Below are positions 1-64,000 of a DNA stretch of 64,000 bases, piece by piece; positions within the stretch are counted from its first letter, which is position 1; the number at the start of each line of letters is the position of its first letter. This stretch comes from Kineosporia sp. NBRC 101731. Lineage in GTDB: Bacteria; Actinomycetota; Actinomycetes; Actinomycetales; Kineosporiaceae. Position numbers and translations under genes: made by a program. Below the pieces are notes generated by a model. That model made no database searches. It saw nothing but the letters and a program-made list of their open reading frames with translations, and was not told the DNA's origin. The DNA is taken from the NCBI RefSeq assembly GCF_030269305.1, contig NZ_BSTC01000016.1, forward strand, positions 105,453 to 169,452, read 5' to 3'.

Positions 1-526
1 CTCCCGCCACCAGATGCACGAACTCGTTGTCCTTCAGATGCTGCTGCCAGGTGTGAACCAGGCGCTCGTGCAGCATGTTCCACTGATCACGATCGGGCTG
101 AACGCTCTCCAGCCAGGTCCACTGCGTCACCGCGGTCTCGACCAGCGCCGCCGGGGTGTCGGCGTTGTACTCCAGCATCTTGGCCGGCCCCACGCCGTCC
201 CAGATCAGATCGAAACGCCCGTAGAGCGACCAGTTCTCCTCCGCCGACTTCCGCAGGTACGGCCAGGCGTACTCCGGAATGCCGAGCTTCTTCAGCGTTT
301 CCGGGTCGTGACACATCACCCGGGTGGCGTGCATGGCCATCTGGTGCAGCTCGTTCGTGACCCGCTCGAGCTCGTCCACCTGGATCTCGGAGAACCGGTA
401 CGCCGCCCCCTCGAACCAGTACGGCAGCTCGTCCCCACCGTCGTTGCGCTCGCGGGCGTAGGCCAGGCCCTCTTCCTCGACGATGCGGTAGACGTCGGGG
501 CGAGGCGTCTGCGGAAGCCGGATCAC
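1..526 (-). CDS. Glutathionylspermidine synthase-like ATP-grasp protein (5' part only)
   Basis: The reading frame opens with GTG at 526 and runs off the left edge, so only the first 175 residues or so are present. They include the family's typical stretches LPYWFEGAAYRF, DPETLKKLGIPEYAWPYL, YGRFDLIWDG and MLEYNADTPAALVET, which match the N-terminal part of the GSP_synth family (E. coli Gsp synthetase domain, YgiC, YjfC). Members are ATP-grasp amide ligases; what the actinobacterial ones ligate is not known to me. The start overlaps the stop of the lipoprotein gene upstream by 4 nt (GTGA), so the two are translationally coupled. The catalytic ATP-grasp residues lie outside the window. Confidence 0.85.
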   Translation of the reverse strand, partial: MIRLPQTPRPDVYRIVEEEGLAYARERNDGGDELPYWFEGAAYRFSEIQVDELERVTNELHQMAMHATRVMCHDPETLKKLGIPEYAWPYLRKSAEENWSLYGRFDLIWDGVGPAKMLEYNADTPAALVETAVTQWTWLESVQPDRDQWNMLHERLVHTWQQHLKDNEFVHLVAG

Positions 527-942
527 CCGCCCACGCTCCCACCGTGGGCGCGGCTGGTCTTGCCGAAGCCGCCGCGCGAGAGAGCCGACTTGGTGCTCTG
601 CTTCGTCACCGTGCCACCGGCCGTGTCGCCACCGCCGTAGACCGCCCCGTGGCCGCTCGGGATCGAGCCCACCGAGCCGGGGTAGCTCGACATCTTGCCG
701 CCCACGGCCGGGAAGGACGTGCCGCGGGGGAAGAGACGCCAGAGGTAGACGCCGCCACCGTGCGACGAGCTACCGCCGTTGTGGTCGCACTCGTCGTCGT
801 CGACCCGGGTCTGTGTGGTCTGGTTCACGCACACACCCTGGTGGTCTTTCTGCGGCTGACTGCCGCATCCGGAGAGCACTGCCGCTGCGAACAGAGCCGT
901 GCCGCTGGCTACCACCATGGTGCTGCGCCTTCGAGGGTTCAC
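523..942 (-). CDS. Small lipoprotein, partner of the glutathionylspermidine synthase-like gene
   Basis: With the GTG at 942 the product is 139 residues. It has a short Arg-rich N-terminus (NPRRRST), a hydrophobic segment and a lipobox LSGC, so a lipidated, membrane-anchored protein is expected. The mature part has paired Cys residues (GVCVNQTTQTRVDDDECDHN) and a Gly/Ser-rich low-complexity tail. In many bacteria a small Cys-containing lipoprotein (YgiB/DUF1190 type) precedes the GSP_synth-like gene, and that pairing is seen here with a 4-nt overlap. A longer reading from 1182 is possible but adds Arg-rich residues without signal features. ATG at 918 is another possible start. Confidence 0.7.
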   Translation of the reverse strand: MNPRRRSTMVVASGTALFAAAVLSGCGSQPQKDHQGVCVNQTTQTRVDDDECDHNGGSSSHGGGVYLWRLFPRGTSFPAVGGKMSSYPGSVGSIPSGHGAVYGGGDTAGGTVTKQSTKSALSRGGFGKTSRAHGGSVGG

Positions 943-1280
943 CCGTACCGATCGTTCCCGTCTGTCATGAGCTGGTGTCTGTGTCTGCGCTTCTGACGAC
1001 ACGGGGGCGGGGGTCTGTTGCACGAGTTCCCGCACGATCTTGTGCTGCCGGTCACGGTGGGCGTCACGGGAGGGTGGCATGTGCACGGGAACCACTCTGG
1101 CCCGTGCCGGGGCGTCCGCATGTCGGAATTCGTCGTAAGTGCCTGACCAGGGCAGACGTGCCTGCCGGCATCCGTTGTTCACCAGATGTCCGGGACCGGG
1201 ACCGTCGGCCCCCGCGCTGCCGGTAATCTTGCCTCCGGCGCCCTCGGGTGCTTCCTGCCCACAGTGACGTGGCGCAGGGC
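943..1280. other. Gene-free interval before the tRNA
   Basis: These 338 bases separate the lipoprotein gene from the tRNA. Frames across the stretch encode only Arg/Pro/His-rich shadow sequence. I see no clear hairpin or promoter pair, though the lipoprotein promoter should lie here. Confidence 0.5.
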
Positions 1281-1354
1281 GGGCCAGTAGCTCAATAGGT
1301 TAGAGCAGCGGACTCATAATCCGTAGGTCGCGGGTTCGAACCCCGCCTGGCCCA
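1281..1354 (+). tRNA. tRNA with CAU anticodon (elongator Met or Ile2)
   Basis: The sequence folds into a full cloverleaf. The 7-bp acceptor stem pairs gggccag with ctggccc, the D arm contains AGCTCAATAGGTTAGAGC, the anticodon loop reads CTCATAA with anticodon CAT, and the T arm is gcggg-ttcgaac-cccgc. The discriminator base is A and the CCA end is not fully encoded (it reads ACCT). A CAU anticodon on a non-initiator body is either elongator methionine or the lysidine-modified isoleucine tRNA. I cannot separate these by eye. Confidence 0.95.
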
Positions 1355-1514
1355 CCTGCTTTGAGCTGCATTAACGTCGGTTTCAAGATCCTTACCGAGC
1401 CGATTTTGCAATCGCTCAGCACAGAACGGTGCCGGAGACCCGTAGCCCGGAACGACGAAGCACCAGGCCCGGACTCGGGGGTCCGTGACCTGGCGCTCGT
1501 GGTGACCGAGGTCG

Positions 1515-2018
1515 TTACTTCACCTTGACGCGGGCAGTCGGGCTGGTGACCCGGTCGGATGCCGCGTCACCGGCGAAGGACCACCGGAACGATGCCGCGG
1601 CCGTCACCTTGACGGACGTCTTCACCGTGCCCTTCGCATCGGCCTTGACCTTTTTCACGTTGGTCCACTGACCGCCCTTGACCTGCTGCAGCGTCAGCGT
1701 CCGGGACGCGTACGGCTTGAACGACCAGGTGCTCCAGTCGGCGCGGGTGAGCGAACCGGTGATCGTGGTCGTCTTGCCCTTCTTGACCGCTGCGGGGGTG
1801 GCCTTCGCGGTCATCCGGGTTTCCCGGACGACCGTCAGGCTCCCGGCGCTGCCGCTGTCGACGAGGGCGGTCCCGTCGGCGGAGGAGGCCCACACCTCGG
1901 CCTGCCACTTGCCGGCCAGACCGTTGCTGCGCAGGTCGTACGGAAGATCCCAGAGGTAGACGTCGGCTGAGCACTTGTTCGACGGCACAGATGTGCAGGT
2001 CACCTTTGATCTTGACAA
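1515..2018 (-). pseudogene. 5'-truncated secreted or surface protein fragment
   Basis: The open frame encodes about 167 residues rich in Thr, Lys, Ala and Val. Its beta-strand-like pattern (TTTITGSLTRADWSTW, GTVKTSVKVTAAASFRWSF) is typical of Ig-like or bacterial surface modules. There is no ATG or GTG at its head. The first possible start is TTG at 2018, the frame continues a little upstream to a stop near 2085, and no signal peptide precedes it. The C-terminus (SPTARVKVK) looks natural. I read this as the 3' end of an exported-protein gene that lost its beginning. A real TTG-initiated gene is less likely. No function can be assigned. Confidence 0.55.
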
Positions 2019-2198
2019 AATCTCTACACACTCGCTGTGGCGAAGTCCGCATTGTCCCGTGTTCCGCCGGTAACTTCGGCTGGGCTACGTACTGGACCAG
2101 CGATGGCAGCCCCCCGCAGCAGATAGGAACGGTTGGACGACGCTGTCGGGCCGGACACGTCGGGCGCCTCCTGTGAAGATGAGAGACACGGTGAGGGC

Positions 2199-4151
2199 AT
2201 GAGCACCCAGAGCCCCACGGCCCTGAGGCGCTGGCTTCTGGAGGGGCAGGCGCACCGGGCGGCCGAACTCCAGGACCCGCACGGCGAAACGACGGGGAGC
2301 AGCGCTTCGGGGGAGCGTGGTCACACCTGGTGGAAGGTGATGTGCCTGACCGGGGTGGACTACTTCTCCACCCTGGGCTACCAACCCGGAATCGCGGCGC
2401 TGGCTGCGGGGGCGGTCGCTCCGGTCGCCACGATCGTCCTGGTGGCCCTGACCCTGTTCGGTGCGCTGCCCGTCTATCGCTGGGTCGCCCGGGAAAGCCC
2501 TCATGGCGAGGGATCGATCGCCATGCTGGAGCGGGTCCTGCCCTGGTGGGGCGGAAAGCTTTTCGTTCTGGTGCTGCTCGGATTCGCGGCCACCGACTTC
2601 CTGATCACCATGACCCTGTCCGCTGCCGACGCCTCGGCCCACGCGGTGGAGAATCCCTACGCCCCGCAGTGGCTGGATGGCCACCTGGTGCTGATCACGC
2701 TCGTTCTGCTGGGTGCGCTGGGGGCGGTGTTCCTGCGCGGATTCAAAGAAGCGATCGGTATCGCCGTCGTCCTGGTCAGCATCTACCTTGTCCTGAACGC
2801 CGTGGTGATCGCCGTTTCCGTCGCGGAGGTCATCGCCCATCCGCACGTCATCAGCGACTGGACCAGGCTCCTGCACCAGGAACATCCGAGCTGGCTGTCC
2901 GTGGCCGGGGTCGCCCTGCTCGTGTTTCCCAAGCTGGCCCTGGGCCTGTCCGGTTTCGAGACCGGGGTCGCGGTGATGCCGCAGATCAAGGGTGGGCCGG
3001 ATGACACCGAGAAGAACCCGGCCGTGCGCATCCACGGTGCCCATCGGCTGCTGACCACCTCGGCGCTGGTCATGAGCGTCTTCCTGGTGTTGTCCAGCTT
3101 CGTCACCACCTTGCTCATCCCCCCGGCCGAGTTCGAGGACGGGGGAGTGGCCAACGGTCGCGCTCTGGCCTTCCTGGCTCACGAGTATCTGGGCAACATC
3201 TTCGGGACCGTCTACGACCTTTCCACGATCGCGATCCTCTGGTTCGCCGGAGCATCGGCGATGGCGGGGCTGCTGAACCTGGTGCCCCGTTACCTCCCCC
3301 GCTACGGCATGGCACCACGCTGGGCCAGCGCGATCAGGCCGTTGGTCCTGGTCTTCACCGCCGTCGCGTTCTTCGTCACCTGGTATTTCGATGCTGACGT
3401 CAACGCCCAGGGTGGTGCCTATGCCACCGGCGTCCTGGTGCTCATCACCTCCGCGTCCATCGCGGTCACCTTCACCGCGCGCCGTCGTCGTCATCGGCCG
3501 GCCATGCTCTTCTTCGCCACGGTGTCAGCGATTTTCACCTACACCACGGTGACGAACGTGATCGAGCGTCCGGACGGTCTGCGGATCGGCGCGCTCTTCA
3601 TCCTGGCCATCATCGTCGTCTCGGTCTTCTCCCGAGCCGGACGTGCCTTCCAGTTACGCGGCGCCGGAATCACGTTCGACGCTGCGGCCCGCAAATACAT
3701 CGAGGCTGCCGCTAAATGCGGCACGCTGTACCTGGTCGCCAACGAACCGGACGCCCGGGACGCCACGGAGTACCGGGACAAGGCCCGTGAGATCCGGGCC
3801 GAGAACAACCTGCCCAAGTGGGCGCCGCTGGTCTTCGTCGAGGTCACGGTCACCGATGCCTCCGATTTCGAGACCGAACTGCGGGTGATCGGTGAAGAAC
3901 GCTTCGGTCATCGCATCCTGACGGTCCGCAGCTCGGTGATCGCCAACACCATTGCCGAAATCACCCTGGCCGTCCGCGATCGCACCGGGCTGGTGCCACA
4001 CATCTACTTCACCTGGACCGAGGGCAACCCCGTCACCAACCTGCTGCGCTTCCTCTTCGTCGGTGATGGAGAAGTCGCTCCCGTCACCCGAGAGGTGTTG
4101 CGTGAAGCGGAGCCTGACGCGACGCGGCGGCCCCGGGTGCATGTGGGCTGA
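2199..4151 (+). CDS. APC-superfamily amino-acid/cation permease with long C-terminal domain
   Basis: The 650-residue product starts at the ATG after a GTGAGG-like ribosome site. It has a polar N-terminus of about 45 residues, then around twelve hydrophobic segments starting with [17 protein letters not shown], the glycine-containing first helix typical of APC transporters. From about residue 480 a soluble C-terminal domain of some 170 residues follows ([20 protein letters not shown] and onward), probably cytoplasmic and regulatory. The substrate cannot be read from sequence. The last 30 or so codons recur in degenerate form near 4600-4690. It stands alone, downstream of the truncated gene fragment. 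Confidence 0.8.
4055..4151 (+). repeat. Repeat copy A: 3' end of the permease gene
   Basis: This stretch, from TTCCTCTTCGTCGGTGATGG to the stop codon, matches the intergenic stretch at about 4600-4690 in the same orientation. The shared core around CCGTCACCCGAGAGGTGTTG is identical over about 25 bases. The rest carries scattered substitutions and small indels. Confidence 0.85.
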
Positions 4152-4230
4152 ACCGGCGCACATGGGCTGAACCGTCGGTCTCGCACACTGATTCGTGACG
4201 CAGCTCCCGACGGCGATTCTGCTCAGCGCT

Positions 4231-4473
4231 TCACAACCGCACGATGATTTTACCCTCGTTACCCGGAGCCAGCTCATAACTGGAGTAGAGCCTCCGCACC
4301 TGCGGCTGCTTCAAGAACGTGATCACCCGCTGCCGCAGCTTCCCGCTGCCCTTGCCGGGAATGATCTCCACCGCCGTCTGCCCGGTGGCGGCGGCCCGGA
4401 CGATGAACGTCCGCAGCGCGGTGTCGATGTCCCGGTTGCTCCGGAAGATCGGGTGCAGGTCCAGCGACAGCAT
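4231..4473 (-). CDS. Small Smr-domain protein
   Basis: The 80-residue product is essentially a single Smr domain, the C-terminal fold of MutS2. It has an LSLDLHP start in place of LDLHG, a helix with FIVRAAATGQTAVEI, the loop IPGKGSGKLR where the family usually has HGKGSGxLR, and the ending IIVRL. Smr domains bind or nick branched nucleic acids or act on ribosome-associated mRNA. In this copy the loop His is replaced by Pro, so nuclease activity is uncertain. It lies convergent to the permease and sits between the two copies of the permease-end repeat. A 22-bp palindrome lies 48 bp upstream of its start. Confidence 0.8.
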   Translation of the reverse strand: MLSLDLHPIFRSNRDIDTALRTFIVRAAATGQTAVEIIPGKGSGKLRQRVITFLKQPQVRRLYSSYELAPGNEGKIIVRL

Positions 4474-4520
4474 GGTCCGCCTTTCGTGTCTGAGGTGGCC
4501 GGGGAGGTCCCCAGCGATGC

Positions 4521-4542
4521 GTACATCCGGTACCGGATGTAC
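4521..4542. promoter_or_regulatory. 22-bp perfect palindrome upstream of the Smr gene
   Basis: The sequence reads GTACATCCGGT followed directly by its exact reverse complement. A second small palindrome (GTGTACAC) follows a few bases later. The position 48-69 bp upstream of the Smr start codon suits an operator for a dimeric repressor. A cruciform or terminator role is also possible. No regulator can be assigned. Confidence 0.5.
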
Positions 4543-4599
4543 CAGGTGTACACATCGTGCGCCGGCCGTTCCGAATGTTGTATCTCATGGGGTCGGGTT

Positions 4600-4690
4600 C
4601 ATCGGTGGCGGAGAAGCCGCTCCCGTCACCCGAGAGGTGTTGTGTGAGAATGAGCCTGACGTGACACGAAGGCCCCGGGACCAGGTGGGC
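4600..4690 (+). repeat. Repeat copy B: degenerate duplicate of the permease 3' end
   Basis: This intergenic copy matches the end of the permease gene, including the bases encoding [22 protein letters not shown], but with frame-breaking changes and no open reading frame. It lies about 545 bp downstream of copy A in the same orientation and looks like a decayed tandem duplication. Confidence 0.8.
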
Positions 4691-5076
4691 CGAGACGGCG
4701 GTCTCCGGCGGGGCGGGGCCCGGTGGCGACGGCGTGGTCATCCCGGTCGCAACCCGACACCGGTCCCGTTGCCGGCCGCTCCTGGCATACTCTGTGGATC
4801 GGGCCGCTCTGATGACGTATCGGGCGGGGCCGGGTAGTCCGGGCAGTTGTTGCGCCCCGTTGCCCTGAGCCACCAAAGCCGGAGGCCGGTTTCCGGGCGA
4901 CCGCAAATTCCTCGCCAGAGAAGGTTTCTGAGGACAATGCGGAGTGGTCTGCGTCACGTCTTTCCAACATCAACTTCGTCTCTGGCGGGACGAGAACTCT
5001 GCTGCCGGTCGTCCTACCCGGCCACGTCGTCAGGGACCGACGCCTTCGGGGCCGGTCCGTACGTTCGAGGAGTCTC
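4691..5076. other. Gene-free leader region of the PYP operon
   Basis: This stretch holds no credible gene. It must contain the promoter of the light-sensor operon, but I could not pick out a convincing -35/-10 pair. It is visibly less GC-rich than its flanks around 4900-5000. Confidence 0.4.
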
Positions 5077-5505
5077 ATGACCACTGGACCAGTGACGGTC
5101 CCACCGACCGAGGAGCTCTCCACACAGGTCCGCCGGATTCTGTCGGCGGAGGAGTTCCGGACCGCGCTCGAGCGCGACCTTCTCGACGGTGTCGACCCAG
5201 AAATCGCAGCTCGGGTGTTCGCCAAGGCTGATGGACTTCGCCGGGACGTGCTCGGGCAGGTCGACAACATTCCCATGGAGGAAGAGCTCCAGTGGACGAT
5301 CGCCCTGAGCTACATGGAGCTGAAGGCGCAGTGGCTCCAGCGTCAGGTGCGCGTCTGTTACGAGGAGATGATGACCGGTTCCTGCAGCAAGGAGGTGGCT
5401 CTGGAGGCCTCGGCGGCGTCCTACCTCATCAGTCTGATCGAGCCGCTCCTCGATGCCGAGCACCTGCGTCGGATCCGGGAACTCTTCGTCTCGCAGGTCG
5501 ATTGA
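5077..5505 (+). CDS. Uncharacterised helical protein, first gene of the PYP operon
   Basis: I do not recognise this 142-residue protein. It starts at ATG after a GAGGAG ribosome site. It is rich in charged and aliphatic residues with no signal peptide or membrane segment and should be soluble and mostly helical (for example ELQWTIALSYMELKAQWLQR and EASAASYLISLIEPLLDAEH). Two Cys residues sit near its middle (RVCYEEMMTGSCSKE). It lies 49 bp before the next gene on the same strand and appears to be the operon's promoter-proximal gene. A role in PYP signalling as partner or adaptor is inferred only from position. Confidence 0.75.
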   Translation: MTTGPVTVPPTEELSTQVRRILSAEEFRTALERDLLDGVDPEIAARVFAKADGLRRDVLGQVDNIPMEEELQWTIALSYMELKAQWLQRQVRVCYEEMMTGSCSKEVALEASAASYLISLIEPLLDAEHLRRIRELFVSQVD

Positions 5506-5554
5506 GTCGTTCCCGTGGTGCGGCCGGGCAGAGTGCCCTGAGAGGTGAAGAAGT

Positions 5555-5956
5555 ATGACCGTGAACAGCCCGCTAGATCTGGTTCCCGACCAGATGCCAC
5601 CGTCGGAGTACGGCGGCAGGAGGGACCACGATGACAGCCTGGTGCAGCAGCTGACCGCTCTCTACCACGAGAAGCAGGAGCTCCACCATGCTTTGGGAGT
5701 CTCCAGCGCCAGCGAAGTGATCGATCTGTTCCACGCGGCACAGCGCCAGGACATGCTCAAGAGCCTGGGGGAGCAGCTCTTCTCCCTGTACGGGGAGCGC
5801 GAAGAGCTGGAGAAGGGCCTCGGGACTTCGGCATCGAACGAGATCGTCGATCTCGTCACCAGTTTGCGTGCCACCATCCGTTCCCTCGTCGACGATTCCC
5901 GTCGGCGTCTTGCCTATGAGACAACCGTCCTCGACAGCTACGAAAGGTACCTGTGA
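5555..5956 (+). CDS. Coiled-coil protein with an internal duplication, in the PYP operon
   Basis: The 133-residue soluble protein contains two copies of one motif, residues 29-59 and 70-100, offset by 41. The shared pattern is SLxxQLxxLYxExxEL, three residues, LG, then a short Ser/Ala-rich stretch and E-(V/I)-(V/I)-D-L. Each unit should form a helix, a turn at the LG and a second helix, so the whole may be a coiled-coil dimer like a signalling linker. Its stop lies one base before the PYP start, which points to translational coupling. The function is unknown; a PYP partner or signalling relay is inferred from position. Confidence 0.8.
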   Translation: MTVNSPLDLVPDQMPPSEYGGRRDHDDSLVQQLTALYHEKQELHHALGVSSASEVIDLFHAAQRQDMLKSLGEQLFSLYGEREELEKGLGTSASNEIVDLVTSLRATIRSLVDDSRRRLAYETTVLDSYERYL

Positions 5957-5957
5957 C

Positions 5958-6380
5958 ATGAGCGATCAGTTCATCGACACCATGTGGGCCACCGCCACCA
6001 AGGCCGCGGCCCAGGGCGGGGCCTTCGCCTCCCCGGGCGAACTGTCCGCCCTGACGACGATGTCCGCCTCACAGGCCGACACGCTGCCCTACGGTGCGGT
6101 CAGGGTCGACGACAAGGGCGCGATCAGCGTCTACAACCGGTACGAGAGCGAACTGGGGGGAATCGCGCCGGCCAACGCGATCGGTAAGAACTTCTTCACC
6201 GATATCGCCCCCTGCACCAACAACAAGGTCTTCCGTGGGTGTTTTCTCAAGGCGGTTGAACAGGGCAGTGCGGACTGCCTTTTCAACTACACGTTCACCT
6301 ACAAGATGCGTCCCACCGAGGTGAAGGTGCACATGCACCGGGCCAACGGGGTCAACTGGATGCTCATCGCCAAGAAGTAG
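5958..6380 (+). CDS. pyp: Photoactive yellow protein (PAS-fold blue-light receptor)
   Basis: The 140-residue product aligns with Halorhodospira PYP over its last 100 residues (IGKNFFTDIAPCT, then YTFTYKMRPTEVKVHM). Cys86 in APCT corresponds to the Cys69 that carries p-coumarate by thioester. Tyr59 and Glu63 match Tyr42 and Glu46, which hydrogen-bond the chromophore, and Met117 matches Met100. The positions of Thr50 and Arg52 are changed to Gly67 and Ile69, so spectrum and photocycle speed may differ. The N-terminal cap is about 17 residues longer. ATG at 5958 follows an AAAGG site one base after the previous stop. Genes for chromophore supply follow directly. Confidence 0.95.
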   Translation: MSDQFIDTMWATATKAAAQGGAFASPGELSALTTMSASQADTLPYGAVRVDDKGAISVYNRYESELGGIAPANAIGKNFFTDIAPCTNNKVFRGCFLKAVEQGSADCLFNYTFTYKMRPTEVKVHMHRANGVNWMLIAKK

Positions 6381-6428
6381 GTGCCACGGCGTCGATGGGG
6401 CCGTACCGGCTCATCGGCGCCGTCACCG

Positions 6429-6450
6429 TTTGCCCCGGGTTTGCCCCGGG
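6429..6450 (+). repeat. 11-bp tandem repeat in the pyp-pcl gap
   Basis: TTTGCCCCGGG occurs twice in direct succession in the 92-bp gap between the PYP gene and the ligase gene. The GC-rich units can pair into a short hairpin, which could lower read-through so that the sensor is made in excess over the enzymes. That role is inference. Confidence 0.55.
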
Positions 6451-6472
6451 GCGGCGAACCACGTGAGGGGAC

Positions 6473-8065
6473 ATGGACGAGACGGGCCTGCCGGTCGACG
6501 CCACCGGCGAGCGTGAATTGAGTGCCCGGCTGCGCCAGAGACTGCGGGGCTCCAGCGTCCCGGTCATTCTCGACGGCGAACGCACCCTGCCCGCAGCCAG
6601 TCTGTGGGTCAGTGCCCGGCGGTTGGTCGCCGGTCTACGCGCCGCCGGTCTGGAGCGCAACGACCGGGTACTGGTCTGCACGAACGACGACCTGGTGCTG
6701 GCCGCCGCCGTGGTTGCCGGGTTGACCGGCGGAATCACCATGGCTCTGCTGCGCCCGCCGCCCGGCGGGATCACGGCCGACCGGATGCGGGCCGGAGCCG
6801 AGGCCGTAGATGCCCGGCTGGTGGTGCATGCCTCCTCGGACCAGATCGAACCGTCCGGCCACGAGGGCATGCTCGCTCCCGCCTGGATGGTGTCCGCGAG
6901 TCTGGAGGGACTGGCCCCGGTCCCGAAGTTGCGGCGGGCGTGCCGACGGGCCGACCCCGACGGCCCGGGGATCGCCCTGCTGCTGCACACCTCCGGTTCC
7001 ACCGGGCGTCCCCACTGGGTGGCGCTGACCCCCGGGAATCTGACCGCCGTCCTGAACTCCCACCTGACCGTCCTTTTCGGGGACGCCTGGGATCCCCAGG
7101 ACCCGGGCGAGCGGCCGGCCGGAGTCATGGCCAGTGTGCTGCCGTGGCACCATGCCTTCGGAGTCGTCCTGGATCTGCTCGTCGGTCTCACCGCGGCGCA
7201 GGTCGTGCTCCGGGACCGGGCCGCGGGCGCCGACCCCGAGCGTCTGGCAGCCCTGTTGCAGCAGGCGGGGGAGGGAGCCTGGCTGAACAGCGTCCCGCTG
7301 ACCCTCCGCCGGTTCCTGCGGGCCGCGCCGAACGAGGCGCCAGCCCGGCTGGCGGCGCTGGGAGGAGGGTTGGTCGGCGGTGCTTCCGTCGACGCCTCTC
7401 TGGGACAGGAACTTTCACGCACCCGGTTACGGCCTGGATACGGGCTGACCGAGGCCGGCCCCGGAGTGTGCCTGGGCGATCCGGGTGACTTCGCGGTCGG
7501 GGTGATCGGCCGCCCGGTCGGCTGTCACGTGGAGATCGTGGACGGGCGGCTGGCGGTGCGTGGCCCCAATGTCGGGCCCGGGGTGCTGGACGCCACGGGC
7601 CTCCTGGTGCGGCGACCGGAAGATCGGCTGATCACCGAAGACACGGTACGTGATCATGGGCAACGCTTAGTGTTTACTGGCCGCGTGGACGACACCGTCA
7701 AGCTTCCCAACGGCTGCTGGGCCAATCTCACCGACATCGACAGCGAGGTCACGGCCGGGACCGGGGTGGATTGCGCCTCCCTGTCCCGGCCGGACTCGGG
7801 TCTGACCCTGGTGGTTGATACCGCCCCGGCCGCGGTGGAGGCATGGGTGGAACGCTCTCCCCGCCCCTGGACGGCGCACGTCCGGGCGGTGGCGGCCGTG
7901 CCCGCCGACCACTGGCCCCGATCACCCAAGGGCGAGATCCAGCGGCGCCACCTCGCCGAGCATCTGCTCGGGAACGACTCCCGCCCGGTCCTGGACGATC
8001 TGGACGATCCGTCCACGACACAGGGCGGTGAGGTCGCCCGGCCGGAGCCGAGCAGTTCACGGTGA
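6473..8065 (+). CDS. pcl: 4-coumarate:CoA ligase-like adenylating enzyme for the PYP chromophore
   Basis: The 530-residue product belongs to the acyl-adenylate-forming family. It has the phosphate loop LLHTSGSTGRP, the A5 motif GYGLTEAGPG, the A8 hinge FTGRVDDTVKLPNG and the C-terminal SPKGEIQRR with the catalytic Lys. In characterised PYP systems this enzyme activates p-coumaric acid to its CoA thioester, from which PYP is loaded. Neighbours on both sides, PYP upstream and the ammonia-lyase overlapping by 4 nt downstream, support that assignment. The sequence is divergent from plant 4CL, so another aryl acid as substrate cannot be excluded. Confidence 0.88.
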   Translation: MDETGLPVDATGERELSARLRQRLRGSSVPVILDGERTLPAASLWVSARRLVAGLRAAGLERNDRVLVCTNDDLVLAAAVVAGLTGGITMALLRPPPGGITADRMRAGAEAVDARLVVHASSDQIEPSGHEGMLAPAWMVSASLEGLAPVPKLRRACRRADPDGPGIALLLHTSGSTGRPHWVALTPGNLTAVLNSHLTVLFGDAWDPQDPGERPAGVMASVLPWHHAFGVVLDLLVGLTAAQVVLRDRAAGADPERLAALLQQAGEGAWLNSVPLTLRRFLRAAPNEAPARLAALGGGLVGGASVDASLGQELSRTRLRPGYGLTEAGPGVCLGDPGDFAVGVIGRPVGCHVEIVDGRLAVRGPNVGPGVLDATGLLVRRPEDRLITEDTVRDHGQRLVFTGRVDDTVKLPNGCWANLTDIDSEVTAGTGVDCASLSRPDSGLTLVVDTAPAAVEAWVERSPRPWTAHVRAVAAVPADHWPRSPKGEIQRRHLAEHLLGNDSRPVLDDLDDPSTTQGGEVARPEPSSSR

Positions 8066-9627
8066 CCGCCACGGTGATGCTTCCGCTGAACCTGACCGCC
8101 GAGCGACTTGAGTCCCTCGCCGGCACTGCCCGGGTCGAGGTGGACCTGTATCCGGAGGCGGAACAACGCATGACGGCGGCCCGCAACGGGTTGCTCGAGC
8201 TCCTGGCCGCCGGCACCCCCGTCTACGGCGCCACCACCGGATTCGGCCCGCATGTGCGATACCCGGCGGACGGTGACCCTTCGGCCCAGGGGGCTTCGCT
8301 GATCGCGCACCTGGCCTCCGGCACCGGTGATCCGGTCGAGCCGGAGCTGGTGCGGGCCACGATTCTGGTGCGCGCCAACTCGCTGGCCCGAGGGCATTCG
8401 GGGATGCGAGCAGAGACCCTCCGGGCCCTGCTGGGCCTGGTGCGTGCCGGAGTGGTCCCTACCGTCCCGAGGTTCGGCAGTGTGGGTGCCAGCGGGGACC
8501 TGATCCCGTTGGCACACATCGCCCGGGCGCTCACCGGCGAAGGGCGGGTCCTCGCCGACGGTCCCGGTTCACGCCCGGCCGCCGAGGCGCTCGCCGAGGC
8601 CGGCCTGTCCCGGGTCGGTCTGGACGCCCGGGAAGCCCTGGCCCTGGTGAACGGGACCAGCTACTCGACGGCGATGGCAGCGATGGCTCTGGCCCGCACC
8701 CGTCGGCTCCTGCATCGGGCGGTCGATCTGACCGGATGGTTGTACGCCAGTCTGGGTGCCCAGGAGCAGGCGCTGGATCCGAGGCTGCACGCGGTCCGCG
8801 GACAGTCGGCGCAGCAGCGGGCCGCCGCTGCCGTACGGGAAGCGGTCGCCGCCGCACTCCCCGGTGTGCCTTCTCCGGCCGGCACCAGTACTGGCGACGA
8901 GGAGAGCGGGGTCGGGGAAGGCGCCGGCCGGACGAGCCTGCCGGAGCGACCGCTTCAGGAGGTTTACTCGTTGCGGTGTGCGCCACAGGTCCTGGGTCCG
9001 ACGTTCGAACTGACCGGCCTGGCGGGGCGCATGATCGAGGACGAATTGGCCGGGGTCAGCGACAATCCGGTGCTGGTCGATGCCACCGCGGCTGGTCTCG
9101 GGTGGGAAGCGCTGCACGGCGGTAACTTCCACGCTGCTGCGACAGCGACGGCGGCCGATCTGCTGACCGGGGCCCTGACCCAGGCAGCGGTGCTGGCCGA
9201 ACGGCAGATCGACGTCCTGATGTGCCCGGCCACGTCGAGGGCCCCGCTGCTGCTGGCCAGCCGGCCGGGAGCGCAGGCCGGTCTGGCCGGTGCCCAGCTC
9301 ACCGCTTCGGCCGTGCTGGCCGCCGCCCGCCACGCCTGCGGATGGGCGTCGACGATGAGTGTGCCGACGAACGCCGGTAACCAGGACATCGTGCCCATGG
9401 CACCGCTGGCGGCGCGGACATCACTCGAGCAGAGTGACCGCTTGGCCAGCATTCTGGCAGTCCTGGCCATCTCCCTGGTGCAGTTCCAGCATCTGCGGGC
9501 CCGAGGGCTGGCTCCGGGCCGGGCCGCCCTGCCCCCGGCCTGGATGCCGTGGGTGGAAGGGTTTGACCAGGATGTCGAAACCCACTCGATGATCGAGATC
9601 GTCCGGGAAGGGATCCTCGCTCCGTGA
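8062..9627 (+). CDS. tal: Tyrosine ammonia-lyase (MIO family), p-coumarate producer
   Basis: The 521-residue product carries the Ala143-Ser144-Gly145 triad (VGASGDLIPL) that cyclises to the MIO electrophile, plus TTGFG, NGTSYS, YSLRCAPQVLGP and NAGNQDIV motifs of the HAL/PAL/TAL family. The selectivity loop SLIAHLASG has His83-Leu84, the pair seen in tyrosine-preferring enzymes, so L-tyrosine to p-coumarate is the likely reaction. It starts with GTG overlapping the ligase stop by 4 nt. An unusual low-complexity insert (about residues 270-297, rich in Gly, Glu and Ser) precedes YSLRC. A histidine ammonia-lyase is the alternative, but the operon argues against it. Confidence 0.9.
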   Translation: MTATVMLPLNLTAERLESLAGTARVEVDLYPEAEQRMTAARNGLLELLAAGTPVYGATTGFGPHVRYPADGDPSAQGASLIAHLASGTGDPVEPELVRATILVRANSLARGHSGMRAETLRALLGLVRAGVVPTVPRFGSVGASGDLIPLAHIARALTGEGRVLADGPGSRPAAEALAEAGLSRVGLDAREALALVNGTSYSTAMAAMALARTRRLLHRAVDLTGWLYASLGAQEQALDPRLHAVRGQSAQQRAAAAVREAVAAALPGVPSPAGTSTGDEESGVGEGAGRTSLPERPLQEVYSLRCAPQVLGPTFELTGLAGRMIEDELAGVSDNPVLVDATAAGLGWEALHGGNFHAAATATAADLLTGALTQAAVLAERQIDVLMCPATSRAPLLLASRPGAQAGLAGAQLTASAVLAAARHACGWASTMSVPTNAGNQDIVPMAPLAARTSLEQSDRLASILAVLAISLVQFQHLRARGLAPGRAALPPAWMPWVEGFDQDVETHSMIEIVREGILAP

Positions 9628-9644
9628 ACGGGTGAAGCCGGATG

Positions 9645-9666
9645 CCGGGTGACCCGGGTCACCCGG
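9645..9666. terminator. Palindrome between convergent TAL and MCP genes
   Basis: A 22-bp perfect palindrome, CCGGGTGACCC and its reverse complement, spans the 31-bp gap and the last codons of the chemoreceptor gene. It is suited to act as a bidirectional terminator, although no U-tract follows. Confidence 0.55.
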
Positions 9667-11335
9667 TCACCTGGAGGCTGTCCTGGTCGGACCGGTCCTC
9701 CCGGGGCGTCTCGATGGTGAACTGGGTGATCATCAGCTGCTGTAGTTCGCTGCCGAGGATTTCCAGGCTGCTGGCGGACGCCCGGGCCCGGGCCACCGCG
9801 CCCGCGGTGAGATCGGAGGTGGCTATGACGCAGTCGGACAGCATCCCGATCATCGAGGAGGTTCCGACCGCTCCCTGGGCGGACATCGAGATGTCGGCGA
9901 TGATCGACCTCTGACTGTCCACCGCCCCGGCCACCAGCCCCTGCTTGGAGTTGATCTGGGTGACGGTTTCCGTGATCTGCTCGATCGAGCCGGCCGCCGA
10001 TGACACATCAGCCTGGATCGCCGCCACCCGGGTAGCGATGTCGCTGGTGGCGCTGCGGGTTTCCTCGGCCAGCGTCTTCACCTCGTTGGCGACGACGGCG
10101 AAGCCCTTGCCGAACTCGCCGGCCCGGGCGGCCTCGATGGTCGCGTTGAGGGCCAGCAGGTTGGTCTGCTGGGCCACCGAGTTGATCAGTTCGATCACGT
10201 TGCCGATCTCTTCGGACGAAGACCCCAGGCGCTGGATCTTCTCCTGGACCACGGCGACACCACCGGTGGCCTCGGTCGCGGTCCGGGCGGCCTCGTCGGC
10301 GTTGCGGGAGATGTCGGCGATCGATCCGTTCATCTGCTCGGCCGCGGCGGCCACGGCCGCCACGATTCCGGCCACTTCGGAAGAGGCAGCCGTGACGGCC
10401 TGGGACTGGGCGGACGACTCGGCGGCCCCCTCCGCGACCTCGTCACTGATCCGGCTCAGATGGGCCCCGTGCTCGGTGACCTGGCCGGCGGAGGCGTTGA
10501 TCGTGCGCACGACGTCGTAGAGTTTGTCCAGGGCGCCGTCCAGATCGGCTCCCATCCGGCCAATTTCGTCCCGAGTGGTCATCTCGGTGCGATGGGTCAG
10601 GTCTCCCTGGGCGAGAGCGTGCGTCACGGTCTGGACCCGGCGGGCGGAACGACGCACCATCCGGGCGACCAGCAGAGCCATGGTGAAGGCGGCGAGTTCG
10701 GTCACCAGCCAGAGGGCGATCACCTCCCAGCGATCGCGGCGGTGATCGGCCAGCAGCTGGTTCTGATCGGCGGCGGCCTGGCTGACCGTGGCGGCCCGGA
10801 CGGTCGTGAGGCCGGTCAGCAGATTCTGCATCTGAGTCTCGCCCTCGCCGGTCAACAGCGAGAGAGCAGCTTCCGGGTCGGTGGTCAGCGCCGGCACCAG
10901 GGTGGAATCTCGCCAGGTGGTGTACGCGGTCCATAATTCGCTCAAAGTTGCTGAAGATGAGGAGCTTCCGTCAGAAGCAGCGTAGCTTGCGAGGGTTCGG
11001 GCAGCCGACTCGTCGAGCGAGCGGGCCTGGGCGATGGCCTGGGTCTGTGCGGCGCCGCTGGTTGCCTGGGCGAGAAGCAGGTCCGCCCGGGACTGAAGGA
11101 CGTCGGCGCGCAGGTCGTCCACCGAGGTGAGGGGGACGATGTAACTGCGGCTGATCTGGGGAGCCGTGTCAGCCAGAAGCATGAGGGTCATCAGCACCGC
11201 GCCGCCACTGAAGATGGCGGCGACGACACGGACGCTGATGATTTTCTGGAACAGCGACAAGTTGGACAGGGGTTCCAGAAAACGCTGCGTCACTCCGAAC
11301 CGGGGTGGCACCGTCTCTGCCTGAACGCTGACCAT
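9659..11335 (-). CDS. Methyl-accepting chemotaxis protein
   Basis: ATG at 11335 with GGGAGA upstream gives 558 residues. The order is a cytoplasmic tail, TM1 (about 32-54), an extracellular helical ligand domain of the four-helix-bundle type (55-200), TM2 (about 203-225), HAMP ([20 protein letters not shown], then [11 protein letters not shown]), and the signalling domain with hairpin tip [19 protein letters not shown]. It should couple through CheW to CheA and control flagellar rotation. No che or flagellar genes lie nearby. It converges on the PYP operon 31 bp away, so a link to light sensing is possible, but co-transcription is not. Confidence 0.93.
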
Positions 11336-11691
11336 CGAGGGTCTCCCAGAGTTGAAGTTCTTCACCACGACACCAGCGACCCAGGCGATGGTCGCTGCGA
11401 TGCCCGGTGAAGGTACCCGGGCCATCCGTGGTGATCTTCGACCACCGTCCTGCGCAGTTGAGTCCGGACGATGGGCGAGCTTTCGGCCTTCGGGGGGTAG
11501 ATCTCGCTCGACCCCGCAACCGCACTTTGCTGTCGGTCGACCGAGCCACCGCGACTCGTCCGTGGCCCGGGTCACATTCTGATGGGCTCGCTGAGAAACC
11601 CCCGGGTAACGACCACTGTCGCTCCTCGTAACTATCGAGCGATAGCTAATAGACCCACACCGTCCAGCCGTCCCGAGAAAGCACAGGCCCC
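11336..11691. other. Divergent promoter region of the MCP and ABC-importer genes
   Basis: These 356 bases carry no gene. Transcription of the chemoreceptor (leftward) and the importer operon (rightward) must start here. The only clear signal is the CTATCG palindrome, listed separately. I saw no match to a FliA-type promoter. Confidence 0.45.
11632..11645. promoter_or_regulatory. 14-bp palindromic operator candidate for the importer operon
   Basis: CTATCG-AG-CGATAG lies 47-60 bp before the start codon of the binding-protein gene. A 14-bp inverted repeat of this type is a plausible site for a dimeric HTH repressor. The TetR gene at the other end of the locus is the obvious candidate, but that pairing is inferred. 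I found no second copy near the MFS or TetR genes. Confidence 0.5.
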
Positions 11692-13269
11692 ATGCCTCAT
11701 CGGATGCGCTTCACCGCTCTCACCGCAGGCCTCGCGGTCACTGCCCTGGCCCTGACCGCCTGCTCCGGAAGCACCCCGGGCACGACCAGCACCGGTAGCT
11801 CGGACACCACACTCAACCTCGCCTTCCTCGGCGCGATCTCCACGCCCGACCCGGACTCGGCCTACGACGGCTACGAGCTCAACCTCGTGAACAGTGCCTA
11901 CGAGGGCCTGCTCGACTACCAGCCCGGTCAGGCCGAACCGAAGCTCGTAGGCCGGCTCGCCACCGCATGGCAGGCCAACGACGACAACACCGAGTTCACC
12001 TTCACCCTGCGCGAGGGCGTCACCTTCCACGACGGCACCCCCTTCAACGCCGACGCGGTCAAGGCCAGCTTCGACCGCCGCGTCGACGTCGACGCCGGCC
12101 CCGCCTACATGGTCAAGGGCGTGAAAGACGTCACGACCGACGGCGACTACCAGGTCACCGTCACGCTGAAGAGCGCCAACTCGAGTTTCCTCGACCTGCT
12201 CGCCTCACCGTTCGGGCCGAAGATGATCAGCCCGACCGCGCTGAAGGAGCACCCGTGGAAGGGTGAGGACGACAATTGGTTCGCCACCAACGACGCGGGC
12301 ACCGGGCCGTACACGTACACCGGTTTCGACCCGGGCGTCTCGTACGACCTGAAGACCTACGCCCAGTACTGGGGTGACGAACCCGGTTACCAGGACGTCC
12401 ACTTCGATGTCGTCTCGAACATGTCGACCGTGCAGCTCCAGCTCAAGAAGGGCGAGGTGGACGGGCTGATCGGGTACACCGACAGCTCCTCCTTCAGCTC
12501 GCTGAAGAAGGTCGAGAACCTCAAGACCTACGCCTTCCCGAGCATGCAGACACCCACGCTGTTCGTGAACCCGAAGAGCCCCGAACTCGGCGACGACACC
12601 ACCCGCAAGCAGTTCGTCGGCGGCATCGACTTCCCCGAACTGGCGAAGCTGGCGCTCGGCGACACCGGAACCTCCACCACTCAGGTCTTCCCGCAGAACC
12701 TGCTGCCGGAGGCCGTGAACCAGCAGAAGATCAGTTACGACGAGGGTGCGCTCGCCGATCTGGCCGGTGGTGCTCTCCAGGACAGGACGATCTCGTGCGG
12801 GTACGCCGAGAGCAGCTCGTCCGGCCAGGCGCTGTGCGACAACCTGACGGCGATGCTGAACCAGGCCGGGGTGAAGGCCGACAGCACGGGATACGCGGCC
12901 GGCACTTACTACTCGGGCCTGGCCAAGGGCGCCGACGCCCCTGACGTCACGTTCTTCTCCGGCTTCCCCGACACCGCCAGCCCGGACGCCTGGGGCACCG
13001 TCTTCTACACACCCGACGGCGGACTCGATCTCTTCGGGGCAAGTGTTCCCGGCCTGGCCGACAAGCTGGCGCAGGCCGCGACGAAGGACGACGATGCCCT
13101 GTACGGCGACGCCGCGAGCATGGTCAGTGAGTCGGCCTACTGGTACTCGGTGGCGAACAGCCTGGGCACGGCCGTCTTCCAGAAAGACGTCACCGGCGTC
13201 GAGGAGTCCTGGAACCCGGTCATCACCGGTGTGCTGCAGCTGGCGCACCTGAGCCCGTCGGGAGACTGA
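11692..13269 (+). CDS. ABC importer solute-binding lipoprotein (family 5, peptide/opine/nickel type)
   Basis: The 525-residue product starts with a lipoprotein signal ending LTAC (lipidated Cys24). The SBP_bac_5 signature [29 protein letters not shown] and [20 protein letters not shown] follows. It would capture a small peptide-like ligand outside the cell and deliver it to the permease pair encoded downstream. An AGAAAG site precedes the ATG. It is the first gene of a tight six-gene operon ending with two amide-hydrolase-like genes, so the ligand may be a small amide or N-carbamoyl compound rather than a food peptide. That is inference. Confidence 0.92.
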
Positions 13270-13270
13270 C

Positions 13271-14926
13271 ATGACCGCCGCTTTGTCCGTCGCCAACCTC
13301 AGCGTCCACTACACCCGCACGACCGCGGTCGACGACGTCTCCTTCACCATCGAGCCGGGGCAATGCCTCGGCCTGGTAGGGGAGTCCGGCTCCGGGAAGA
13401 GCACCATCGGGCTCGCGGTGCAGGGGCTTCTGACGGACCTGCGCGGCGTCACCACCCACGGCACGGTGACCGTCGCGGGCACCTCGCTCGACCCGTCGAA
13501 GGAGACGGGCTGGCGGGGCGTCCGCGGTCACCGGGTCACCACCGTCTTCCAGGACCCGATGTCGTCGCTCGACCCGACCATGACGATCGGGCGGCTGCTC
13601 GGCCTGGTCACCGGGAGCACGGCGGAGAGCACGCGGTGGCTGGAAGAGGTGGAGATCCGCGAACCAGCCACCGTGCTGCGCAGTTACCCGCATCAGCTCT
13701 CGGGCGGTATGCGTCAGCGCGTGATGATCGCCCTCGCCCTGGCCCGGCGTCCTTCCCTGCTGATTGCGGACGAGCCGACCACCGCTCTCGATGTCAGCGT
13801 CCAGGCACAGATTCTCAAGCTGCTGAGTCGGGAGCGCGAACAGCTCGGCTGCGCAGTCCTGTTCATCACGCACGATCTGGGCGTCGCCCGGGCCGTCGGT
13901 GACGAGGTGGCCGTGCTCCGGAACGGGAAGATCGTCGAGCACGGCAACACCGCCGACACACTGGAGAAGCCGCAGAACCCCTACACGCAGCGGCTGGTCG
14001 CCTCGCGGCTCACCCTGCATTCCGATCGGGGACGCCCGGTGGGGCTTCCCGAGGCCACGGTCGTCGCGTCGATGGCCGAGGCCCGCGGGATCCAGGACGC
14101 GGATCTGGAACGTCAGTGGGCCGAGGGCAGTTTGCGGTGGAGCGACTTCGGGGCCGAGGCCGAGGGTGGCCCGCGTTCGAGCGCACCGGCCCTCGAGCTG
14201 GCCAAGGTGAAGAAGTCCTTCTCCACCGGAGGCTTCGGCCGGCGTCACCGCAAAGACGTGCTGCACGACGTGAACCTCCGGGTGGGGACGCGCGAGAGCG
14301 TCGCCCTGGTGGGGGAGAGCGGTTCGGGGAAGTCGACGATCCTGCGGATCGCGGCCGGCCTCGAGCAGCCCGACACCGGGGACGTCGTGGTCGACCGGCG
14401 TCGTGGGGAGGGGGTTCAGGTCATCTTTCAGGACGCGGGTGCCTCCCTGACCCCGTGGCTCACCGTTCGCTCGCTACTGATGGAACGACTCGGGAATACC
14501 GTCACCGGAGCCGGTCTCGACCGGTCTCAGCGTGAGGCACACCTGCGGACGGCGCTGGAACGCGTGGCTCTGCCGGCCTCGGTGCTCGACGCGAAACCGG
14601 CCGAACTCTCGGGTGGTCAGCGGCAGCGCGTCGCGATCGCCCGGGCCGTGGTGGTGCCCCCGTCGCTGCTGCTGTGTGACGAGCCGACCAGCGCGCTCGA
14701 TGTCAGCGTGGCCTGCTCGGTACTCAACCTGCTCAACCTTCTGCGTCATGACCTGGGACTGCCCATGCTCTTCGTCACCCACGACCTGGCGGCGGCCCGG
14801 GTGATCGCCGACCGCGTTGTCGTGATCAGTCAGGGCGCGATCGTCGAGAGCGTCCCCGCGGACGACCTCGGCGCCGCCATCACCAGCGAGTACGGTCGGA
14901 GGTTGCTGCATGCCGTCCTCCACTGA
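13271..14926 (+). CDS. Fused double ATPase of the ABC importer (DppD-DppF type)
   Basis: The 551-residue protein holds two complete ABC modules in one chain. Module one has GESGSGKST (near residue 37), signature LSGGMRQR and Walker [13 protein letters not shown]. Module two has GESGSGKST (near residue 351), LSGGQRQR and [12 protein letters not shown]. In many systems these are separate DppD and DppF subunits; here they are joined by a linker of about 60 residues. The start follows the binding-protein stop by one base, and the end overlaps the first permease gene by 17 nt. Confidence 0.93.
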
Positions 14927-15791
14927 GACCGACGCCTCCGGGACCGCGGCGAACACCTCGTCCTCGGCCGGTGCGCCGCGGGCCCGCCGGAAGACGACCC
15001 CGGAGACCGTGGCTCTGGCCGCCCTCGTGATCGTCGTCCTGCTGGCCCTTCTCGGCCCGCTGCTCTCGCCCTACGCGACCGACGTACCCTCCGGAACCCC
15101 CTATCTGGAGCCGTTCTCGGGCGGGCACTGGCTCGGTACCGACAACCTCGGCTTCGACGTGCTCACCCGGGTGCTGGCCGGGACGCGCATCAGTCTGTTC
15201 GCGGCGCTCGTCGTGACCGGGGGCAGTGCGCTGTTGGGCCTGCTCATCGGCGCCGTCGCCGGTTTTGTCGGTGGCTGGGTGGATAGTCTCCTCATGCGGA
15301 TCACCGACCTGTTCCTGGCCTTCCCGGCCACGATCGTGGCGATGGCCATCGTGGCGGCTCTCGGGCCCAGTCTGCGCAGCTCGATGATCGGCATCGCGAT
15401 CGTCTGGTGGCCGCTGTACGCCCGCATCGCCCGTGGCGAGATCCGTCGTGCCGCAACCAGTCTGCACGTCGAGGCAGCGCGGATGAGTGGCACGCACGGC
15501 ACCCGGCTGATGGTGCGGCACACGGTTCCCACCGTGCTGCCGACCGTGCTCGTCACCGCCAGCCTCGACATCGGCGGTGTCATCATGACGCTCGCGGCCC
15601 TGGCCTTCATCGGGCTGGGTTCACCGGCTCCCTCGCCGGAGCTGGGGCTGATGGCCGGCGCCGGCCTGCAGTACCTGCTCGACTCCTGGTGGATCCCGGT
15701 GTTCCCGGCGGTCGCGGTGGGCCTCCTGTCGTTGATCTTCAACTATCTCGGTGACGGGCTGCGGTCGGTTCTACGGGCGAGAGGGGCCTGA
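14910..15791 (+). CDS. ABC importer permease (DppC type)
   Basis: The 293-residue membrane protein has a polar Ser/Ala/Arg-rich N-terminus, a first helix (VALAALVIVVLLALLGPLLS), the conserved HWLGTDNLGFDVLTRVLAG stretch of DppC/OppC permeases, and the EAA loop near EAARMSGTHGTRLMVRHTVP that contacts the ATPase. Five to six membrane segments are visible. The start ATG lies inside the ATPase gene. This gene comes before the DppB-type permease, the reverse of the common order. Confidence 0.92.
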   Translation: MPSSTETDASGTAANTSSSAGAPRARRKTTPETVALAALVIVVLLALLGPLLSPYATDVPSGTPYLEPFSGGHWLGTDNLGFDVLTRVLAGTRISLFAALVVTGGSALLGLLIGAVAGFVGGWVDSLLMRITDLFLAFPATIVAMAIVAALGPSLRSSMIGIAIVWWPLYARIARGEIRRAATSLHVEAARMSGTHGTRLMVRHTVPTVLPTVLVTASLDIGGVIMTLAALAFIGLGSPAPSPELGLMAGAGLQYLLDSWWIPVFPAVAVGLLSLIFNYLGDGLRSVLRARGA

Positions 15792-15793
15792 TC

Positions 15794-16789
15794 ATGCTGC
15801 GTTTCACCGTGAGCCGGATCGGTTCGCTGGTGGTCGTGCTGTTCGCGCTGTCGGTCCTGATCTTCGTGGTCAGCCGGTTCGGCGGCGGAGACCCGGTGCA
15901 CGCCTACGTCGGGGCCAACGCTTCACCCGACGCGATCGCGGCGGCCCGCGTCCGGCTCGGTCTCGACCAGCCCGTCGTGGTGCAGTACTGGGACTACCTG
16001 ACCCGGCTGCTGCAGGGCGATCTCGGGCTCAGCCTGAGCACGAAACGTCCGGTGGCCGACGAGCTCGGCGGGCGTCTGCCGGCCACGCTCGAACTGGCCG
16101 TCGCCACGGTGCTCCTGTCGATCGTCATCGGTCTGGTGCTGGCCCGCGCCACTTCGCTGCGCGGACGGGCCGGGGGCGTCATCCGGTTCGTGCTCTTCAG
16201 CGCGGCCAGCGCTCCGGCGTTCCTCATCGCCACCGGTGGTCTGCTGCTGTTCTTCGGGCAGCTGGGCTGGCTGCCGGTCGCGGGCCGCACGTCGTACGGG
16301 GCGAGCAGCGGGCTGAGCGGCTTCTTCGTGCTCGACGGGCTGCTCACCGGCAACATCCCGTACGCCTTCGACGCGCTGAAACATCTGATCCTGCCGGCCA
16401 CCGCGGCCAGTCTGGGGCCGGGCGTCGCCCTGGCCCGGGTGCTGGCCGACGGTCTCGACACCAGCCTGCGCTCCGGTTATGCCCGCACCGCAAGGTCTCT
16501 GGGTGAGACCGAGTCACAGCTGCTGCGGCGGCACGGGCTGCGCAACGCGGCCGGCCCGGCCCTGAGCCTGCTCGGTGTGCAGATCGGGATGATGCTCTCC
16601 AGCCTGGTGGTGGTCGAGCAGATCTTCTCCTGGAACGGGCTGGGTCAGTACCTGGTCACGGCCATCAATGCCGCCGACACCAACTCCGTCGCCACGATCA
16701 GCCTGCTGCTGGGCGCGGTGTACGTCGTGGTCAACACGCTCGTCGACCTGGGGCTCGCGGTGCTCGATCCGCGTGTGCGCCTCAGCTGA
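15794..16789 (+). CDS. ABC importer permease (DppB type)
   Basis: The 331-residue membrane protein shows the DppB/OppB layout: an N-terminal helix with SVLIFVVSRFGGGDPV, the RLGLDQPVVVQYWDYL stretch, the lumenal segment SLSTKRPVADELGGRLPATL, and the EAA loop SGYARTARSLGETESQLLRRHGLRNA. The ending VNTLVDLGLAVLDPRVRLS is typical. It starts two bases after the preceding stop and forms the transport channel with the DppC-type subunit. Confidence 0.93.
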   Translation: MLRFTVSRIGSLVVVLFALSVLIFVVSRFGGGDPVHAYVGANASPDAIAAARVRLGLDQPVVVQYWDYLTRLLQGDLGLSLSTKRPVADELGGRLPATLELAVATVLLSIVIGLVLARATSLRGRAGGVIRFVLFSAASAPAFLIATGGLLLFFGQLGWLPVAGRTSYGASSGLSGFFVLDGLLTGNIPYAFDALKHLILPATAASLGPGVALARVLADGLDTSLRSGYARTARSLGETESQLLRRHGLRNAAGPALSLLGVQIGMMLSSLVVVEQIFSWNGLGQYLVTAINAADTNSVATISLLLGAVYVVVNTLVDLGLAVLDPRVRLS

Positions 16790-16801
16790 GAAAGGAAACC
16801 C

Positions 16802-17464
16802 GTGTCAGACAATCCGCTTCAGGTGACCGACTGGACACCGTCCGACGAGCTGCGGCCCGTGGGCAACACCGTGCTCGTGGTGGTCGACATTCAGGGCGGT
16901 GGTCTCGAGAACCCCTACCCGGGCAACAACCCGGCGCTGACCTACATGCCGGGTCGTGAGGTGCGCAACCCGAAGGCCGTCGAGCTGGTCACCGCGTTCC
17001 GGGCCCGGCAGGTGCCGGTGATCTTCATCCAGGAGGTGCACAAGCCGAGCCTGATCGACATCGGGCGCGAGCTGGACGGTTCCGAGGGGCCGCACTGCAT
17101 CGAGGGTGAGCAGCGCACGGAGTTGCACCCGGGCCTGGAGCCACGTCCGGAGGAGTACCTGATCCGCAAGCGCCGCTACTCGGCCTTCTTCGGCACCGAA
17201 CTCGACCTGCTGCTGCGCGGGTACAAGGCCGAGACGGTGATTCTCATCGGTGGCATGACCGACGTCTGCATCCACTACACGGCGGTCGACGCGCACCAGC
17301 TCGACTACCACTTCCGCACGGTCAGCGACCTCGTCGTCGGCTCGGGCCAGGAACTGCACGACGCCGCGCTGCGCGCCATGAAGTACCTGCAGCGCGACTC
17401 GCTCGTGAGCAGCACCGCGGTCTACGACTGGCTGGAGACCGTCTCGATCAAGGAGACCGCATGA
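16802..17464 (+). CDS. Isochorismatase-fold cysteine hydrolase 1
   Basis: The 220-residue product has the Asp-Lys-Cys triad of the isochorismatase-like hydrolases: Asp29 (VVVDIQGGG), Lys123 (IRKRRYSAFFGTELD) and Cys156 (GGMTDVCIHYTAVDAH). The family includes nicotinamidase, N-carbamoylsarcosine amidase, biuret hydrolase and true isochorismatase, and most act on C-N bonds of small amides. It starts with GTG after AAAGGAAA, 12 bp behind the permease, and overlaps the paralogue downstream by 4 nt. The substrate is probably what the importer brings in. Motif spacing does not allow the exact reaction to be named. Confidence 0.85.
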   Translation: MSDNPLQVTDWTPSDELRPVGNTVLVVVDIQGGGLENPYPGNNPALTYMPGREVRNPKAVELVTAFRARQVPVIFIQEVHKPSLIDIGRELDGSEGPHCIEGEQRTELHPGLEPRPEEYLIRKRRYSAFFGTELDLLLRGYKAETVILIGGMTDVCIHYTAVDAHQLDYHFRTVSDLVVGSGQELHDAALRAMKYLQRDSLVSSTAVYDWLETVSIKETA

Positions 17465-18042
17465 ACATCAGTGGCAAGACCGCCCTCGTCGTCGTCGACT
17501 TCCAGGGCGGTGACCTCTCCGGTCCGCAGGCCGCCTACGGCCTTGGCCAGTTGGAGAAGGCCCAGGCGATGGTCGCCGAGTGCCGGGCCCAGGGCGTGCC
17601 TGTGGTCTGGATCCAGGAGGTGCACAAGCCCCACCTCACCGACATCGGCCGCGAGCTCGACGGTTCCGAGGGTCCGCACTGCATCGAGGGAAACCCCGGT
17701 ACCGAGATCGCGACCGGCCTGGGGCCGGTGGGCGAGGAGTTCCACATCCGCAAGCGGCGCTACTCCGCCTTCTTCGCCACCGAGCTCGACATCGTGCTGA
17801 AGTCGTACGGCGTCGAAAACCTCATTCTCATCGGTGGCTTCACCGACATTTGTATCCTGTACACCTCGGTCGACGCGCACCAGCGCGACTTCTTCATCCG
17901 GGTCGCCACCGACCTGACCTCCGGCTCGAGCATCCAGGCCCACGACGACGCCCTGAAAATGATCAACTATCTGCAGCGTGATGCCCTGGTCACCTCCGAC
18001 GAGGTCATGGGCTGGCTGGCAGAGCCGGCACCAGCGGTGTGA
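17461..18042 (+). CDS. Isochorismatase-fold cysteine hydrolase 2 (paralogue of hydrolase 1)
   Basis: The 193-residue product is a close paralogue of the gene before it. Both share the IQEVHKP, DIGRELDGSEGPHCIEG and RKRRYSAFF stretches. The triad is Asp13, Lys98 and Cys131 (GGFTDICILYTSVDAH). It lacks about 15 N-terminal residues and a short loop found in hydrolase 1. The ATGA overlap implies coupled translation and roughly equal amounts, as for two subunits of a mixed oligomer or two sequential amidases. It ends the importer operon; a 227-bp gap follows. Confidence 0.85.
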   Translation: MNISGKTALVVVDFQGGDLSGPQAAYGLGQLEKAQAMVAECRAQGVPVVWIQEVHKPHLTDIGRELDGSEGPHCIEGNPGTEIATGLGPVGEEFHIRKRRYSAFFATELDIVLKSYGVENLILIGGFTDICILYTSVDAHQRDFFIRVATDLTSGSSIQAHDDALKMINYLQRDALVTSDEVMGWLAEPAPAV

Positions 18043-18269
18043 GGCGTGGGTGGGGTGGTGGTCCTGGTGGTCCCCGGGGCGGTGGGGGCACCTCCCGGAC
18101 CTCAGATACCGGGGGATCACCTGATCACGAACCAGGGAGGGATCGGCACACGGGCGAACGTTCATGGCGTCGGCACCGGGTGGGGCCGTTGGTGGTCCGG
18201 AACGGGGGTCTTTCGGACCTGGGATCGGCCTGCTCAGGGCAAGGGTAATATCCCTGGGGTGAGAGCACA

Positions 18270-19487
18270 GTGAGCCGTCAACCGGTGAGACCGCCTGGCC
18301 TGTACGGGCTCCCGGTCTCGTTCTGGGCGCTCTGGGCGGTCACCCTGGTGCTGTCGGTCGGGCACTTCGTCGCCCCGCTGATGTCGGCCTGGCTCAGCCG
18401 CGACCGAGGTCTGGATGCGGCGACGATCGGGTTGGTCGTGGCCGCCTTCGGGGGTGGTGGCATCGTGGCCAGTCTGTGCGGTGGCTACCTGGCCGACCGG
18501 TTCGGTGGCGTACGGGTGGTGGTCGTCGGGCAGCTCGCGTCGGCGGGGTTGCTGGTGGCGCTCGCCCAGCCGGTCTCGATGGGGACACTGGCCGGGTTGT
18601 TGTTCGCTTACGGGGCCATGTCGCTGTTGCCGGGACCGGCGCTCAGTTCACTCATCGGCCGGCTGGTTCCTCCGGCTCTGCGGGAACGGGCCTACTCCCT
18701 GCGGATGTGGGCGATCAACTGTGGCTACGCGATCGGCCCGGCCTTTGCCGGCTGGCTGTCGACGTACTCGTTCGCGCTGGTCTTCTACCTGGAGGCCGTG
18801 CTGCTGCTGGTGGTGCTGCTCGTGATGGTGCCGTTGCTGCGCTCGACCACGCCCCCCTCGGTGGCGATGCCGACCCTGCTCCATGCCATCGCGAAAGTTC
18901 GCCACGACGGTGTGCTCTGGGTGTTCACCGCGATCATGACGCTCTACCTGACCGTGTACCTGCAGGGCACGGCCACCCTGCCGATCGTCATGACCGACGA
19001 CGGCTTCTCCGTACCGGCCTACAGCACCCTGCTCACGATCAACGGGGCGCTGCTGTGCCTGTTGCAGATCCCGATGATCCGGGTGGTGGAGCGTCTGCCG
19101 AAGACCCTGGTGATGAGTGGCGGGCTGGCCCTGACGGCCGTCGGTTACCTGGTGCAGGTCTTCGCGACGCAGTGGTGGCACTGGGCCCTGGCGGTCGTGC
19201 TCTGGACCGTCGGAGAACTGGGCATCTTCCCGGTCGCCTCGACGGTGATCGCCGACATCGCCCCTCACTCGCTGGAGGCCACGTACCAGGGCATCCACGG
19301 CCTCAGCTGGCCGGTGGGACGCGTGCTGGCAGCCGGACTCGGTGGGCTGGCGCTGGCCCGGTTCGGCGCGGCGAGTCTCTGGTGGGTCTGCGTCGTGGCC
19401 CTGTGTCTCACAGCGCTGGCGTTGCTGATGAGTCGCCGGGCCCGCGAGAAGCGCGAGACCGTCGGCAGGGCAGCAGCAATCGGTTAG
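18270..19487 (+). CDS. Major facilitator superfamily transporter
   Basis: The 405-residue product has about twelve membrane helices with a longer middle loop. The MFS loop 2-3 motif is recognisable as GGYLADRFGGVRVVV, and DALSSLIGRLVP-like helix packing follows in the N-half. GTG at 18270 is preceded by GGGGTGAG. Its similarity is to MFS multidrug or metabolite exporters of unknown substrate. It stands between the hydrolase operon and a convergent TetR regulator, which suits an efflux pump under TetR control. Confidence 0.85.
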   Translation: MSRQPVRPPGLYGLPVSFWALWAVTLVLSVGHFVAPLMSAWLSRDRGLDAATIGLVVAAFGGGGIVASLCGGYLADRFGGVRVVVVGQLASAGLLVALAQPVSMGTLAGLLFAYGAMSLLPGPALSSLIGRLVPPALRERAYSLRMWAINCGYAIGPAFAGWLSTYSFALVFYLEAVLLLVVLLVMVPLLRSTTPPSVAMPTLLHAIAKVRHDGVLWVFTAIMTLYLTVYLQGTATLPIVMTDDGFSVPAYSTLLTINGALLCLLQIPMIRVVERLPKTLVMSGGLALTAVGYLVQVFATQWWHWALAVVLWTVGELGIFPVASTVIADIAPHSLEATYQGIHGLSWPVGRVLAAGLGGLALARFGAASLWWVCVVALCLTALALLMSRRAREKRETVGRAAAIG

Positions 19488-19522
19488 CCATTCAGCTTGG
19501 TGCGGAGGTCGGGCCCCAAGAG

Positions 19523-20137
19523 CTACCGGACGATGGCCAGCGCGGCGTCGCGGACGGCGGGGGCCAGGCGGTCGGCGTCGAGGTCGGGGTCGTGCACCCG
19601 ACGCAGGATGATGCCCTCGACCAGGCTGAAGACCACTTCGGTCAGGGTCTCGAGATCGGTTTCCGTGCGGCCGTTCTCGGTCAGTGCCTCGCCGACCAGG
19701 GTGCGGTAGACCAGGAACAGCTCGTGTGAGTGGGCCGCCATCCCGGCGGCCAGGCCCTCGCGGCGCACCTCCGGGAGGTAGCCGAGCAGGGCGACGTTCC
19801 AGGAGCCTTCGCAGAGCATGCGCACGTCGAACTCCACGAGGCGGCCCAGCCGGTCGCCGGCCGTCAGGGTCTCGTCGGCGTGCATGGCCTGGAAGCGCTC
19901 CACGGTGGGGCGGAACGTCTGAAGTTCCACCTCGATGAGGATGTCGGCCTTCACCGCGAAATGTGAGTACAACGAGGGCTGCTTGATGCCCACGCGGTCG
20001 GCGATGTCGCGCGTGGTGGTGGCGGCGTAGCCGCGGGTGCTGAAGAGCTCGGTCGCGGCCTCGACGATGCGCTGGCGGGCCGAACTGCGGGGGTGGCTCT
20101 CGGACCGCGCGGCCGGGGCGTCCACGGTCTCGGACAT
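19523..20137 (-). CDS. TetR-family transcriptional regulator
   Basis: The 204-residue product has an N-terminal TetR helix-turn-helix (about residues 20-66, RIVEAATELFSTRGYAATTT then DIADRVGIKQPSLYSHFAVK). The variable helical ligand domain is typical of the family. It converges on the MFS gene 35 bp away and reads toward it. It probably represses the MFS gene, the importer operon or both; no operator copy was seen next to its own start. Confidence 0.9.
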   Translation of the reverse strand: MSETVDAPAARSESHPRSSARQRIVEAATELFSTRGYAATTTRDIADRVGIKQPSLYSHFAVKADILIEVELQTFRPTVERFQAMHADETLTAGDRLGRLVEFDVRMLCEGSWNVALLGYLPEVRREGLAAGMAAHSHELFLVYRTLVGEALTENGRTETDLETLTEVVFSLVEGIILRRVHDPDLDADRLAPAVRDAALAIVR

Positions 20138-20189
20138 TCACCCAGTCTGCCCTGTACGGAGTCCGAAATCCAGTGTCGGTGCTACGGAA

Positions 20190-20600
20190 TCAATCGCCCC
20201 AGCCGGCCGGTGCGGCGATGTTCTCGCCGAACACGGTGTTGTAGTACTCCCGGTGCTCCTCGCACAGGCCCTCGTCGGTGAAGCGCAGCACGAGGCATCC
20301 GGGAAATGTGACCAGGTCGCTCGGGGCTGCCGCGTTCCAGGCCGGATCGCGCAGGGTGGCCCACATTTCGACGAAGGTGCGCCGACCCTGGCTGATCGGG
20401 GTGCCGAACCGCAGATCGAGCTCGGAGAAGGTGCTGGTGGCGCGCTTCCAGTGGGCGGCGATCTCGTCGTGCCCCCGGTGCGGCGCCTTCGTGGGGGAGT
20501 AGTAGTACACGGCGCCGGGTGTGAACAGCTTCACGACATCCGCGGAACTCCTCGCGCGCCAGGCGGAAGCGTATCTCTCGATCCATTCCGAGTGGTTCAT
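20190..20600 (-). CDS. NTF2-like (SnoaL-type) protein
   Basis: The 136-residue product has the cone-shaped alpha+beta barrel pattern of the NTF2/SnoaL superfamily: an N-terminal helix (WIERYASAWRARSSADVVKL), then FTPGAVYYYSP, HRGHDEIAAHWKR and a beta-sheet half with RFGTPISQGRRTFVEMWATL. Such proteins are small polyketide cyclases, isomerases or binding proteins, and the substrate cannot be read. It is read leftward, 53 bp before the TetR gene, and may be co-transcribed with it. Confidence 0.8.
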   Translation of the reverse strand: MNHSEWIERYASAWRARSSADVVKLFTPGAVYYYSPTKAPHRGHDEIAAHWKRATSTFSELDLRFGTPISQGRRTFVEMWATLRDPAWNAAAPSDLVTFPGCLVLRFTDEGLCEEHREYYNTVFGENIAAPAGWGD

Positions 20601-20688
20601 GGCCCCATCGAATCACTCGTATGTAACAGGCTCTGGTCCAGGTGGGTGACGTGGCGCCGGGCCAGGTCGTCACCCTCACAGCCCCATT

Positions 20689-20709
20689 ACACAGCGTATA
20701 ACTCTGTGT
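20689..20709. promoter_or_regulatory. Inverted repeat in the promoter region of the FN3-RCC1 gene
   Basis: ACACAG and CTGTGT arms flank a 9-bp spacer with an AT-rich centre (CGTATAACT) that could also be the -10 region. The site lies 66-86 bp before the start codon. An operator is possible; no regulator is assigned. Confidence 0.35.
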
Positions 20710-20774
20710 ACGCTCAGGTAACTCGCTCACCCCGGGCCAATCCGGGCGCATCACGTTGGCAGGAGCCCACCCCC

Positions 20775-23336
20775 ATGCGTTCACGCGGAACATTGGCCTC
20801 AGCGGCCGCGGCGGCAGTTCTTGTCGCCACGTTCGCGGTAGGCACCAACGCGCCGCCCCCCGGCGCGGTTCACCTGACAACGGACAGCGCTGCCGGGCAG
20901 GGCGAAGACATCGTCGTGCCAGTGGCTTTCACTGCACAGAAGAGTGCCCCTCAGCAGAACGGCGGATTCTTCGCCGATCTCTTCGAGGCCTTCCAGAAGG
21001 CCATGGAGCAGGCCGCTGCGAACGCGGCCGCCCAGGCCGCGGCTCAGGCTGCCGCGCAGCTCCCGGCCCAGGTCACCGGCGTGAACGCGGTCGCGGGGGA
21101 TTCCCGGGTCGACCTGACCTGGACCGCGCCGTCCTCGAAGAAGGCCATCACCGGGTACACGATCAGCTACCGGGCTTCGGGCCAGGCGGCCCGCACGACG
21201 ACGGTCACCGGTACCAAGAGCTCCCTGAGCGGTCTGACCAACGGCACCGTTTACTCCATCACCGTCACGGCGACCAGCTCGGCCGGCAGCGGCCCGGCAT
21301 CGTCCGCGGTCACCTCGACCCCGTTCACCGTGGCCGCGGCACCGTCCGGGGTCTCGGCCTCTCCCGGTGACGCCCGGTTCGCGGCGAGCTGGAGCGCGCC
21401 GACGCAGACCGGCGGCGCCCCGATCACCGGGTACGTGCTGACGGCGACCCCGGGGACCGGGGCTGACGTCGTCCGTAAGCTCGACGCCACCACCGCCACG
21501 GTGACCGGCCTGACCAACGGGACCACCTACCGGGTCCGGGTCGCGGCGGTCAACGCCGCGGGCACCGGAGCGGCTTCTGCCTCGGTGACGGTCACGCCGC
21601 TCACGGTGGCGCAGGCGCCCTCGGGCCTGGCGGTCGACTCGGGCGACGGCTCCTTCACCGCCACCTGGAACGCCCCGGCCGACACCGGCGGAGCGCCGGT
21701 GACCGGTTACGCGCTGACCTATGTCACGCAGGCCGGTGCCCAGGTCGTGCAGCCGGTCAGCGGCACCCGGGCGGTCGTGTCCGGCCTGAGCAACGGTGTT
21801 GCGTACAAGATCTCGGTCGCCGCGATCACTGTGGCCGGCACCGGGGCCAGTTCGGTCGTGGCCTCGGCCCTGCCGCAGGCCCCGGTCCTCGCGACCCCGG
21901 AGGTCACCCCGACCCTGTCAGCGACGGCAGCTCCGACGGCAGCCCCGACAACCGACCCGACAACCGACCCGACAGCAGCCCCGACGGCGGACCCGACAAC
22001 GGACCCGACGGCAGCCCCGACAACCGACCCGACAACCGACCCGACAGCAGCCCCGACGGCGGACCCCACAACCGACCCGATCCCCGCAGCTACTGACATC
22101 CCGGTAGCGACACCGGAGGTGACCGAAACCCCCGCCACCCCGACCGCCCCCGCGGTCGTCAGTTCCCTGGTCTCGGCCGGGTGGAACGCGAGCGGTCAGC
22201 TGCTCACGGGCAGCACCGACACGGTGGCGCACACCGGGGCGCTGGCCATGCCGGTCCTGGACAACCCGATCGCGTCCAAGGCTCTCAGCGACCTCTCCGT
22301 GGGCGAGTTCGCGACCTGCGCCCTGGCTGAGGGCACGGCCTACTGCTGGGGCGCCAACCCCGACGGCCAGCTCGGTAACGGCAGCACCGGCAGCAGCGGC
22401 TCAGCCATGCTGCCGACCGCGGTCGGCGGGGCGCTCACGGGCAGGACGGTCACGGACATCCAGGCCGGCGTGCACCAGACCTGCGCCGTCGCCGACGGGA
22501 AGGCCTACTGCTGGGGCGCCAACGGCTCCGGCCAGCTGGGTAACGGCACCACCACCCCCAGCCCGCTGCCGGTCGAGGTGGGCGGTCTGCTCATCGGAAA
22601 GACGGTGACGCAGGTCAGCACCCAGAGCGGCCACAGCTGCGCCCTCGCCGAGGGCAAGGTGTACTGCTGGGGTGACAACGCCTGGGGGCAGCTCGGCAAC
22701 AACACCACCACCAAGAGCCTGGTGCCGGTCGCGGTGAACACCACGGGCGTGCTGAAGGACAAGACCGTCACCGCCCTGAGCACGGGCTACCTGCAGAACT
22801 GCGTGATCGCCACCGGCAAGGCGTACTGCTGGGGCTACGGCGCCTACGGTGCGCTGGGCAACTTCGCCACCAACAACAGTTCGGTGCCGGTCGCGGTGTA
22901 CTCGGCCAACGACGGTCTCGGTGGCAAGACCGTCACCAGCATCGACTCGCACAGCTACTCGTCCTGCGCGGTGGCGGACGGCAAGGCCTACTGCTGGGGC
23001 TACAACGTGTACGGCCCGCTCGGGGTCGACTCCACCAGTAACCGGGCCTACCCGGTGCCGGTCGTGGCCACCTCCGGTCCGCTCGCCGGCAAGACCGTCA
23101 CCCAGGTGACCACCGGTTTCGTCGAGAACAGCCCGTACGCGGCGACCGGGTGCGCCGTGACCACCGACGGCACCGCCGCCTGCTGGGGCACGACCGACAC
23201 CTACGGCAACCTGGCGAACGGCTCGGTGACCGGCTCGAAGATCCCGGTGCCCGTGCAGATCACGGCCGCCCTGAGTGGCCGCGCGATCACCTCCGTCTCC
23301 ACGAACGGGCGCACCACGTCCTTCCTCACCCGATGA
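20775..23336 (+). CDS. Secreted FN3-RCC1 beta-propeller protein with Thr-Asp-Pro linker
   Basis: The 853-residue product starts at ATG after AGGAG. It has a signal peptide (LASAAAAAVLVATFAVG), a segment with an Ala/Gln-rich helix (about 70-95), three fibronectin type III domains (about 98-185, 187-277, 279-372), a repetitive Pro-Thr-Asp-Ala linker (about 375-459), and a C-terminal domain of six or seven RCC1 repeats (462-852). Each repeat carries a CAxAxGxxYCWGxN motif with paired Cys and GQLGNG. It should be an exported, disulphide-containing propeller on a rod, perhaps binding polymers or other proteins. No enzyme motif is visible. A palindrome follows the gene. Confidence 0.88.
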   Translation: MRSRGTLASAAAAAVLVATFAVGTNAPPPGAVHLTTDSAAGQGEDIVVPVAFTAQKSAPQQNGGFFADLFEAFQKAMEQAAANAAAQAAAQAAAQLPAQVTGVNAVAGDSRVDLTWTAPSSKKAITGYTISYRASGQAARTTTVTGTKSSLSGLTNGTVYSITVTATSSAGSGPASSAVTSTPFTVAAAPSGVSASPGDARFAASWSAPTQTGGAPITGYVLTATPGTGADVVRKLDATTATVTGLTNGTTYRVRVAAVNAAGTGAASASVTVTPLTVAQAPSGLAVDSGDGSFTATWNAPADTGGAPVTGYALTYVTQAGAQVVQPVSGTRAVVSGLSNGVAYKISVAAITVAGTGASSVVASALPQAPVLATPEVTPTLSATAAPTAAPTTDPTTDPTAAPTADPTTDPTAAPTTDPTTDPTAAPTADPTTDPIPAATDIPVATPEVTETPATPTAPAVVSSLVSAGWNASGQLLTGSTDTVAHTGALAMPVLDNPIASKALSDLSVGEFATCALAEGTAYCWGANPDGQLGNGSTGSSGSAMLPTAVGGALTGRTVTDIQAGVHQTCAVADGKAYCWGANGSGQLGNGTTTPSPLPVEVGGLLIGKTVTQVSTQSGHSCALAEGKVYCWGDNAWGQLGNNTTTKSLVPVAVNTTGVLKDKTVTALSTGYLQNCVIATGKAYCWGYGAYGALGNFATNNSSVPVAVYSANDGLGGKTVTSIDSHSYSSCAVADGKAYCWGYNVYGPLGVDSTSNRAYPVPVVATSGPLAGKTVTQVTTGFVENSPYAATGCAVTTDGTAACWGTTDTYGNLANGSVTGSKIPVPVQITAALSGRAITSVSTNGRTTSFLTR
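21947..22088 (+). repeat. Tandem repeats encoding the Thr-Asp-Pro linker
   Basis: Imperfect units of CCGACAACCGAC and CCGACGGCAGCC repeat in frame and encode runs of TDPT and AAPT. The block includes a near-identical longer duplication of about 70 bp. Copy number could change by slippage and so alter linker length. Confidence 0.8.
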
Positions 23337-23392
23337 TCACCCGGTAACCACCCACCCGGTAACCACCCACCCGGTAACCACCCACCCGAACC
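23337..23392 (+). repeat. 14-bp direct repeats after the FN3-RCC1 gene
   Basis: The unit CCGGTAACCACCCA occurs three times in succession just behind the stop codon, then decays into CCGGAA steps that lead into the palindrome. The units show no spacer structure. Confidence 0.8.
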
Positions 23393-23397
23393 GGAAC

Positions 23398-23433
23398 CGG
23401 AACCACCCCTTGGACGTCCAAGGGGTGGTTCCG
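23398..23433. terminator. 36-bp perfect palindrome after the FN3-RCC1 gene
   Basis: The arms CGGAACCACCCCTTGGAC and the exact reverse complement adjoin without spacer, 18 bp each. As RNA this gives a long stem with a minimal loop, and as DNA it could extrude as a cruciform. Its position behind the gene suggests termination, though no U-run follows. The next ribosome site lies about 20 bp downstream. Confidence 0.7.
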
Positions 23434-23465
23434 AGGTTTGCCGGATGCTTGCGGGAGGTACGGGG

Positions 23466-23990
23466 ATGAATCGCGTGATCTGGCCGGTGGTGGCAGCAGT
23501 GCTGGTTCTCGGAGGATGCGGGGACGAGTCGGTCGCCCCCGCCTCGAGCGGCGGTGACGTCCGGGACCAGGTCGCGGGCACCTGGTACCCGCTCGAGATC
23601 GCCGGCTGGACGGTCTCGGACTTCGGGCGGTCCAGTTACGGCAAGGCCTACCTGAGGTTCGACGACGGTGACTGGAAGGCGAGTGACGGCTGCAACGGCC
23701 AGCGCGGTACCTATGACCTGACGGCCGAGGGGGCGTTCGGGATGGAGTCCGCCGCGTCCACGGAGACGGGTTGTGCGAACGTGCCCCACGTCGACGTGAT
23801 GGGCCGGGCGACACAGGTGCGGGTGGACGGCGACACCCTGGTCTTCGAGGCATCCGGTGAACACCCCTCCGAACTGGCCCGGTACACCCGCGAGAAGAAC
23901 CCGCCGCCGACCTCGACACCGTCGGCCACCTCATCGGTGGCGGACGGGATCCGGAAGCGCACCGAGGCGAGCACGCCTCCACCACCGTAG
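23466..23990 (+). CDS. META (HslJ-like) domain lipoprotein
   Basis: The 174-residue product begins with a lipoprotein signal ending LGGC. The mature part has the META pattern: VAGTWYPLEIAGW, a strand with YLRFDDGDWKASDGCNGQRG, then GTYDL and TETGC. A Pro/Thr/Ser-rich tail follows. META proteins are surface or periplasmic beta-folds linked to heat-shock or stress resistance in E. coli (HslJ); the molecular role is unclear. ATG at 23466 follows GGGAGGTACGGGG. It lies between the palindrome and the arabinanase gene, both on the same strand. Confidence 0.75.
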   Translation: MNRVIWPVVAAVLVLGGCGDESVAPASSGGDVRDQVAGTWYPLEIAGWTVSDFGRSSYGKAYLRFDDGDWKASDGCNGQRGTYDLTAEGAFGMESAASTETGCANVPHVDVMGRATQVRVDGDTLVFEASGEHPSELARYTREKNPPPTSTPSATSSVADGIRKRTEASTPPPP

Positions 23991-24099
23991 AATTAGGGTC
24001 GAATTGATCCTGGTATGGGCAACGTGGACGGTGCCGGAACCGACCTGGTGATGAGCACGGCCCGCGTGGCCGGTCTTTCGACGAACCAGGAAAGGTGTC

Positions 24100-25146
24100 A
24101 TGTCCAGCGTCTTCTCAGTACCGTCCGGGGTGCGTAGGAACGGGTGGCGCGGTCGCACCCGGATCGCCGGGCTGGTGGCCGCCGCCCTCGTGGCCGCGGC
24201 CGTGGTGCCGACCGCCCTGCACCTGCGATCGGCCGGCGCCGCCGAGTACCCCGGCCCGGGGGCCGTGAGCGGGAACGTCGCCGTGCACGACCCGTCCATG
24301 GTGAAGGGCCCGGACGGTACGTACCTGCTGGCGGCGACGGCCCCGGGTATCGCGCTGCGCACGTCGACCGACCGCACCAAGTTCACCTACACCGGTCTGG
24401 CCTTCCCGAACGGGACCGCCACCTGGACCGATGAGTACACCGGCACGAGCAACGGCAACCTCTGGGCGCCCGACCTGTCGTACCAGAACGGCAAGTACTA
24501 CCTGTACTACTCGGCCTCGTCGTTCGGTAAGAACAAGTCGGCGATCTTCCTGGCCACCAGCACCACCGGTAAGCCGGGCAGCTGGACCAACCAGGGCAAG
24601 ATCTACTCCACCACGACCAGCAGCAACCACAACGCCATCGACCCGAACCTGGTGATCGACCGCAGCGGCAAGTGGTACCTCTCGCTCGGTTCGTTCTGGA
24701 CCGGCATCAAGATGATCGAGCTGAACCCCTCGACGGGTAAGCGTATTTCGAGCAGCTCAACGGTGTACAGCATCGCCTCCCGGGCGAACAGCACGGCCAT
24801 CGAGGCCCCGGCGATCATCTACCACGCGGGTTACTACTACCTGTTCACCTCGTGGGACGCCTGCTGCCAGGGCACGAGCAGTACCTACAAGATCATGGTC
24901 GGTCGCTCCAAGACCATCACCGGTCCGTACAAGGACCGTCCGGGCAACCTGCTGACCGCGGGCGGTGGCACCCAGATCCTCGGTACGCACGGCACGATCG
25001 TCGGTCCGGGTGGGCAGTCGCTGATCCAGGACGGTGACGGTGACGTCCTCGTCTACCACTACTACGACGGTGCGGACAACGGCGTGGCCAAGCTGGGCAT
25101 CAACCGGCTCACCTGGGACTCCTCGAACTGGCCCGCGGTGTCCTGA
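24100..25146 (+). CDS. Secreted GH43 endo-arabinanase-like glycosidase
   Basis: The 348-residue product has an Arg-rich N-terminus and a hydrophobic export signal (LVAAALVAAAVVPTALHL) followed by a single five-bladed GH43 domain. The three acidic residues of the family are visible: Asp64 (AVHDPSM, base), Asp181 (AIDPNLVID, pKa modulator) and Glu235 (TAIEAPAII, acid). NGNLWAPDLSYQNGKYYLYY and SWDACCQG match the endo-1,5-alpha-L-arabinanase group, so cleavage of plant arabinan outside the cell is likely. The start has GGAAAGGTGTC upstream. It stands alone with a strong terminator behind it. Confidence 0.9.
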   Translation: MSSVFSVPSGVRRNGWRGRTRIAGLVAAALVAAAVVPTALHLRSAGAAEYPGPGAVSGNVAVHDPSMVKGPDGTYLLAATAPGIALRTSTDRTKFTYTGLAFPNGTATWTDEYTGTSNGNLWAPDLSYQNGKYYLYYSASSFGKNKSAIFLATSTTGKPGSWTNQGKIYSTTTSSNHNAIDPNLVIDRSGKWYLSLGSFWTGIKMIELNPSTGKRISSSSTVYSIASRANSTAIEAPAIIYHAGYYYLFTSWDACCQGTSSTYKIMVGRSKTITGPYKDRPGNLLTAGGGTQILGTHGTIVGPGGQSLIQDGDGDVLVYHYYDGADNGVAKLGINRLTWDSSNWPAVS

Positions 25147-25170
25147 CATACGGTTCTCCAGCAGTTCCGG

Positions 25171-25206
25171 AAAAGCTCCCGGCGGCGATCGCCGCCGGGA
25201 GCTTTT
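25171..25206 (+). terminator. Rho-independent terminator after the GH43 gene
   Basis: A perfect palindrome with 18-bp arms (AAAAGCTCCCGGCGGCGA and its reverse complement) ends in a run of five T. This is a classical intrinsic terminator that, with its A-run, can work in both directions. Confidence 0.9.
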
Positions 25207-25296
25207 TCCCTGAGCGGCGGCGGGGTGCTTGCGGCCGGGTGCGTGGTCGGCAAAAGTGGGGCGGCAGCGGTTTTCGAGACGGTCAAACGGGGGACG

Positions 25297-25698
25297 ATGA
25301 TGTCGGTTCTGGAAGACCTGGTCCAGGCCTCCACGGTCAGCCCGGTCGCGATGCGTGAGGTGTTCGCCCGGTACCTGGCGGACGAGATCGAGGTGCGCCA
25401 TCAGCCGGCCGACCCGACGGACGGCGTCTACCCGGCGAAGACCTTGCTGGAGGTCCTGGCCCAGCGTGAGGAACTGTTCACCACCCTGATGCCGGACTAC
25501 GCCGAGACCTCCCGGGTGAGCGGCGACGGTGACGAGATCACCGTGGAGCTCAACCTCACCGGCACGCTGCCCGACGGTACGGCGATCGACGTCAAGGGCA
25601 CCGACGTGGTGCTGGTGCGCGAGGGCCGGATCGTCCGGCTGACCGGTAGTTTCGACGCCGAGCAGATGCGGCCCCTGGTGCAGGCGCTGCGGGGCTGA
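25297..25698 (+). CDS. NTF2-like protein
   Basis: The 133-residue product has the NTF2/SnoaL-type helix-sheet pattern (MREVFARYLADEIEVRHQPA, GTLPDGTAIDVKGTDVVLV, GRIVRLTGSFDAEQMRP). It starts at one of two adjacent ATGs after GGGGGAC. A small hydrolase, isomerase or binding role is possible; no catalytic residues can be singled out. It stands alone, convergent to the next gene. It is one of three unrelated-looking NTF2-like genes within 11 kb. Confidence 0.75.
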   Translation: MMSVLEDLVQASTVSPVAMREVFARYLADEIEVRHQPADPTDGVYPAKTLLEVLAQREELFTTLMPDYAETSRVSGDGDEITVELNLTGTLPDGTAIDVKGTDVVLVREGRIVRLTGSFDAEQMRPLVQALRG

Positions 25699-25720
25699 AC
25701 GCCGGCGGCTCGGCGCCGGC

Positions 25721-26293
25721 TCAGGACAGGTCGAACTTACGTTGCTCCCCGGCCACTTTCAGTGTCAGCGTGGCTGGGGTCTCGCCGTCGGGAACCCGGA
25801 ACTGCAGCTTGACGGTCTTGCCCTTGCCCGCCGCCACCTTCGTCACCTTCGCCGGGCCGTCCGTGACGCTGTCGTAGGAGTGCGCCTCGTCGGTGCGCAG
25901 GGACTGCCCGGTGCCGGGCACCTCGACCGGCACCTGTGACTCGTTCCGCACCCGCACCGACACGGTGACCGTTCTCCGGGCCGGTTCCCCGTCGGCCTTG
26001 GAGACCTGGGGCCCGGCCGGCACCGACACCACGAGCGCGATCTTCTGGACGGCGTCGCCGGTCCCGGTCTCGGTCTCGATCGTCTTCTCGTGCCCCAGCG
26101 ATGTGGCCGGGGCCAGGAACGCCGGCAGCTCGCCGTAGTGCAGCATCACGGCCGCCGTGAAGATCAGCCCCGCCACCAGCAGCGCCGAGACCATCGCGCC
26201 CCAGCTGCCGCGGGTGTCCTGCGGCTTGCCGCGGGGATGGTTGAGCCGTGGTGCGCTGCCCCGGGTGCGGTTCCGCCCGTTCGTCCTGGCCAT
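25721..26293 (-). CDS. Membrane-anchored protein with extracellular Ig-like domain
   Basis: The 190-residue product has a basic, Arg/Pro-rich cytoplasmic head of 30 residues, a single membrane segment (about 34-52, MVSALLVAGLIFTAAVML) and an outside beta-rich domain (VTVSVRVRNESQVPVEVPG, ATLTLKVAGEQRKFDLS). This resembles the Ig-like domains of the DUF4352 type found in surface proteins of Gram-positives. Function unknown. ATG at 26293 has GGAAGG upstream, which favours it over the much longer overlapping frame. Confidence 0.65.
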   Translation of the reverse strand: MARTNGRNRTRGSAPRLNHPRGKPQDTRGSWGAMVSALLVAGLIFTAAVMLHYGELPAFLAPATSLGHEKTIETETGTGDAVQKIALVVSVPAGPQVSKADGEPARRTVTVSVRVRNESQVPVEVPGTGQSLRTDEAHSYDSVTDGPAKVTKVAAGKGKTVKLQFRVPDGETPATLTLKVAGEQRKFDLS

Positions 26294-26488
26294 CGTTGCC
26301 TTCCACCCGTATCTACCCGTGGTGCACTCTTCCCCGATCATGCATCGTGGGCGGAGCCGGGCCTTTCTGACAAGTCCCGCGACCTGACCCGTTCCTGAGG
26401 TGAGCCAGGCACGCAGGCGGTGGGACGTCCACCATCTGCACACACGTAACCCGACCCCCTGGGCTAACTGGCACCGACTGGTGAAAAT

Positions 26489-27070
26489 GTGCGGGTGGAC
26501 GTGCGCCCGGCAAAACCCGACGACCTGCCCGCCCTCGCGGCGACCCTCGCCGACGCCTTCGCCGACGACCCGCTGTGGACCTGGATGATCCCCGAGCGCC
26601 ATCGCCACGCCCGCCTGGCCCGGGTGTTCGGGGCGCTGCTGGACCACACCATTCCCCGCGGCCACGTGCGCACGACCGGGGACCGCCGGGCCGTGGCGAT
26701 GTGGACAGCTCCGGGGGAGTGGAAACTGCCGCTGCCCACGGTGATCCGGGCGGCGCCATCGATGGTGCGCGGTGCCGGCCGGCGCCTGCCCCGTTTGCTG
26801 CAGCGGATGGGCGACATCGAGCGGGCCCATGAACTCCAGCCACCTCACCACTGGTACCTGGAGTTCATCGGCACGGCCGCCGACGTGCGCGGTCAGGGGC
26901 ACGGAACGGCGCTGATGGCCGACGCCCTCGGCCGTTTCGCGGACACCCCGATCTATCTGGAGTCGTCCAACGTCCGCAACCTGCCCTTCTACGAGCGTCA
27001 CGGATTCCGGGTCACGGGTGATCTGGTGGTGAGGTCAGGCCCGCCCCAGCGGACGTTGTGGCGGGCCTGA
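26489..27070 (+). CDS. GNAT-family N-acetyltransferase
   Basis: The 193-residue product has the GNAT fold: N-terminal RPAKPDDLPALAATLADAF, the acetyl-CoA loop VRGQGHGTALMADAL (an R/Q-x-x-G-x-G/A variant) and the late motif LESSNVRNLPFYERHGFRV. It may acetylate a small amine or drug; the substrate cannot be predicted. GTG at 26489 is the assumed start, with further GTG codons a few residues inside. It converges on the nucleotidyltransferase gene, 9 bp apart. Confidence 0.85.
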   Translation: MRVDVRPAKPDDLPALAATLADAFADDPLWTWMIPERHRHARLARVFGALLDHTIPRGHVRTTGDRRAVAMWTAPGEWKLPLPTVIRAAPSMVRGAGRRLPRLLQRMGDIERAHELQPPHHWYLEFIGTAADVRGQGHGTALMADALGRFADTPIYLESSNVRNLPFYERHGFRVTGDLVVRSGPPQRTLWRA

Positions 27071-27079
27071 ACCCCTCGT

Positions 27080-27865
27080 TCAGGATCGGCTGTGCGCGCT
27101 GATCGCCCAGGCCTCGATCACGTCGATGTCCGGCTCGGGCGGCAGGGGAGTCCGGCCCGACTCCAGGGCCTCAACCACCTCGGCGGCGACGGCATCGATC
27201 TCGTCCAGCACCACCTGCATGTCCCTGACCTGGCCGGACTTCACCTCGAGCACCCGCCGGCGCTCGGCCTCGGGCATGGGCAGCGACAGCCGGCCGTGGT
27301 GCACCAGCTCCCGGCCCTGCATCGCCAGCCGTAGGGCGTGCGAGGCGTACTTCACGTCGTAGCCGTACTTCTCCACCAGCTCAGGACGGTTGGGCACCTT
27401 ACGCCCGCCCTTCAGCAGGGCGTCGCGCTGGGAGTGCATGAACCCCAGGAAACGCCAGGCCGCGGTCTGCGACAGGAAATGCTGGCGCAGCGATCGCAGT
27501 TCGCGCCCCAGCTCGTTGCTGAACAGCACGTCCTGCGCGGGGGCGAACAGCGGAAGCAGAGCCGTCGGGTTGCCCTTCAGAGCCAAATTCAGGTACTTGC
27601 GCAGGGAGTACATCACCAGGTCGGCGTCACCCGGCCCGGAGCGGGCCCCCTCGGCCTGGGACCGCGCCACGTAACTGTCCCGCGTGGGACGTAGCCCCAT
27701 CAGCCAGGAGGCCGGCTCGACGAAGATGCCCATCTCGTCGTGGTCGTCGGTGCCCGCGATCGCGATGCCGTGCAGGCCGGAGCCCACGGTGGTGCGCAGG
27801 ATCTGACCCTTCTCCGCCACGCTCCGGTCGCCGTACTCCAGCACGGGGTCTGCCAGCAGTTCCAT
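27080..27865 (-). CDS. Predicted nucleotidyltransferase (COG3541 type)
   Basis: With ATG at 27865, behind GAGGAGATC, the product is 261 residues. The catalytic region reads TTVGSGLHGIAIAGTDDHDE, with a GS followed by closely spaced Asp residues, as in the polymerase-beta-like nucleotidyltransferases. The helical C-terminal two thirds (KYLNLALKGNPTALLPLFAP, KYASHALRLAMQGRELV) match the YcgL/COG3541 group. Several phage and bacterial relatives exist; the substrate is unknown. A start 14 codons upstream is also open. Confidence 0.8.
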   Translation of the reverse strand: MELLADPVLEYGDRSVAEKGQILRTTVGSGLHGIAIAGTDDHDEMGIFVEPASWLMGLRPTRDSYVARSQAEGARSGPGDADLVMYSLRKYLNLALKGNPTALLPLFAPAQDVLFSNELGRELRSLRQHFLSQTAAWRFLGFMHSQRDALLKGGRKVPNRPELVEKYGYDVKYASHALRLAMQGRELVHHGRLSLPMPEAERRRVLEVKSGQVRDMQVVLDEIDAVAAEVVEALESGRTPLPPEPDIDVIEAWAISAHSRS

Positions 27866-27962
27866 CACGATCTCCTCACTCCGCCCGGATTTTGGGCAGT
27901 CGGACATCGTGCAACATCAGCGGCGCGAATGCATCCCGATTTCCCGGGCCGACCCGGACGGC

Positions 27963-29027
27963 TCAGCGCTTCAGGTGCTCGTCGAGGAAGGCGCGGATCA
28001 CGTCGAAGGTGGGGGCCGGGGTTTCTGAGCGGGTCAGGTGACCGCCGGTGGTGGTGTGGACAGTCACCGCGGGGACGGGGTCGGTGCCGGCCAGGTAGGC
28101 GTCGGTGTGGACGGCGTCGTGCACCAGGGTGAACGTGGCCGGGGCACCGGCCGAGTGGTAGGCCCGGAACAGGATCTGGGACTGGTTGTACGGCACCAGG
28201 GGGTCTTTCGTGCCGTGGGAGATCCAGATCGGCGGGGACTGGGCGGTGACGTACGCGGCGGGGTTCGCGCGGGCGGTGGCTGCGGGGTCGGACTGGATGG
28301 CGAAGCCCATCAGCCGCGACTCCGGGGACGAGGCCGGGTCGTGCTTCTGGCCGCCGGGCAGGCGGTGCTCGTCCATGGTCAGGAAGTCGGTGGGGCCGAA
28401 CAGGTCCACCACGGCCTGCACCGCGCCGGACTCCGAAGGATGGCCCAGGTCGCCCTCGAAGTCGGCGTCGTCGGCGGTCACCCCGGCCATCACGGCGCCC
28501 CAGCCGCCGCTGCTCGTTCCCATGGTGGCGAAACTGTTCCGGTCCAGGCGGTATTCGTCGGCGTGGGCGCGTAGATAACGGATCGCGGCCTTCACGTCGT
28601 GCACCTGGGCCGGGAAGCGGGCCTGGCTGCTGCTGCGCACGTTCAGCCCGACGACGGCGTAGCCGTGCGGCGCCCACCGGGTGGCCAGGGCCTCGGCCGT
28701 GGTGGCGCCGCTCAGGTCGGAGGTGGCGTTCTTCGTGTCGTCGCTGCCGAACGCCGAACCGGCCTGGAAAATGACGACGGGGAAGGGGCCTTCGACACCG
28801 GCCGGACCGGTCGGCACATAGAGGTCGAGGAGGTGGGCCCGGCCGACGGGATCGGCGTAGGCCAGGTCGGTGTGGCGGGTGTATCCCTCTCCCACGGTCG
28901 TGGTGGGTGAGCTCGTGGACGTCGAGCTCCGCGAACCCCTCGCACAGGCGACCAGGGCGCCCAGGCTCGTCATGGCCAGCGCGCCCAGCCCGGCCCGGCG
29001 GGTGAGGCCGAGGGAGGTGAAGGACAT
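27963..29027 (-). CDS. Alpha/beta-hydrolase lipoprotein (acetyl-esterase/feruloyl-esterase-like)
   Basis: The 354-residue product begins with twin Arg (LTRRAGLGALAM) and a lipobox LVAC, so it may be exported folded by Tat and lipidated. The hydrolase domain shows the nucleophile motif GTSSGGWG, an acid in HGTKDPLVP and a His in LVHDAVHTDAY. The order and spacing fit the BD-FAE/acetyl-esterase branch. It could deacylate plant polysaccharides, which fits the arabinanase 3 kb away, though the two are not in one operon. Confidence 0.85.
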   Translation of the reverse strand: MSFTSLGLTRRAGLGALAMTSLGALVACARGSRSSTSTSSPTTTVGEGYTRHTDLAYADPVGRAHLLDLYVPTGPAGVEGPFPVVIFQAGSAFGSDDTKNATSDLSGATTAEALATRWAPHGYAVVGLNVRSSSQARFPAQVHDVKAAIRYLRAHADEYRLDRNSFATMGTSSGGWGAVMAGVTADDADFEGDLGHPSESGAVQAVVDLFGPTDFLTMDEHRLPGGQKHDPASSPESRLMGFAIQSDPAATARANPAAYVTAQSPPIWISHGTKDPLVPYNQSQILFRAYHSAGAPATFTLVHDAVHTDAYLAGTDPVPAVTVHTTTGGHLTRSETPAPTFDVIRAFLDEHLKR

Positions 29028-29139
29028 GTCGTCCAGGTTACGGGGGGTCCGCGCAGTGTGGGGAAACCCCGACTCAGGGGCTTCTCAGCAGTTCCGGGGC
29101 GTCAGGGTGTCGTCGGGGGTGTTGTCGGGATGCGTCAGG

Positions 29140-29976
29140 TCAGACGAAGCGGGAGGGGTCGACGCCCAGGGTCCGGGCCGTGACCGCGTCCGCCGGGTAG
29201 AACGCCTCGATCGCCAGCTCGGACACGGTGATCTCGGCCGGGGTGCCGAACACGGTGGTGGTGCTCAGTAGGGAGAGCTCGGTGTCACCCAGGCGGTAGC
29301 GCAAGGGCACGAGTACCTGGTCCTTCGGGTCGGCGGGCGTCTCGCCGCCGGGGTAGGAGCGCAGTTCGGCGAGCAGTTCGCTCAGCACCGGGTCACCGGT
29401 CGTGAGCACCTGGCTCTCCAGCCGGTGCAGCAGATGGCCTCGCCACTGACCGAGGTTGGCGATACCGGGGGCCATGCCGTCAGGGTGCAGGCTGAGCCGC
29501 AGCACGTTGACGGGGGGTTCGAGCAGGGCCGGGTCACAGCCGGACGTGAGCGTGGAGATGGCCGCCGTGGCCGCGATCAGCTCCCAGTGGCCGTCCACCG
29601 CCAGCGCCGGAAGAGGTTCGTGCGCAGCCAGAATCGTGGTGATGGCCGAGTTCACCGCGGCCAGGGGCGGGTCGGCGAGCCGGTGCTCGGCGTAGGCCGG
29701 GGCGAAGCCGGCGGCGAGCAGGATGTCGTTGCGGCGGCGCAACGGCACCCGCAGGTGCTCGCACAGGTGCAGCACGAGCTGGCTGGAGGGCCGGGAGCGG
29801 CCGGTCTCCACGTAGCTCAGGTGGCGCGTCGAGACCTCACTGAGGCCCGAGAGCTCCAGCTGGGTCAGGTGCCGCCGTTCCCGCCACCAGCGGATCATGC
29901 CGCCCGCGTCGCCCAGCGGCGGGGCGCCCTCGCTCACCGTCCCCCTCGTCCCGGTCATCCCCGTCATCCCCGTCAT
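29140..29976 (-). CDS. XRE-family regulator with MmyB-like ligand domain
   Basis: The 278-residue product has an N-terminal helix-turn-helix (WWRERRHLTQLELSGLSEVS, then RHLSYVETGRSRPSS) and a C-terminal domain of the MmyB type (LLHRLESQVLTTGDPVLSEL, VLVPLRYRLGDTELSLLST). This family regulates short-chain dehydrogenases and other detoxifying genes in actinobacteria. The start region encodes MTGMTGMTGT, with three in-frame ATGs in a 9-bp repeat, so translation could begin at any. It is divergent from the NTF2-like gene at 30098, its likely target. Confidence 0.85.
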   Translation of the reverse strand: MTGMTGMTGTRGTVSEGAPPLGDAGGMIRWWRERRHLTQLELSGLSEVSTRHLSYVETGRSRPSSQLVLHLCEHLRVPLRRRNDILLAAGFAPAYAEHRLADPPLAAVNSAITTILAAHEPLPALAVDGHWELIAATAAISTLTSGCDPALLEPPVNVLRLSLHPDGMAPGIANLGQWRGHLLHRLESQVLTTGDPVLSELLAELRSYPGGETPADPKDQVLVPLRYRLGDTELSLLSTTTVFGTPAEITVSELAIEAFYPADAVTARTLGVDPSRFV

Positions 29977-29980
29977 TCCA
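29954..29980. repeat. 9-bp repeat carrying the start codons of the XRE gene
   Basis: On the minus strand the unit ATGACGGGG (last copy ATGACCGGG) occurs three times, each supplying an in-frame ATG. Slippage would change the number of start codons and N-terminal residues without a frameshift. Confidence 0.7.
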
Positions 29981-30097
29981 TCGACGGTAGCCGCCCGTCG
30001 GTGGCGCCGTACATGACCTGCCGGGTCATCGACCGGGACCCCTGCGGGACCGGAGGATTCGATCGTCCAAAAGCAATTTCGGGAACCGGAGGCCGAC

Positions 30098-30472
30098 ATG
30101 ACCGACTGGACCAGTCTCGCCGAGCAGTACCTGGCCGTCTGGAACGAGACCGACGACACGAAGCGCCGGGTGCTGGCCGAGGAGCTGTTCGCCCCCACCT
30201 GCCGGCTGACCGACCCGATGGTGGACGTGGAGGGGACGTCCGCGATCGACGCGGTGATCGGGCAGGTGCAGCAACAGTTCACCGGGCACGCCCTGCGCCT
30301 GGCCGGGGCCGTGGACGGGCATCACGACCAGGTGCGGTTCGGCTGGGATCTCGTGCCCACCGGATCGACGGGGTCGGAGGCGGTGGTGGTCGGTTTCGAC
30401 GTGCTGCTCATCGCCCCGGACGGGAAGCTGGACCGCGTCCTGGGATTCCTCGATCGGGCTCCCGGGGTGTGA
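30098..30472 (+). CDS. NTF2-like protein divergent from the XRE regulator
   Basis: The 124-residue product has an N-terminal helix WTSLAEQYLAVWNETDDTKR, then LFAPTCRLTDPMVDVEG, AIDAVIGQVQQQFTGHA and a sheet with VRFGWDLVP and VVVGFDVLLIAPDGKLDRV, the usual NTF2-like layout. Relatives are commonly annotated as nuclear transport factor 2 family isomerase-like proteins. Its promoter faces that of the MmyB-like regulator 122 bp away, a common arrangement for a regulator and its target. Confidence 0.8.
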   Translation: MTDWTSLAEQYLAVWNETDDTKRRVLAEELFAPTCRLTDPMVDVEGTSAIDAVIGQVQQQFTGHALRLAGAVDGHHDQVRFGWDLVPTGSTGSEAVVVGFDVLLIAPDGKLDRVLGFLDRAPGV

Positions 30473-30554
30473 CCGGAACATGACCAGATCATTACCCTGG
30501 GTGGGGGAGTGCGCCGAATGTGCTCTCCCGCCCGCTTTCCATCAGGATGGGCTC

Positions 30555-32255
30555 GTGAAGCTGGCTCCCCTTGCATTCAGAATCCGCCGACTGGCCCGTA
30601 CCCGGCTCGGTCTGGCCCGGCTTCGCCCCGGTCAGCTCGACGCCGTGAAGGCCCTGTCGAAGGGCCGCGACGTGCTGGTCGTGATGCCCACCGGCGCGGG
30701 CAAGTCTGCCGTTTACCAGCTGGCCGGGCTGATGCTCGACGGGCCGACCGTGGTGGTGTCGCCGCTGATCGCCCTGCAGCGCGACCAGCTGGAAGGCCTG
30801 GCCAAGCACGGTGAGAACGCCGGGCTGGGGGCCGTGGCGGTGAACTCCGCGCAGAGCCGCGGCGTGACCGACGACGCCTGGGACTCGCTGACGGCCGGTG
30901 ACGCGGAGTTCATGTTCCTCGCCCCGGAACAGCTGGCCAATGCCACAGTGCTGGAAAAGCTTTCCAAGCTCAATGTTTCACTGCTCGCAGTGGACGAGGC
31001 ACACTGCGTGTCGGCGTGGGGCCACGACTTCCGCCCGCACTACCTGCGCATCGGCGACGTGATCGAGGCCCTCGGCCGGCCCCGCGTGGTGGCCCTGACG
31101 GCCACGGCGTCGCCACCCGTGCGCGCCGAGATCGTCGAGCGCCTGAAGATGAACGACCCGGTGCGCATCGTCACCGGATTCGACCGGCCCAACCTGGAAC
31201 TCGAGGTGCGGCGCTTCGTCGAGGCGCGGCACAAGGAGAAGGGCGTGATCGAGCGGGTGGCCTCGCTCGAGGGCAGCGGGCTGGTCTACACGGCCACCCG
31301 GCGTTCCACCGAGGAGTACGCGGAGAAGCTGCGCGAGGCCGGGCGCACGGCCCGGGCCTACCACGCGGGAATGAAGGCGGCCGAGCGCGAAGAGGTGCAC
31401 GCCGGCTTCCTGGACGGCGAGATCGACGTGGTGGTGGCCACTTCGGCGTTCGGGATGGGCATCAACAAGGCCGATGTGCGGTTCGTGGTGCACGCCGACG
31501 TGCCCGACTCGATCGACTCCTACTACCAGGAGATCGGCCGGGCCGGCCGCGACGGCGAACCCGCGCTGATCTGCCTCTACTACCGTCCCGAAGACCTCTC
31601 CCTACGGAAGTTCTTCGCCTCCGGCGGGCCCGACGAGGAAGTTCTCACCCAGGTCGCCGGGGCGGTGCGCGAGCACACCGAGGCCGGCGGTTCGGTCGGG
31701 GCGACGCAACTGCGCGAGGAGCTCGATCTCAGCGCCACCAAGCTCACCGGCGCCATCAACCTGCTCGAGCAGGCCGGTGCGGTGAAGATGGAAGACGACT
31801 CCCGCCTCGCCTACACCGACGTGGCGGTCCCCGCGGCGGCCGCGGTCGTGGCCGCCGCCGAGGTCGACGCCGAGCACACCCGGATGGACCGGTCCCGGGT
31901 CGAGATGATGCGCGGTTACGCCGAGACCACCGGATGCCGGCGGGAGTTCCTGCTGGGCTACTTCGGCGAGGAGCTGGTGCTGCCCGAGGGCCAGGAGGGT
32001 TGCGGCAACTGCGACACCTGCCGCTCCGGCCTGGCCGCGGAGAGCACGGAACCCGACGAGGACGCCGTGCCGCTGCCTGCGGGGGCGGTCCGGTTCGACA
32101 CGAACGACCGGGTGCGGCACCGGGAATGGGGGCCGGGCGTGGTGATGCGCGACGAGTCCGACCGGATCACCGTGCTCTTCGAGCAGGTCGGCTACCGCAC
32201 CCTGGCACTGGCCGTGATCGCGGCGGACGCCGAACTGCTGGTGCACGAAGACTGA
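30555..32255 (+). CDS. recQ: RecQ-family ATP-dependent DNA helicase
   Basis: With GTG at 30555 (AGGATGG upstream) the product is 566 residues. Motif I MPTGAGKSAVYQ, motif II AVDEAHCVSAWGHDFRP, motif III ALTATASPPV, motif V AFGMGINKADVRFVVHADVP and motif VI QEIGRAGRDGEPAL are all present. The RecQ zinc cysteines follow (CRREFLLGYFGEEL, GCGNCDTC). A C-terminal module of about 50 residues follows, but no recognisable HRDC domain. It should unwind 3'-5' at forks and during recombination. ATG at 30480 is an alternative start that adds 25 residues without helicase features. Confidence 0.92.
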   Translation: MKLAPLAFRIRRLARTRLGLARLRPGQLDAVKALSKGRDVLVVMPTGAGKSAVYQLAGLMLDGPTVVVSPLIALQRDQLEGLAKHGENAGLGAVAVNSAQSRGVTDDAWDSLTAGDAEFMFLAPEQLANATVLEKLSKLNVSLLAVDEAHCVSAWGHDFRPHYLRIGDVIEALGRPRVVALTATASPPVRAEIVERLKMNDPVRIVTGFDRPNLELEVRRFVEARHKEKGVIERVASLEGSGLVYTATRRSTEEYAEKLREAGRTARAYHAGMKAAEREEVHAGFLDGEIDVVVATSAFGMGINKADVRFVVHADVPDSIDSYYQEIGRAGRDGEPALICLYYRPEDLSLRKFFASGGPDEEVLTQVAGAVREHTEAGGSVGATQLREELDLSATKLTGAINLLEQAGAVKMEDDSRLAYTDVAVPAAAAVVAAAEVDAEHTRMDRSRVEMMRGYAETTGCRREFLLGYFGEELVLPEGQEGCGNCDTCRSGLAAESTEPDEDAVPLPAGAVRFDTNDRVRHREWGPGVVMRDESDRITVLFEQVGYRTLALAVIAADAELLVHED

Positions 32256-32268
32256 ACCACCGCTGTTC

Positions 32269-32955
32269 TCACGAGAACAGCGGGAACCGGCCCGCGTCGT
32301 CCTTCAATGTCCGGGTCTCGTCGTCGGTGAGCGCTCGCCGTCCGGTGCCGGTCCAGGCGTAGGTGACATCGTCCCAGCCCACCGGCTCCGGGTGGCCGAG
32401 CAGGCCGTCGAGAGTTTTACGGACGAGGTGGAGGGCGCTCGCGGGCGGGCCGGGTCTGGTGCCGGTGCCGGTCAGGTCGAGGTGGTGCACGGCGGCCTCG
32501 ACGACCAGCGTGGACAGGAAGTCGTCGGTGGTCAGGGTGTGGCCCTGGGTGCTGATCAGGTCGTGGGGACGCGTGCGGGCGGCGAGGGTGCACGCGGCCG
32601 CGGTGGTCTCGGTGTAGGCCTCGACCAGCGACTCCCAGGGGTGGGCTACCGCGAGCGAGCGGACGACGCGGATCTGGCGGTTGCTGCGCTGCAGGGTTTC
32701 AGGGGTGGTGGTCGTAGGGGCGAAGTCGGCCCAGTAGGTCACCGCGTCGCGGTCGGCCGGGCCCGGGGCGGGCGTTGCCAGCGCCACCAGGGCCCGCTGG
32801 GCGTCGCCGAGCAGGTGCACGATCAGGTCGCGCACGCTCCAGCCGGGTAGAGGGGTCGCCGCCCAGCCGTCCTCCTCCGCCAGCGAGGCGATGAGCTGGG
32901 TCAGTCCGGTGTAGGCGTCGGTCAGGGCAATGACGATCGGGCGCTCCTGCGTCAT
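32269..32955 (-). CDS. Maleylpyruvate isomerase-like (mycothiol-dependent fold) protein
   Basis: The 228-residue product matches the DinB-like fold of mycothiol-dependent maleylpyruvate isomerases. It has LIASLAEEDGWAATPLPGWS, VRDLIVHLLGDAQRALVAL, the WADFAPTT stretch and a late VVEAAVHHLDL that supplies metal-binding His. In actinobacteria many such proteins are of unknown function and probably use mycothiol. Its end faces recQ 13 bp away, and its start lies back to back with valS. Confidence 0.8.
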   Translation of the reverse strand: MTQERPIVIALTDAYTGLTQLIASLAEEDGWAATPLPGWSVRDLIVHLLGDAQRALVALATPAPGPADRDAVTYWADFAPTTTTPETLQRSNRQIRVVRSLAVAHPWESLVEAYTETTAAACTLAARTRPHDLISTQGHTLTTDDFLSTLVVEAAVHHLDLTGTGTRPGPPASALHLVRKTLDGLLGHPEPVGWDDVTYAWTGTGRRALTDDETRTLKDDAGRFPLFS

Positions 32956-33051
32956 GCCCGCAGTCTGCCGGAGTCTGCCTGGTGGGGGTGCGTGCGGGGA
33001 GTTGTCCACAGGGGGAAAAACTCCTCGCGCCGAGCCGATAGAGTCGAAGGT

Positions 33052-35667
33052 ATGGGAAGCCCGAAATCTGCCGTCGACGGTCTCGAAGCCCGCTGGGGCG
33101 AGACCTGGGAGCGCGAAGGTACGTACCGGTTCGACCGGACCCGTGAGCGCGCCGAGATCTACTCCATCGACACGCCTCCGCCGACCGTATCGGGCTCCCT
33201 GCACGTCGGTCACGTCTTCAGTTACACGCAGACCGACACGATCGCCCGGTACCAGCGCATGTGCGGCCGCGAGGTGTTCTACCCGATGGGGTGGGACGAC
33301 AACGGCCTGCCCACCGAGCGCCGGGTGGAGAACTTCTACGGCATCCGCTGCGACCCGTCGGTTCCCTACGAGGAGTCGTTCACGCCTCCGGCCAAGGTGC
33401 CGTCCAAGCGCCAGGACTTCATCGCGGTCAGCCGCCGTAAGTTCGTCGAGTTCTGCGAAGAACTGACGGCGACCGACGAGAAGGTCTTCGAGCAGCTGTG
33501 GCGCACGCTCGGCCTGTCGGTCGACTGGTCGCTGACGTACTCCACGGTCTCGCAGAAGTCGCAGAAGATCAGCCAGCGCGCGTTCCTGCGCAACTTCGAG
33601 CGGGGTGAGGCGTACTCGTCCGAGGCGCCGAGCCTGTGGGACACCACGTTCCAGACCGCGGTCGCGCAGGCCGAGCTGGAAGACCGGGACCGCCCGGCCG
33701 CCTATCACGACCTGCGGTTCCACCGTGAGGGTGGCGAGGGCGTCACGATCTCGACCACGCGCCCGGAGCTGCTGGCCGCCTGTGTCGCGCTGGTCGCGCA
33801 CCCCGACGACGAGCGCTACCAGCCGCTGTTCGGCACCACGGTCACCACGCCGGTGTTCGGTGTCGAGGTGCCGATCGTCGCGCACCGCCTGGCCCAGATC
33901 GACAAGGGCACGGGTATCGCGATGATCTGTACATTCGGTGACCTCACCGACGTGATCTGGTGGCGTGAGCTGGAGCTGCCGACCCGCCCGATCGTCACCA
34001 AGACCGGCCGCATCACCTCGGAGACGCCGGCCTGGCTGACCACCGACGCGGGCCGTGAGGCCTTCGCCCAGATCGCCGGTAAATCGATGTTCGGGGCGCA
34101 GCAGTCCACGGTCGAGCTGTTGAAGGAGTCGGGCGATCTGCTGGCCGACCCGAAGCCGATCACGCACCCGGTCAAGTTCTTCGAGAAAGGTGACCGGCCG
34201 CTGGAGATCGTCACCAGCCGGCAGTGGTACATCCGCAACGGTGGGCGCTCCGAGCAGGTCCGCGACGACCTGATCGCGCGCGGCCAGGCCCTGGACTGGA
34301 CGCCGGAGCACATGCGGCACCGGTACGAGAACTGGGTCGAGGGCCTGAACGGCGACTGGCTGGTCTCCCGTCAGCGCTTCTTCGGTGTGCCGATCCCGCT
34401 GTGGTACCCGCTCGACGCCGACGGCGAGCCGCAGTACGACCAGCCGATCGTGCCCGGCGACGCGCAACTGCCGGTCGACCCGCAGTCGCACGTGCCGAAC
34501 GGATACACGGCCGAGCAGCGCAACCAGCCGGGCGGTTTCACCGGCGACCCGGACGTCATGGACACCTGGGCCACCTCGTCGCTGACCCCGCAGATCGCCA
34601 CCGGGTGGAGCGAGGACGACGACCTGTTCGCCCGTACCTTCCCGATGGACCTGCGCCCGCAGGGTCACGACATCATCCGGACCTGGCTGTTCTCCACCAT
34701 GGTCCGCAGCCACTACGAGCACGACTCGCTGCCGTGGACCCACACCAACCTGTCCGGGTGGATCCTCGACCCCGACCGCAAGAAGATGTCCAAGTCCAAG
34801 GGCAACGTCGTGGTCCCGAGCGACCTGCTGGAGCAGCACGGCGCCGACGCGGTGCGGTACTGGGCCAGCAGCGCCCGCCTCGGTGTCGACACCGCCTTCG
34901 ACCCGGGCCAGATGAAGATCGGCCGGCGCCTGGCGATGAAGGTGCTCAACGCGTCGAAGTTCGCGCTGGGCTTCGGTTCCGGCTCGGGCGTGGCTGAGGG
35001 CTCGATCACCGAGCCGGTCGACGAGGCCCTGCTGACGCAGCTCGTCGCGCTGGTCGAAGAGGCCACGAAGGCGTTCGAGGCGTACGACTACTCGAAGGCC
35101 CTGAAGCAGACCGAAGAGTTCTTCTGGCAGTTCTGCGACGACTACCTCGAGCTGGTCAAAGACCGTGCCTACGGTGAGGGCGAGGGTGCCGTCTCGGCCC
35201 AGACCACGCTGCGCACGGCGGTCTCCACGGTGCTGCGTCTGCTGGCGCCGTTCCTGCCGTACGTCACCGAAGAGGCCTGGTCGATGGCCACCCTCGAGAA
35301 TGGCCAGCGGCTGCCCGGTTTCGCCGGCGGCTCGATCCACCGGTCGGCCTGGCCCAGCCCGGTCGAGGTCCGCGACCTGCTGAAGAGTTCGGACGAGCCG
35401 GCCACCGGCGAGGTCTCGGTGCTCGTGGTCGCCGCCGACGTGCTCCGCCAGATCCGCAAGGCCAAGTCCGACGCCAAGAAGTCGGTGCGTTCGGAGGTGG
35501 AGAAGGTCGTGGTCCACGACACCACGGCCCGCATCACCGCCGTCCAGGCCGTGCTCGGTGACCTGAAGGCCGCCGGCACCGTGGCCGAGCTGACCACGGT
35601 CGCAGTGGACGAGGCCGACGCCAAGGTCGAGGTCACCCTCAAGGAGACCGAGCCCACCGCCGGCTGA
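33052..35667 (+). CDS. valS: Valyl-tRNA synthetase
   Basis: The 871-residue product has the class I HIGH-type motif in PPTVSGSLHVGHVFSYTQTD, the editing (CP1) domain (ISTTRPELLAACVALVAHP, IDKGTGIAMICTF), the DVMDTWATSS region, KMSKS (DRKKMSKSKGNV) and an anticodon-binding helical domain ending in a short coiled coil. It charges tRNA-Val with valine in the cytoplasm. The length fits the shorter actinobacterial form rather than the approximately 950-residue E. coli enzyme. ATG at 33052 follows GAAGG. It is monocistronic with a clear terminator. Confidence 0.96.
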   Translation: MGSPKSAVDGLEARWGETWEREGTYRFDRTRERAEIYSIDTPPPTVSGSLHVGHVFSYTQTDTIARYQRMCGREVFYPMGWDDNGLPTERRVENFYGIRCDPSVPYEESFTPPAKVPSKRQDFIAVSRRKFVEFCEELTATDEKVFEQLWRTLGLSVDWSLTYSTVSQKSQKISQRAFLRNFERGEAYSSEAPSLWDTTFQTAVAQAELEDRDRPAAYHDLRFHREGGEGVTISTTRPELLAACVALVAHPDDERYQPLFGTTVTTPVFGVEVPIVAHRLAQIDKGTGIAMICTFGDLTDVIWWRELELPTRPIVTKTGRITSETPAWLTTDAGREAFAQIAGKSMFGAQQSTVELLKESGDLLADPKPITHPVKFFEKGDRPLEIVTSRQWYIRNGGRSEQVRDDLIARGQALDWTPEHMRHRYENWVEGLNGDWLVSRQRFFGVPIPLWYPLDADGEPQYDQPIVPGDAQLPVDPQSHVPNGYTAEQRNQPGGFTGDPDVMDTWATSSLTPQIATGWSEDDDLFARTFPMDLRPQGHDIIRTWLFSTMVRSHYEHDSLPWTHTNLSGWILDPDRKKMSKSKGNVVVPSDLLEQHGADAVRYWASSARLGVDTAFDPGQMKIGRRLAMKVLNASKFALGFGSGSGVAEGSITEPVDEALLTQLVALVEEATKAFEAYDYSKALKQTEEFFWQFCDDYLELVKDRAYGEGEGAVSAQTTLRTAVSTVLRLLAPFLPYVTEEAWSMATLENGQRLPGFAGGSIHRSAWPSPVEVRDLLKSSDEPATGEVSVLVVAADVLRQIRKAKSDAKKSVRSEVEKVVVHDTTARITAVQAVLGDLKAAGTVAELTTVAVDEADAKVEVTLKETEPTAG

Positions 35668-35708
35668 CCCCACCCGGGCCTCATCACCCGGCTGAACCCC
35701 GCAACGGC

Positions 35709-35753
35709 CGAAGGGCCGGTACCGACCTGTCACGGGTCGGCACCGGCCCTTCG
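35709..35753 (+). terminator. Terminator of valS
   Basis: The stem CGAAGGGCCGGT-A-CCGACC pairs with GGTCGGC-ACCGGCCCTTCG around a 7-nt loop. It lies 41 bp behind the stop codon and ends in TCGTCGTG rather than a pure T-run. Confidence 0.8.
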
Positions 35754-35826
35754 TCGTGTCCTGTCCGGTCCTGCCTTGTCCTGTCCCGCCTGGTCGCCGA
35801 GCTGAGCCGCGGCCCCATACCTTGTC

Positions 35827-35938
35827 CGTGATCATGCAGATCCCCCAGCCTTCGGCCGGGAGGTGCCCCCACTCTCCGGCGTTCTAGAACTCTGCGGCCG
35901 AGAGTTCTAGAACTCTGGGGAGGTTTTGCATGATCACG
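35827..35938 (-). repeat. Intergenic hairpin repeat family, copy 1 (inverted, with insert)
   Basis: This copy has the outer arm CGTGATCATGCA, two GTTCTAGAAC units spaced by 13 bp and the other arm GGGGAGGTTTTGCATGATCACG. Its flanks (CCTTGTC on the left, GAAGGTTGGGG on the right) are those of copies 2 and 3 in reverse, so it is inverted relative to them. About 29 bp of extra sequence (CCAGCCTTCGGCCGGGAGG and neighbours) interrupts the left arm. The rest of the 35668-36066 gap holds the valS terminator and a C-rich stretch without a gene. Confidence 0.9.
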
Positions 35939-36066
35939 GAAGGTTGGGGGGCGGGCGTTGGCATGCCCACGTCAGGCCTCCTCCACCTCCTCCCCAGGCC
36001 TTCTCCACCCTGATCTCCACCCCTGGGTCCAGGTGTTCCGGGGCGCTGAACAGCAAGCTTGAGCAC

Positions 36067-36591
36067 ATGACAGCGACTCAGTGGATCACCGACATCGCCC
36101 TTCTCCTCGTCGTCTTCCGGCAGCTGCGGGAGAGCCGGCTCGACCTGAAGAGTTTCCTTCTGCCGCTGGGCATCGTGAGTTTCGTGGCGCATCAGTACCT
36201 GAGCTCGGTACCGACCGACGGTAACGACCTGGTCCTGGTCGGGGTGCTGATCGCGATCGGCGCGGTGCTCGGGATCGTCGGGGGGATCTACACCCGGGTG
36301 CGGGCCGTGGGGGAGCACGTGCTGATCAAGGCCGGCGTGGTCTCGGCGCTGCTGTGGGTGCTGGGGATGGGGTCGCGGATGACCTTCCAGCTGTGGAGCG
36401 AGCACGGGGGCGCGGACAGCATCGCGCGGTTCAGCGTCGCCCACTCCATCACCAGCGACCAGGCCTGGGTGGCGGCGTTCGTGCTGATGGCGCTCACCGA
36501 GGTGGTCACCCGGCTGGGCACGATCTACCTGCGCTCGCGGATGGTGCAGACCTCCACACCGCTGGTCCGGGTGCCGGCCCGGGCTGCCTGA
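36067..36591 (+). CDS. Small integral membrane protein (DUF1453-like)
   Basis: The 174-residue product has four or five membrane segments (ITDIALLLVVF, FLLPLGIVSFVAHQYL, LVLVGVLIAIGAVLGIVGGI, ALLWVLGMGSRM, WVAAFVLMALTEVV). The pattern suits the DUF1453/CcdC-like group of bacterial membrane proteins. The function is not known. ATG at 36067 is preceded by a weak GAG site. Its stop is followed after two bases by the sensor-kinase GTG, so it belongs to the same transcription unit and might act as an accessory membrane part of that system. Confidence 0.6.
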   Translation: MTATQWITDIALLLVVFRQLRESRLDLKSFLLPLGIVSFVAHQYLSSVPTDGNDLVLVGVLIAIGAVLGIVGGIYTRVRAVGEHVLIKAGVVSALLWVLGMGSRMTFQLWSEHGGADSIARFSVAHSITSDQAWVAAFVLMALTEVVTRLGTIYLRSRMVQTSTPLVRVPARAA

Positions 36592-36593
36592 CC

Positions 36594-37763
36594 GTGCGTT
36601 ATGGTCTGGGCGTGCCGGTGCCCCAGATCGAGACACCGGCCGCCCCGAACCAGATCCTGCAGGTGGTGGCCAGCGCGGCGATCATCACCTCGGCCCTGGC
36701 CACGGTCCGCCCACTCGGTACCTCCGGATGGGCGCTGGCCGCCGCGATCCTGCTCCCGCTGAACTGCCTGTTCCTGGCCCTGCGTCATCTGCCCGCCCGG
36801 GTTCTGCCCGACCGGCCGGCCGTGATCTGGCTGGTGGTGGCGGCATTCGCGGTCGCCGCGCTGATGGCCGCCGCGGGTGAGGGCACGGCCTATCTCTTCG
36901 CCTACTTCCTCGCCGGGCACGCCGGGCTACGGCTGCAGGCCCGCCCGGCGGCCCTCGTCGCGATCCTGATCGGGTGCCTCACCGCCCTGGTGCTGCTCAC
37001 CGGGATCGGGCCCGGAGGCAGCGAGATCCCCTGGCTGGTGGGTCTTACCACCGGGCTGCCGGTCCTGATCGGCATGGTGAACCGGTCGCACCGCCAGGCC
37101 CTGAGCTCCGCCCTGGAAGCGGCCCGGTCGTCCGAACGGGCCGCGAGGGCCGAGGCCCGGTCGGTGCTGCTGGCCGAGCGGGCCCGGATCGCCCGGGACG
37201 TGCACGACGTGCTCGCGCACTCGCTGGCCGGGGTGAACATGCAGCTGGAACTGGCCGACGCATTGCTCGATACCGGCGATCTGGAACGGGTGCGCGCGGC
37301 CACCGATCGGGCCCACAGCCTGGTGAAAGAGAGCCTGCAACAAGCGCAGTGGACGGTGCACGCGCTGCGCGAGGACACTCTGCCGCTGCTCGACAGCCTG
37401 ACGGCGATGCTCGACTCCTCCGGCCATCACGACGCCCTCATGGTCACCGGCGAGGTGCGCGAGATACCGGCCGCCGCCGTGCAGAACCTGCTGCGGATCG
37501 CACAGGAGGCCCTGACCAACGCCGCCCGTCACGCCCCGGGAGGGCCCGTGCACCTGGAACTTGACCACCGGCCGGGCGAGATCGCCCTGACGGTCACGAA
37601 CGGGCCTGCTACCAGGGCGATCACGAACGGCACAAGCAGTGGGATGGGTTTGGTGGGCATGCGTGAGCGGGTGGCGCTCCTGCGGGGGACGCTCACGGCG
37701 GGGCCGGTCACCGACGGCACCGACGCGGGTGGCTGGCAGGTCGCGGCCGTGGTGCCGGCATGA
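36594..37763 (+). CDS. Two-component sensor histidine kinase (NarL-partner, HisKA_3 type)
   Basis: The 389-residue product has about five to six membrane helices (residues 15-165), a short coiled coil (RSSERAARAEARSVLLAERA) and the HisKA_3 phosphoacceptor RIARDVHDVLAHSLAG. The ATPase domain has LLRIAQEALTNAARHAPG and a G-box SGMGLVGMRERVALL. Signal input is through the membrane part, with no extracellular sensor domain. Start is GTG at 36594 or 36612. It overlaps the response-regulator gene by 4 nt (ATGA), so the two form a pair. Confidence 0.9.
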   Translation: MRYGLGVPVPQIETPAAPNQILQVVASAAIITSALATVRPLGTSGWALAAAILLPLNCLFLALRHLPARVLPDRPAVIWLVVAAFAVAALMAAAGEGTAYLFAYFLAGHAGLRLQARPAALVAILIGCLTALVLLTGIGPGGSEIPWLVGLTTGLPVLIGMVNRSHRQALSSALEAARSSERAARAEARSVLLAERARIARDVHDVLAHSLAGVNMQLELADALLDTGDLERVRAATDRAHSLVKESLQQAQWTVHALREDTLPLLDSLTAMLDSSGHHDALMVTGEVREIPAAAVQNLLRIAQEALTNAARHAPGGPVHLELDHRPGEIALTVTNGPATRAITNGTSSGMGLVGMRERVALLRGTLTAGPVTDGTDAGGWQVAAVVPA

Positions 37764-38404
37764 GCGCGATCCGGGTGGTGGTGGCCGACGACCAGGCCGC
37801 CGTGCGGGAACCGCTGGCGGCGGTGCTCGACCTGTCGGACGACATCGACGTGGTGGCCGCGGTCGCCGACGGTGCGCAGGTGCTTCAGATCCTGGCCCGG
37901 GAACCGGTCGACGTGGTGCTGATGGATCTGCGGATGCCCGGCCTGGACGGGATCGAGACCACCCGCCGGCTGAGCGAGGAGTACCCGGACGTCGCCGTGG
38001 TCGTCCTGACCACGTTCGCCGACGACGAGTCGATCCTCGCGGCGCTGAGCGCCGGGGCACGGGGTTACCTGACCAAGAACTCGGGTCGGCAAGACATCAC
38101 GCGCGCCATTCGCGCGGCCTCCGCCGGCCAGTCCGTGCTCGACCGGGCTGTCCAGGACCGACTGCTGGCGAGCGTCCGCAAGGCTGTGCAGACCACCGAA
38201 CCCGAGGTGCCCGCCGACCTGACCCCGCGCGAACGCGAGGTCTTCGCCGCGATCGGCCTGGGGCTCTCGAACCGTGGCATCGCCGAGAAACTCTTCATCA
38301 GCGAGGCCACGGTCAAGACCCACATCAACAACCTGTTCGCCAAGGCCGGTATCCGCGACCGGGCCGAGGCGGTGCGCCGGGCGATCAGCGCGGGACTCGC
38401 CTAG
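37760..38404 (+). CDS. NarL/FixJ-family response regulator
   Basis: The 214-residue product has a receiver domain with VVVADDQAAVREPL, the phosphorylated Asp in VDVVLMDLRMPGLDG and the Lys in GYLTKNSG. The C-terminal LuxR-type helix-turn-helix contains LTPREREVFAAIGLGLSNRG and FISEATVKTHINNLFAKAGI. Phosphorylation by the overlapping kinase gene's product should let it bind DNA and control targets unknown here, perhaps the membrane-protein gene upstream. Its end overlaps the convergent Nudix gene by 4 bp. Confidence 0.94.
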   Translation: MSAIRVVVADDQAAVREPLAAVLDLSDDIDVVAAVADGAQVLQILAREPVDVVLMDLRMPGLDGIETTRRLSEEYPDVAVVVLTTFADDESILAALSAGARGYLTKNSGRQDITRAIRAASAGQSVLDRAVQDRLLASVRKAVQTTEPEVPADLTPREREVFAAIGLGLSNRGIAEKLFISEATVKTHINNLFAKAGIRDRAEAVRRAISAGLA

Positions 38405-38880
38405 GGCGTGAGCTTGGCGCGGAGAGTCGCCAGGATCGATCCCTGGCTCTTGACCAGCTTCGTCGCGGCGGTGTCGAGGTCGAACCAGCCGGCCCGGTCC
38501 ATCTCCGGGAACTCCTGGATGTTGCCCGAACCGCGCGGCCACTCCATCTCGAAGAGGTTGCTGGAGAAGGTGGAGACGTCGTGGTCACCGTGCACCGCGA
38601 ACGTCGTGATCACCTTTCCGCTGGATGTTTTCGTGTCGCCCAGCTCCAGGTAGGGCCCTTCCGGGGAGGGCGAGCCCATCTCTTCGTGAAACTCCCGCCG
38701 GGCCGCGGTCAGGGCGTCTTCCCCGGGCTCGAACAAGCCCTTGGGGATCGACCAGGCGTGATCTTCCTTGTGCGCCCACAGCGGCCCGCCCATGTGCGCG
38801 ATCAGCACCTCCAGATCGCCGTTCGGGTCGAACCGGTAGACCAGCATTGCCGCGCTTCTCGTCACCACGGGCAGCATCAT
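38401..38880 (-). CDS. Nudix hydrolase
   Basis: The 159-residue product contains the full Nudix box GLFEPGEDALTAARREFHEE followed by MG, preceded by WSIPKG. The architecture is similar to NUDIX domains of the diadenosine-polyphosphate/MutT type. It hydrolyses a nucleoside diphosphate linked to another moiety; the substrate is not predictable. Two adjacent ATGs (38880, 38877) can start it. It lies 41 bp behind the GNAT gene on the same strand. Confidence 0.92.
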   Translation of the reverse strand: MMLPVVTRSAAMLVYRFDPNGDLEVLIAHMGGPLWAHKEDHAWSIPKGLFEPGEDALTAARREFHEEMGSPSPEGPYLELGDTKTSSGKVITTFAVHGDHDVSTFSSNLFEMEWPRGSGNIQEFPEMDRAGWFDLDTAATKLVKSQGSILATLRAKLTP

Positions 38881-38921
38881 GCCCGACCGGGCCCCCGGAA
38901 CGGTGCCCCGACGCCCGGCGT

Positions 38922-39632
38922 TCAGCTCCTGCGCACGTACCAGCAACCCGTGGACACCGTGCGATAACCCAGCCGCTCGTACAGCGACCGGGCCGGCGGC
39001 GTCGACACCAGCACGGCGGGAAGATCCGGCCGGGCGACGAGCATCGACGTCAGCAGCGTGGCCCCCAGCCCCGACCCCCGGTGCTGAGGCAGGCTGGCCA
39101 GCCAGTAGGCGCCCAGGCAGTGGCCGTCGTCGTAGCTGACCCCGGCGGCCACCGGATCGCCGTCCCGCAGGGCGAGCCAGGTCTGCCAGCCCGGCCGGTC
39201 CAGTACGTGCGGCGGGAAGAGCTGTCCGGGCTGCAATTCGGGCCGGGGGAAACCGTCGATGATCACGCGGTCGGCCCGGGCCAGGTCGGTCCCGTTCGAG
39301 ACCTGGACGACCTGTGCGCCCGGCCTCACCTCGACCGGTCCGGCCGGCCGGGTCATCACCGGGAGCGGGATCATCCGCACACCCTCCGGCATCCGCACAC
39401 CGCCGACGCCGAACGGGTCCCAGATCGCGTTGCGCGCTCCCTGCACCGGGGTGTCGAGCAGGTCCTCGATCCGGTCCGGTGACAACGGCCTGCGGGTGTT
39501 GATCTCGGCGCCGCTCGTGGTCAGCCGCGAGAACACGTCGTCATCGTCGGGCAGTCCGGCCGTGGGCAGATCCATCGCGCTCCAGCGGGCCGCGGTGTTC
39601 GCGGCGTGCAGCCAGACAGCGGTGTCGCTCAT
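38922..39632 (-). CDS. GNAT-family N-acetyltransferase
   Basis: The 236-residue product has a variable N-terminal half and a C-terminal GNAT fold: VAAGVSYDDGHCLGAYWLAS, the acetyl-CoA loop LPQHRGSGLGATLLTSML and the ending SLYERLGYRTVSTGCWYV. ATG at 39632 follows AAGGA. The substrate is unknown. It is divergent from the spermidine-synthase-like gene and upstream of the Nudix gene, probably in one transcript with it. Confidence 0.87.
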   Translation of the reverse strand: MSDTAVWLHAANTAARWSAMDLPTAGLPDDDDVFSRLTTSGAEINTRRPLSPDRIEDLLDTPVQGARNAIWDPFGVGGVRMPEGVRMIPLPVMTRPAGPVEVRPGAQVVQVSNGTDLARADRVIIDGFPRPELQPGQLFPPHVLDRPGWQTWLALRDGDPVAAGVSYDDGHCLGAYWLASLPQHRGSGLGATLLTSMLVARPDLPAVLVSTPPARSLYERLGYRTVSTGCWYVRRS

Positions 39633-39790
39633 GGTGCGTGGTTCCTTCTCATCAATGGTGGACGTCGGTGAGCGCCGCTGTGGGCGGCTCACGGGCGGCT
39701 TCGGTGGGCCTCCAGGATCGCGTGGGTTCGGTGTTGTCCGTTCACTGGGGCATGATCGGGTGCGTGGGATCTCGGAACACGGTGCGGCGG

Positions 39791-40630
39791 ATGGATGCGC
39801 ACGCCCGGAAACAGGTGGACCAGGGAACGGCCGAGATCGTGCCCGACCCCGAGCGCCCGGACTCGTTCACGCTGCTGGTGGAGGGCACGGCCCAGTCGCA
39901 CGTCGACCTGGCCGACCCCGCGCGGCTGGACTTCGAGTACATGCGCTGGCTGGGGTTCCTCATCGACGTCATCGGTGAGGGGGCCGGGCAGCCGATCAAC
40001 GTGCTGCACCTGGGTGGGGGAGCGTGGACCCTGCCGCGCTACATCGCCCACACCCGGCCCGGCTCCCGCCAGCGCGTGGTCGAGATCGACGAGCCCCTGA
40101 TCGAATTCGTGCGGGAGCACCTGCCCCTGCCGAAGAACGCGAACATCCGGGTGCGGGGCGGCGACGCCCGCGAGGTGCTCACCGGACTGACCGACGACAG
40201 CGTCGACCTGATGATCGTCGACGTGTTCTCCGGAGCCCGGATCCCCGCCCACCTGACCTCCGCCGAGTTCGTCGCGCAGGCGGCGCGGGTGCTGCGGCCG
40301 GGCGGGATCTACGCGGCGAACCTGGCCGACGGTCCGGGCCTGCACTTCGCCCGCAGCCAGGTGGTCACCGCGCAGACGGTGTTCACCACCACCGCGATCG
40401 TGGCCCAGCCCCCGGTGCTGCGCGGCCGCCGCTTCGGGAACCTGGTGCTGGTCGCGGGAAACCACAGCCTGCCACTGCCGATCCTGGCCCGGCGCACCGC
40501 CTCCGACGTGTTCGCCGCCCGGGTACTGGCGGGCAGCGACCTGGAGAAGTTCGTGGCCGGCGCCCAGCCGACCACCGACGACTTCGCCCAAGCCTCCCCG
40601 GAACCCCCGACGGGCCTGCTGAAGGGCTGA
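39791..40630 (+). CDS. Spermidine synthase-like methyltransferase-fold protein
   Basis: The 279-residue product has the Rossmann core of spermidine synthases: INVLHLGGGAWTLPRYIAHT (nucleotide loop), VVEIDEPLIEFVREHL (acidic residue at strand 2), GGDAREVL and LMIVDVFSGARIPAHLTSAE. The actinobacterial stand-alone forms are often annotated as spermidine synthase but may be methyltransferases. The aminopropyl-transfer Asp region is replaced by DVFSGAR, so polyamine synthesis is uncertain. ATG at 39752 could add 13 residues. Confidence 0.8.
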   Translation: MDAHARKQVDQGTAEIVPDPERPDSFTLLVEGTAQSHVDLADPARLDFEYMRWLGFLIDVIGEGAGQPINVLHLGGGAWTLPRYIAHTRPGSRQRVVEIDEPLIEFVREHLPLPKNANIRVRGGDAREVLTGLTDDSVDLMIVDVFSGARIPAHLTSAEFVAQAARVLRPGGIYAANLADGPGLHFARSQVVTAQTVFTTTAIVAQPPVLRGRRFGNLVLVAGNHSLPLPILARRTASDVFAARVLAGSDLEKFVAGAQPTTDDFAQASPEPPTGLLKG

Positions 40631-40660
40631 CTGTCGGCCCGAGAGCACCCCCCAACCTTC

Positions 40661-40743
40661 CGTGATCATGCAAAACCTCCCCAGGGTTCTAGAACTGTGC
40701 AGTCAAGAGTTCTAGAACGCCGGGGAGGATTTGCATGATCACG
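40661..40743 (+). repeat. Intergenic hairpin repeat family, copy 2
   Basis: This 83-bp element has outer arms CGTGATCATGCAAAACCTCC and the near-exact reverse complement, inner palindromes GTTCTAGAAC at 40686-40695 and 40709-40718, and a 13-nt loop between them. The flanks CCCCAACCTTC and AACAAGG match copy 3. It fills the gap between two convergent genes and can form a stem of about 35 bp in DNA or RNA. Confidence 0.93.
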
Positions 40744-40760
40744 AACAAGGAAGAGAGGGG

Positions 40761-41540
40761 TTAGAGGGGTTGCCAGGTGGGGCGGTTCGCCCAGATGTCG
40801 GCGTAGTACTCGCGCAGCCGCAGCCCGGCCGCAGCCTCCTCGTCGAGCAGCACCGTGGCGTGACGGTGCAGCTGCACGACGGACGCCGGGCAGGACGCCG
40901 ACAGCGGGCCCTCGAGCGCCGCGGCCACGGCGTCGGCCTTCCCGGCGCCGCCGGCCAGCATCAGCAGGTGGCGGCTGCGCCCGATCGTGCCCAGGCCCTG
41001 CGTGAGTACGTGCTTCGGTACCTCGTCGAGGGAGTTGAAGAACCGCGCATTGTCTTGCCGGGTGCGGGCGTTCAGGGTTTTCGGGCGGGTCAGCGAGGTC
41101 AGGGCCGAACCGGGCTCGTTGAAGGCGATGTGCCCGTTCGAGCCGATCCCGGCGATCTGCACGTCGATGCCGCCGGCGTCGATGATGGCCTGCTCGTAGC
41201 GCTCGCACTCGGCGATCAGGTCGGTCGCCGTGCCGTCGGGGCCGTGCACCGAGCCGGCCGGGATGTCGAGCGGCTCGGTGACCTCCCGCTGGATCACGGC
41301 GGCGTAGCGCTCGGGGTGGCCGGCGGGCAGACCCACGTACTCGTCGAGCATGAAGGCCCGGGCGTGAGCGAAGTTCAGGCCGCCCTTGTGCCGGCGCGTC
41401 AGCTCTTCGTACAGCGGGCCGGGAGTGGAGCCGGTGGCCAGGCCCAGTACCGGGTCGGGCCGGCGGGTGACCAGCTGCTCGATGATGTCGGCGGCCAGCG
41501 AGGCGGTGTCGGTGGCGGTGGGCAGAACAATGACTTCCAT
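40761..41540 (-). CDS. nagB: Glucosamine-6-phosphate deaminase
   Basis: The 259-residue product has LGLATGSTPGPLYEEL, the active-site stretch LDEYVGLPAGHPERYAAV, GIGSNGHIAFNEPGS and the ending typical of NagB. It converts glucosamine-6-phosphate to fructose-6-phosphate and ammonia in the cytoplasm, feeding amino sugars into glycolysis. It is the last gene of the operon with the ROK kinase 26 bp upstream and NagZ before that. Its shortness compared with E. coli NagB (266) is within the family range. Confidence 0.95.
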   Translation of the reverse strand: MEVIVLPTATDTASLAADIIEQLVTRRPDPVLGLATGSTPGPLYEELTRRHKGGLNFAHARAFMLDEYVGLPAGHPERYAAVIQREVTEPLDIPAGSVHGPDGTATDLIAECERYEQAIIDAGGIDVQIAGIGSNGHIAFNEPGSALTSLTRPKTLNARTRQDNARFFNSLDEVPKHVLTQGLGTIGRSRHLLMLAGGAGKADAVAAALEGPLSASCPASVVQLHRHATVLLDEEAAAGLRLREYYADIWANRPTWQPL

Positions 41541-41566
41541 CAGACCGGGGTCCTCTTCAACGCGAT

Positions 41567-42577
41567 TCAGGCTGTCAGATCGGGCTGGAGCACCGTCTCG
41601 GGCTCCGGGATCGAGGAGCCCGGCGGGGTCCGGGCCAGCAGCGCGGCGCCGATCGCGGCCACCGGCTGATCGCCCGGCACCACGGAGAGTCGTGCGGACA
41701 GGTCGAGCCCGCGCAGGAACTCCGAACCGGTCGCCTGCTTTTCCAGGGCGTGGGCCACGGCGTGCCGTAACGGCTCGCCCACCTCGGCCACCCCACCGCC
41801 GAGCACGACCAGGTCGACGTCGACCGTGAGCGCCAGGAGCCGGGTGGCGGCGGCCAGGTAGCCGGCCACCTCGTCGCGCAGGCTGGTCGCGGCCGGGTCA
41901 CCGGCCTCCGCCGCCGCGAAGAGATCCTGTCCGGCGGGCAGGTCGCTGCCCTCGCGGGAGGTCCAGCGGGCGGCGATCGCGCTTCCCGAGGCCACCGACT
42001 CCAGGCAGCCGCGTTGCCCGCAGCCGCACAGCGGGCCGGTCGGGTCGACCGGGATGTGCCCGATCTCGCCGGCCGCGCTGTGCGGTCCCCTCCGCAGCTC
42101 GCCGTCCAGGACGATGCCCGCGGCGATGCCGGTGCCGATGCTCAGGTAGGCCATGTCCACCCGGCCCAGCCGCAGATGGGCCGCGGCGCCCAGAGCCGCG
42201 GCATTCACGTCGTTCTCGACCACCACGGGCAGGTTCAGCCGGCGGCCGAGCCGGTCGGCCAGCGCCAGCCCGCCGGGGCCCACCCCTAGGTTGACCGCGT
42301 GTGTGATCTTGCCGTTCTCGGCGTCGACCAGCCCGGGGATACCGATGCCGACGCCGCTGAACCAGTCGTCGGGCCGGGCCTCGGTGTCGCCGGACAGCGC
42401 AGCCGCCAGCGCCCGCAGCGCCCGGGCCGCCGTGTCGACCACGCCCTCCGGGCCGAGACCCGTGTTCAGTCGCACCGATTCGACCACCCGGGCCCGTCCG
42501 TCGGGGCCCGTGATGTCGACCGCGACGGCCAGCACCTTGGAACCACCGATGTCGAGGCCCGCCAGCAGACGGCTCAC
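41567..42577 (-). CDS. ROK-family sugar kinase, probably N-acetylglucosamine kinase
   Basis: The 336-residue product starts with GTG overlapping the NagZ stop by 4 nt. It has the ATP loop LAGLDIGGSKV, VGIGIPGLVD, VENDVNAAALG with the catalytic Asp, the glycine-rich SIGTGIAAGIV and the ROK zinc motif CGCGQRGCLE. No DNA-binding domain is present, so it is an enzyme rather than a repressor. Its place between nagZ and nagB suggests phosphorylation of GlcNAc released from muropeptides or chitin. A glucokinase is the alternative. A NagA deacetylase is not encoded nearby. Confidence 0.9.
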   Translation of the reverse strand: MSRLLAGLDIGGSKVLAVAVDITGPDGRARVVESVRLNTGLGPEGVVDTAARALRALAAALSGDTEARPDDWFSGVGIGIPGLVDAENGKITHAVNLGVGPGGLALADRLGRRLNLPVVVENDVNAAALGAAAHLRLGRVDMAYLSIGTGIAAGIVLDGELRRGPHSAAGEIGHIPVDPTGPLCGCGQRGCLESVASGSAIAARWTSREGSDLPAGQDLFAAAEAGDPAATSLRDEVAGYLAAATRLLALTVDVDLVVLGGGVAEVGEPLRHAVAHALEKQATGSEFLRGLDLSARLSVVPGDQPVAAIGAALLARTPPGSSIPEPETVLQPDLTA

Positions 42578-44079
42578 CGGACACGTCCCGGCGCGCTCGC
42601 ACCAGTCAGAACTTCCGCGGCTGCGCGCAGACTCACCGACGATCCTCCGTACGTCCAGATTGCTACCGCCCCGGGCAGTCCCGTGGGCGCGCCCGCCGCA
42701 TCCACGACCGGCCAGCCGGTCTCGACCGTGATCAGGTCCGGGCGGGCCCGGGCGATCCGATCCAGCCGGTCGGCGACCCAGGCGTGCCGGTGCGCGTCGC
42801 GCACCAGGGCAACCAGGGGCCGGTCGCCCGCCTCGGCCAGAACGGATTCCAGATCGTCGGCGGGGGAGAGGGAGCGTTTCTCCGCCTTCTCCAGCGGTAA
42901 GGTCCACGGTACCTCACCCGCGGCGATCCCCGGAGTGACGTGAAACTCAAGTAGCAGAGCGTGTTTCAGGTCAAGAGGTTCGTCCGGACCACGCACGAAC
43001 ACCGCCCGCCGGGCAGCCTCGAGGTCGGGGTCGGTGATCGGTTCCGCGACCTCGTCCGTCGTCGGCAGGGTGCCGGACCGGACCGCACCGACCAGGGCGT
43101 CCACCCGGGCGGCCGCGTCGGCGAGCCGCTGCGCCGGAAGGCGGCCGTCCGCGACCGCGGCGACCACGTCGTTGACCATCCACGCCAGGATCGGCTCCAT
43201 CTCACCGGGAGCCCGCTCCGGGCCGACGCACAGCAGGTCGGCACCGGCCGCGAGAGCCGCCACCGCGGCCCTCCCGGGGCCGCCGTAGGGCTTGGCCACA
43301 CCGGCCATGTCGAGGGCATCGGTGACGATGACTCCCTCGAAACCCATCTCGTGGCGCAGAATATCGAGCACTGCGGAGCTGGTGGTCGCCGGGTTGGCAG
43401 GATCCAGCGCGGCCAGCACCACGTGCGACGTCATCACCGCCGGGACCCCGGCCGCGACTGCGGCCGCGAACGGCACCAGCTCGCGCGAGCGGGCCGTGTC
43501 CAGGTCGATGTCCAGCCGCGGCATCGCCAGGTGCGAGTCGGTCACCGTGGCCCCGTGGCCGGGAAAGTGCTTGATGCAGGCGGCGACTCCGGCACTGTGC
43601 AGGCCGTCGTCGAACGCGTTCACGTGCCGGGCGACCAGATCGGGCGTGGCGCCGAAACTGCGGACCCCGATCACCGGGTTGTCCGGCTCGCAGTTGACGT
43701 CGGCCACAGGCCCGAGATCGAGGTCGATCCCGATGGAACGCAGCCGTTTTCCGATGCCGGCGGCGACCGCGCGGGTGAGCGCGACATCGTCCACCGCCCC
43801 CAGCACCGCGTGCCCGGCGGTACTGCCGCCGCGCCGCGCGTCCAGTCGGGTGACGTCGCCGCCCTCCTCGTCGAGGGTCACCAGGCAACCGTTCGGTGAG
43901 CTCTTCTGCACCTGGGCCACCAGATCGGTGGCCTGGGTGTCGTCCCCGGTCAGGTTGGTGCCGAACAGGCACACCGACCCGACCCCGGCGGCCAGCCGCT
44001 CACGCATCCAGTCGGGTAACCGGGTGCCGTGGAACGACGGCATCAGCACCCGGTGTGCCTGATAACGGATATCGCTCAT
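42574..44079 (-). CDS. nagZ: Glycoside hydrolase family 3 beta-N-acetylhexosaminidase
   Basis: The 501-residue product has the GH3 N-acetylglucosaminidase signature KHFPGHGATVTDSHLAMP, with the Asp-His pair on a flexible loop used as acid/base, and GVIVTDALDMAGV holding the catalytic Asp. GCLVTLDEEGGDVTRLDA and the absence of a signal peptide suggest a cytoplasmic enzyme releasing GlcNAc from muropeptides or from imported chito-oligomers. A C-terminal domain of about 150 residues makes it longer than E. coli NagZ (341). Its ATG overlaps the stop of a 21-codon frame that resembles the end of a sugar ABC permease. Confidence 0.92.
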   Translation of the reverse strand: MSDIRYQAHRVLMPSFHGTRLPDWMRERLAAGVGSVCLFGTNLTGDDTQATDLVAQVQKSSPNGCLVTLDEEGGDVTRLDARRGGSTAGHAVLGAVDDVALTRAVAAGIGKRLRSIGIDLDLGPVADVNCEPDNPVIGVRSFGATPDLVARHVNAFDDGLHSAGVAACIKHFPGHGATVTDSHLAMPRLDIDLDTARSRELVPFAAAVAAGVPAVMTSHVVLAALDPANPATTSSAVLDILRHEMGFEGVIVTDALDMAGVAKPYGGPGRAAVAALAAGADLLCVGPERAPGEMEPILAWMVNDVVAAVADGRLPAQRLADAAARVDALVGAVRSGTLPTTDEVAEPITDPDLEAARRAVFVRGPDEPLDLKHALLLEFHVTPGIAAGEVPWTLPLEKAEKRSLSPADDLESVLAEAGDRPLVALVRDAHRHAWVADRLDRIARARPDLITVETGWPVVDAAGAPTGLPGAVAIWTYGGSSVSLRAAAEVLTGASAPGRVR

Positions 44080-44141
44080 CGCTTGACTGCTCCCGCCACG
44101 AGTCTCTCGGTCATCCGGCTCTTGGTCTCCTTGGTGCTCAT
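44076..44141 (-). pseudogene. 21-codon frame coupled to nagZ, possible ABC permease remnant
   Basis: ATG at 44141 opens a 21-residue frame ending RMTERLVAGAVKR, whose TGA overlaps the nagZ ATG. The ending resembles the C-terminus of MalG-type sugar permeases (LVxGLxxGAVKG), and in other actinomycetes a chitobiose permease gene directly precedes a GH3 hexosaminidase gene. I read it as a leftover of a lost transporter or a translational coupler. It may be chance. Confidence 0.4.
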
Positions 44142-44179
44142 TGCTGATCGCCGGGGGAAGTGTTGCGGAATCTATGTTT

Positions 44180-45310
44180 TCAGGAGACGCCGAGCTCGCC
44201 GGAGAGGACGAGCACGGCGGAGCCGAGCAGTACGGCGTTCTCGTGGAGGGTGGACAGGCGTAGCTCGAGGGCGTGCCCGACGACCGGCAGCACGCGTCGG
44301 CGCACCGCGGTGGCGGCCGCCTCGAGGAAGGCGCCGCCGAGCAGGTCAGGCGGGCCGTTGAGCACGACCTCGCCGAGATCGAGTGTGCTGATCACCGGTG
44401 CGAGCGCGATGCCCAGGCTGGTGCCGGCCTTGGAAATTGCTTGCTGCCGCTCGGTTTCGGGAAGATCAGCGAGGCGGGCGCGGAGCCGGGGCACCGAGAG
44501 CATGCTCTCCAGGCAGCCGGAGCGGCCGCAGGCGCAGGGCGGGCCGGGCTCCTCGATGATCAGGTGCCCGATCTCACCGGCGGCGAAGCGGTCACCGCGC
44601 ACCAGGGCGCCGTCGAGCAGGATGCCCGCGCCGACGCCCAGGCCGACGGTGAGCACCAGGACACCGCTGCGGGTGGCGCCCCCGAAACTGTGCTCGGCGA
44701 GGGCGGCGGCGTTCGCGTCGTTCGCGACATGGACCGGGCGGCCGAGACTCTCGTTGAGCATGCGAGCCAGGGGCATGCCCGACCAGCCGAGGTTGGGGGC
44801 GCTCAGCACCGTGCCCTCCGGGTCGACCACGCCCGGGCTGCCGACACCGATACCCAGCACCGGCCGGCCGGCCTTCTCCACCAGCTCACGGGCCAGATCG
44901 AGCGCGACCTGCGCCGCGCCCTCGCCCAGGCGGCCGTCCCGGGGGGCTTCGGCGGTCGCCAGCACGGTGCCGGCCAGGTCGAGCACGGCGCCGTGGAACA
45001 TCACGTCGCGCGACAGGTCGACACTCACGATGTGGGCGGCGGAGGGGTCGAAACCGACCATGGTGGCTGGTTTTCCGACGCGGGCACCGGCCCGGGGGCC
45101 GAGTTCCACGGCTAGCCCCTCGGAGATCAGCTCGCTCACCAGAGCGCCGATCGTCACGGGGGTCAGCGAGGTGACCCGGGCCAGGTCGGCGCGGCTCTGC
45201 GGCCCGTCGCTGTAGAGCGACTGCAGCACCAGGGACCGGTTGTAGACCCGTGCCTGGCCGGGCATGACCTTGGTGGTCGGCCGGAGGGCTCGCCCCGGGG
45301 TGGCTGGCAT
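44180..45310 (-). CDS. ROK-family transcriptional repressor (NagC-like)
   Basis: The 376-residue product has an N-terminal winged helix (SLYSDGPQSRADLARVTSLT, then VTIGALVSELISEGL) and a ROK sugar-binding domain with ENEHS-like AALAEHSFGGAT, LGVGAGILLDGALV and the zinc motif CACGRSGCLE. NagC/Mlc-type proteins release DNA on binding GlcNAc-6-phosphate or another sugar. It is read in the same direction as nagZ-kinase-nagB, 38 bp before the remnant, so it probably regulates that operon and itself. Confidence 0.92.
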   Translation of the reverse strand: MPATPGRALRPTTKVMPGQARVYNRSLVLQSLYSDGPQSRADLARVTSLTPVTIGALVSELISEGLAVELGPRAGARVGKPATMVGFDPSAAHIVSVDLSRDVMFHGAVLDLAGTVLATAEAPRDGRLGEGAAQVALDLARELVEKAGRPVLGIGVGSPGVVDPEGTVLSAPNLGWSGMPLARMLNESLGRPVHVANDANAAALAEHSFGGATRSGVLVLTVGLGVGAGILLDGALVRGDRFAAGEIGHLIIEEPGPPCACGRSGCLESMLSVPRLRARLADLPETERQQAISKAGTSLGIALAPVISTLDLGEVVLNGPPDLLGGAFLEAAATAVRRRVLPVVGHALELRLSTLHENAVLLGSAVLVLSGELGVS

Positions 45311-45324
45311 TTTTTTAGTGAAGC

Positions 45325-45340
45325 GTCTTTATAAAACGAC
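45325..45340. promoter_or_regulatory. AT-rich imperfect palindrome before the ROK gene
   Basis: GTCTTTATAAAACGAC is an imperfect 16-bp inverted repeat 15-30 bp before the start codon. Its AT-rich centre resembles sites of ROK repressors. A TTGACG on the same strand just upstream may be the -35 box. Autoregulation is inferred. Confidence 0.45.
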
Positions 45341-45509
45341 GTCAAGGCCTCGCGGGGCCCCAAACGAGTTCATTGTCCGTGGTTGGCGGTGACACAGTGA
45401 AATCATGGAAACGCTGTGTCACCGTTGGGGCGGGTATCGCCGGGCGGACGGCGACGAGGGTCGGCCCGTCGCCGTCCGTGGCCTCAGCCTGCCAGAGATC
45501 GGCAGCCCG

Positions 45510-46361
45510 TCAGAGAGCGGCCTGGATCGCCTCGGCCAGCGACGTGGTGGGCCGGCCCAGCAGGTTGGACAGGTCGCCGGTGCCGACGTGCAGCTCACCG
45601 TCGCGGATTCCGCGGTCGCAGTCGGCCAGGACCTCGGCGAACGGGCCGGGTACGCCGACGCCGGCCAGCATTTCGGCGTACTTGTCGGTGGGGAGGTTCT
45701 GGTACCGCACCTCCTTGCCCGACTGCTTGCTCAGCTCGGCGGCGAACTCGGTCAGGGTGAACGCCTCGTCGCCGCCCATCTCGAACACCTCGCCACCCTT
45801 GCTGCTCAGCAGCGCCTCGACGTCGGCGGCGGCGAAGTCGGCCCGGGTGGCGGCGCTGACCCGGCCGCTGCCCGCGGCACCGGCGACCACGCCGCGCTCC
45901 AGGGCGCCCGCGATCTGGTCGGTGTAGTTCTCCAGGTACCAGCCGTGGCGCAGCAGCACGACCGGCAGGCCGGAGGCCTTGAGCGCGGCCTCGGTGGCCA
46001 GGTGGTCGGAGGCCAGCTTCATCGTGGTGCTGTCGGCGCCCGCGATGCCGGTGTAGGCGATCAGGCCGACCTGGGCCGCCTTGGCCGCGTTGACGACGTT
46101 GTTGTGCTGCGGGATGCGGCGGCCGGCCTCGCTGCCCGAGATGAACAGGACGCGGTCGGCGCCGGTGAAGGCGGCGGTCAGGGTCTCGGGCTTGTCGTAG
46201 TCGATGACCTGGACGCGCACGCCCTGCTCGGCGAAGTCGCTCAGTTTCTCCACGCTGCGGCCGCCGGCCACGATGTCGCCGGCCGGGACGCCCTTCTTCA
46301 GCAGCTCGGTGAGAACGAGGCGGCCGAGCAGTCCGGTGGCGGCGGTGACGACGATGGTCAT
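45510..46361 (-). CDS. NmrA-like NAD(P)-binding oxidoreductase
   Basis: The 283-residue product is an atypical short-chain dehydrogenase with the nucleotide loop TAATGLLGRLVLTELLKKG, GGRSVEKL and YDKPETLTAAFTGADRVLFI. It resembles quinone-oxidoreductase-like QorB (YtfG) proteins, which reduce quinones or sense the NADPH ratio. The catalytic Tyr-x-x-x-Lys is not obvious. It is divergent from the HxlR regulator, a well-known pairing in which HxlR proteins react to quinones or aldehydes. Confidence 0.88.
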   Translation of the reverse strand: MTIVVTAATGLLGRLVLTELLKKGVPAGDIVAGGRSVEKLSDFAEQGVRVQVIDYDKPETLTAAFTGADRVLFISGSEAGRRIPQHNNVVNAAKAAQVGLIAYTGIAGADSTTMKLASDHLATEAALKASGLPVVLLRHGWYLENYTDQIAGALERGVVAGAAGSGRVSAATRADFAAADVEALLSSKGGEVFEMGGDEAFTLTEFAAELSKQSGKEVRYQNLPTDKYAEMLAGVGVPGPFAEVLADCDRGIRDGELHVGTGDLSNLLGRPTTSLAEAIQAAL

Positions 46362-46431
46362 GGGTGATTCTCTCCCTGGCTGGGTGGCTTGTCATGCGGT
46401 CAAGGCGCCTGCTGCCTGCATGCTTCCCGAT

Positions 46432-46476
46432 CCACAGTACCCACTTTCAGGTAAGGTACTGGCCAGTCGGAAAGTG
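46432..46476. promoter_or_regulatory. Interleaved inverted repeats between the NmrA and HxlR genes
   Basis: AGTACC (46436) pairs with GGTACT (46455), and CACTTTC (46442) pairs with GAAAGTG (46470). These interleaved half-sites in the 130-bp divergent promoter region are a good candidate operator for the HxlR protein on both genes. Confidence 0.5.
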
Positions 46477-46491
46477 ATGAGGTGAGCAGGC

Positions 46492-46869
46492 ATGACGGTC
46501 AGCACGCAGGCTGCGGTCGAGCTGGAGCAGATCTTCCCGGGCGGCCTGTTCCCGTCGGGTTGTCCCAGCCGCATCGTGCTGGACCACGTCACCAGCAAGT
46601 GGGGTGTGCTGGTGCTCGTCGCGTTGTCCGGCCGCACGCTGCGCTGGGGTGAACTGCGCCGCGCGGTCCAGGGGATCAGCGAGAAGATGCTCGCCCAGAC
46701 CCTGAAGACGTTCGAGGCCGACGGGCTGGTGTCCCGCGAGGCCCTGCCGGTGATCCCGCCGCACGTGGAGTACAGCCTGACCCCGCTCGGGGACGAATTG
46801 GTGACCCTGCTGCGTCCGCTGCTGCTCTGGACCGTCCGTAACGCCGACAGCATGCTCAGCCCCCGCTGA
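46492..46869 (+). CDS. HxlR-family transcriptional regulator
   Basis: The 125-residue product is a single winged helix-turn-helix with the HxlR pattern: CPSRIVLDHVTSKWGVLVLV, LRWGELRRAVQGISEKMLAQ, TLKTFEADGLVSREALP and YSLTPLGDELVTLL. The N-terminal Cys in GCPSR is the residue that senses electrophiles in related proteins (HypR, YodB). It should repress the divergent oxidoreductase gene and itself until oxidised. Confidence 0.93.
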   Translation: MTVSTQAAVELEQIFPGGLFPSGCPSRIVLDHVTSKWGVLVLVALSGRTLRWGELRRAVQGISEKMLAQTLKTFEADGLVSREALPVIPPHVEYSLTPLGDELVTLLRPLLLWTVRNADSMLSPR

Positions 46870-47383
46870 GGGCCTTGGTCAGGCAGCCGGCCGCGGCCAG
46901 GGAGGCGACGGTGCGTACGTGGTTCCCAAGGGCCCAGCGGGTCCGGTAGCGCAGCCACCGTTGGGCCACGTCAGCCACGTCAGCCACGTCGGCCGCTTGG
47001 CCGGTGGACGGGTCGGCCCCGGCCAGGGCGTCGTTCAGCGGTACGTGGTGGACCACGGTCACAAGCACCACACCGGCCAGGTAGAGCACGGCCCCGGCGA
47101 TCAGCCACACCCGGGTGCCGCCGGACGCCGAGCGGGTCGCGATCACCGTCACGGCGAGAGCGCCCGCGGCGGTACCGAACAGGGCGAGCATCAGGGGTGC
47201 GCGCACGGCGGCCGCGTTGATCCCGTTCATGGCGGCCACGGCCGGGCCCGGGCCGGCGCGGTCCAGCCCGGCCAGGACGAACCCGGAGAACGCGAAGAAG
47301 ACGCCGGCCATCAGGCCGCAGCCCAGGGCGGTGAGGGTGACGACGATCTCGCCGGTACGGCTCAGTTCGCTCATGCGCTCCAT
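46856..47383 (-). CDS. DUF1772-type membrane protein
   Basis: The 175-residue product has four membrane segments (VTLTALGCGLMAGVFFAFSG, PLMLALFGTAAGALAVTV, VWLIAGAVLYLAGVVLVTVV, VRTVASLAAAGCL) and the H-x-P-L-N sequence (VHHVPLNDALAG) of DUF1772/anthrone-oxygenase-like proteins. A run of VADVADVADVAQ is encoded by three 9-bp repeats at 46965-46991. Function unknown. Its end overlaps the convergent HxlR gene by 14 bp. Confidence 0.8.
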   Translation of the reverse strand: MERMSELSRTGEIVVTLTALGCGLMAGVFFAFSGFVLAGLDRAGPGPAVAAMNGINAAAVRAPLMLALFGTAAGALAVTVIATRSASGGTRVWLIAGAVLYLAGVVLVTVVHHVPLNDALAGADPSTGQAADVADVADVAQRWLRYRTRWALGNHVRTVASLAAAGCLTKALSGG

Positions 47384-47572
47384 TGAGCCCGGTCCGCTGA
47401 GCGTTTCCCATGGTCGTCAGGCTCATGCGCATACGCGATCGTCCAGAGTGGCAGCGCAGCGTGGTGTGGCGTGCCGGGGCACAGAGTCGGAGCACAGTGC
47501 CGGGGTACAGAGCCCGGCCGCATAGCGGGGCGTACCACGGGGCCGGATCGCGGGTGCTGGTGGGCGGAGCCT

Positions 47573-47627
47573 TTTGTTCGTGATCAGGCAAACTTTCCCC
47601 AGGAAAGTGCGCCTGATCACGAACAAA
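47573..47627. repeat. Palindromic element related to the hairpin family
   Basis: Perfect 17-bp arms, TTTGTTCGTGATCAGGC and its reverse complement, enclose a second inverted repeat ACTTTCC-cca-GGAAAGT. The outer end TTGTTCGTGATCA equals the outer end of hairpin copies 2 and 3 read on the other strand, but the GTTCTAGAAC units are missing. It lies in the divergent gap 24 bp before the AraC-type gene. Confidence 0.85.
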
Positions 47628-47650
47628 TAATGACTGGTGAGGGGTGCCGG

Positions 47651-48592
47651 ATGGACGGTCTGACCGCACTGCTCGACGGTCCCCGCGCCCGCGAGGCCTT
47701 CCTGCTGCGTTCGACCCTGAGCCCGCCCTGGTCTATCCGGGTGGCCGACGGGGCCGCGCTGACCCTGTGCACCGTGGTCTCGGGAACGGCCTGCGTGCTG
47801 CCCGCCGGGGGTGGGGTGCACCGGCTCGGCCCCGGCGACGTTGCGTTGTTCAAAGGGCCGCGGCCCTACACGGTCGCCGACAACCCTGACACCGCACCGC
47901 AGATCACGATCCTGCCGGGGCAGCTGTGCCGGGTCGGGCCCGATCAGGAGGGTGGCGAGGTCACTCCGATGGCCGATCTGGGCACCCGCAGCTGGGGCAA
48001 CGACCCGGACGGCGACACCGTGCTCGTCACCGGCACCTACCAGCTGCCGGGGGAGACCAGCCGGCGCCTGCTCGACGCCCTGCCGGAGCTGGCGCTGCTG
48101 CCCGACCCCGGTCGGGGCGGCCCGCTGGTGGCCCTCCTGGCCGAAGAGATCGTGAGGGACGAGCCCGGGCAGGGTGCGGTGCTCGACCGGCTGCTCGACC
48201 TGACCCTGATCAGCGTGCTGCGGGCCTGGTTCGCCCGGCCCGGGGGCGGCGCTCCCGGCTGGTACACGGCCTACGGCGACCCGGTGGTCGGTCCGGCGCT
48301 GCGGCTGCTGCACGACGACGTCACCCGGGCCTGGACGGTCGAGGACCTCGCGGCCGAGGTCGGGGTGTCCCGGGCGGGCCTGGCCCGGCGCTTCCGCGAG
48401 CTGGTGGGCGAGCCGCCCATGGCCTTCCTGACGAACTGGCGCCTGGCCCTGGCCGCCGACCTGCTGCGCTCGTCCGACCTCACGCTCGAGGCGGTGGCCC
48501 GGCAGGTCGGGTACGGCACCCCGTTCGCGCTCAGCGCCGCCTTCAAACGGGTGCGGGGGGTGAGCCCGGCCGGGTACCGGATGTCGAACTGA
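47651..48592 (+). CDS. AraC-family transcriptional regulator
   Basis: The 313-residue product has an N-terminal cupin-like effector domain (CVLPAGGGVHRLGPGDVALF) and C-terminal double helix-turn-helix: TVEDLAAEVGVSRAGLARRF, the FLTNWRLALAADLLRSSD linker and VARQVGYGTPFALSAAFKRV, ending GVSPAGYR. It is the cupin_6 type that often controls a neighbouring short-chain dehydrogenase or esterase; here no obvious target lies beside it. ATG at 47651 follows GAGGGGTG. Confidence 0.93.
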   Translation: MDGLTALLDGPRAREAFLLRSTLSPPWSIRVADGAALTLCTVVSGTACVLPAGGGVHRLGPGDVALFKGPRPYTVADNPDTAPQITILPGQLCRVGPDQEGGEVTPMADLGTRSWGNDPDGDTVLVTGTYQLPGETSRRLLDALPELALLPDPGRGGPLVALLAEEIVRDEPGQGAVLDRLLDLTLISVLRAWFARPGGGAPGWYTAYGDPVVGPALRLLHDDVTRAWTVEDLAAEVGVSRAGLARRFRELVGEPPMAFLTNWRLALAADLLRSSDLTLEAVARQVGYGTPFALSAAFKRVRGVSPAGYRMSN

Positions 48593-48649
48593 GTTTGTCG
48601 GGGGTAGGTCATAGGGTTGCGAGCAGCCCAGATCGGGCGGAGCAATGAG

Positions 48650-49120
48650 ATGGGACAGGTGACCTGCGTGAGCGAGATCTCGGTCGTTCTGGAGCGAGAC
48701 GTCGTGGCCCCGCCGGACGTCACGTTCGACGCCCTGGCCGACTACACGATCATGCGGCCGAAGGTGCTGCCGGAGCAGTTCACCGGCTATCAGGTGACCG
48801 CGGGCGGTACCGGTGAGGGCACGCGCATCACCTACGACCTGCACGCCACCAAGAAGCGCACCCGGCATGTCGAGGCCGTCGTCACCGAGCCCCCGGCCGG
48901 GCAGCAGCTGCTGGAGTCCGACACCGGGTCCACACTGCGTGTGCTCTGGGACGTCGCTGCCGCCCCCGGTGGCAGCAAGGTCACCGTGCAGGTCAGCTGG
49001 CAGGGCGCCGGCGGTGTGAAGGGTTTCTTCGAGCGCACTTTCGCCCCGGGCGGCATCCGGCGCATCTACGGTGCGAAGCTCGACAACCTGCAGCAGCAGA
49101 TCGCGGCCGACCCGGCGTGA
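48650..49120 (+). CDS. SRPBCC-family (START-like) protein
   Basis: The 156-residue product has the helix-grip pattern of polyketide cyclase/START-like proteins: VVAPPDVTFDALADYTIMRP, GTRITYDLHATKKRTRHVEA, STLRVLWDVAAAPGGSKVTV and a C-terminal helix. It would bind a hydrophobic small molecule. GTG at 48668 is another start. It overlaps the SIMPL-domain gene by 4 nt, so the two are coupled. Confidence 0.82.
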   Translation: MGQVTCVSEISVVLERDVVAPPDVTFDALADYTIMRPKVLPEQFTGYQVTAGGTGEGTRITYDLHATKKRTRHVEAVVTEPPAGQQLLESDTGSTLRVLWDVAAAPGGSKVTVQVSWQGAGGVKGFFERTFAPGGIRRIYGAKLDNLQQQIAADPA

Positions 49121-49758
49121 GCACCGACACCGCGCGCGATGTCGTCGCTACGGTTTCGGGCACCGCGTTCGCCGAAGCCGCTCCCGACCGGGTGCGCCTG
49201 AACCTGCGGGTGCGGGTGGCGGAGTCGTCGGCCAAGGGCGCCACCGACACCTTCGCGACCGCCCTGGCCGCGGCCCGGGCGATGCTCGACGAGCTCGGGT
49301 GCACCTACTCGGTGGGCTCGGTGACGTCGTGGGAGGGCGGTAAGGAACGTCGCTCACGGCACCAGGTCTGGAGCGATCTGGTCGTCACCGTCGACGACCT
49401 GACCGTGCTGCCCCGGCTGGTCGAGCAGGTGCTCGAGGCCGACCGGCTCGAGGTCGGTCATCTTCAGTGGCAGCTCAGCAACCTGCGGGAACTGCGCCGC
49501 CAGGCCCGGGTGAAGGCGATCGCCGACGCCCGGGAGGCGGCCGACGACTACGCCGCCGCGCTCGGTTTGCGGGTGGGGCAGGTGCTCAGCGTCAGCGACC
49601 CGGAGACCAGCGGCATGCACCCGATGGCGGGCGGCCCGATGTTCGCGATGCGGGCCCGCGGCGCGGGCGCGGCGGAACGGCCCGAGATCGACCTGAGCAA
49701 CACCGAGCCGGTGCGGGTGGAGGGCTCGGTCACGGTCTCGTTCCTCCTGGCGGGCTGA
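49117..49758 (+). CDS. SIMPL-domain (DUF541) protein
   Basis: The 213-residue product has the SIMPL repeat structure: VSGTAFAEAAPDRVRLNLRV, then AARAMLDELGC, a strand VWSDLVVTVDDL and LRELRRQARVKAIADAREAA with GLRVGQVLSVSD, all typical of the domain. No signal peptide is present, so unlike E. coli YggE it should stay in the cytoplasm. Family members protect against oxidative stress or bind signalling kinases; the mechanism is unclear. Start is GTG in the overlap with the SRPBCC gene. Confidence 0.87.
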   Translation: MSTDTARDVVATVSGTAFAEAAPDRVRLNLRVRVAESSAKGATDTFATALAAARAMLDELGCTYSVGSVTSWEGGKERRSRHQVWSDLVVTVDDLTVLPRLVEQVLEADRLEVGHLQWQLSNLRELRRQARVKAIADAREAADDYAAALGLRVGQVLSVSDPETSGMHPMAGGPMFAMRARGAGAAERPEIDLSNTEPVRVEGSVTVSFLLAG

Positions 49759-49815
49759 TCAAGGTCACGGTACGGTCGCGGCAGAACATGTCACCACGAC
49801 TCCCACGGACGGGGT

Positions 49816-50055
49816 ATGAACATGACTGAGAACGTCGACTACAAGGCTACTTTCGACCTGATCGACGTCGACCACGACGGCCTGATCTCGGCCGCGGAGC
49901 TGAAGAACCTGATGATCGCGCTCGGCGGCGAGGTCAGCGACGAGATGGCCGAGCACGCCGTCACGGTCATCGACACCGACGGCGACGGTCTGGTCTCCCT
50001 GCCCGAGCTGGCCGACTACCTCGGTGAGAACGCGCCCCGATCTCCCCAGCCCTGA
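49816..50055 (+). CDS. Two-EF-hand calcium-binding protein
   Basis: The 79-residue product carries two canonical EF-hand loops: residues 17-28 (DVDHDGLISAAE) and 53-64 (DTDGDGLVSLPE), each with ligands at positions 1, 3, 5 and 12. It is a small calmodulin-like protein of the actinobacterial CabD/calerythrin kind, acting as a calcium buffer or sensor in the cytoplasm. The stop codon lies inside the first unit of an 11-bp tandem repeat. Confidence 0.93.
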   Translation: MNMTENVDYKATFDLIDVDHDGLISAAELKNLMIALGGEVSDEMAEHAVTVIDTDGDGLVSLPELADYLGENAPRSPQP

Positions 50056-50100
50056 ACCAGCCCTGAACCAGCCCTGAACCAGCCCTGAACCAGCCCTGAA
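50046..50100 (+). repeat. Five exact 11-bp tandem repeats behind the EF-hand gene
   Basis: The unit CCAGCCCTGAA is repeated five times without a change, each copy exactly 11 bp. The first unit holds the stop codon, so copy-number changes would alter only the 3' untranslated region. One helical turn per unit could give a phased bend. Confidence 0.95.
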
Positions 50101-50142
50101 ACCGTTCGAGAGGGCCGCACCGCCGCCCCCTCGAACGGGTTC
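50099..50142. terminator. Hairpin between the EF-hand and TPR genes
   Basis: AACCGTTCGAGAGGGC pairs with GCCCCCTCGAACGGGTT around a 9- to 10-nt loop, with one or two bulges. It lies between two convergent genes and probably terminates both. Confidence 0.7.
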
Positions 50143-50145
50143 TGC

Positions 50146-50919
50146 TCAGGACGCCGCGGCGTGGGCCTGGGCCTGCTGGAGGTTGGCCAGCACCGTGTCG
50201 AGAACCGGCTTGTACACGTCCGGCTCGGTGTCGGCGAGTGTGCTGACGATCGTCGCCACCTCTTCGAGCGTGCCCACCGCAGCGGCGATCTCACCGGTCC
50301 GCACCTGCAGGGTGGCGAGGTTGTTCAGCGCTACCGCCAGCGGGTCGCGGTGCGGCTCCGGGTCCTGCACCGCCAGCATGCGCACTGTCGTGACCGCCTC
50401 GGTCATCGCCTCCAGCGCGCCGGTGTGGTCGCCCATCCGGAACCGGATGGTGGCCAGGCCGCCCAGAGCGCTCGCCGTGGGCAGCATCGCCTGGTCGGGC
50501 ACCACGCTCTGCAGGAACGTGTAGATCTTCACCGCCTCGTCGAGGGACTTCAGCGCGGCCTCGTCGTCACCGGCCGCGGCCTGCTGGTCGGACATGGCCG
50601 TCAGCGCCAGCGCCAGGTTCGGCATGCCGATCGCCTGGTCCTTCTCGGTCACCTGACGCCAGATGCCCGTGGCCTCACCGATGGCCTCCAGCGCGGCCTG
50701 CGACCCGTCCGTGGCCGCCAGCACCAGGCTGCGGCTATAGAGAGCGTTCGCCAGTGCGTTCAACGACTCGGCATCGTCCTGGTCGTCCTGGCTGTCCTGG
50801 CGTCGCAGGTCGATGGCTTCGTCGATGGCCGCCAGGGCCTCCTGCGCACGTCCGGCGTCCGCGTGCTCGGCGAAACGCTCCTCCAGGATGCGTGCCTGCT
50901 CGAGATCCCGCTTGCCCAC
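50146..50919 (-). CDS. Tetratricopeptide-repeat protein
   Basis: The 257-residue product is built of TPR-like helix pairs, about five (AQEALAAIDEAIDLRRQD, SLNALANALYSRSLVLAATD, MPNLALALTAMSDQQAAAGD, ALKSLDEAVKIYTFLQSV, ALNNLATLQVRTGEIAAAV). No enzymatic or membrane segment is present. A scaffold for protein contacts in the cytoplasm is likely. It stands alone, read leftward, 96 bp before the GT2-GtrA fusion gene's end. Confidence 0.85.
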   Translation of the reverse strand: MGKRDLEQARILEERFAEHADAGRAQEALAAIDEAIDLRRQDSQDDQDDAESLNALANALYSRSLVLAATDGSQAALEAIGEATGIWRQVTEKDQAIGMPNLALALTAMSDQQAAAGDDEAALKSLDEAVKIYTFLQSVVPDQAMLPTASALGGLATIRFRMGDHTGALEAMTEAVTTVRMLAVQDPEPHRDPLAVALNNLATLQVRTGEIAAAVGTLEEVATIVSTLADTEPDVYKPVLDTVLANLQQAQAHAAAS

Positions 50920-51015
50920 CCGCGCGGCTCCTTATTCACATTGATCAGGGGGGACAACGTATCCGGACGGGTGGGACAAGTGTCAAAAAGTGACGGTGCG
51001 TGAGCTGTTTCGGAC

Positions 51016-52308
51016 TCAGTGGTGGGCCTTGAAGACCCAGGTCCGCAGCAGGGTGAAACGCAGCGCGGTGGCGAGCAGACTGGCCAGCACCAGCACGGTG
51101 ATCTCCACGACGTGGTGCACGGAGCCGGTCACCGAGCCCAGCAACGCCAGGGAACCGCTGGTCAGGAGCAGGGTGAGCAGGAAGATGGCCATGCCCTGGA
51201 ACTGGTGGCGCCACCAGCGGTGCGGGCCGTGCACACCGAACGTCAGGCTGCGGTTGGCGGCGGTGTTGCCGACCGTGGTGATCAGTAACGCGACCAGGTT
51301 CGCGGCCTGCGCCCCGATCCCGTAGCGCATCAGGGCGTAGAGGATGACGTACGCCACGGTGCTCATCAGGCCGACGGTGGCGAAGCGGATGACCTGCCCG
51401 GTCAGGCCCGGCGGCACACCGTCAGGGTCGACGGTGCGGCCGGTGGCCGAGATGTGGCCCCCGTCGGTGGAGACGGGCCGCAGCTCGGCCCGGATGCCGG
51501 CCAGGGGCAGCTCGCCGGAGGTGAGGGCCTTCGCCACGCGGGCCACGCCCTTGAGGTCGGCCGTGGCGGTGGCGACGATGTCGACGCGGCTGTCCGGGTC
51601 GTCCACCCAGTCCACCGGCACCTCGTGGATCCGCAGGCCGCTGCGCTCGGCGAGCACCAGCAGTTCGGTGTCGAAGAACCAGCCGGTGTCTTCGACCAGG
51701 GGCAGCAGGCGCTTGGCCACGTCACCCCGGATCGCTTTGAAACCGCACTGCGCGTCGGTGAATCCGGCGGCCAGGGTGCCGCGCAGGATCAGGTTGTAGC
51801 AGCGCGAGATCAGTTCGCGCTTGGTGCCCCGCACCACCCGGGAACCGCGGGCCAGGCGGCTGCCGATGGCCAGCTCGGAGTGCCCCGACAGCAGCGGCGC
51901 GACGAGGGGGAGCAGAGCGGTCAGGTCGGTGGAGAGGTCGACGTCCATATAGGCGAGCACGGTGGCGTCCGAGGCGCTCCAGACGGCCCGCAGCGCCCGG
52001 CCGCGGCCCTTCTGTTCCAGGTGCACGGCCTCCACCTCGCGGTAGCGCGCGGCCAGCCGGGTCGCGATCTCGAAGGTGGAGTCGATGCTCGCGTTGTCCG
52101 CGATGGTGATGCGGAAGCGGTAGGGGAACGTGCTGCTCAGGTAGGCGTGCAGGCGCTCGATGCAGGGCTCGATCCCCGCTTCCTCGTTGTAGACCGGGAC
52201 CACGACGTCCAGGGCGGGTACGAGCACGGGCTGGTGGTGGGGCTGTGTCGCGCCGGCAGCCTCGTCAACCGGGCTGCCCTGGCTCTGGAACGTCTGGATC
52301 GCGGTCAT
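51016..52308 (-). CDS. GT2 glycosyltransferase fused to a GtrA-type flippase domain
   Basis: The 430-residue product has a GT2 domain (about 30-260) of the dolichyl/polyprenyl-phosphate sugar synthase kind: VVVPVYNEEAGIEPCIERLH, YMDVDLSTDLTALLPLVAPL with the metal-binding DVD, GSRLARGS and DAQCGFKA. A GtrA domain follows (300-428) with four membrane helices, starting VIRFATVGLMSTVAYVILYA. It should make polyprenyl-phosphate-sugar and flip it outward for cell-wall glycans or protein glycosylation. Such fusions are common in actinobacteria. Confidence 0.92.
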   Translation of the reverse strand: MTAIQTFQSQGSPVDEAAGATQPHHQPVLVPALDVVVPVYNEEAGIEPCIERLHAYLSSTFPYRFRITIADNASIDSTFEIATRLAARYREVEAVHLEQKGRGRALRAVWSASDATVLAYMDVDLSTDLTALLPLVAPLLSGHSELAIGSRLARGSRVVRGTKRELISRCYNLILRGTLAAGFTDAQCGFKAIRGDVAKRLLPLVEDTGWFFDTELLVLAERSGLRIHEVPVDWVDDPDSRVDIVATATADLKGVARVAKALTSGELPLAGIRAELRPVSTDGGHISATGRTVDPDGVPPGLTGQVIRFATVGLMSTVAYVILYALMRYGIGAQAANLVALLITTVGNTAANRSLTFGVHGPHRWWRHQFQGMAIFLLTLLLTSGSLALLGSVTGSVHHVVEITVLVLASLLATALRFTLLRTWVFKAHH

Positions 52309-52438
52309 GGTGGCAACCCTGTCGGCCGACGCTGGTATGTCGGTGGATCCCGGCTAGGCGTCTGCTGTGAGGGATTTCGATCACTGTGCGTCACACTCCG
52401 CCGTTCGGGTGAACCGGCTACCGGCACGCTTACTGCAC

Positions 52439-52454
52439 TCGAACATACGTTCGA
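52439..52454. promoter_or_regulatory. Perfect LexA (SOS) box
   Basis: TCGAACATACGTTCGA matches the Gram-positive/actinobacterial LexA consensus CGAAC-N4-GTTCG with extra symmetric bases. It lies 70-85 bp before the start of the small gene at 52524, between it and the divergent glycosyltransferase, and could also cover that promoter. Confidence 0.85.
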
Positions 52455-52523
52455 TATTCGCTACCGTGAGATGCGCGGGTCGAGTTCGTTATGTCGGTAT
52501 TGAGAAGATAACTGGAGAGAGTC

Positions 52524-52835
52524 ATGCCCAGCGTGCCTCGGATTCGCCGCGCCACTCCGCACGGCCCGGTCCACCGCCTCGAGAAGGGGGAGGGGCTGCC
52601 GGTCGTGGCGGTCATCCGCTGGCACCACGGCATCAACCGCACCGTGCCCGCCACCGCCACCGCGTGGACCCGTGATGCCGTGGAGATCAGCTGGGAGCCG
52701 GACATCGGCGGGGGCCTGCGCTCCGACTGGGTGGCGGCCAGCGACGTGACCCGCGAGATCGATCTGCCGGATCTCGCCGACGACACCGCGCTTCCGCCGC
52801 ACACCATCTCGGGTCAGTCCAAACGCCGCTGGTGA
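52524..52835 (+). CDS. Small protein of unknown function behind a LexA box
   Basis: I do not recognise this 103-residue protein. It is soluble, has a basic N-terminus (VPRIRRATPHGPVHRLEKGE) and beta-rich middle (LPVVAVIRWHHGINRTVPAT, VEISWEP). ATG at 52524 has GGAGAG upstream. The LexA box in its promoter suggests induction on DNA damage. It converges on the YdjM-like gene. A role in DNA repair or tolerance is inference from the box alone. Confidence 0.72.
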   Translation: MPSVPRIRRATPHGPVHRLEKGEGLPVVAVIRWHHGINRTVPATATAWTRDAVEISWEPDIGGGLRSDWVAASDVTREIDLPDLADDTALPPHTISGQSKRRW

Positions 52836-52844
52836 GAAGGTGTC

Positions 52845-53348
52845 TCAGGCAGACGGGGCGGGTGGGTCCCAGCCGAACAGGTAATCGCCGCCGGTGACGA
52901 GCACCAGGGCCTGCCAGGTGATGAACATCGGGAGTCCCCAGCGCAGCCACTTCTCCACGCCACCACCGGAATTGAGCCCCAGCCCGGCGTAGGACCACCA
53001 GGGCGCCATCGGGATGCCGGGCGGCCGTTCGCCGAAGATGAAGTCGGCCAGCAGATGTGACGCCCAGCCGAGGATGAGCGCCCACAGTGCCCAGGCGGCC
53101 TCCGGCGGCACGAACACGAGAACGGCCACGGAGAGCAGGGCGGGGATGCCCCACCAGTGGGTCAGTCCGCGGTGTCCGCCCGGTACCCAGTGCAACCACG
53201 ACTGGTCGGCGTCCGGGCTGGTCCAGCCCGCGGCCGAGGCCGTCCCGATGACGGCCGACGCGGCGGCCTGCCAGAGGGGCGCCCCCGTGGCGGTCGACGT
53301 GGCGATGCTCACGGAGGCGGCGAAGAGTCGGTGCGTGCTGCCGTCCAT
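52845..53348 (-). CDS. YdjM-like (DUF457) membrane metal-dependent hydrolase
   Basis: The 167-residue product begins MDGSTHRLFAASVS and has three to four membrane segments. Conserved His/Asp stand in positions typical of the YdjM group (STHRL, TSPDADQSWLHWVPGGHRGL, LGWASHLLADFIFGE). The fold is that of phospholipase C-like membrane hydrolases. E. coli YdjM belongs to the LexA regulon; here the nearest LexA box is about 0.9 kb upstream of this gene's stop and on the other gene's promoter, so the link is weak. Confidence 0.82.
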   Translation of the reverse strand: MDGSTHRLFAASVSIATSTATGAPLWQAAASAVIGTASAAGWTSPDADQSWLHWVPGGHRGLTHWWGIPALLSVAVLVFVPPEAAWALWALILGWASHLLADFIFGERPPGIPMAPWWSYAGLGLNSGGGVEKWLRWGLPMFITWQALVLVTGGDYLFGWDPPAPSA

Positions 53349-53458
53349 GCCTAGTCGGTATCACGAAGGGCCAGGGAGAAATGGGGGACGCGCGGACTGG
53401 GCAAAGGTGACTTTTCTCCCGAGGGTGCCGGGTCGGGTCGATCGGGGATACTGCCGCG

Positions 53459-54220
53459 GTGTCCATCGAGCCGCCCGACCTGACCGGGCCGACCACGTCC
53501 ACCGCATCGTCCACCATCTCGTCCACCGGATTCACCGAGTCCACCGACGCGTCCTCTGTTGCACCGGACCCGTTCTCGTCCACCCAGCCGTGGGCGATGC
53601 AGCTGGCCGTGCGGGACGAGCGGGCCTCGCGGCCCGCGCATCTGGCGGTCTGCGAGGCGGCCGCGAGCGCGGTGGTGACGCTGCTGACCGACCCGCGCAG
53701 CGCACCGGGTGGTGAGTGGTACCCGTTGGTGCACCACTGGGCGTCGGGGCCGATCCGCAAGGTGGTGCGCCGGGGCCGCGGTGTCACCTTCACCCGGATC
53801 CAGGAGCTCGCCGGGGCGGAGGTCGAGCACGCCGGGGCCCAGGTGCGGGCGTTCGTGCCGGGCCCGGTCGACCAGGTGCCCGCGGCGCTGGCCAAGATGC
53901 AGGTGGGCGGCACCGACATGCCCGGGCGGGGTGAGTCGTCGGCCCCGGTCGAGGGCGGGATCACCGTGGCCCTGACTCCGCTCACCCCGATGACGACGGG
54001 GAAGTCGGCGGCGCAGAGCGCTCACGCCGCGCAGCTGGCGCTGGGGGCGATGACCGATGATGAGCGGCTGCGCTGGGAGAAGTCCGGCTGGGCGGTGCGG
54101 GTGGTCACCCCCGACGCGGCGGGGTGGGCACAGGCCGTCCGCACCGCCCGGGTCGCCGTGCACGACGGCGGCTTCACCGAGGTCGCGCCGGGTACCCAGA
54201 CGGCGCTGGCCTGGTGGTGA
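53459..54220 (+). CDS. PTH2-type peptidyl-tRNA hydrolase-like protein with Ser/Thr-rich N-terminus
   Basis: The 253-residue product starts GTG. The first 45 residues are Ser/Thr/Pro-rich (TSTASSTISSTGFTEST). Then comes a region with WAMQLAVRDERASRPAHLAV, and the C-terminal domain has the PTH2 fold (TTGKSAAQSAHAAQLALGAM, VVTPDAAGWAQAVRTARVAV). It is of the actinobacterial two-part kind and could release peptidyl-tRNA, though bacteria usually rely on Pth1. The N-terminal extension looks disordered. Confidence 0.78.
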   Translation: MSIEPPDLTGPTTSTASSTISSTGFTESTDASSVAPDPFSSTQPWAMQLAVRDERASRPAHLAVCEAAASAVVTLLTDPRSAPGGEWYPLVHHWASGPIRKVVRRGRGVTFTRIQELAGAEVEHAGAQVRAFVPGPVDQVPAALAKMQVGGTDMPGRGESSAPVEGGITVALTPLTPMTTGKSAAQSAHAAQLALGAMTDDERLRWEKSGWAVRVVTPDAAGWAQAVRTARVAVHDGGFTEVAPGTQTALAWW

Positions 54221-54228
54221 CCCGTTGA

Positions 54229-54897
54229 CTACCGGTCCTTGACCTCGTCCACCCGGATCACCGCGATCATGATCAGGAAACGGTCGACCGGGGACAGGCT
54301 CGGGGAGAGGCCGACCCAGTAGCGGTGAGTGCCGCTGAAGAAGCCGTGGACACTCCGCTGCACGTTGGCCATCACGACGGGTTCGGCGTCGTCGCTCACC
54401 ACCTCGATGGCGTTGCCGTTGATCCAGCTCCCGCCGATCAGGCGCAGGTACCGGCCGTTCGCACCGAGGATGCGCAGCTGCGGCGGGCCGAAGAAGGCGC
54501 CGTCCACCTCGACCGAGCCGAGCGGTGTGCCCTGGATGTCGTGGAGCTCGGACCGGCCGGTGCCGGTGAACGACCCTTCCCTGACCATGTCGGCGGCCGA
54601 GGCGCCCTCGCCGTCGTACACCAGGTACTGGCTGGTGACCGCGTCGCCGAAGAACAGACCGGCGCCGGTGGTCTCCCGCACCACGGTGCCGACCCGGGCC
54701 CCTTCGGTGGTGGACAGCTCGTAGCCGCCGTCGCCGAGGAAGTCGGCGTTCTCCACGATCTCGAACTCGTCACCGGACTGAAGGGCCGCGGTGAGGGCCG
54801 GGGTGAGTCGGCCGGCCCGCGGGGGCGCCGGGGTGCGGGACACCGGGGTGACCGGGTCCGGGGTGCCCCAGACCGGTTGTCCTTGATCTGCCATCAC
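54229..54897 (-). CDS. Scramblase/LURP-one-like protein
   Basis: The 222-residue product has a Pro-rich N-terminus of about 45 residues and a beta-rich domain resembling the phospholipid scramblase/LURP-one barrel (VGTVVRETTGAGLFFGDAVT, LHDIQGTPLGSVEVDGAFFG, LRILGANGRYLRLIGGSWIN) ending in a hydrophobic helix (RFLIMIAVIRVDE). The true biochemical role in bacteria is not known. It converges on the PTH2 gene, 9 bp away. Confidence 0.7.
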   Translation of the reverse strand: MMADQGQPVWGTPDPVTPVSRTPAPPRAGRLTPALTAALQSGDEFEIVENADFLGDGGYELSTTEGARVGTVVRETTGAGLFFGDAVTSQYLVYDGEGASAADMVREGSFTGTGRSELHDIQGTPLGSVEVDGAFFGPPQLRILGANGRYLRLIGGSWINGNAIEVVSDDAEPVVMANVQRSVHGFFSGTHRYWVGLSPSLSPVDRFLIMIAVIRVDEVKDR

Positions 54898-55059
54898 GCG
54901 AGGTTAACGGGTGGATGTTCTCCGGTACCCGAGTTCGGATCTGCGGGGCACCCGGCGCCCGCCGCCCGAGGGTCCGGGTGGCGGGCGCCGGGGAGCCCAG
55001 AGCAGTTCACCTCGATCCCTTCGGGGGAGCGAGGCCGGCCGGGGTCCTCGGTCGTGGGC

Positions 55060-55698
55060 TCAGTGGCCCCGGGAGACCCAGGCGTCGTAGTCCTTCGACT
55101 CGGTGCCGATCGAGGTGGAGTCACCGTGGCCGGTGAGTACCTCGGTGTCGCCGGGCAGAGTCAGCAGCCGGGTCCGGATCGAGTCCAGGATCACCGGGAA
55201 GCTGCTGAACGAACGGCCGGTTGCGCCCGGTCCCCCGCAGAACAGCGTGTCGCCGCTGACCAGGGTGTTCAGCGCCGGCACGGACAGGCAGACCGCGCCG
55301 GGGGAGTGTCCCGGCGTGTGCAGCACCTGCACGGTGGTGCCGGCCACCTCGAGCGTCTGGCCGTCGGCCAGGGCCTTCGGCTCGTGGCCCGGGTGCACCA
55401 CGTCCCACAGCATCCGGTCGTCGGGGTGCAGGTACACCGGGGCGTCCTGCCCGCCGGCGCCGGCGACCGCGAGGGCGGCGTTGATGTGGTCGTTGTGGCC
55501 GTGGGTGCAGACCACACCGACCAGCGTCCGCGAACCGATCGCCTCGACGATCGGTGCCGCCTGGTGGGCCGCGTCGACGACCAGTACCTCGTCGTCGTCA
55601 CCGATCAGCCAGACGTTGTTGTCGACGTCGAAGTCCTGGCCGTCGAGCGAGAACACCCCGCTGGTGACGACCTTGTCGATCCGGAGCTGACCGCTCAC
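55060..55698 (-). CDS. Metallo-beta-lactamase-fold hydrolase, partner of mscR
   Basis: The 212-residue product has the metal motif [13 protein letters not shown], a further His in [20 protein letters not shown] and [11 protein letters not shown], as in the glyoxalase II branch. It starts with GTG overlapping the mscR stop by 4 nt. In mycobacteria a similar gene follows mscR, so the likely role is hydrolysis of the S-formyl-mycothiol formed from formaldehyde, completing detoxification to formate. Inference from context; the thioesterase specificity is not visible. Confidence 0.88.
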
Positions 55699-56780
55699 AG
55701 CACGACCACCGAACGCAGCACCTGGCCGGTCTTCATCTTCGCGAAGGCCTCCTCGACGCCGTCCAGTGCGATCGTCTCGCTGACGAACTTCTCCAGCGGC
55801 AGCCGGCCCTGCAGGTGCAGGTCGACCATCGTCGGGAAGTCTCGGCTGGGCAGGCAGTCGCCGTACCAGGACGACTTCAGCGACCCGCCCCGGCCGAACA
55901 CGTCGGCCAGCGGGAGCTCGAGCTTCATCTCCGGGTTCGGCACGCCGACCAGGACGACGGTGCCGGCCAGGTCGCGCGCGTAGAACGCCGTCCGGTAGGT
56001 CTCCGGGCGGCCGACCGCGTCGACCACCAGGTCGGCGCCGAAGCCACCGGTGAGGGCCTGGATCGCCTCGACCGCGTCGGTGGCCTTCGAGTTCACCGTG
56101 TGGGTGGCACCGAACTCGGTGGCCCACTGCAGCTTCGTGTCGTCCACGTCCACAGCGATGATCGTGCGGGCGCCGGCGAGCCGGGCCCCGGCGATCGCGG
56201 CGTTGCCCACACCGCCGCAGCCGATGACGGCCACGGTGTCGTCGCGGCCCACGTTGCCGGTGTTCAGGGCCGCACCCAGACCGGCCATCACGCCACAGCC
56301 GAGCAGACCGGCGACGGCCGGGCGCACGGCCGGGTCGACCTTCGTGCACTGGCCGGCGGCGACCAGCGTCTTCTCGATGAACGCCCCGATACCCAGCGCG
56401 GGGGAGAGCTTGGTCCCGTCCTCCAGGGTCATCGCCTGGGAGGCGTTGTGGGTGTTGAAGCAGTACTGCGGCCGGCCCCGCAGGCAGGCCCGGCAGGAGC
56501 CGCAGACCGCGCGCCAGTTCAGGATCACAAAATCACCGGGTGTGACGTCGGTCACGCCCTCGCCCACGCTCTCGACCACACCCGCCGCCTCGTGGCCGAG
56601 GAGGAAGGGGAAATCATCGTTGATGCCACCCTCGCGGTAGTGCAGGTCGGTATGACACACCCCGCAGGCCTGGATCTTCACCACGGCTTCACCCGGACCG
56701 GGATCCGGCACGATGATCGTCTCGACCGACACCGGCGCGCCCTTTGCCAGTGACACCACTCCACGCACCTGCTGCGCCAT
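55695..56780 (-). CDS. mscR: S-(hydroxymethyl)mycothiol dehydrogenase
   Basis: The 361-residue product is a zinc-dependent medium-chain alcohol dehydrogenase. It has the catalytic zinc ligands [15 protein letters not shown] and [11 protein letters not shown], the structural zinc cysteines [15 protein letters not shown] and the NAD loop [15 protein letters not shown]. The sequence is of the AdhE2/MscR group, which oxidises the adduct of formaldehyde and mycothiol. The gene is coupled to the metallo-hydrolase downstream. The promoter shows direct repeats. Confidence 0.93.
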
Positions 56781-57124
56781 ACTCGTCCGGCCTCCTAAGA
56801 CAGTGATAGGGCAGTGATATTGCCCATGATGTTGTCCGTGTGACTTCCTGAGAGACCTTATGTGCTCGGGGCGTCATGGCGGCAGAGGTGGTTGCGAAGG
56901 ATGCTCCGAGTTGCGCTATTCGCACCGTGCCATGGATGGCGCAGTCCGCCGGTGGTCTCCGGGGATCTCCGCTGATCGGTGGAGGGCGGTGACCCTGGCG
57001 GCGGTGGGCCGACTCGGGCACAATGATCCGCGACACGCGTCCGTGTGGACAGGTGCCGATGGTCCAAGTCCCGAGCTGAGGTCGTTGGGGAAGACGAACC
57101 TCAAACCGGGTCGAGGAGGGCCAG
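56781..57124. promoter_or_regulatory. Divergent promoter region of mscR and the DUF3145 gene
   Basis: This 344-bp gap holds CAGTGATA twice (56801-56808 and 56812-56819), an 11-bp-phased direct repeat 20-40 bp before the mscR start, next to an AT-rich CAATAT that could be its -10 box. The remainder contains the second promoter, which I cannot pinpoint, and no gene. Confidence 0.45.
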
Positions 57125-57628
57125 ATGTCGGGTGCCATCACGCGAGGCGTGCTGTTTGTGCATTCCGCGCCGAGCGCGTTGTGCCCACATGTGGAATGGG
57201 CAGCGGGCGGCGTACTAGGGCTGCGCTTGTCGCTGGACTGGATAGAACAGCCGGCGGCGCCAGGGTTGTACAGGACAGAGCTGTCCTGGCAGGCACCGCA
57301 GGGTATGGGTGCACGGCTGACGTCAGCTCTGCGTGGCTGGGCACATCTCCGGTTCGAAGTGACTGAGGAAGCTAGTCAGGGGGTAGACGGCGGGCGTTGG
57401 AGTCATACCCCTGAACTGGGCATCTTCCATGCCGTGACGGATGTCCACGGCAATGTCATGGTGCCCGAGGACCGCATTCGCGCCGCGATGGAGATCGGCC
57501 ACGCCGACCCCCTGCTCATGCAGCGCGAGCTCGACCTGGCCCTGGGCCGGGCCTGGGACGACGAGCTGGAGCCCTTCCGCTATGCGGGGGACGGCGCACC
57601 TGTGCGCTGGCTGCACCGCGTCGGTTAA
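57125..57628 (+). CDS. DUF3145 family protein
   Basis: The 167-residue product matches the actinobacterial DUF3145 family: TRGVLFVHSAPSALCPHVEW, the core SWQAPQGMGARLTSALRGW, LRFEVTEEAS and the tail ELDLALGRAWDDELEPFRYA. The family is widespread in actinobacteria next to the fatty-acid synthase genes; its role is unknown. It lies convergent with fabF and is followed by a terminator. Confidence 0.9.
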   Translation: MSGAITRGVLFVHSAPSALCPHVEWAAGGVLGLRLSLDWIEQPAAPGLYRTELSWQAPQGMGARLTSALRGWAHLRFEVTEEASQGVDGGRWSHTPELGIFHAVTDVHGNVMVPEDRIRAAMEIGHADPLLMQRELDLALGRAWDDELEPFRYAGDGAPVRWLHRVG

Positions 57629-57649
57629 GACACCACCGCACCACGTACG

Positions 57650-57688
57650 AAGGGCCGGTCCCCAACCCGGGGGGACCGGCCCTTTTCA
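57650..57688 (+). terminator. Terminator of the DUF3145 gene
   Basis: The stem AAGGGCCGGTCCCC pairs with GGGGACCGGCCCTT, 14 bp, around a 7-nt loop, followed by TTC. This is a good intrinsic terminator, 21 bp behind the stop codon. Confidence 0.85.
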
Positions 57689-57706
57689 CGTGCCGTGACG
57701 TCTGCT

Positions 57707-57748
57707 GTGGTCATGCGGACGTTCCCGGGGGAACGTCCGCATGACCAC
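57707..57748. repeat. Perfect palindrome before the end of fabF, related to the hairpin family
   Basis: Arms of 20 bp, GTGGTCATGCGGACGTTCCC and its exact reverse complement, are separated by two bases. The outer part TGGTCATGC and the flank CACGAAGG resemble the GTGATCATGC outer arm and flank of the hairpin family. It may terminate fabF. Confidence 0.8.
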
Positions 57749-57758
57749 GAAGGGTTAC

Positions 57759-59015
57759 TCAGCTCGCGCTGCGGAAGGCGAGGGCCACGTTGTGGCCCCC
57801 GAACCCGAAGGCGTTGTTCACGGCCACCCGGTCACCACTGGGCAGCTTGCGCGGCTCCTTGGTCACCACGTCGAGCGTGATGTGCGGGTCCTGGTTGTCC
57901 AGGTTGGTGGTCGGCGGGGCGATGCCGTCCCGCACGGCCAGCAGCGTGAAGATCGCCTCCAGCGCCCCCGCCGCGCCGAGCAGGTGCCCGGTCATCGACT
58001 TGGTCGCGGAGATCGCCACCCCGTCGGTCGCGTCACCCAGGGCCAGGCGGATGGCCTTGGCCTCGGCGACGTCGCCGACCGGGGTCGAGGTGGCGTGCGC
58101 GTTCAGGTGCTGAACGTCGGAGGGGGTCAGGTCACCGTCTGCCAGCGCCGCGCGGATGGCCCGGGCCGCGCCCTTGCCCTCCGGCTCCGGTGCGGAGATG
58201 TGGTAGCCGTCCGAGGTGACGCCGACCCCGGCGAGGATGCCGTGGATCGTGGCCCCGCGAGCCTTGGCGTGGGCCATGGACTCCAGTACCACGGTGCCCG
58301 AGCCCTCACCCATGACGAAGCCGTTGCGGTCGACGTCGTACGGACGCGAGGCCCGGGTGATGTCGTCGTTCCGCTTCGACAGCGCCTGCATGGCCCCGAA
58401 CGCCGCGATGGTCACCGGGTGGATACAACCCTCGGTGCCACCGGCCACGACCACATCGGCCAGGCCACGGCGGATCAGGTCCGCACCCTGGGCGATGGCC
58501 TCGGCGCCGGACGCGCACGCCGACACCGGGGTGTGGACCCCGGCGCGGGCGCCGAGCTCCAGCCCGATCGCGGCCGCCGGGCCGTTCGGCATCAGCATGG
58601 GCACGGTCAGGGGGAGGACCCGCCGCGCGCCTTTCTCGTTCAGCGTGTCGTACGCCTGCAGGGTGGTGTAGAGCCCGCCGATACCGGATGCCATGCACAC
58701 GGCCAGGCGCTCCGGCTCGACCTCGGGGGCGCCGGCGTCGGCCCACGCTTCCCGGGCGGAGATCAGCGCGTACTGACCACTGGGGTCGAGCCGCTTGATC
58801 TCCTGCAGGGTGAGTTTCTCCGTGACCGGCTGGGCCAGGCGGCAGGCGAACTCGACCGGTAGCGTCGGATACCGTTCGAGCCAGGCCGCCTCGAGCGCAC
58901 GGGCGCCGGAGCTACCCGCGAGCGCCGCCTCCCAGGTGGTCTTCACATCGCCGCCGAGAGGGGTGGTGGCACCCATCCCGGTGACGGCGATCTGCCTGTC
59001 GACTGAACCTGTCAT
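57759..59015 (-). CDS. fabF: Beta-ketoacyl-ACP synthase II
   Basis: The 418-residue product has the Cys-His-His triad of condensing enzymes: VSACASGAEAI, HATSTPVGD and SMTGHLLGAAGALEAI. It extends acyl-ACP by two carbons from malonyl-ACP in type II fatty-acid synthesis. It is the last gene of the fab cluster and directly follows acpP. The length and ending (NNAFGFGGHNVALAFR) fit the family. Confidence 0.95.
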   Translation of the reverse strand: MTGSVDRQIAVTGMGATTPLGGDVKTTWEAALAGSSGARALEAAWLERYPTLPVEFACRLAQPVTEKLTLQEIKRLDPSGQYALISAREAWADAGAPEVEPERLAVCMASGIGGLYTTLQAYDTLNEKGARRVLPLTVPMLMPNGPAAAIGLELGARAGVHTPVSACASGAEAIAQGADLIRRGLADVVVAGGTEGCIHPVTIAAFGAMQALSKRNDDITRASRPYDVDRNGFVMGEGSGTVVLESMAHAKARGATIHGILAGVGVTSDGYHISAPEPEGKGAARAIRAALADGDLTPSDVQHLNAHATSTPVGDVAEAKAIRLALGDATDGVAISATKSMTGHLLGAAGALEAIFTLLAVRDGIAPPTTNLDNQDPHITLDVVTKEPRKLPSGDRVAVNNAFGFGGHNVALAFRSAS

Positions 59016-59021
59016 GAGAGG

Positions 59022-59279
59022 TCAGGCCTTGGCCGACTCGGCGTTGCTGATGTAGTCCACGGCGTCCTTGACGGTCTTCAGACCACCCACGGCCTCGTCC
59101 GGGATCTCCACGTCGAACTTGTCCTGCGCGTTCACGACGATCGTCATCATCGACAGCGAGTCGATGTCCAGGTCGTCGGTGAAGGACTTCTCCAGCTGCA
59201 CGTCGCCGGCCGGGATGCCGGTCTCCTCAGCGACGAGCTCGGCGAGTCCGGCGAGGATCTCGTCCTGGGTGTGAGCCAT
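59022..59279 (-). CDS. acpP: Acyl carrier protein
   Basis: The 85-residue acidic product contains the phosphopantetheine site DDLDIDSLSMM, with the modified Ser in DSL, and the helices ILAGLAELVAEETG and AVGGLKTVKDAVDYI. It carries growing acyl chains between FabD, FabH and FabF. It is 6 bp before fabF and about 120 bp behind fabH, the actinobacterial order. Confidence 0.96.
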   Translation of the reverse strand: MAHTQDEILAGLAELVAEETGIPAGDVQLEKSFTDDLDIDSLSMMTIVVNAQDKFDVEIPDEAVGGLKTVKDAVDYISNAESAKA

Positions 59280-59398
59280 GGTTCTTCTCCTATGTGTGGG
59301 TGTTGCTCTGGTGGGTGTTCCGGCATGTTTCGGATGAGGACACCGTCTTCACCCGGGCCTGCTGCTCGGCCCCGCCACGAGGGGCGGGACGGAGAACT

Positions 59399-60409
59399 TC
59401 AGGGCAGTTCGACGACCTGGGCCGAGTAACTCAGCCCGGCACCGAAGCCGATCAGGAGGGCAAGCCCTCCGGAGGGTACCTGGCCCTCGGTGACCACGCG
59501 GTCCATGGCCAGCGGGATGGACCCGCCGGTGGTGTTACCGGCGTCGATCACGTCGCGGGCTACCACGACATGGTCGGGAATCTTGAGCTGCTTGGCCATC
59601 TGGTCGATGATCCGCGCGTTCGCCTGGTGCGGGATGAACGCGGCCAGGTCGGCCACGTCGACCTCGGCGGCCTCCAGCGCCTTACGGGCCACGGGAGCCA
59701 TCTCCCAGACCGCCCAGCGGAAGATCTTCGGTCCCATCATGGTCAGGACCGGCCACGGCGGCGTACCGCCCGCGTCACGCTCGTCGCGGTAGTCGGTCCA
59801 GGACTGGGTCTGGTGGAGCGCCTGCCACTGGTCGGCGTCCGAACCCCAGATCGTCGGGCCGATACCCGGGGTGTCGCTGGGGCCGATCACCGCGGCGCCG
59901 GCCCCGTCCCCGAAGATCATCGCGCTGCCCCGGTCGGCCGGGTCGATGACGTCGGTCATCCGGTCCACGCCGATGAGCAGCACGTGCCGGGCCGAGCCGC
60001 CGCGGATCATGTCGTTGGCCACGCTGACACCGTGCGAGAACCCCGCGCAGGCGGTGGACAGGTCGAACGTGACCGCCTTGCCCGCGCCGATCCGGGCCGC
60101 GACCATGGAGGCGGCCGACGGGGTGGAGATCATGTGGGTGATCGTGGCCACGATCACCGCGTCGATGTCGGCCGGGGCCAGCCCGGCGCGCTCCATGGCC
60201 TGCTGGGCCGCGGGAACGGCCAGGTCGACGATGGTCTCGCCGGGTGCGGCGAAGCGGCGGGTGATGATGCCGGTGCGCTCGCGGATCCACTGGTCCGAGG
60301 AGTCCAGGACCTGGCAGATCTCGTCGTTCGTCACCACCCGGTCGGGCCGGCGGCTGCCGGTTGCGAGGATACGGGCGTACTCGGCGCCGCGCCTGCTGCT
60401 GATGCTCAC
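59399..60409 (-). CDS. fabH: Beta-ketoacyl-ACP synthase III
   Basis: The 336-residue product has the catalytic Cys in STACAGFSHGV, His in FIPHQANARI and Asn in DAGNTTGGSIP. It starts the chain by condensing an acyl-CoA with malonyl-ACP; in actinobacteria it accepts branched and straight primers. GTG at 60409 overlaps the fabD stop by 4 nt, so a longer upstream frame is not used. Confidence 0.95.
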   Translation of the reverse strand: MSISSRRGAEYARILATGSRRPDRVVTNDEICQVLDSSDQWIRERTGIITRRFAAPGETIVDLAVPAAQQAMERAGLAPADIDAVIVATITHMISTPSAASMVAARIGAGKAVTFDLSTACAGFSHGVSVANDMIRGGSARHVLLIGVDRMTDVIDPADRGSAMIFGDGAGAAVIGPSDTPGIGPTIWGSDADQWQALHQTQSWTDYRDERDAGGTPPWPVLTMMGPKIFRWAVWEMAPVARKALEAAEVDVADLAAFIPHQANARIIDQMAKQLKIPDHVVVARDVIDAGNTTGGSIPLAMDRVVTEGQVPSGGLALLIGFGAGLSYSAQVVELP

Positions 60410-61362
60410 GCGATGGCCTGCGATTCCTCGGGGGTGGTCAGGGAGACCGACGGCTCGGCGTGCTTCTCGATCAGCGCGCGGGCCGCGGGCAGGTCGTCGG
60501 GGGTCTTCAGGGCCACCAGTTCGACACCCGGCAGGGCGCGCTTGGCGATACCGGTCAGGGTGCCGGCCGGCGGCAGCTCGAGCAGGCCGGTGACGCCCAG
60601 CTCGCGGAACGTCTCCAGGCACAGGTCCCAGCGCACCGGACGGCTGATCTGCCGCACGATCCGGCCGAGCACCTCGCGGCCGTCGTCCACGACCGCACCG
60701 TCGGCGTTGGAGACCAGACGGACGCGGGGGTCGTGGGTGGTGACCGCGCGGGCATAGCCCTCGAGCACCTCGACCGCAGGGGCCATGAAGCGGGTGTGGA
60801 ACGCGCCCGCCACCTTCAGGGGCCGCACCCGGGCCTTGGCCGGCGGCTCGTCCTTCAGCCGCTCCAGGTTCTCCAGCGTGCCCGCCGCAACCACCTGACC
60901 GGCCATGTTCATGTTCGCCGGGGTGAGGTCGAGGCGCTCCAGCGTCGCGAGCACCTCGTCCGGGTCACCGCCCAGCAGCGCGCTCATCCCGGTCGGGACG
61001 GCCGCGGCGGCCCTGGCCATCGCCTTGCCGCGCTCGCGCACCAGCACCATCGCCTGCTCGGCCGTGATCACGCCGGCGGCGGCCGCGGCGGTGATCTCAC
61101 CGACGGAATGCCCGGAGAAGGCACCGACCTCGGGGACGTCCAGCAGAGGCAGGGCCAGCAGCCCGGCCGCGACCAGCAGGGGCTGCGCGACCGCGGTGTC
61201 CTGGATGGTCTCGGCGTCGGAGGTGGTGCCGTGCCCGACCAGATCGAGGTCCGCGACGGCCGAGAGCCAGTTCAGGCGGTCGGCAGCGCCCGGTTCCTCC
61301 AGCCAGGGGCTGAGGAAACCAGGGGTCTGGGAGCCCTGTCCGGGCGCGACGATGACGAGCAC
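60406..61362 (-). CDS. fabD: Malonyl-CoA:ACP transacylase
   Basis: The 318-residue product has APGQGSQTPGFL, the active Ser in FSGHSVGEITAA, the Arg region VLVRERGKAMARAA and His in GAFHTRFM. It transfers malonyl groups from CoA to ACP. It starts GTG at 61362, 107 bp behind fasR's end, and begins the fabD-fabH-acpP-fabF unit. Confidence 0.95.
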   Translation of the reverse strand: MLVIVAPGQGSQTPGFLSPWLEEPGAADRLNWLSAVADLDLVGHGTTSDAETIQDTAVAQPLLVAAGLLALPLLDVPEVGAFSGHSVGEITAAAAAGVITAEQAMVLVRERGKAMARAAAAVPTGMSALLGGDPDEVLATLERLDLTPANMNMAGQVVAAGTLENLERLKDEPPAKARVRPLKVAGAFHTRFMAPAVEVLEGYARAVTTHDPRVRLVSNADGAVVDDGREVLGRIVRQISRPVRWDLCLETFRELGVTGLLELPPAGTLTGIAKRALPGVELVALKTPDDLPAARALIEKHAEPSVSLTTPEESQAIA

Positions 61363-61469
61363 GTGCTTAACGATGCGCTGAACGGAGCAGCGGCGGACGC
61401 CGTGGGAAGCACCAAGGTTTGGCCCTGGTGTTGGAGGGTTCCTACAAAGGAGGGCTGGGCGAAATCCGC

Positions 61470-62627
61470 TCAGGGCGGTGTATCGCCCACCCGACCTGCG
61501 ATGATGGCAATCCGTAGAACGAATGCTCCACGCGCGTCAGTAGGGTCCCACCTAGTGATGTCACTCACGCGGCGCAGTCGGTACCGCACGGTGTTGGGGT
61601 GCACGAACAGCGCCCGGGCGGCACCTTCCAGCGAACCGCCCAGCTCGACGTAGGTCCAGACCGTCTCCAGCAGATGGGCCGAGCCGTCGGCCAGCGGTCG
61701 GTAGGCCTGCTCGATCAGGGTGCGGCGGGCCTCCTCGTCCCCGGTGAGCAGCCGTTCGGGTAACAGGTCGTCGCTCTGGACCGGCCGTGGGGCCCCGGGC
61801 CAGGCGCGGGCGGCGGACAGCCCGGAGATCGCGGCGCGGGCCGACTCGGCCGCCGCCATCAGCCCGTTCACCGCCGGCCCGATCACCAGCGGGCCGGGAC
61901 CGAAGTACGGAGCCAGGTCGGGTACCAGCGCGGCCGGGTCGTCACCGTGACCGAGGATCGCCACCAGGCGTTCGCCGTGCGTGCCGACCAGCAGGTCGCC
62001 ACCGGCGGCGCGGGTGCTGCGGCGCAGACCCTCCAGGCTCTCCTCGACCGGCTCGGGCGGCGTGGCCCCGGCCACCACCACGACCTTGACGGCCGCGCCC
62101 CAGTTCAGCGCCGCCGCCCGGGAGCGCAGGTCCTCGCTCTGGGCGCCACGCAGGACGGCGTCCACCACCAGGGCCTCCAGCCGGGCGTCCCACGAACCGC
62201 GCGACTCGGCCGCCCGGGCGTAGATCCCGGCCGCGGCGAAGGCCACGTCGCGGGAGTAGCGCAGCACCGCCTCGCGCAGGTGCGGCTCGGCGCCGGGGGC
62301 CGCGATCGAGGGCACCTGCTCCTCGACGGCGTCCACCACCGTGCGCACCATCTCCAGCGCGTGCTGCAGGGAGATGGACCGGGTCAGCTCGCGGGGGGCC
62401 GTACCGAACACGTCGGCCGTGATCTGCACCTGCCCACCCGGCTCCTGGTACCAGGCGATGAAGGCGGAAATCGCCGCGTGCGCGATCAGCCCGACCCACG
62501 ACCTGTCCTGCGCGCTCATCGCCCTGTACCAGGGCAGCGCGTCTTCCATGCGCCGCACGGCCTCGCCGGCGAGGGCACCTCGCGCCGCTCTCAGATTCGC
62601 GACGGTCGCCTCGTCCGCGGTCACCAC
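61470..62627 (-). CDS. fasR: PucR-type activator of the fab operon
   Basis: The 385-residue product has a helical N-terminal half (WVGLIAHAAISAFIAWYQEP, LRYSRDVAFAAAGIYARAAE), a GGDEF-like CdaR region in the middle and the C-terminal PucR helix-turn-helix YVELGGSLEGAARALFVHPN, then TVRYRLRRVSDITRWDP. Its place directly before fabD is that of Streptomyces FasR, which activates fatty-acid synthesis. It starts GTG at 62627. Confidence 0.92.
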   Translation of the reverse strand: MVTADEATVANLRAARGALAGEAVRRMEDALPWYRAMSAQDRSWVGLIAHAAISAFIAWYQEPGGQVQITADVFGTAPRELTRSISLQHALEMVRTVVDAVEEQVPSIAAPGAEPHLREAVLRYSRDVAFAAAGIYARAAESRGSWDARLEALVVDAVLRGAQSEDLRSRAAALNWGAAVKVVVVAGATPPEPVEESLEGLRRSTRAAGGDLLVGTHGERLVAILGHGDDPAALVPDLAPYFGPGPLVIGPAVNGLMAAAESARAAISGLSAARAWPGAPRPVQSDDLLPERLLTGDEEARRTLIEQAYRPLADGSAHLLETVWTYVELGGSLEGAARALFVHPNTVRYRLRRVSDITRWDPTDARGAFVLRIAIIAGRVGDTPP

Positions 62628-62979
62628 GCTAAGGAGATTAGGGCACGCCGGGCCCGCAGCCTGCGGCGGAGCCGATTGTCAAGATGTCACCCGGCCCGGT
62701 GAGCGCTTGCCCGTAGCGACGTACGCTGCGAGAACGTCGCGGGGGCAGCCATCAGCGGTCGCCGTCGGCAGGCCCTACGCGTTAGGGTCGAGATGGTCCT
62801 ACGTCACACAGGAGGCACTCAGAGGCAGCTCACAGGCAGCATGGGCGTCACATTGCCGTTACGCCACGAGGTTGTATCAGCTGCCCGGTGACCAGGATCG
62901 ATTCTGCACCGAGAACCGCACGGACACAGCCAGCAAACACAGCACCGCGACTGCACCGCAGGTTGCCGAAAGGGGCGAT
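62628..62979. other. Promoter region between fasR and the TPR-like gene
   Basis: This 352-bp divergent region has no convincing gene. Promoters for fasR and the following gene must lie here. I saw no clear palindrome, riboswitch-like fold or known operator by eye. Confidence 0.4.
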
Positions 62980-63723
62980 ATGTCAGCGCTGGATCGGCTG
63001 AAGCGGCGCTCGACGGACGACATCGTCGCAGGCGGCGGTGGCGACCGGGCCGAGATCGCCGCAGCTCATTCCGTCGAGACCCCCGTCGAGCTCGGTGGTG
63101 GTGATCTGCACGCCACCGACGAGGACCGCAGCGAGGAAGAAGCACTGCGCGCCCGTCTGGGGGAAGACCCCAACGACTTCGCCGCGTTCGACCGGCTCGC
63201 CGAGATCGTCGGCGCGATGGCCGCTGAGAACCACGAGGGCGGCGACCCCCAGCGGGGGGTGGAGAACTCCATCTGGGCCCTGGCCGAAGAGGTTGCCCAG
63301 AACAACCACGCCTGGTATCCCCTGATCCAGCTGGCCCGCCTCTCCATCGACGACGACCGCGAGACGGCCCTGCGCCGGCTCAGCACCGCCGCCGACCGCG
63401 ACGCCACCGGTGAGGCCCTGGCCCAGGGTCTGGCCATGCTGCGCGAGGCCGGGCACTCCACCGACGCCCTGAACCTCGGGGTCGGCCACTGGCGTCCCCG
63501 CGAGCACGTGATCGGCGCGGCCCGCGAGCTGATCCTGGCCGCGATCGAGACCGAGCGGCTCAGCGAGGCCCGGCGGCACCTGGCCGCCCTCGCCGAGCAT
63601 CCCGACCAGGCCGCGGCCGAGGCCCTGCGCGACGAACTCGGCGGCCGCCTGGGCCGGGGCTCCACCCCGCCCACCGGCTCCATCGCCGTGGGCGGCGCGA
63701 ACGGCGTCGCCACGATGTTCTAG
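62980..63723 (+). CDS. Conserved actinobacterial protein with TPR-like helices
   Basis: The 247-residue product starts at ATG after GAAAGGGG. After an Asp/Gly/Glu-rich N-terminus the protein is made of helix pairs (ENSIWALAEEVAQNNHAWYP, ETALRRLSTAADRDATGEAL, GAARELILAAIETERLSEAR, HLAALAEHPDQAAAEALRDE) like tetratricopeptide repeats. No signal peptide or enzyme motif is present. The location next to fasR is common in relatives; function unknown. A terminator follows. Confidence 0.8.
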   Translation: MSALDRLKRRSTDDIVAGGGGDRAEIAAAHSVETPVELGGGDLHATDEDRSEEEALRARLGEDPNDFAAFDRLAEIVGAMAAENHEGGDPQRGVENSIWALAEEVAQNNHAWYPLIQLARLSIDDDRETALRRLSTAADRDATGEALAQGLAMLREAGHSTDALNLGVGHWRPREHVIGAARELILAAIETERLSEARRHLAALAEHPDQAAAEALRDELGGRLGRGSTPPTGSIAVGGANGVATMF

Positions 63724-63730
63724 AAGTCAC

Positions 63731-63765
63731 CGAAGGGGCCGGCGGATCTTCCGCCGGCCCCTTCG
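63731..63765 (+). terminator. Terminator after the TPR-like gene
   Basis: Perfect 16-bp arms CGAAGGGGCCGGCGGA and reverse complement enclose a 3-nt loop, 7 bp behind the stop codon. The T-run is poor. Confidence 0.85.
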
Positions 63766-63785
63766 TCATGCCCCCATAACCCTTC

Positions 63786-63868
63786 CGTGATCATGCAAAA
63801 CCTCCCCAGGGTTCTAGAACTCTCAACGCCACAGTTCTAGAACTCCGGGGAGGTTTTGCATGATCACG
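63786..63868 (+). repeat. Intergenic hairpin repeat family, copy 3
   Basis: This copy is 83 bp long, like copy 2, and has the same outer arms (CGTGATCATGCAAAACCTCC and its complement), GTTCTAGAAC at 63811-63820 and 63834-63843, and a different 13-nt loop. It is flanked by AACCCTTC and AACAAGG. An IS30-like gene starts 60 bp to the right. Confidence 0.93.
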
Positions 63869-63927
63869 AACAAGGGGGCGGGTTAGTACGGTCGTTGCAC
63901 CAGTCCTGATGGTGGTGGAGGGTGCTT

Positions 63928-64000
63928 GTGCCGGGTGAACGGTTGACGTTTGGGGAGCGGGTCGCGATCAGCGCGATGCTGCAGGAGGATCGGACGTTCC
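63928..64000 (+). mobile_element. IS30-family transposase, N-terminal fragment at the edge
   Basis: The frame from GTG at 63928 reads PGERLTFGERVAISAMLQED and runs off the window. It matches the N-terminal helix-turn-helix of IS30-type transposases (RLSFEERxxIxxML). The terminal inverted repeat should lie between 63870 and 63927 but cannot be recognised without the other end. The assignment rests on 24 residues only. Confidence 0.6.

What the first reader, a model, noticed from the sequence alone, without database searches (positions are those of the whole stretch)
5077..9627. Self-sufficient photoactive yellow protein operon in an actinobacterium
Seen: PYP with conserved Cys86, Tyr59 and Glu63, followed by a CoA-ligase-like gene and an ammonia-lyase with the Ala-Ser-Gly MIO triad, all on one strand with 1-bp to 92-bp gaps or 4-nt overlaps. 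Known: in Halorhodospira and Rhodobacter the chromophore of PYP is p-coumarate, made by TAL and activated by a 4CL-like enzyme. PYP is mainly described from proteobacteria. Inference: this actinobacterium makes a complete holo-PYP, and two uncharacterised genes in front belong to the same light-signalling unit.
Basis: partly seen in the sequence, partly recalled or inferred. Interest (0 to 1): 0.93.

Follow-up and report, generated by a model that had tools for sequence, protein, structure and literature searches.

The report
Blue-light sensor with two overlooked partners
This bacterium carries a gene of the PYP blue-light-sensor family beside two enzymes predicted to make and attach its yellow pigment and two small unnamed proteins; relatives of those two sit next to this sensor in at least eleven other bacterial phyla and are in some cases fused to it or to chemotaxis-type kinases, so they likely carry its signal, a link that has been missing.

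Summary
In detail: PYP (Tyr59, Glu63, Cys86), a ligase-like gene and a TAL-like gene with the Ala-Ser-Gly triad lie on one strand behind two unnamed genes, with gaps of 49, 1 and 92 nt and a 4-nt overlap. PYP in actinobacteria and PYP-ligase-TAL operons are already in print. The new part is the two front genes, here called g1 (142 aa, predicted helical) and g2 (133 aa, coiled-coil-like). Neither matches a curated family. Of 79 PYP loci fetched, 60 carry relatives of g1 and/or g2, in 11 named phyla. In 54 of 55 g2 loci, g2 shares an ORF with PYP or lies within 200 nt of it. Of 21 long ORFs with a g1 domain, 20 are CheA-type or CheA-like. The branch that holds Halorhodospira PYP lacks both near PYP (0 of 16 loci). 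In the window, a chemoreceptor gene lies in the same 7.1-kb segment, which one close relative lacks. Best reading: g2 and g1 likely relay PYP's light signal to CheA-type signalling. That they are dedicated PYP partners is strongly supported; signal flow, light response and holo-PYP formation are untested.

The parts
5077..5505 (+). g1: 142-aa helical protein; its domain is fused to CheA-type and CheA-like proteins in relatives
   Evidence: no curated family
5555..5956 (+). g2: 133-aa coiled-coil-like protein with two copies of an LYxE(K/R)xxL...LGxS repeat; next to or in one ORF with PYP in relatives
   Evidence: no curated family
5958..6380 (+). photoactive yellow protein, 140 aa, Cys86 as predicted chromophore site
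6473..8065 (+). AMP-binding enzyme, predicted p-coumarate ligase, with Lys-Gly (486-487) in the A10 region
8062..9627 (+). aromatic amino acid lyase, predicted tyrosine ammonia-lyase (MIO triad 143-145, His83)
9659..11575 (-). methyl-accepting chemotaxis protein (HAMP, MCPsignal, weak 4HB sensor), convergent with the lyase gene; possible output partner; the true start may lie inside this ORF
   Evidence: lies in the segment absent from G402
4494..11572 (.). segment of 7,079 bp that holds the operon and the MCP gene; in a close same-genus genome (G402) the two flanks are 306 bp apart
   Evidence: left anchor is a single 264-bp match

Best explanation
Window 4494-11572 holds a PYP gene, two genes for enzymes predicted to make and activate its p-coumarate, and two partner genes conserved beside PYP across phyla, coiled-coil-like g2 and predicted-helical g1, which likely relay the light signal from PYP to CheA-type (chemotaxis-like) signalling. 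Shown: the gene set; that g1 and g2 families sit with PYP in many phyla; that in some relatives g2 shares an ORF with PYP and g1 is fused to CheA-type or CheA-like proteins; that the window genome has CheA and CheW-domain genes elsewhere and an MCP gene in the same segment. Inferred: blue light partly unfolds PYP, which changes its contact with the g2 rod; g1 passes this to a CheA kinase, in the window through one of the host's own CheA proteins and perhaps the neighbouring MCP, so that light would bias motility. Where g1 is fused to a CheA-like part with a degenerate ATP site, that protein is likely a scaffold rather than a kinase.
For: (a) Profiles seeded with 12 g1 and 2 g2 sequences of the window's own group and iterated on 9,915 ORFs of 79 PYP loci hit 45 and 59 ORFs at E<=1e-4 (28 and 40 with the seed profile alone) and none at E<=1 in reversed, shuffled or 664 background ORFs. 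(b) By locus: g1 39, g2 55, both 34, either 60 of 79; g2 in one ORF with a PYP match in 11, within 200 nt upstream in 34, downstream in 9, far in 1. (c) Of 21 g1 ORFs of 300 aa or more, 7 match the window genome's own CheA (E 1.2e-35 or better) and 13 carry a CheA-like part. (d) In 47 PYP genomes both families occur in 31, neither in 11, one alone in 5; Fisher 1.4e-6, kinship ignored. (e) In 395 other genomes of the window's phylum g1 has one marginal match and g2 none. (f) L039, L060, L087 and L150 have an MCP gene beside the module. (g) The MCP gene and the operon lie in one segment absent from G402. (h) PMC9664959 reports clade-B PYPs often beside chemoreceptors (section read).
Against: The window's g1 stands alone, and no CheW-domain gene lies on its contig. 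MCP genes are not commoner in loci with the module: 6 of 60 against 2 of 19. Distal g1 genes in two Pfam-checked Kapaibacteria/Ignavibacteria loci sit by protease and beta-CASP genes, and one in L046's genome by a pullulanase gene, not by Che genes. Three of 47 genomes have g2 but no g1 and two the reverse. Four of the 13 CheA-like fusions (L041, L055, L076, L090) are called so only by likeness to the others; the three scanned gave no Pfam hit. The 79 loci are the best of 233 matches to a window-led alignment. No contact, light response or phosphotransfer was tested.
Confidence: 0.6

Rival explanations
1. g1 and g2 are maturation or holding factors: they help load p-coumarate onto PYP or keep apo-PYP folded, and do not carry the signal.
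For: g1 often lies among the chromophore genes, as ligase-g1-lyase in L047, L062 and L082, and beside the lyase in L149; all four of g1, g2, ligase and lyase occur in 14 of 79 loci.
Against: g1 is fused to CheA-type proteins. The 16 loci of the Halorhodospira branch lack g1 and g2 near PYP, and holo-PYP of H. halophila has been made with the two enzymes alone (title of a reference seen; section text).
Confidence: 0.15
2. g1, g2 and PYP form a Che-like pathway that controls something other than motility, such as gene expression, c-di-GMP or HDOD-linked output.
For: HDOD genes sit beside g1 in L092 and L103; the literature links PYP to biofilm and gene expression too (PMC12826048, sections read).
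Against: MCP genes beside the module in the window and in L039, L060, L087 and L150; H. halophila PYP drives phototaxis (PMC12826048).
Confidence: 0.18
3. An ordinary self-sufficient PYP operon that was picked up by transfer, with two passenger genes.
For: 1 of 13 family genomes has PYP; the segment is missing in G402 and GC of g1, g2 and PYP is 0.61-0.63 against 0.70 for the window from 17 kb on.
Against: The same two families recur with PYP in 60 of 79 loci of 11 named phyla and share ORFs with PYP or CheA-type parts. Transfer itself does not speak against the main reading.
Confidence: 0.04

Closest known systems
Halorhodospira halophila pyp-pCL-TAL operon (described in PMC12826048, section read)
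   Same: PYP followed by ligase and lyase genes in the same order on one strand
   Different: three genes only; PYPs of that branch lack g1 and g2 (0 of 16 loci); the window's ligase has Lys-Gly where the classical-type ligases in L092 and L109 have Gly-Lys
Clade-B PYPs of Leptospira and Salinibacter (PMC9664959, sections 5-7 read)
   Same: likely the same half of the family; often beside a chemoreceptor
   Different: the sections read name no g1 or g2; its figure shows unnamed hypothetical genes that might be these
MCP-PYP fusion proteins (PMC12826048, section 6 read)
   Same: PYP coupled to chemotaxis machinery
   Different: direct fusion to an MCP; the one such locus in my set, L099, has no g1 or g2 within its genome
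Ppr of Rhodocista centenaria, which binds CheW (PMC2993699, abstract and outline seen)
   Same: a PYP protein tied to Che proteins
   Different: one large fusion with a bilin-binding domain and a histidine kinase; the abstract names no small partner proteins
CheA kinase of bacterial chemotaxis
   Same: g1 is fused to full CheA-type (7) or CheA-like (13) proteins in PYP loci
   Different: g1 is no known CheA domain by Pfam, NCBIfam or Foldseek, and the window's g1 is a separate protein

Membership tests
PYP family (Cys69-bearing homologs, as defined in PMC9664959) | Cys69 equivalent, with Tyr42 and Glu46 | tested here: met
   Cys86, Tyr59 and Glu63
PYP family (Cys69-bearing homologs, as defined in PMC9664959) | binds p-coumarate and has a photocycle | not testable with these tools
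   needs expression and spectra
NCBIfam equivalog TIGR02373 | score over the curated cut-off of 143.05 bits | tested here: not met
   122.4 bits; not filed under this model. PMC9664959 says it finds only about 20% of PYPs
Tyrosine ammonia-lyase | MIO-forming Ala-Ser-Gly | tested here: met
   residues 143-145; Lyase_aromatic E 1.8e-117
Tyrosine ammonia-lyase | His at the selectivity position of Rhodobacter TAL (role recalled) | tested here: met
   His83 aligned with the His of 2o6y that is Phe in 2o78
Tyrosine ammonia-lyase | turns tyrosine into p-coumarate | not testable with these tools
   enzyme assay needed; no curated NCBIfam cut-off is reached
Canonical 4-coumarate:CoA ligase | AMP-binding fold | tested here: met
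   PF00501 E 7.5e-33
Canonical 4-coumarate:CoA ligase | A10 motif with Gly-Lys (the role of this lysine is recalled) | tested here: not met
   Lys-Gly in the window and 11 of 16 aligned relatives; hence filed only as ligase-like
CheA-type chemosensory component (for g1) | g1 domain fused to CheA parts | tested here: inconclusive
   shown by fusion in relatives; the window's g1 stands alone and has no CheA or CheW domain

The most novel reading that the evidence does not exclude
g2 and g1 are the long-missing output of one half of the PYP family: a dedicated coiled-coil and helical adapter pair that makes PYP a soluble light receptor of CheA arrays, found from actinobacteria to Bdellovibrionota and overlooked because the founding PYP, that of Halorhodospira, belongs to the half that lacks it.
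Probability: 0.55. Interest if true: 0.9.

Novelty: new variant of a known kind. Interest (0 to 1): 0.82.

Why it matters
PYP is a model photoreceptor, yet PMC12826048 (December 2025) still calls its signal transduction chain an important gap. Two unnamed families that accompany PYP in 60 of 79 fetched loci, joined to PYP on one side and to CheA-type proteins on the other, give a concrete chain that can be tested. Cultured hosts are at hand by record title: Sphaerotilus natans (L092), Salinivenus iranica and lutea (L080, L086), Longimonas halophila (L096) and two planctomycetes (L040, L061). If true, it would also be a candidate part for coupling blue light to chemotaxis kinases.

Tried and rejected

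Actinobacterial kin: in 396 genomes of the phylum the PYP model matched 48 at E<=0.001, none over its cut-off. The window's genome scored 122 bits; the next had 45 bits with a stop in frame (G065, L005, only described); the rest had 31 bits or less and were taken as other PAS domains without single checks. Plasmids gave 10 weak PYP matches, none in a genus that I know as actinobacterial. The plasmid search with a neighbouring ABC transporter, meant to place the organism, had Streptomyces at 47% as best row and is not decisive. Promoter and terminator scan: 1 and 2 sites, expected 0.3 and 2.2.

Limits: the 79 loci are the best of 233 confirmed matches to an alignment led by the window's PYP, so 60 of 79 is not a share of all PYPs. 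Of the 79 loci 48 were handed to the whole-genome search and 47 were held. The phylum controls scored only the best 9 to 11 candidates of each genome. Distances are between stop-to-stop ORFs and are lower bounds; 'same ORF' includes long repeat proteins with a PYP-like stretch. The tree is a quick one on 140 columns, 35 of its 80 inner branches are open, and its root is the midpoint. The empty site rests on one genome, G402; left of its 264-bp anchor the next 2.9 kb of the window does not align with G402 either, so the place is variable. Supplements of the two PYP papers could not be read; the search listing counts 'coiled-coil' once in PMC12826048, but the passage search found none in its main text. 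Novelty rests on searches and on the sections read.
Full report
What is there. PYP has Tyr59, Glu63 and Cys86, aligned with Tyr42, Glu46 and Cys69 of solved PYPs, and Gly67 and Ile69 at the places of Thr50 and Arg52. It matches TIGR02373 at E 1.1e-35 but below its cut-off. The lyase has the MIO triad and His83, aligned with the His of 2o6y that is Phe in 2o78. The ligase-like protein is an AMP-binding enzyme.

What was known. Two PYP surveys, of which I read abstracts, passages and named sections, already report PYP in actinobacteria (fewer than five genomes in PMC9664959; 'Actinomycetes' in PMC12826048) and PYP operons with ligase and TAL genes. PMC12826048 counts ligase genes in 42 and TAL genes in 7 of its 113 operons and names the signal chain as a gap. 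Its main text holds no 'CheW', 'coiled-coil' or 'hypothetical'. PMC9664959 draws unnamed hypothetical genes in one figure, seen by its legend only, and reports chemoreceptors beside clade-B PYPs. The listings showed no paper on such partners. Supplements could not be read.

The two front genes are families of PYP partners. A scan of genome contigs (84,980 species by its description) with an alignment of 32 PYPs gave 233 confirmed matches, of which 79 loci were kept. Profiles seeded with the window's g1 or g2 and their nearest metagenome kin (12 and 2 sequences) and iterated on the 9,915 ORFs of these loci found 45 g1 and 59 g2 ORFs at E<=1e-4. The seed profiles alone found 28 and 40. None was found at E<=1 in reversed or shuffled copies or in 664 ORFs of other loci. 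By locus: g1 39, g2 55, both 34, either 60 of 79; g1, g2, ligase and lyase together 14. g2 shares an ORF with a PYP match in 11 loci, lies within 200 nt upstream in 34, downstream in 9, and farther away in 1. In L047, L062 and L082 (Spirochaetota) the order is g2-PYP-ligase-g1-lyase on one strand. The 60 loci belong to 11 named phyla by the labels: Planctomycetota, Spirochaetota, Bacteroidota, Rhodothermota, Ignavibacteriota, Bdellovibrionota, Myxococcota, Gemmatimonadota, Armatimonadota, Verrucomicrobiota and Pseudomonadota; a few are unplaced.

g1 points to CheA. Of 21 g1-bearing ORFs of at least 300 aa, seven (L045, L052, L059, L069, L093, L095, L111) match the window genome's own CheA at E 1.2e-35 or better, with g1 at the C-terminus; Pfam shows HATPase and Hpt in the two scanned, Hpt of L095 below cut-off. 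Thirteen others have g1 ahead of a CheA-like P4-P5 part. A profile of 12 of these hits CheA in the PDB at 7.7e-15, an AF2 model of the L092 protein (pLDDT 83.6) hits CheA at 1.3e-16, and Pfam sees CheW in the five seed proteins, in two of them below cut-off. Four of the thirteen (L041, L055, L076, L090) are placed only by likeness to the others. The last of the 21, L103, is cut by its contig end. Against CheA the second kind keeps the DDGxG box but not the RN..DHG stretch, so it may be a scaffold.

Genome-wide pattern. In 47 whole genomes that hold a PYP locus, g1 was found in 33 and g2 in 34: both in 31, g2 alone in 3 (L038, L061, L071), g1 alone in 2 (L045, whose PYP ORF carries g2 by the other profile, and L054), neither in 11 (Fisher 1.4e-6, kinship ignored). 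The 11 are gamma- or alphaproteobacteria by title. Three loci of the main branch lack the module nearby: the genome of L054 has g1, that of L075 has both, and L073 comes from the same bin as L091, which has both. In 395 other genomes of the window's phylum g1 gave one marginal match (7e-4) and g2 none; only the best candidates of each genome were scored.

Two halves of PYP. A quick tree of 83 PYPs parts, on a branch of length 2.22 with SH-aLRT 100, a set with H. halophila PYP (16 loci, none with g1 or g2 nearby) from the rest (64 rows of known state, window included, 61 with g1 or g2). The module thus marks the second half, which by its members likely includes clade B of PMC9664959. Two Spirochaetota loci (L104, L112) fall in the first half.

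In the window. PYP and g2 were found in 1 of 13 genomes of the family, the window's own; five of the others are of the same genus. In G402 a 264-bp match at 92% ends at window 4493 and a 5.1-kb match at 94% begins at 11573, with 306 bp between them where the window has 7,079 bp. That segment holds the operon and the neighbouring MCP gene, so these were likely gained or lost together. Left of the anchor the next 2.9 kb of the window does not align, and G401 and G403 keep the right flank only, so the place is variable. GC is 0.63, 0.61 and 0.62 for g1, g2 and PYP, 0.72 for ligase and lyase, and 0.70 for the window from 17 kb on. The genome has two CheA proteins and further CheW-domain ORFs, all on other contigs.

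Mechanism. Shown: co-location, fusion and co-occurrence. Inferred: PYP signals through g2 and g1 to CheA; the order is read from which fusions occur. Against it stand the lack of any CheA gene near the window's g1, MCP genes that are no commoner near the module than without it (6 of 60 against 2 of 19), distal g1 genes beside protease, beta-CASP and pullulanase genes in the three loci of this kind whose neighbours were scanned, and the five genomes with one family only. Maturation of PYP is the main rival for the function of g1 and g2; a Che-like output other than motility is the main rival for what is controlled.

Noticed in passing
window 6473-8065; L049, L075, L074, L103, L036, L086, L038, L082, L047, L050, L062: The window's PYP ligase and 11 of 16 aligned relatives have Lys-Gly in the A10 region where L037, L092 and L109 have Gly-Lys (L039 has Lys-Gly-Lys, L046 is not resolved), as if the catalytic lysine (recalled) had moved by two residues.
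   Followed up: partly
L046 10357-13323 and L090 12318-15437: Ligase and lyase matches lie in one long ORF, so both chromophore enzymes may be one protein (Pfam-checked for L046 only).
   Followed up: partly
L079 5279-9076, L088 6694-9576, L089 6884-9766, L044 7143-9833, L091 7373-9739, L096 7321-9741: In Bacteroidota and Rhodothermota the g2 repeat is spread over ORFs of 789 to 1,266 aa just upstream of PYP, with g1 on the other strand.
   Followed up: partly
L092 10874-11917, L103 6863-8014: An HDOD-domain gene lies beside a g1 gene or g1-ligase pair and ahead of a second g1 gene in two unrelated loci.
   Followed up: no
L150 5444-8289 (G422): A second PYP locus in the genome of L051, with MCP, g2, PYP and g1 matches in a row on one strand and lyase and ligase matches near by.
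   Followed up: partly
L005 (G065, same phylum): A short stretch that resembles PYP of the Halorhodospira kind and is interrupted by a stop codon, perhaps a remnant.
   Followed up: partly
L144 2509-6557 (G414): In a Bacteriovoracia bin a g1-CheA-like gene lies with lyase and ligase genes away from the fetched PYP contig.
   Followed up: partly
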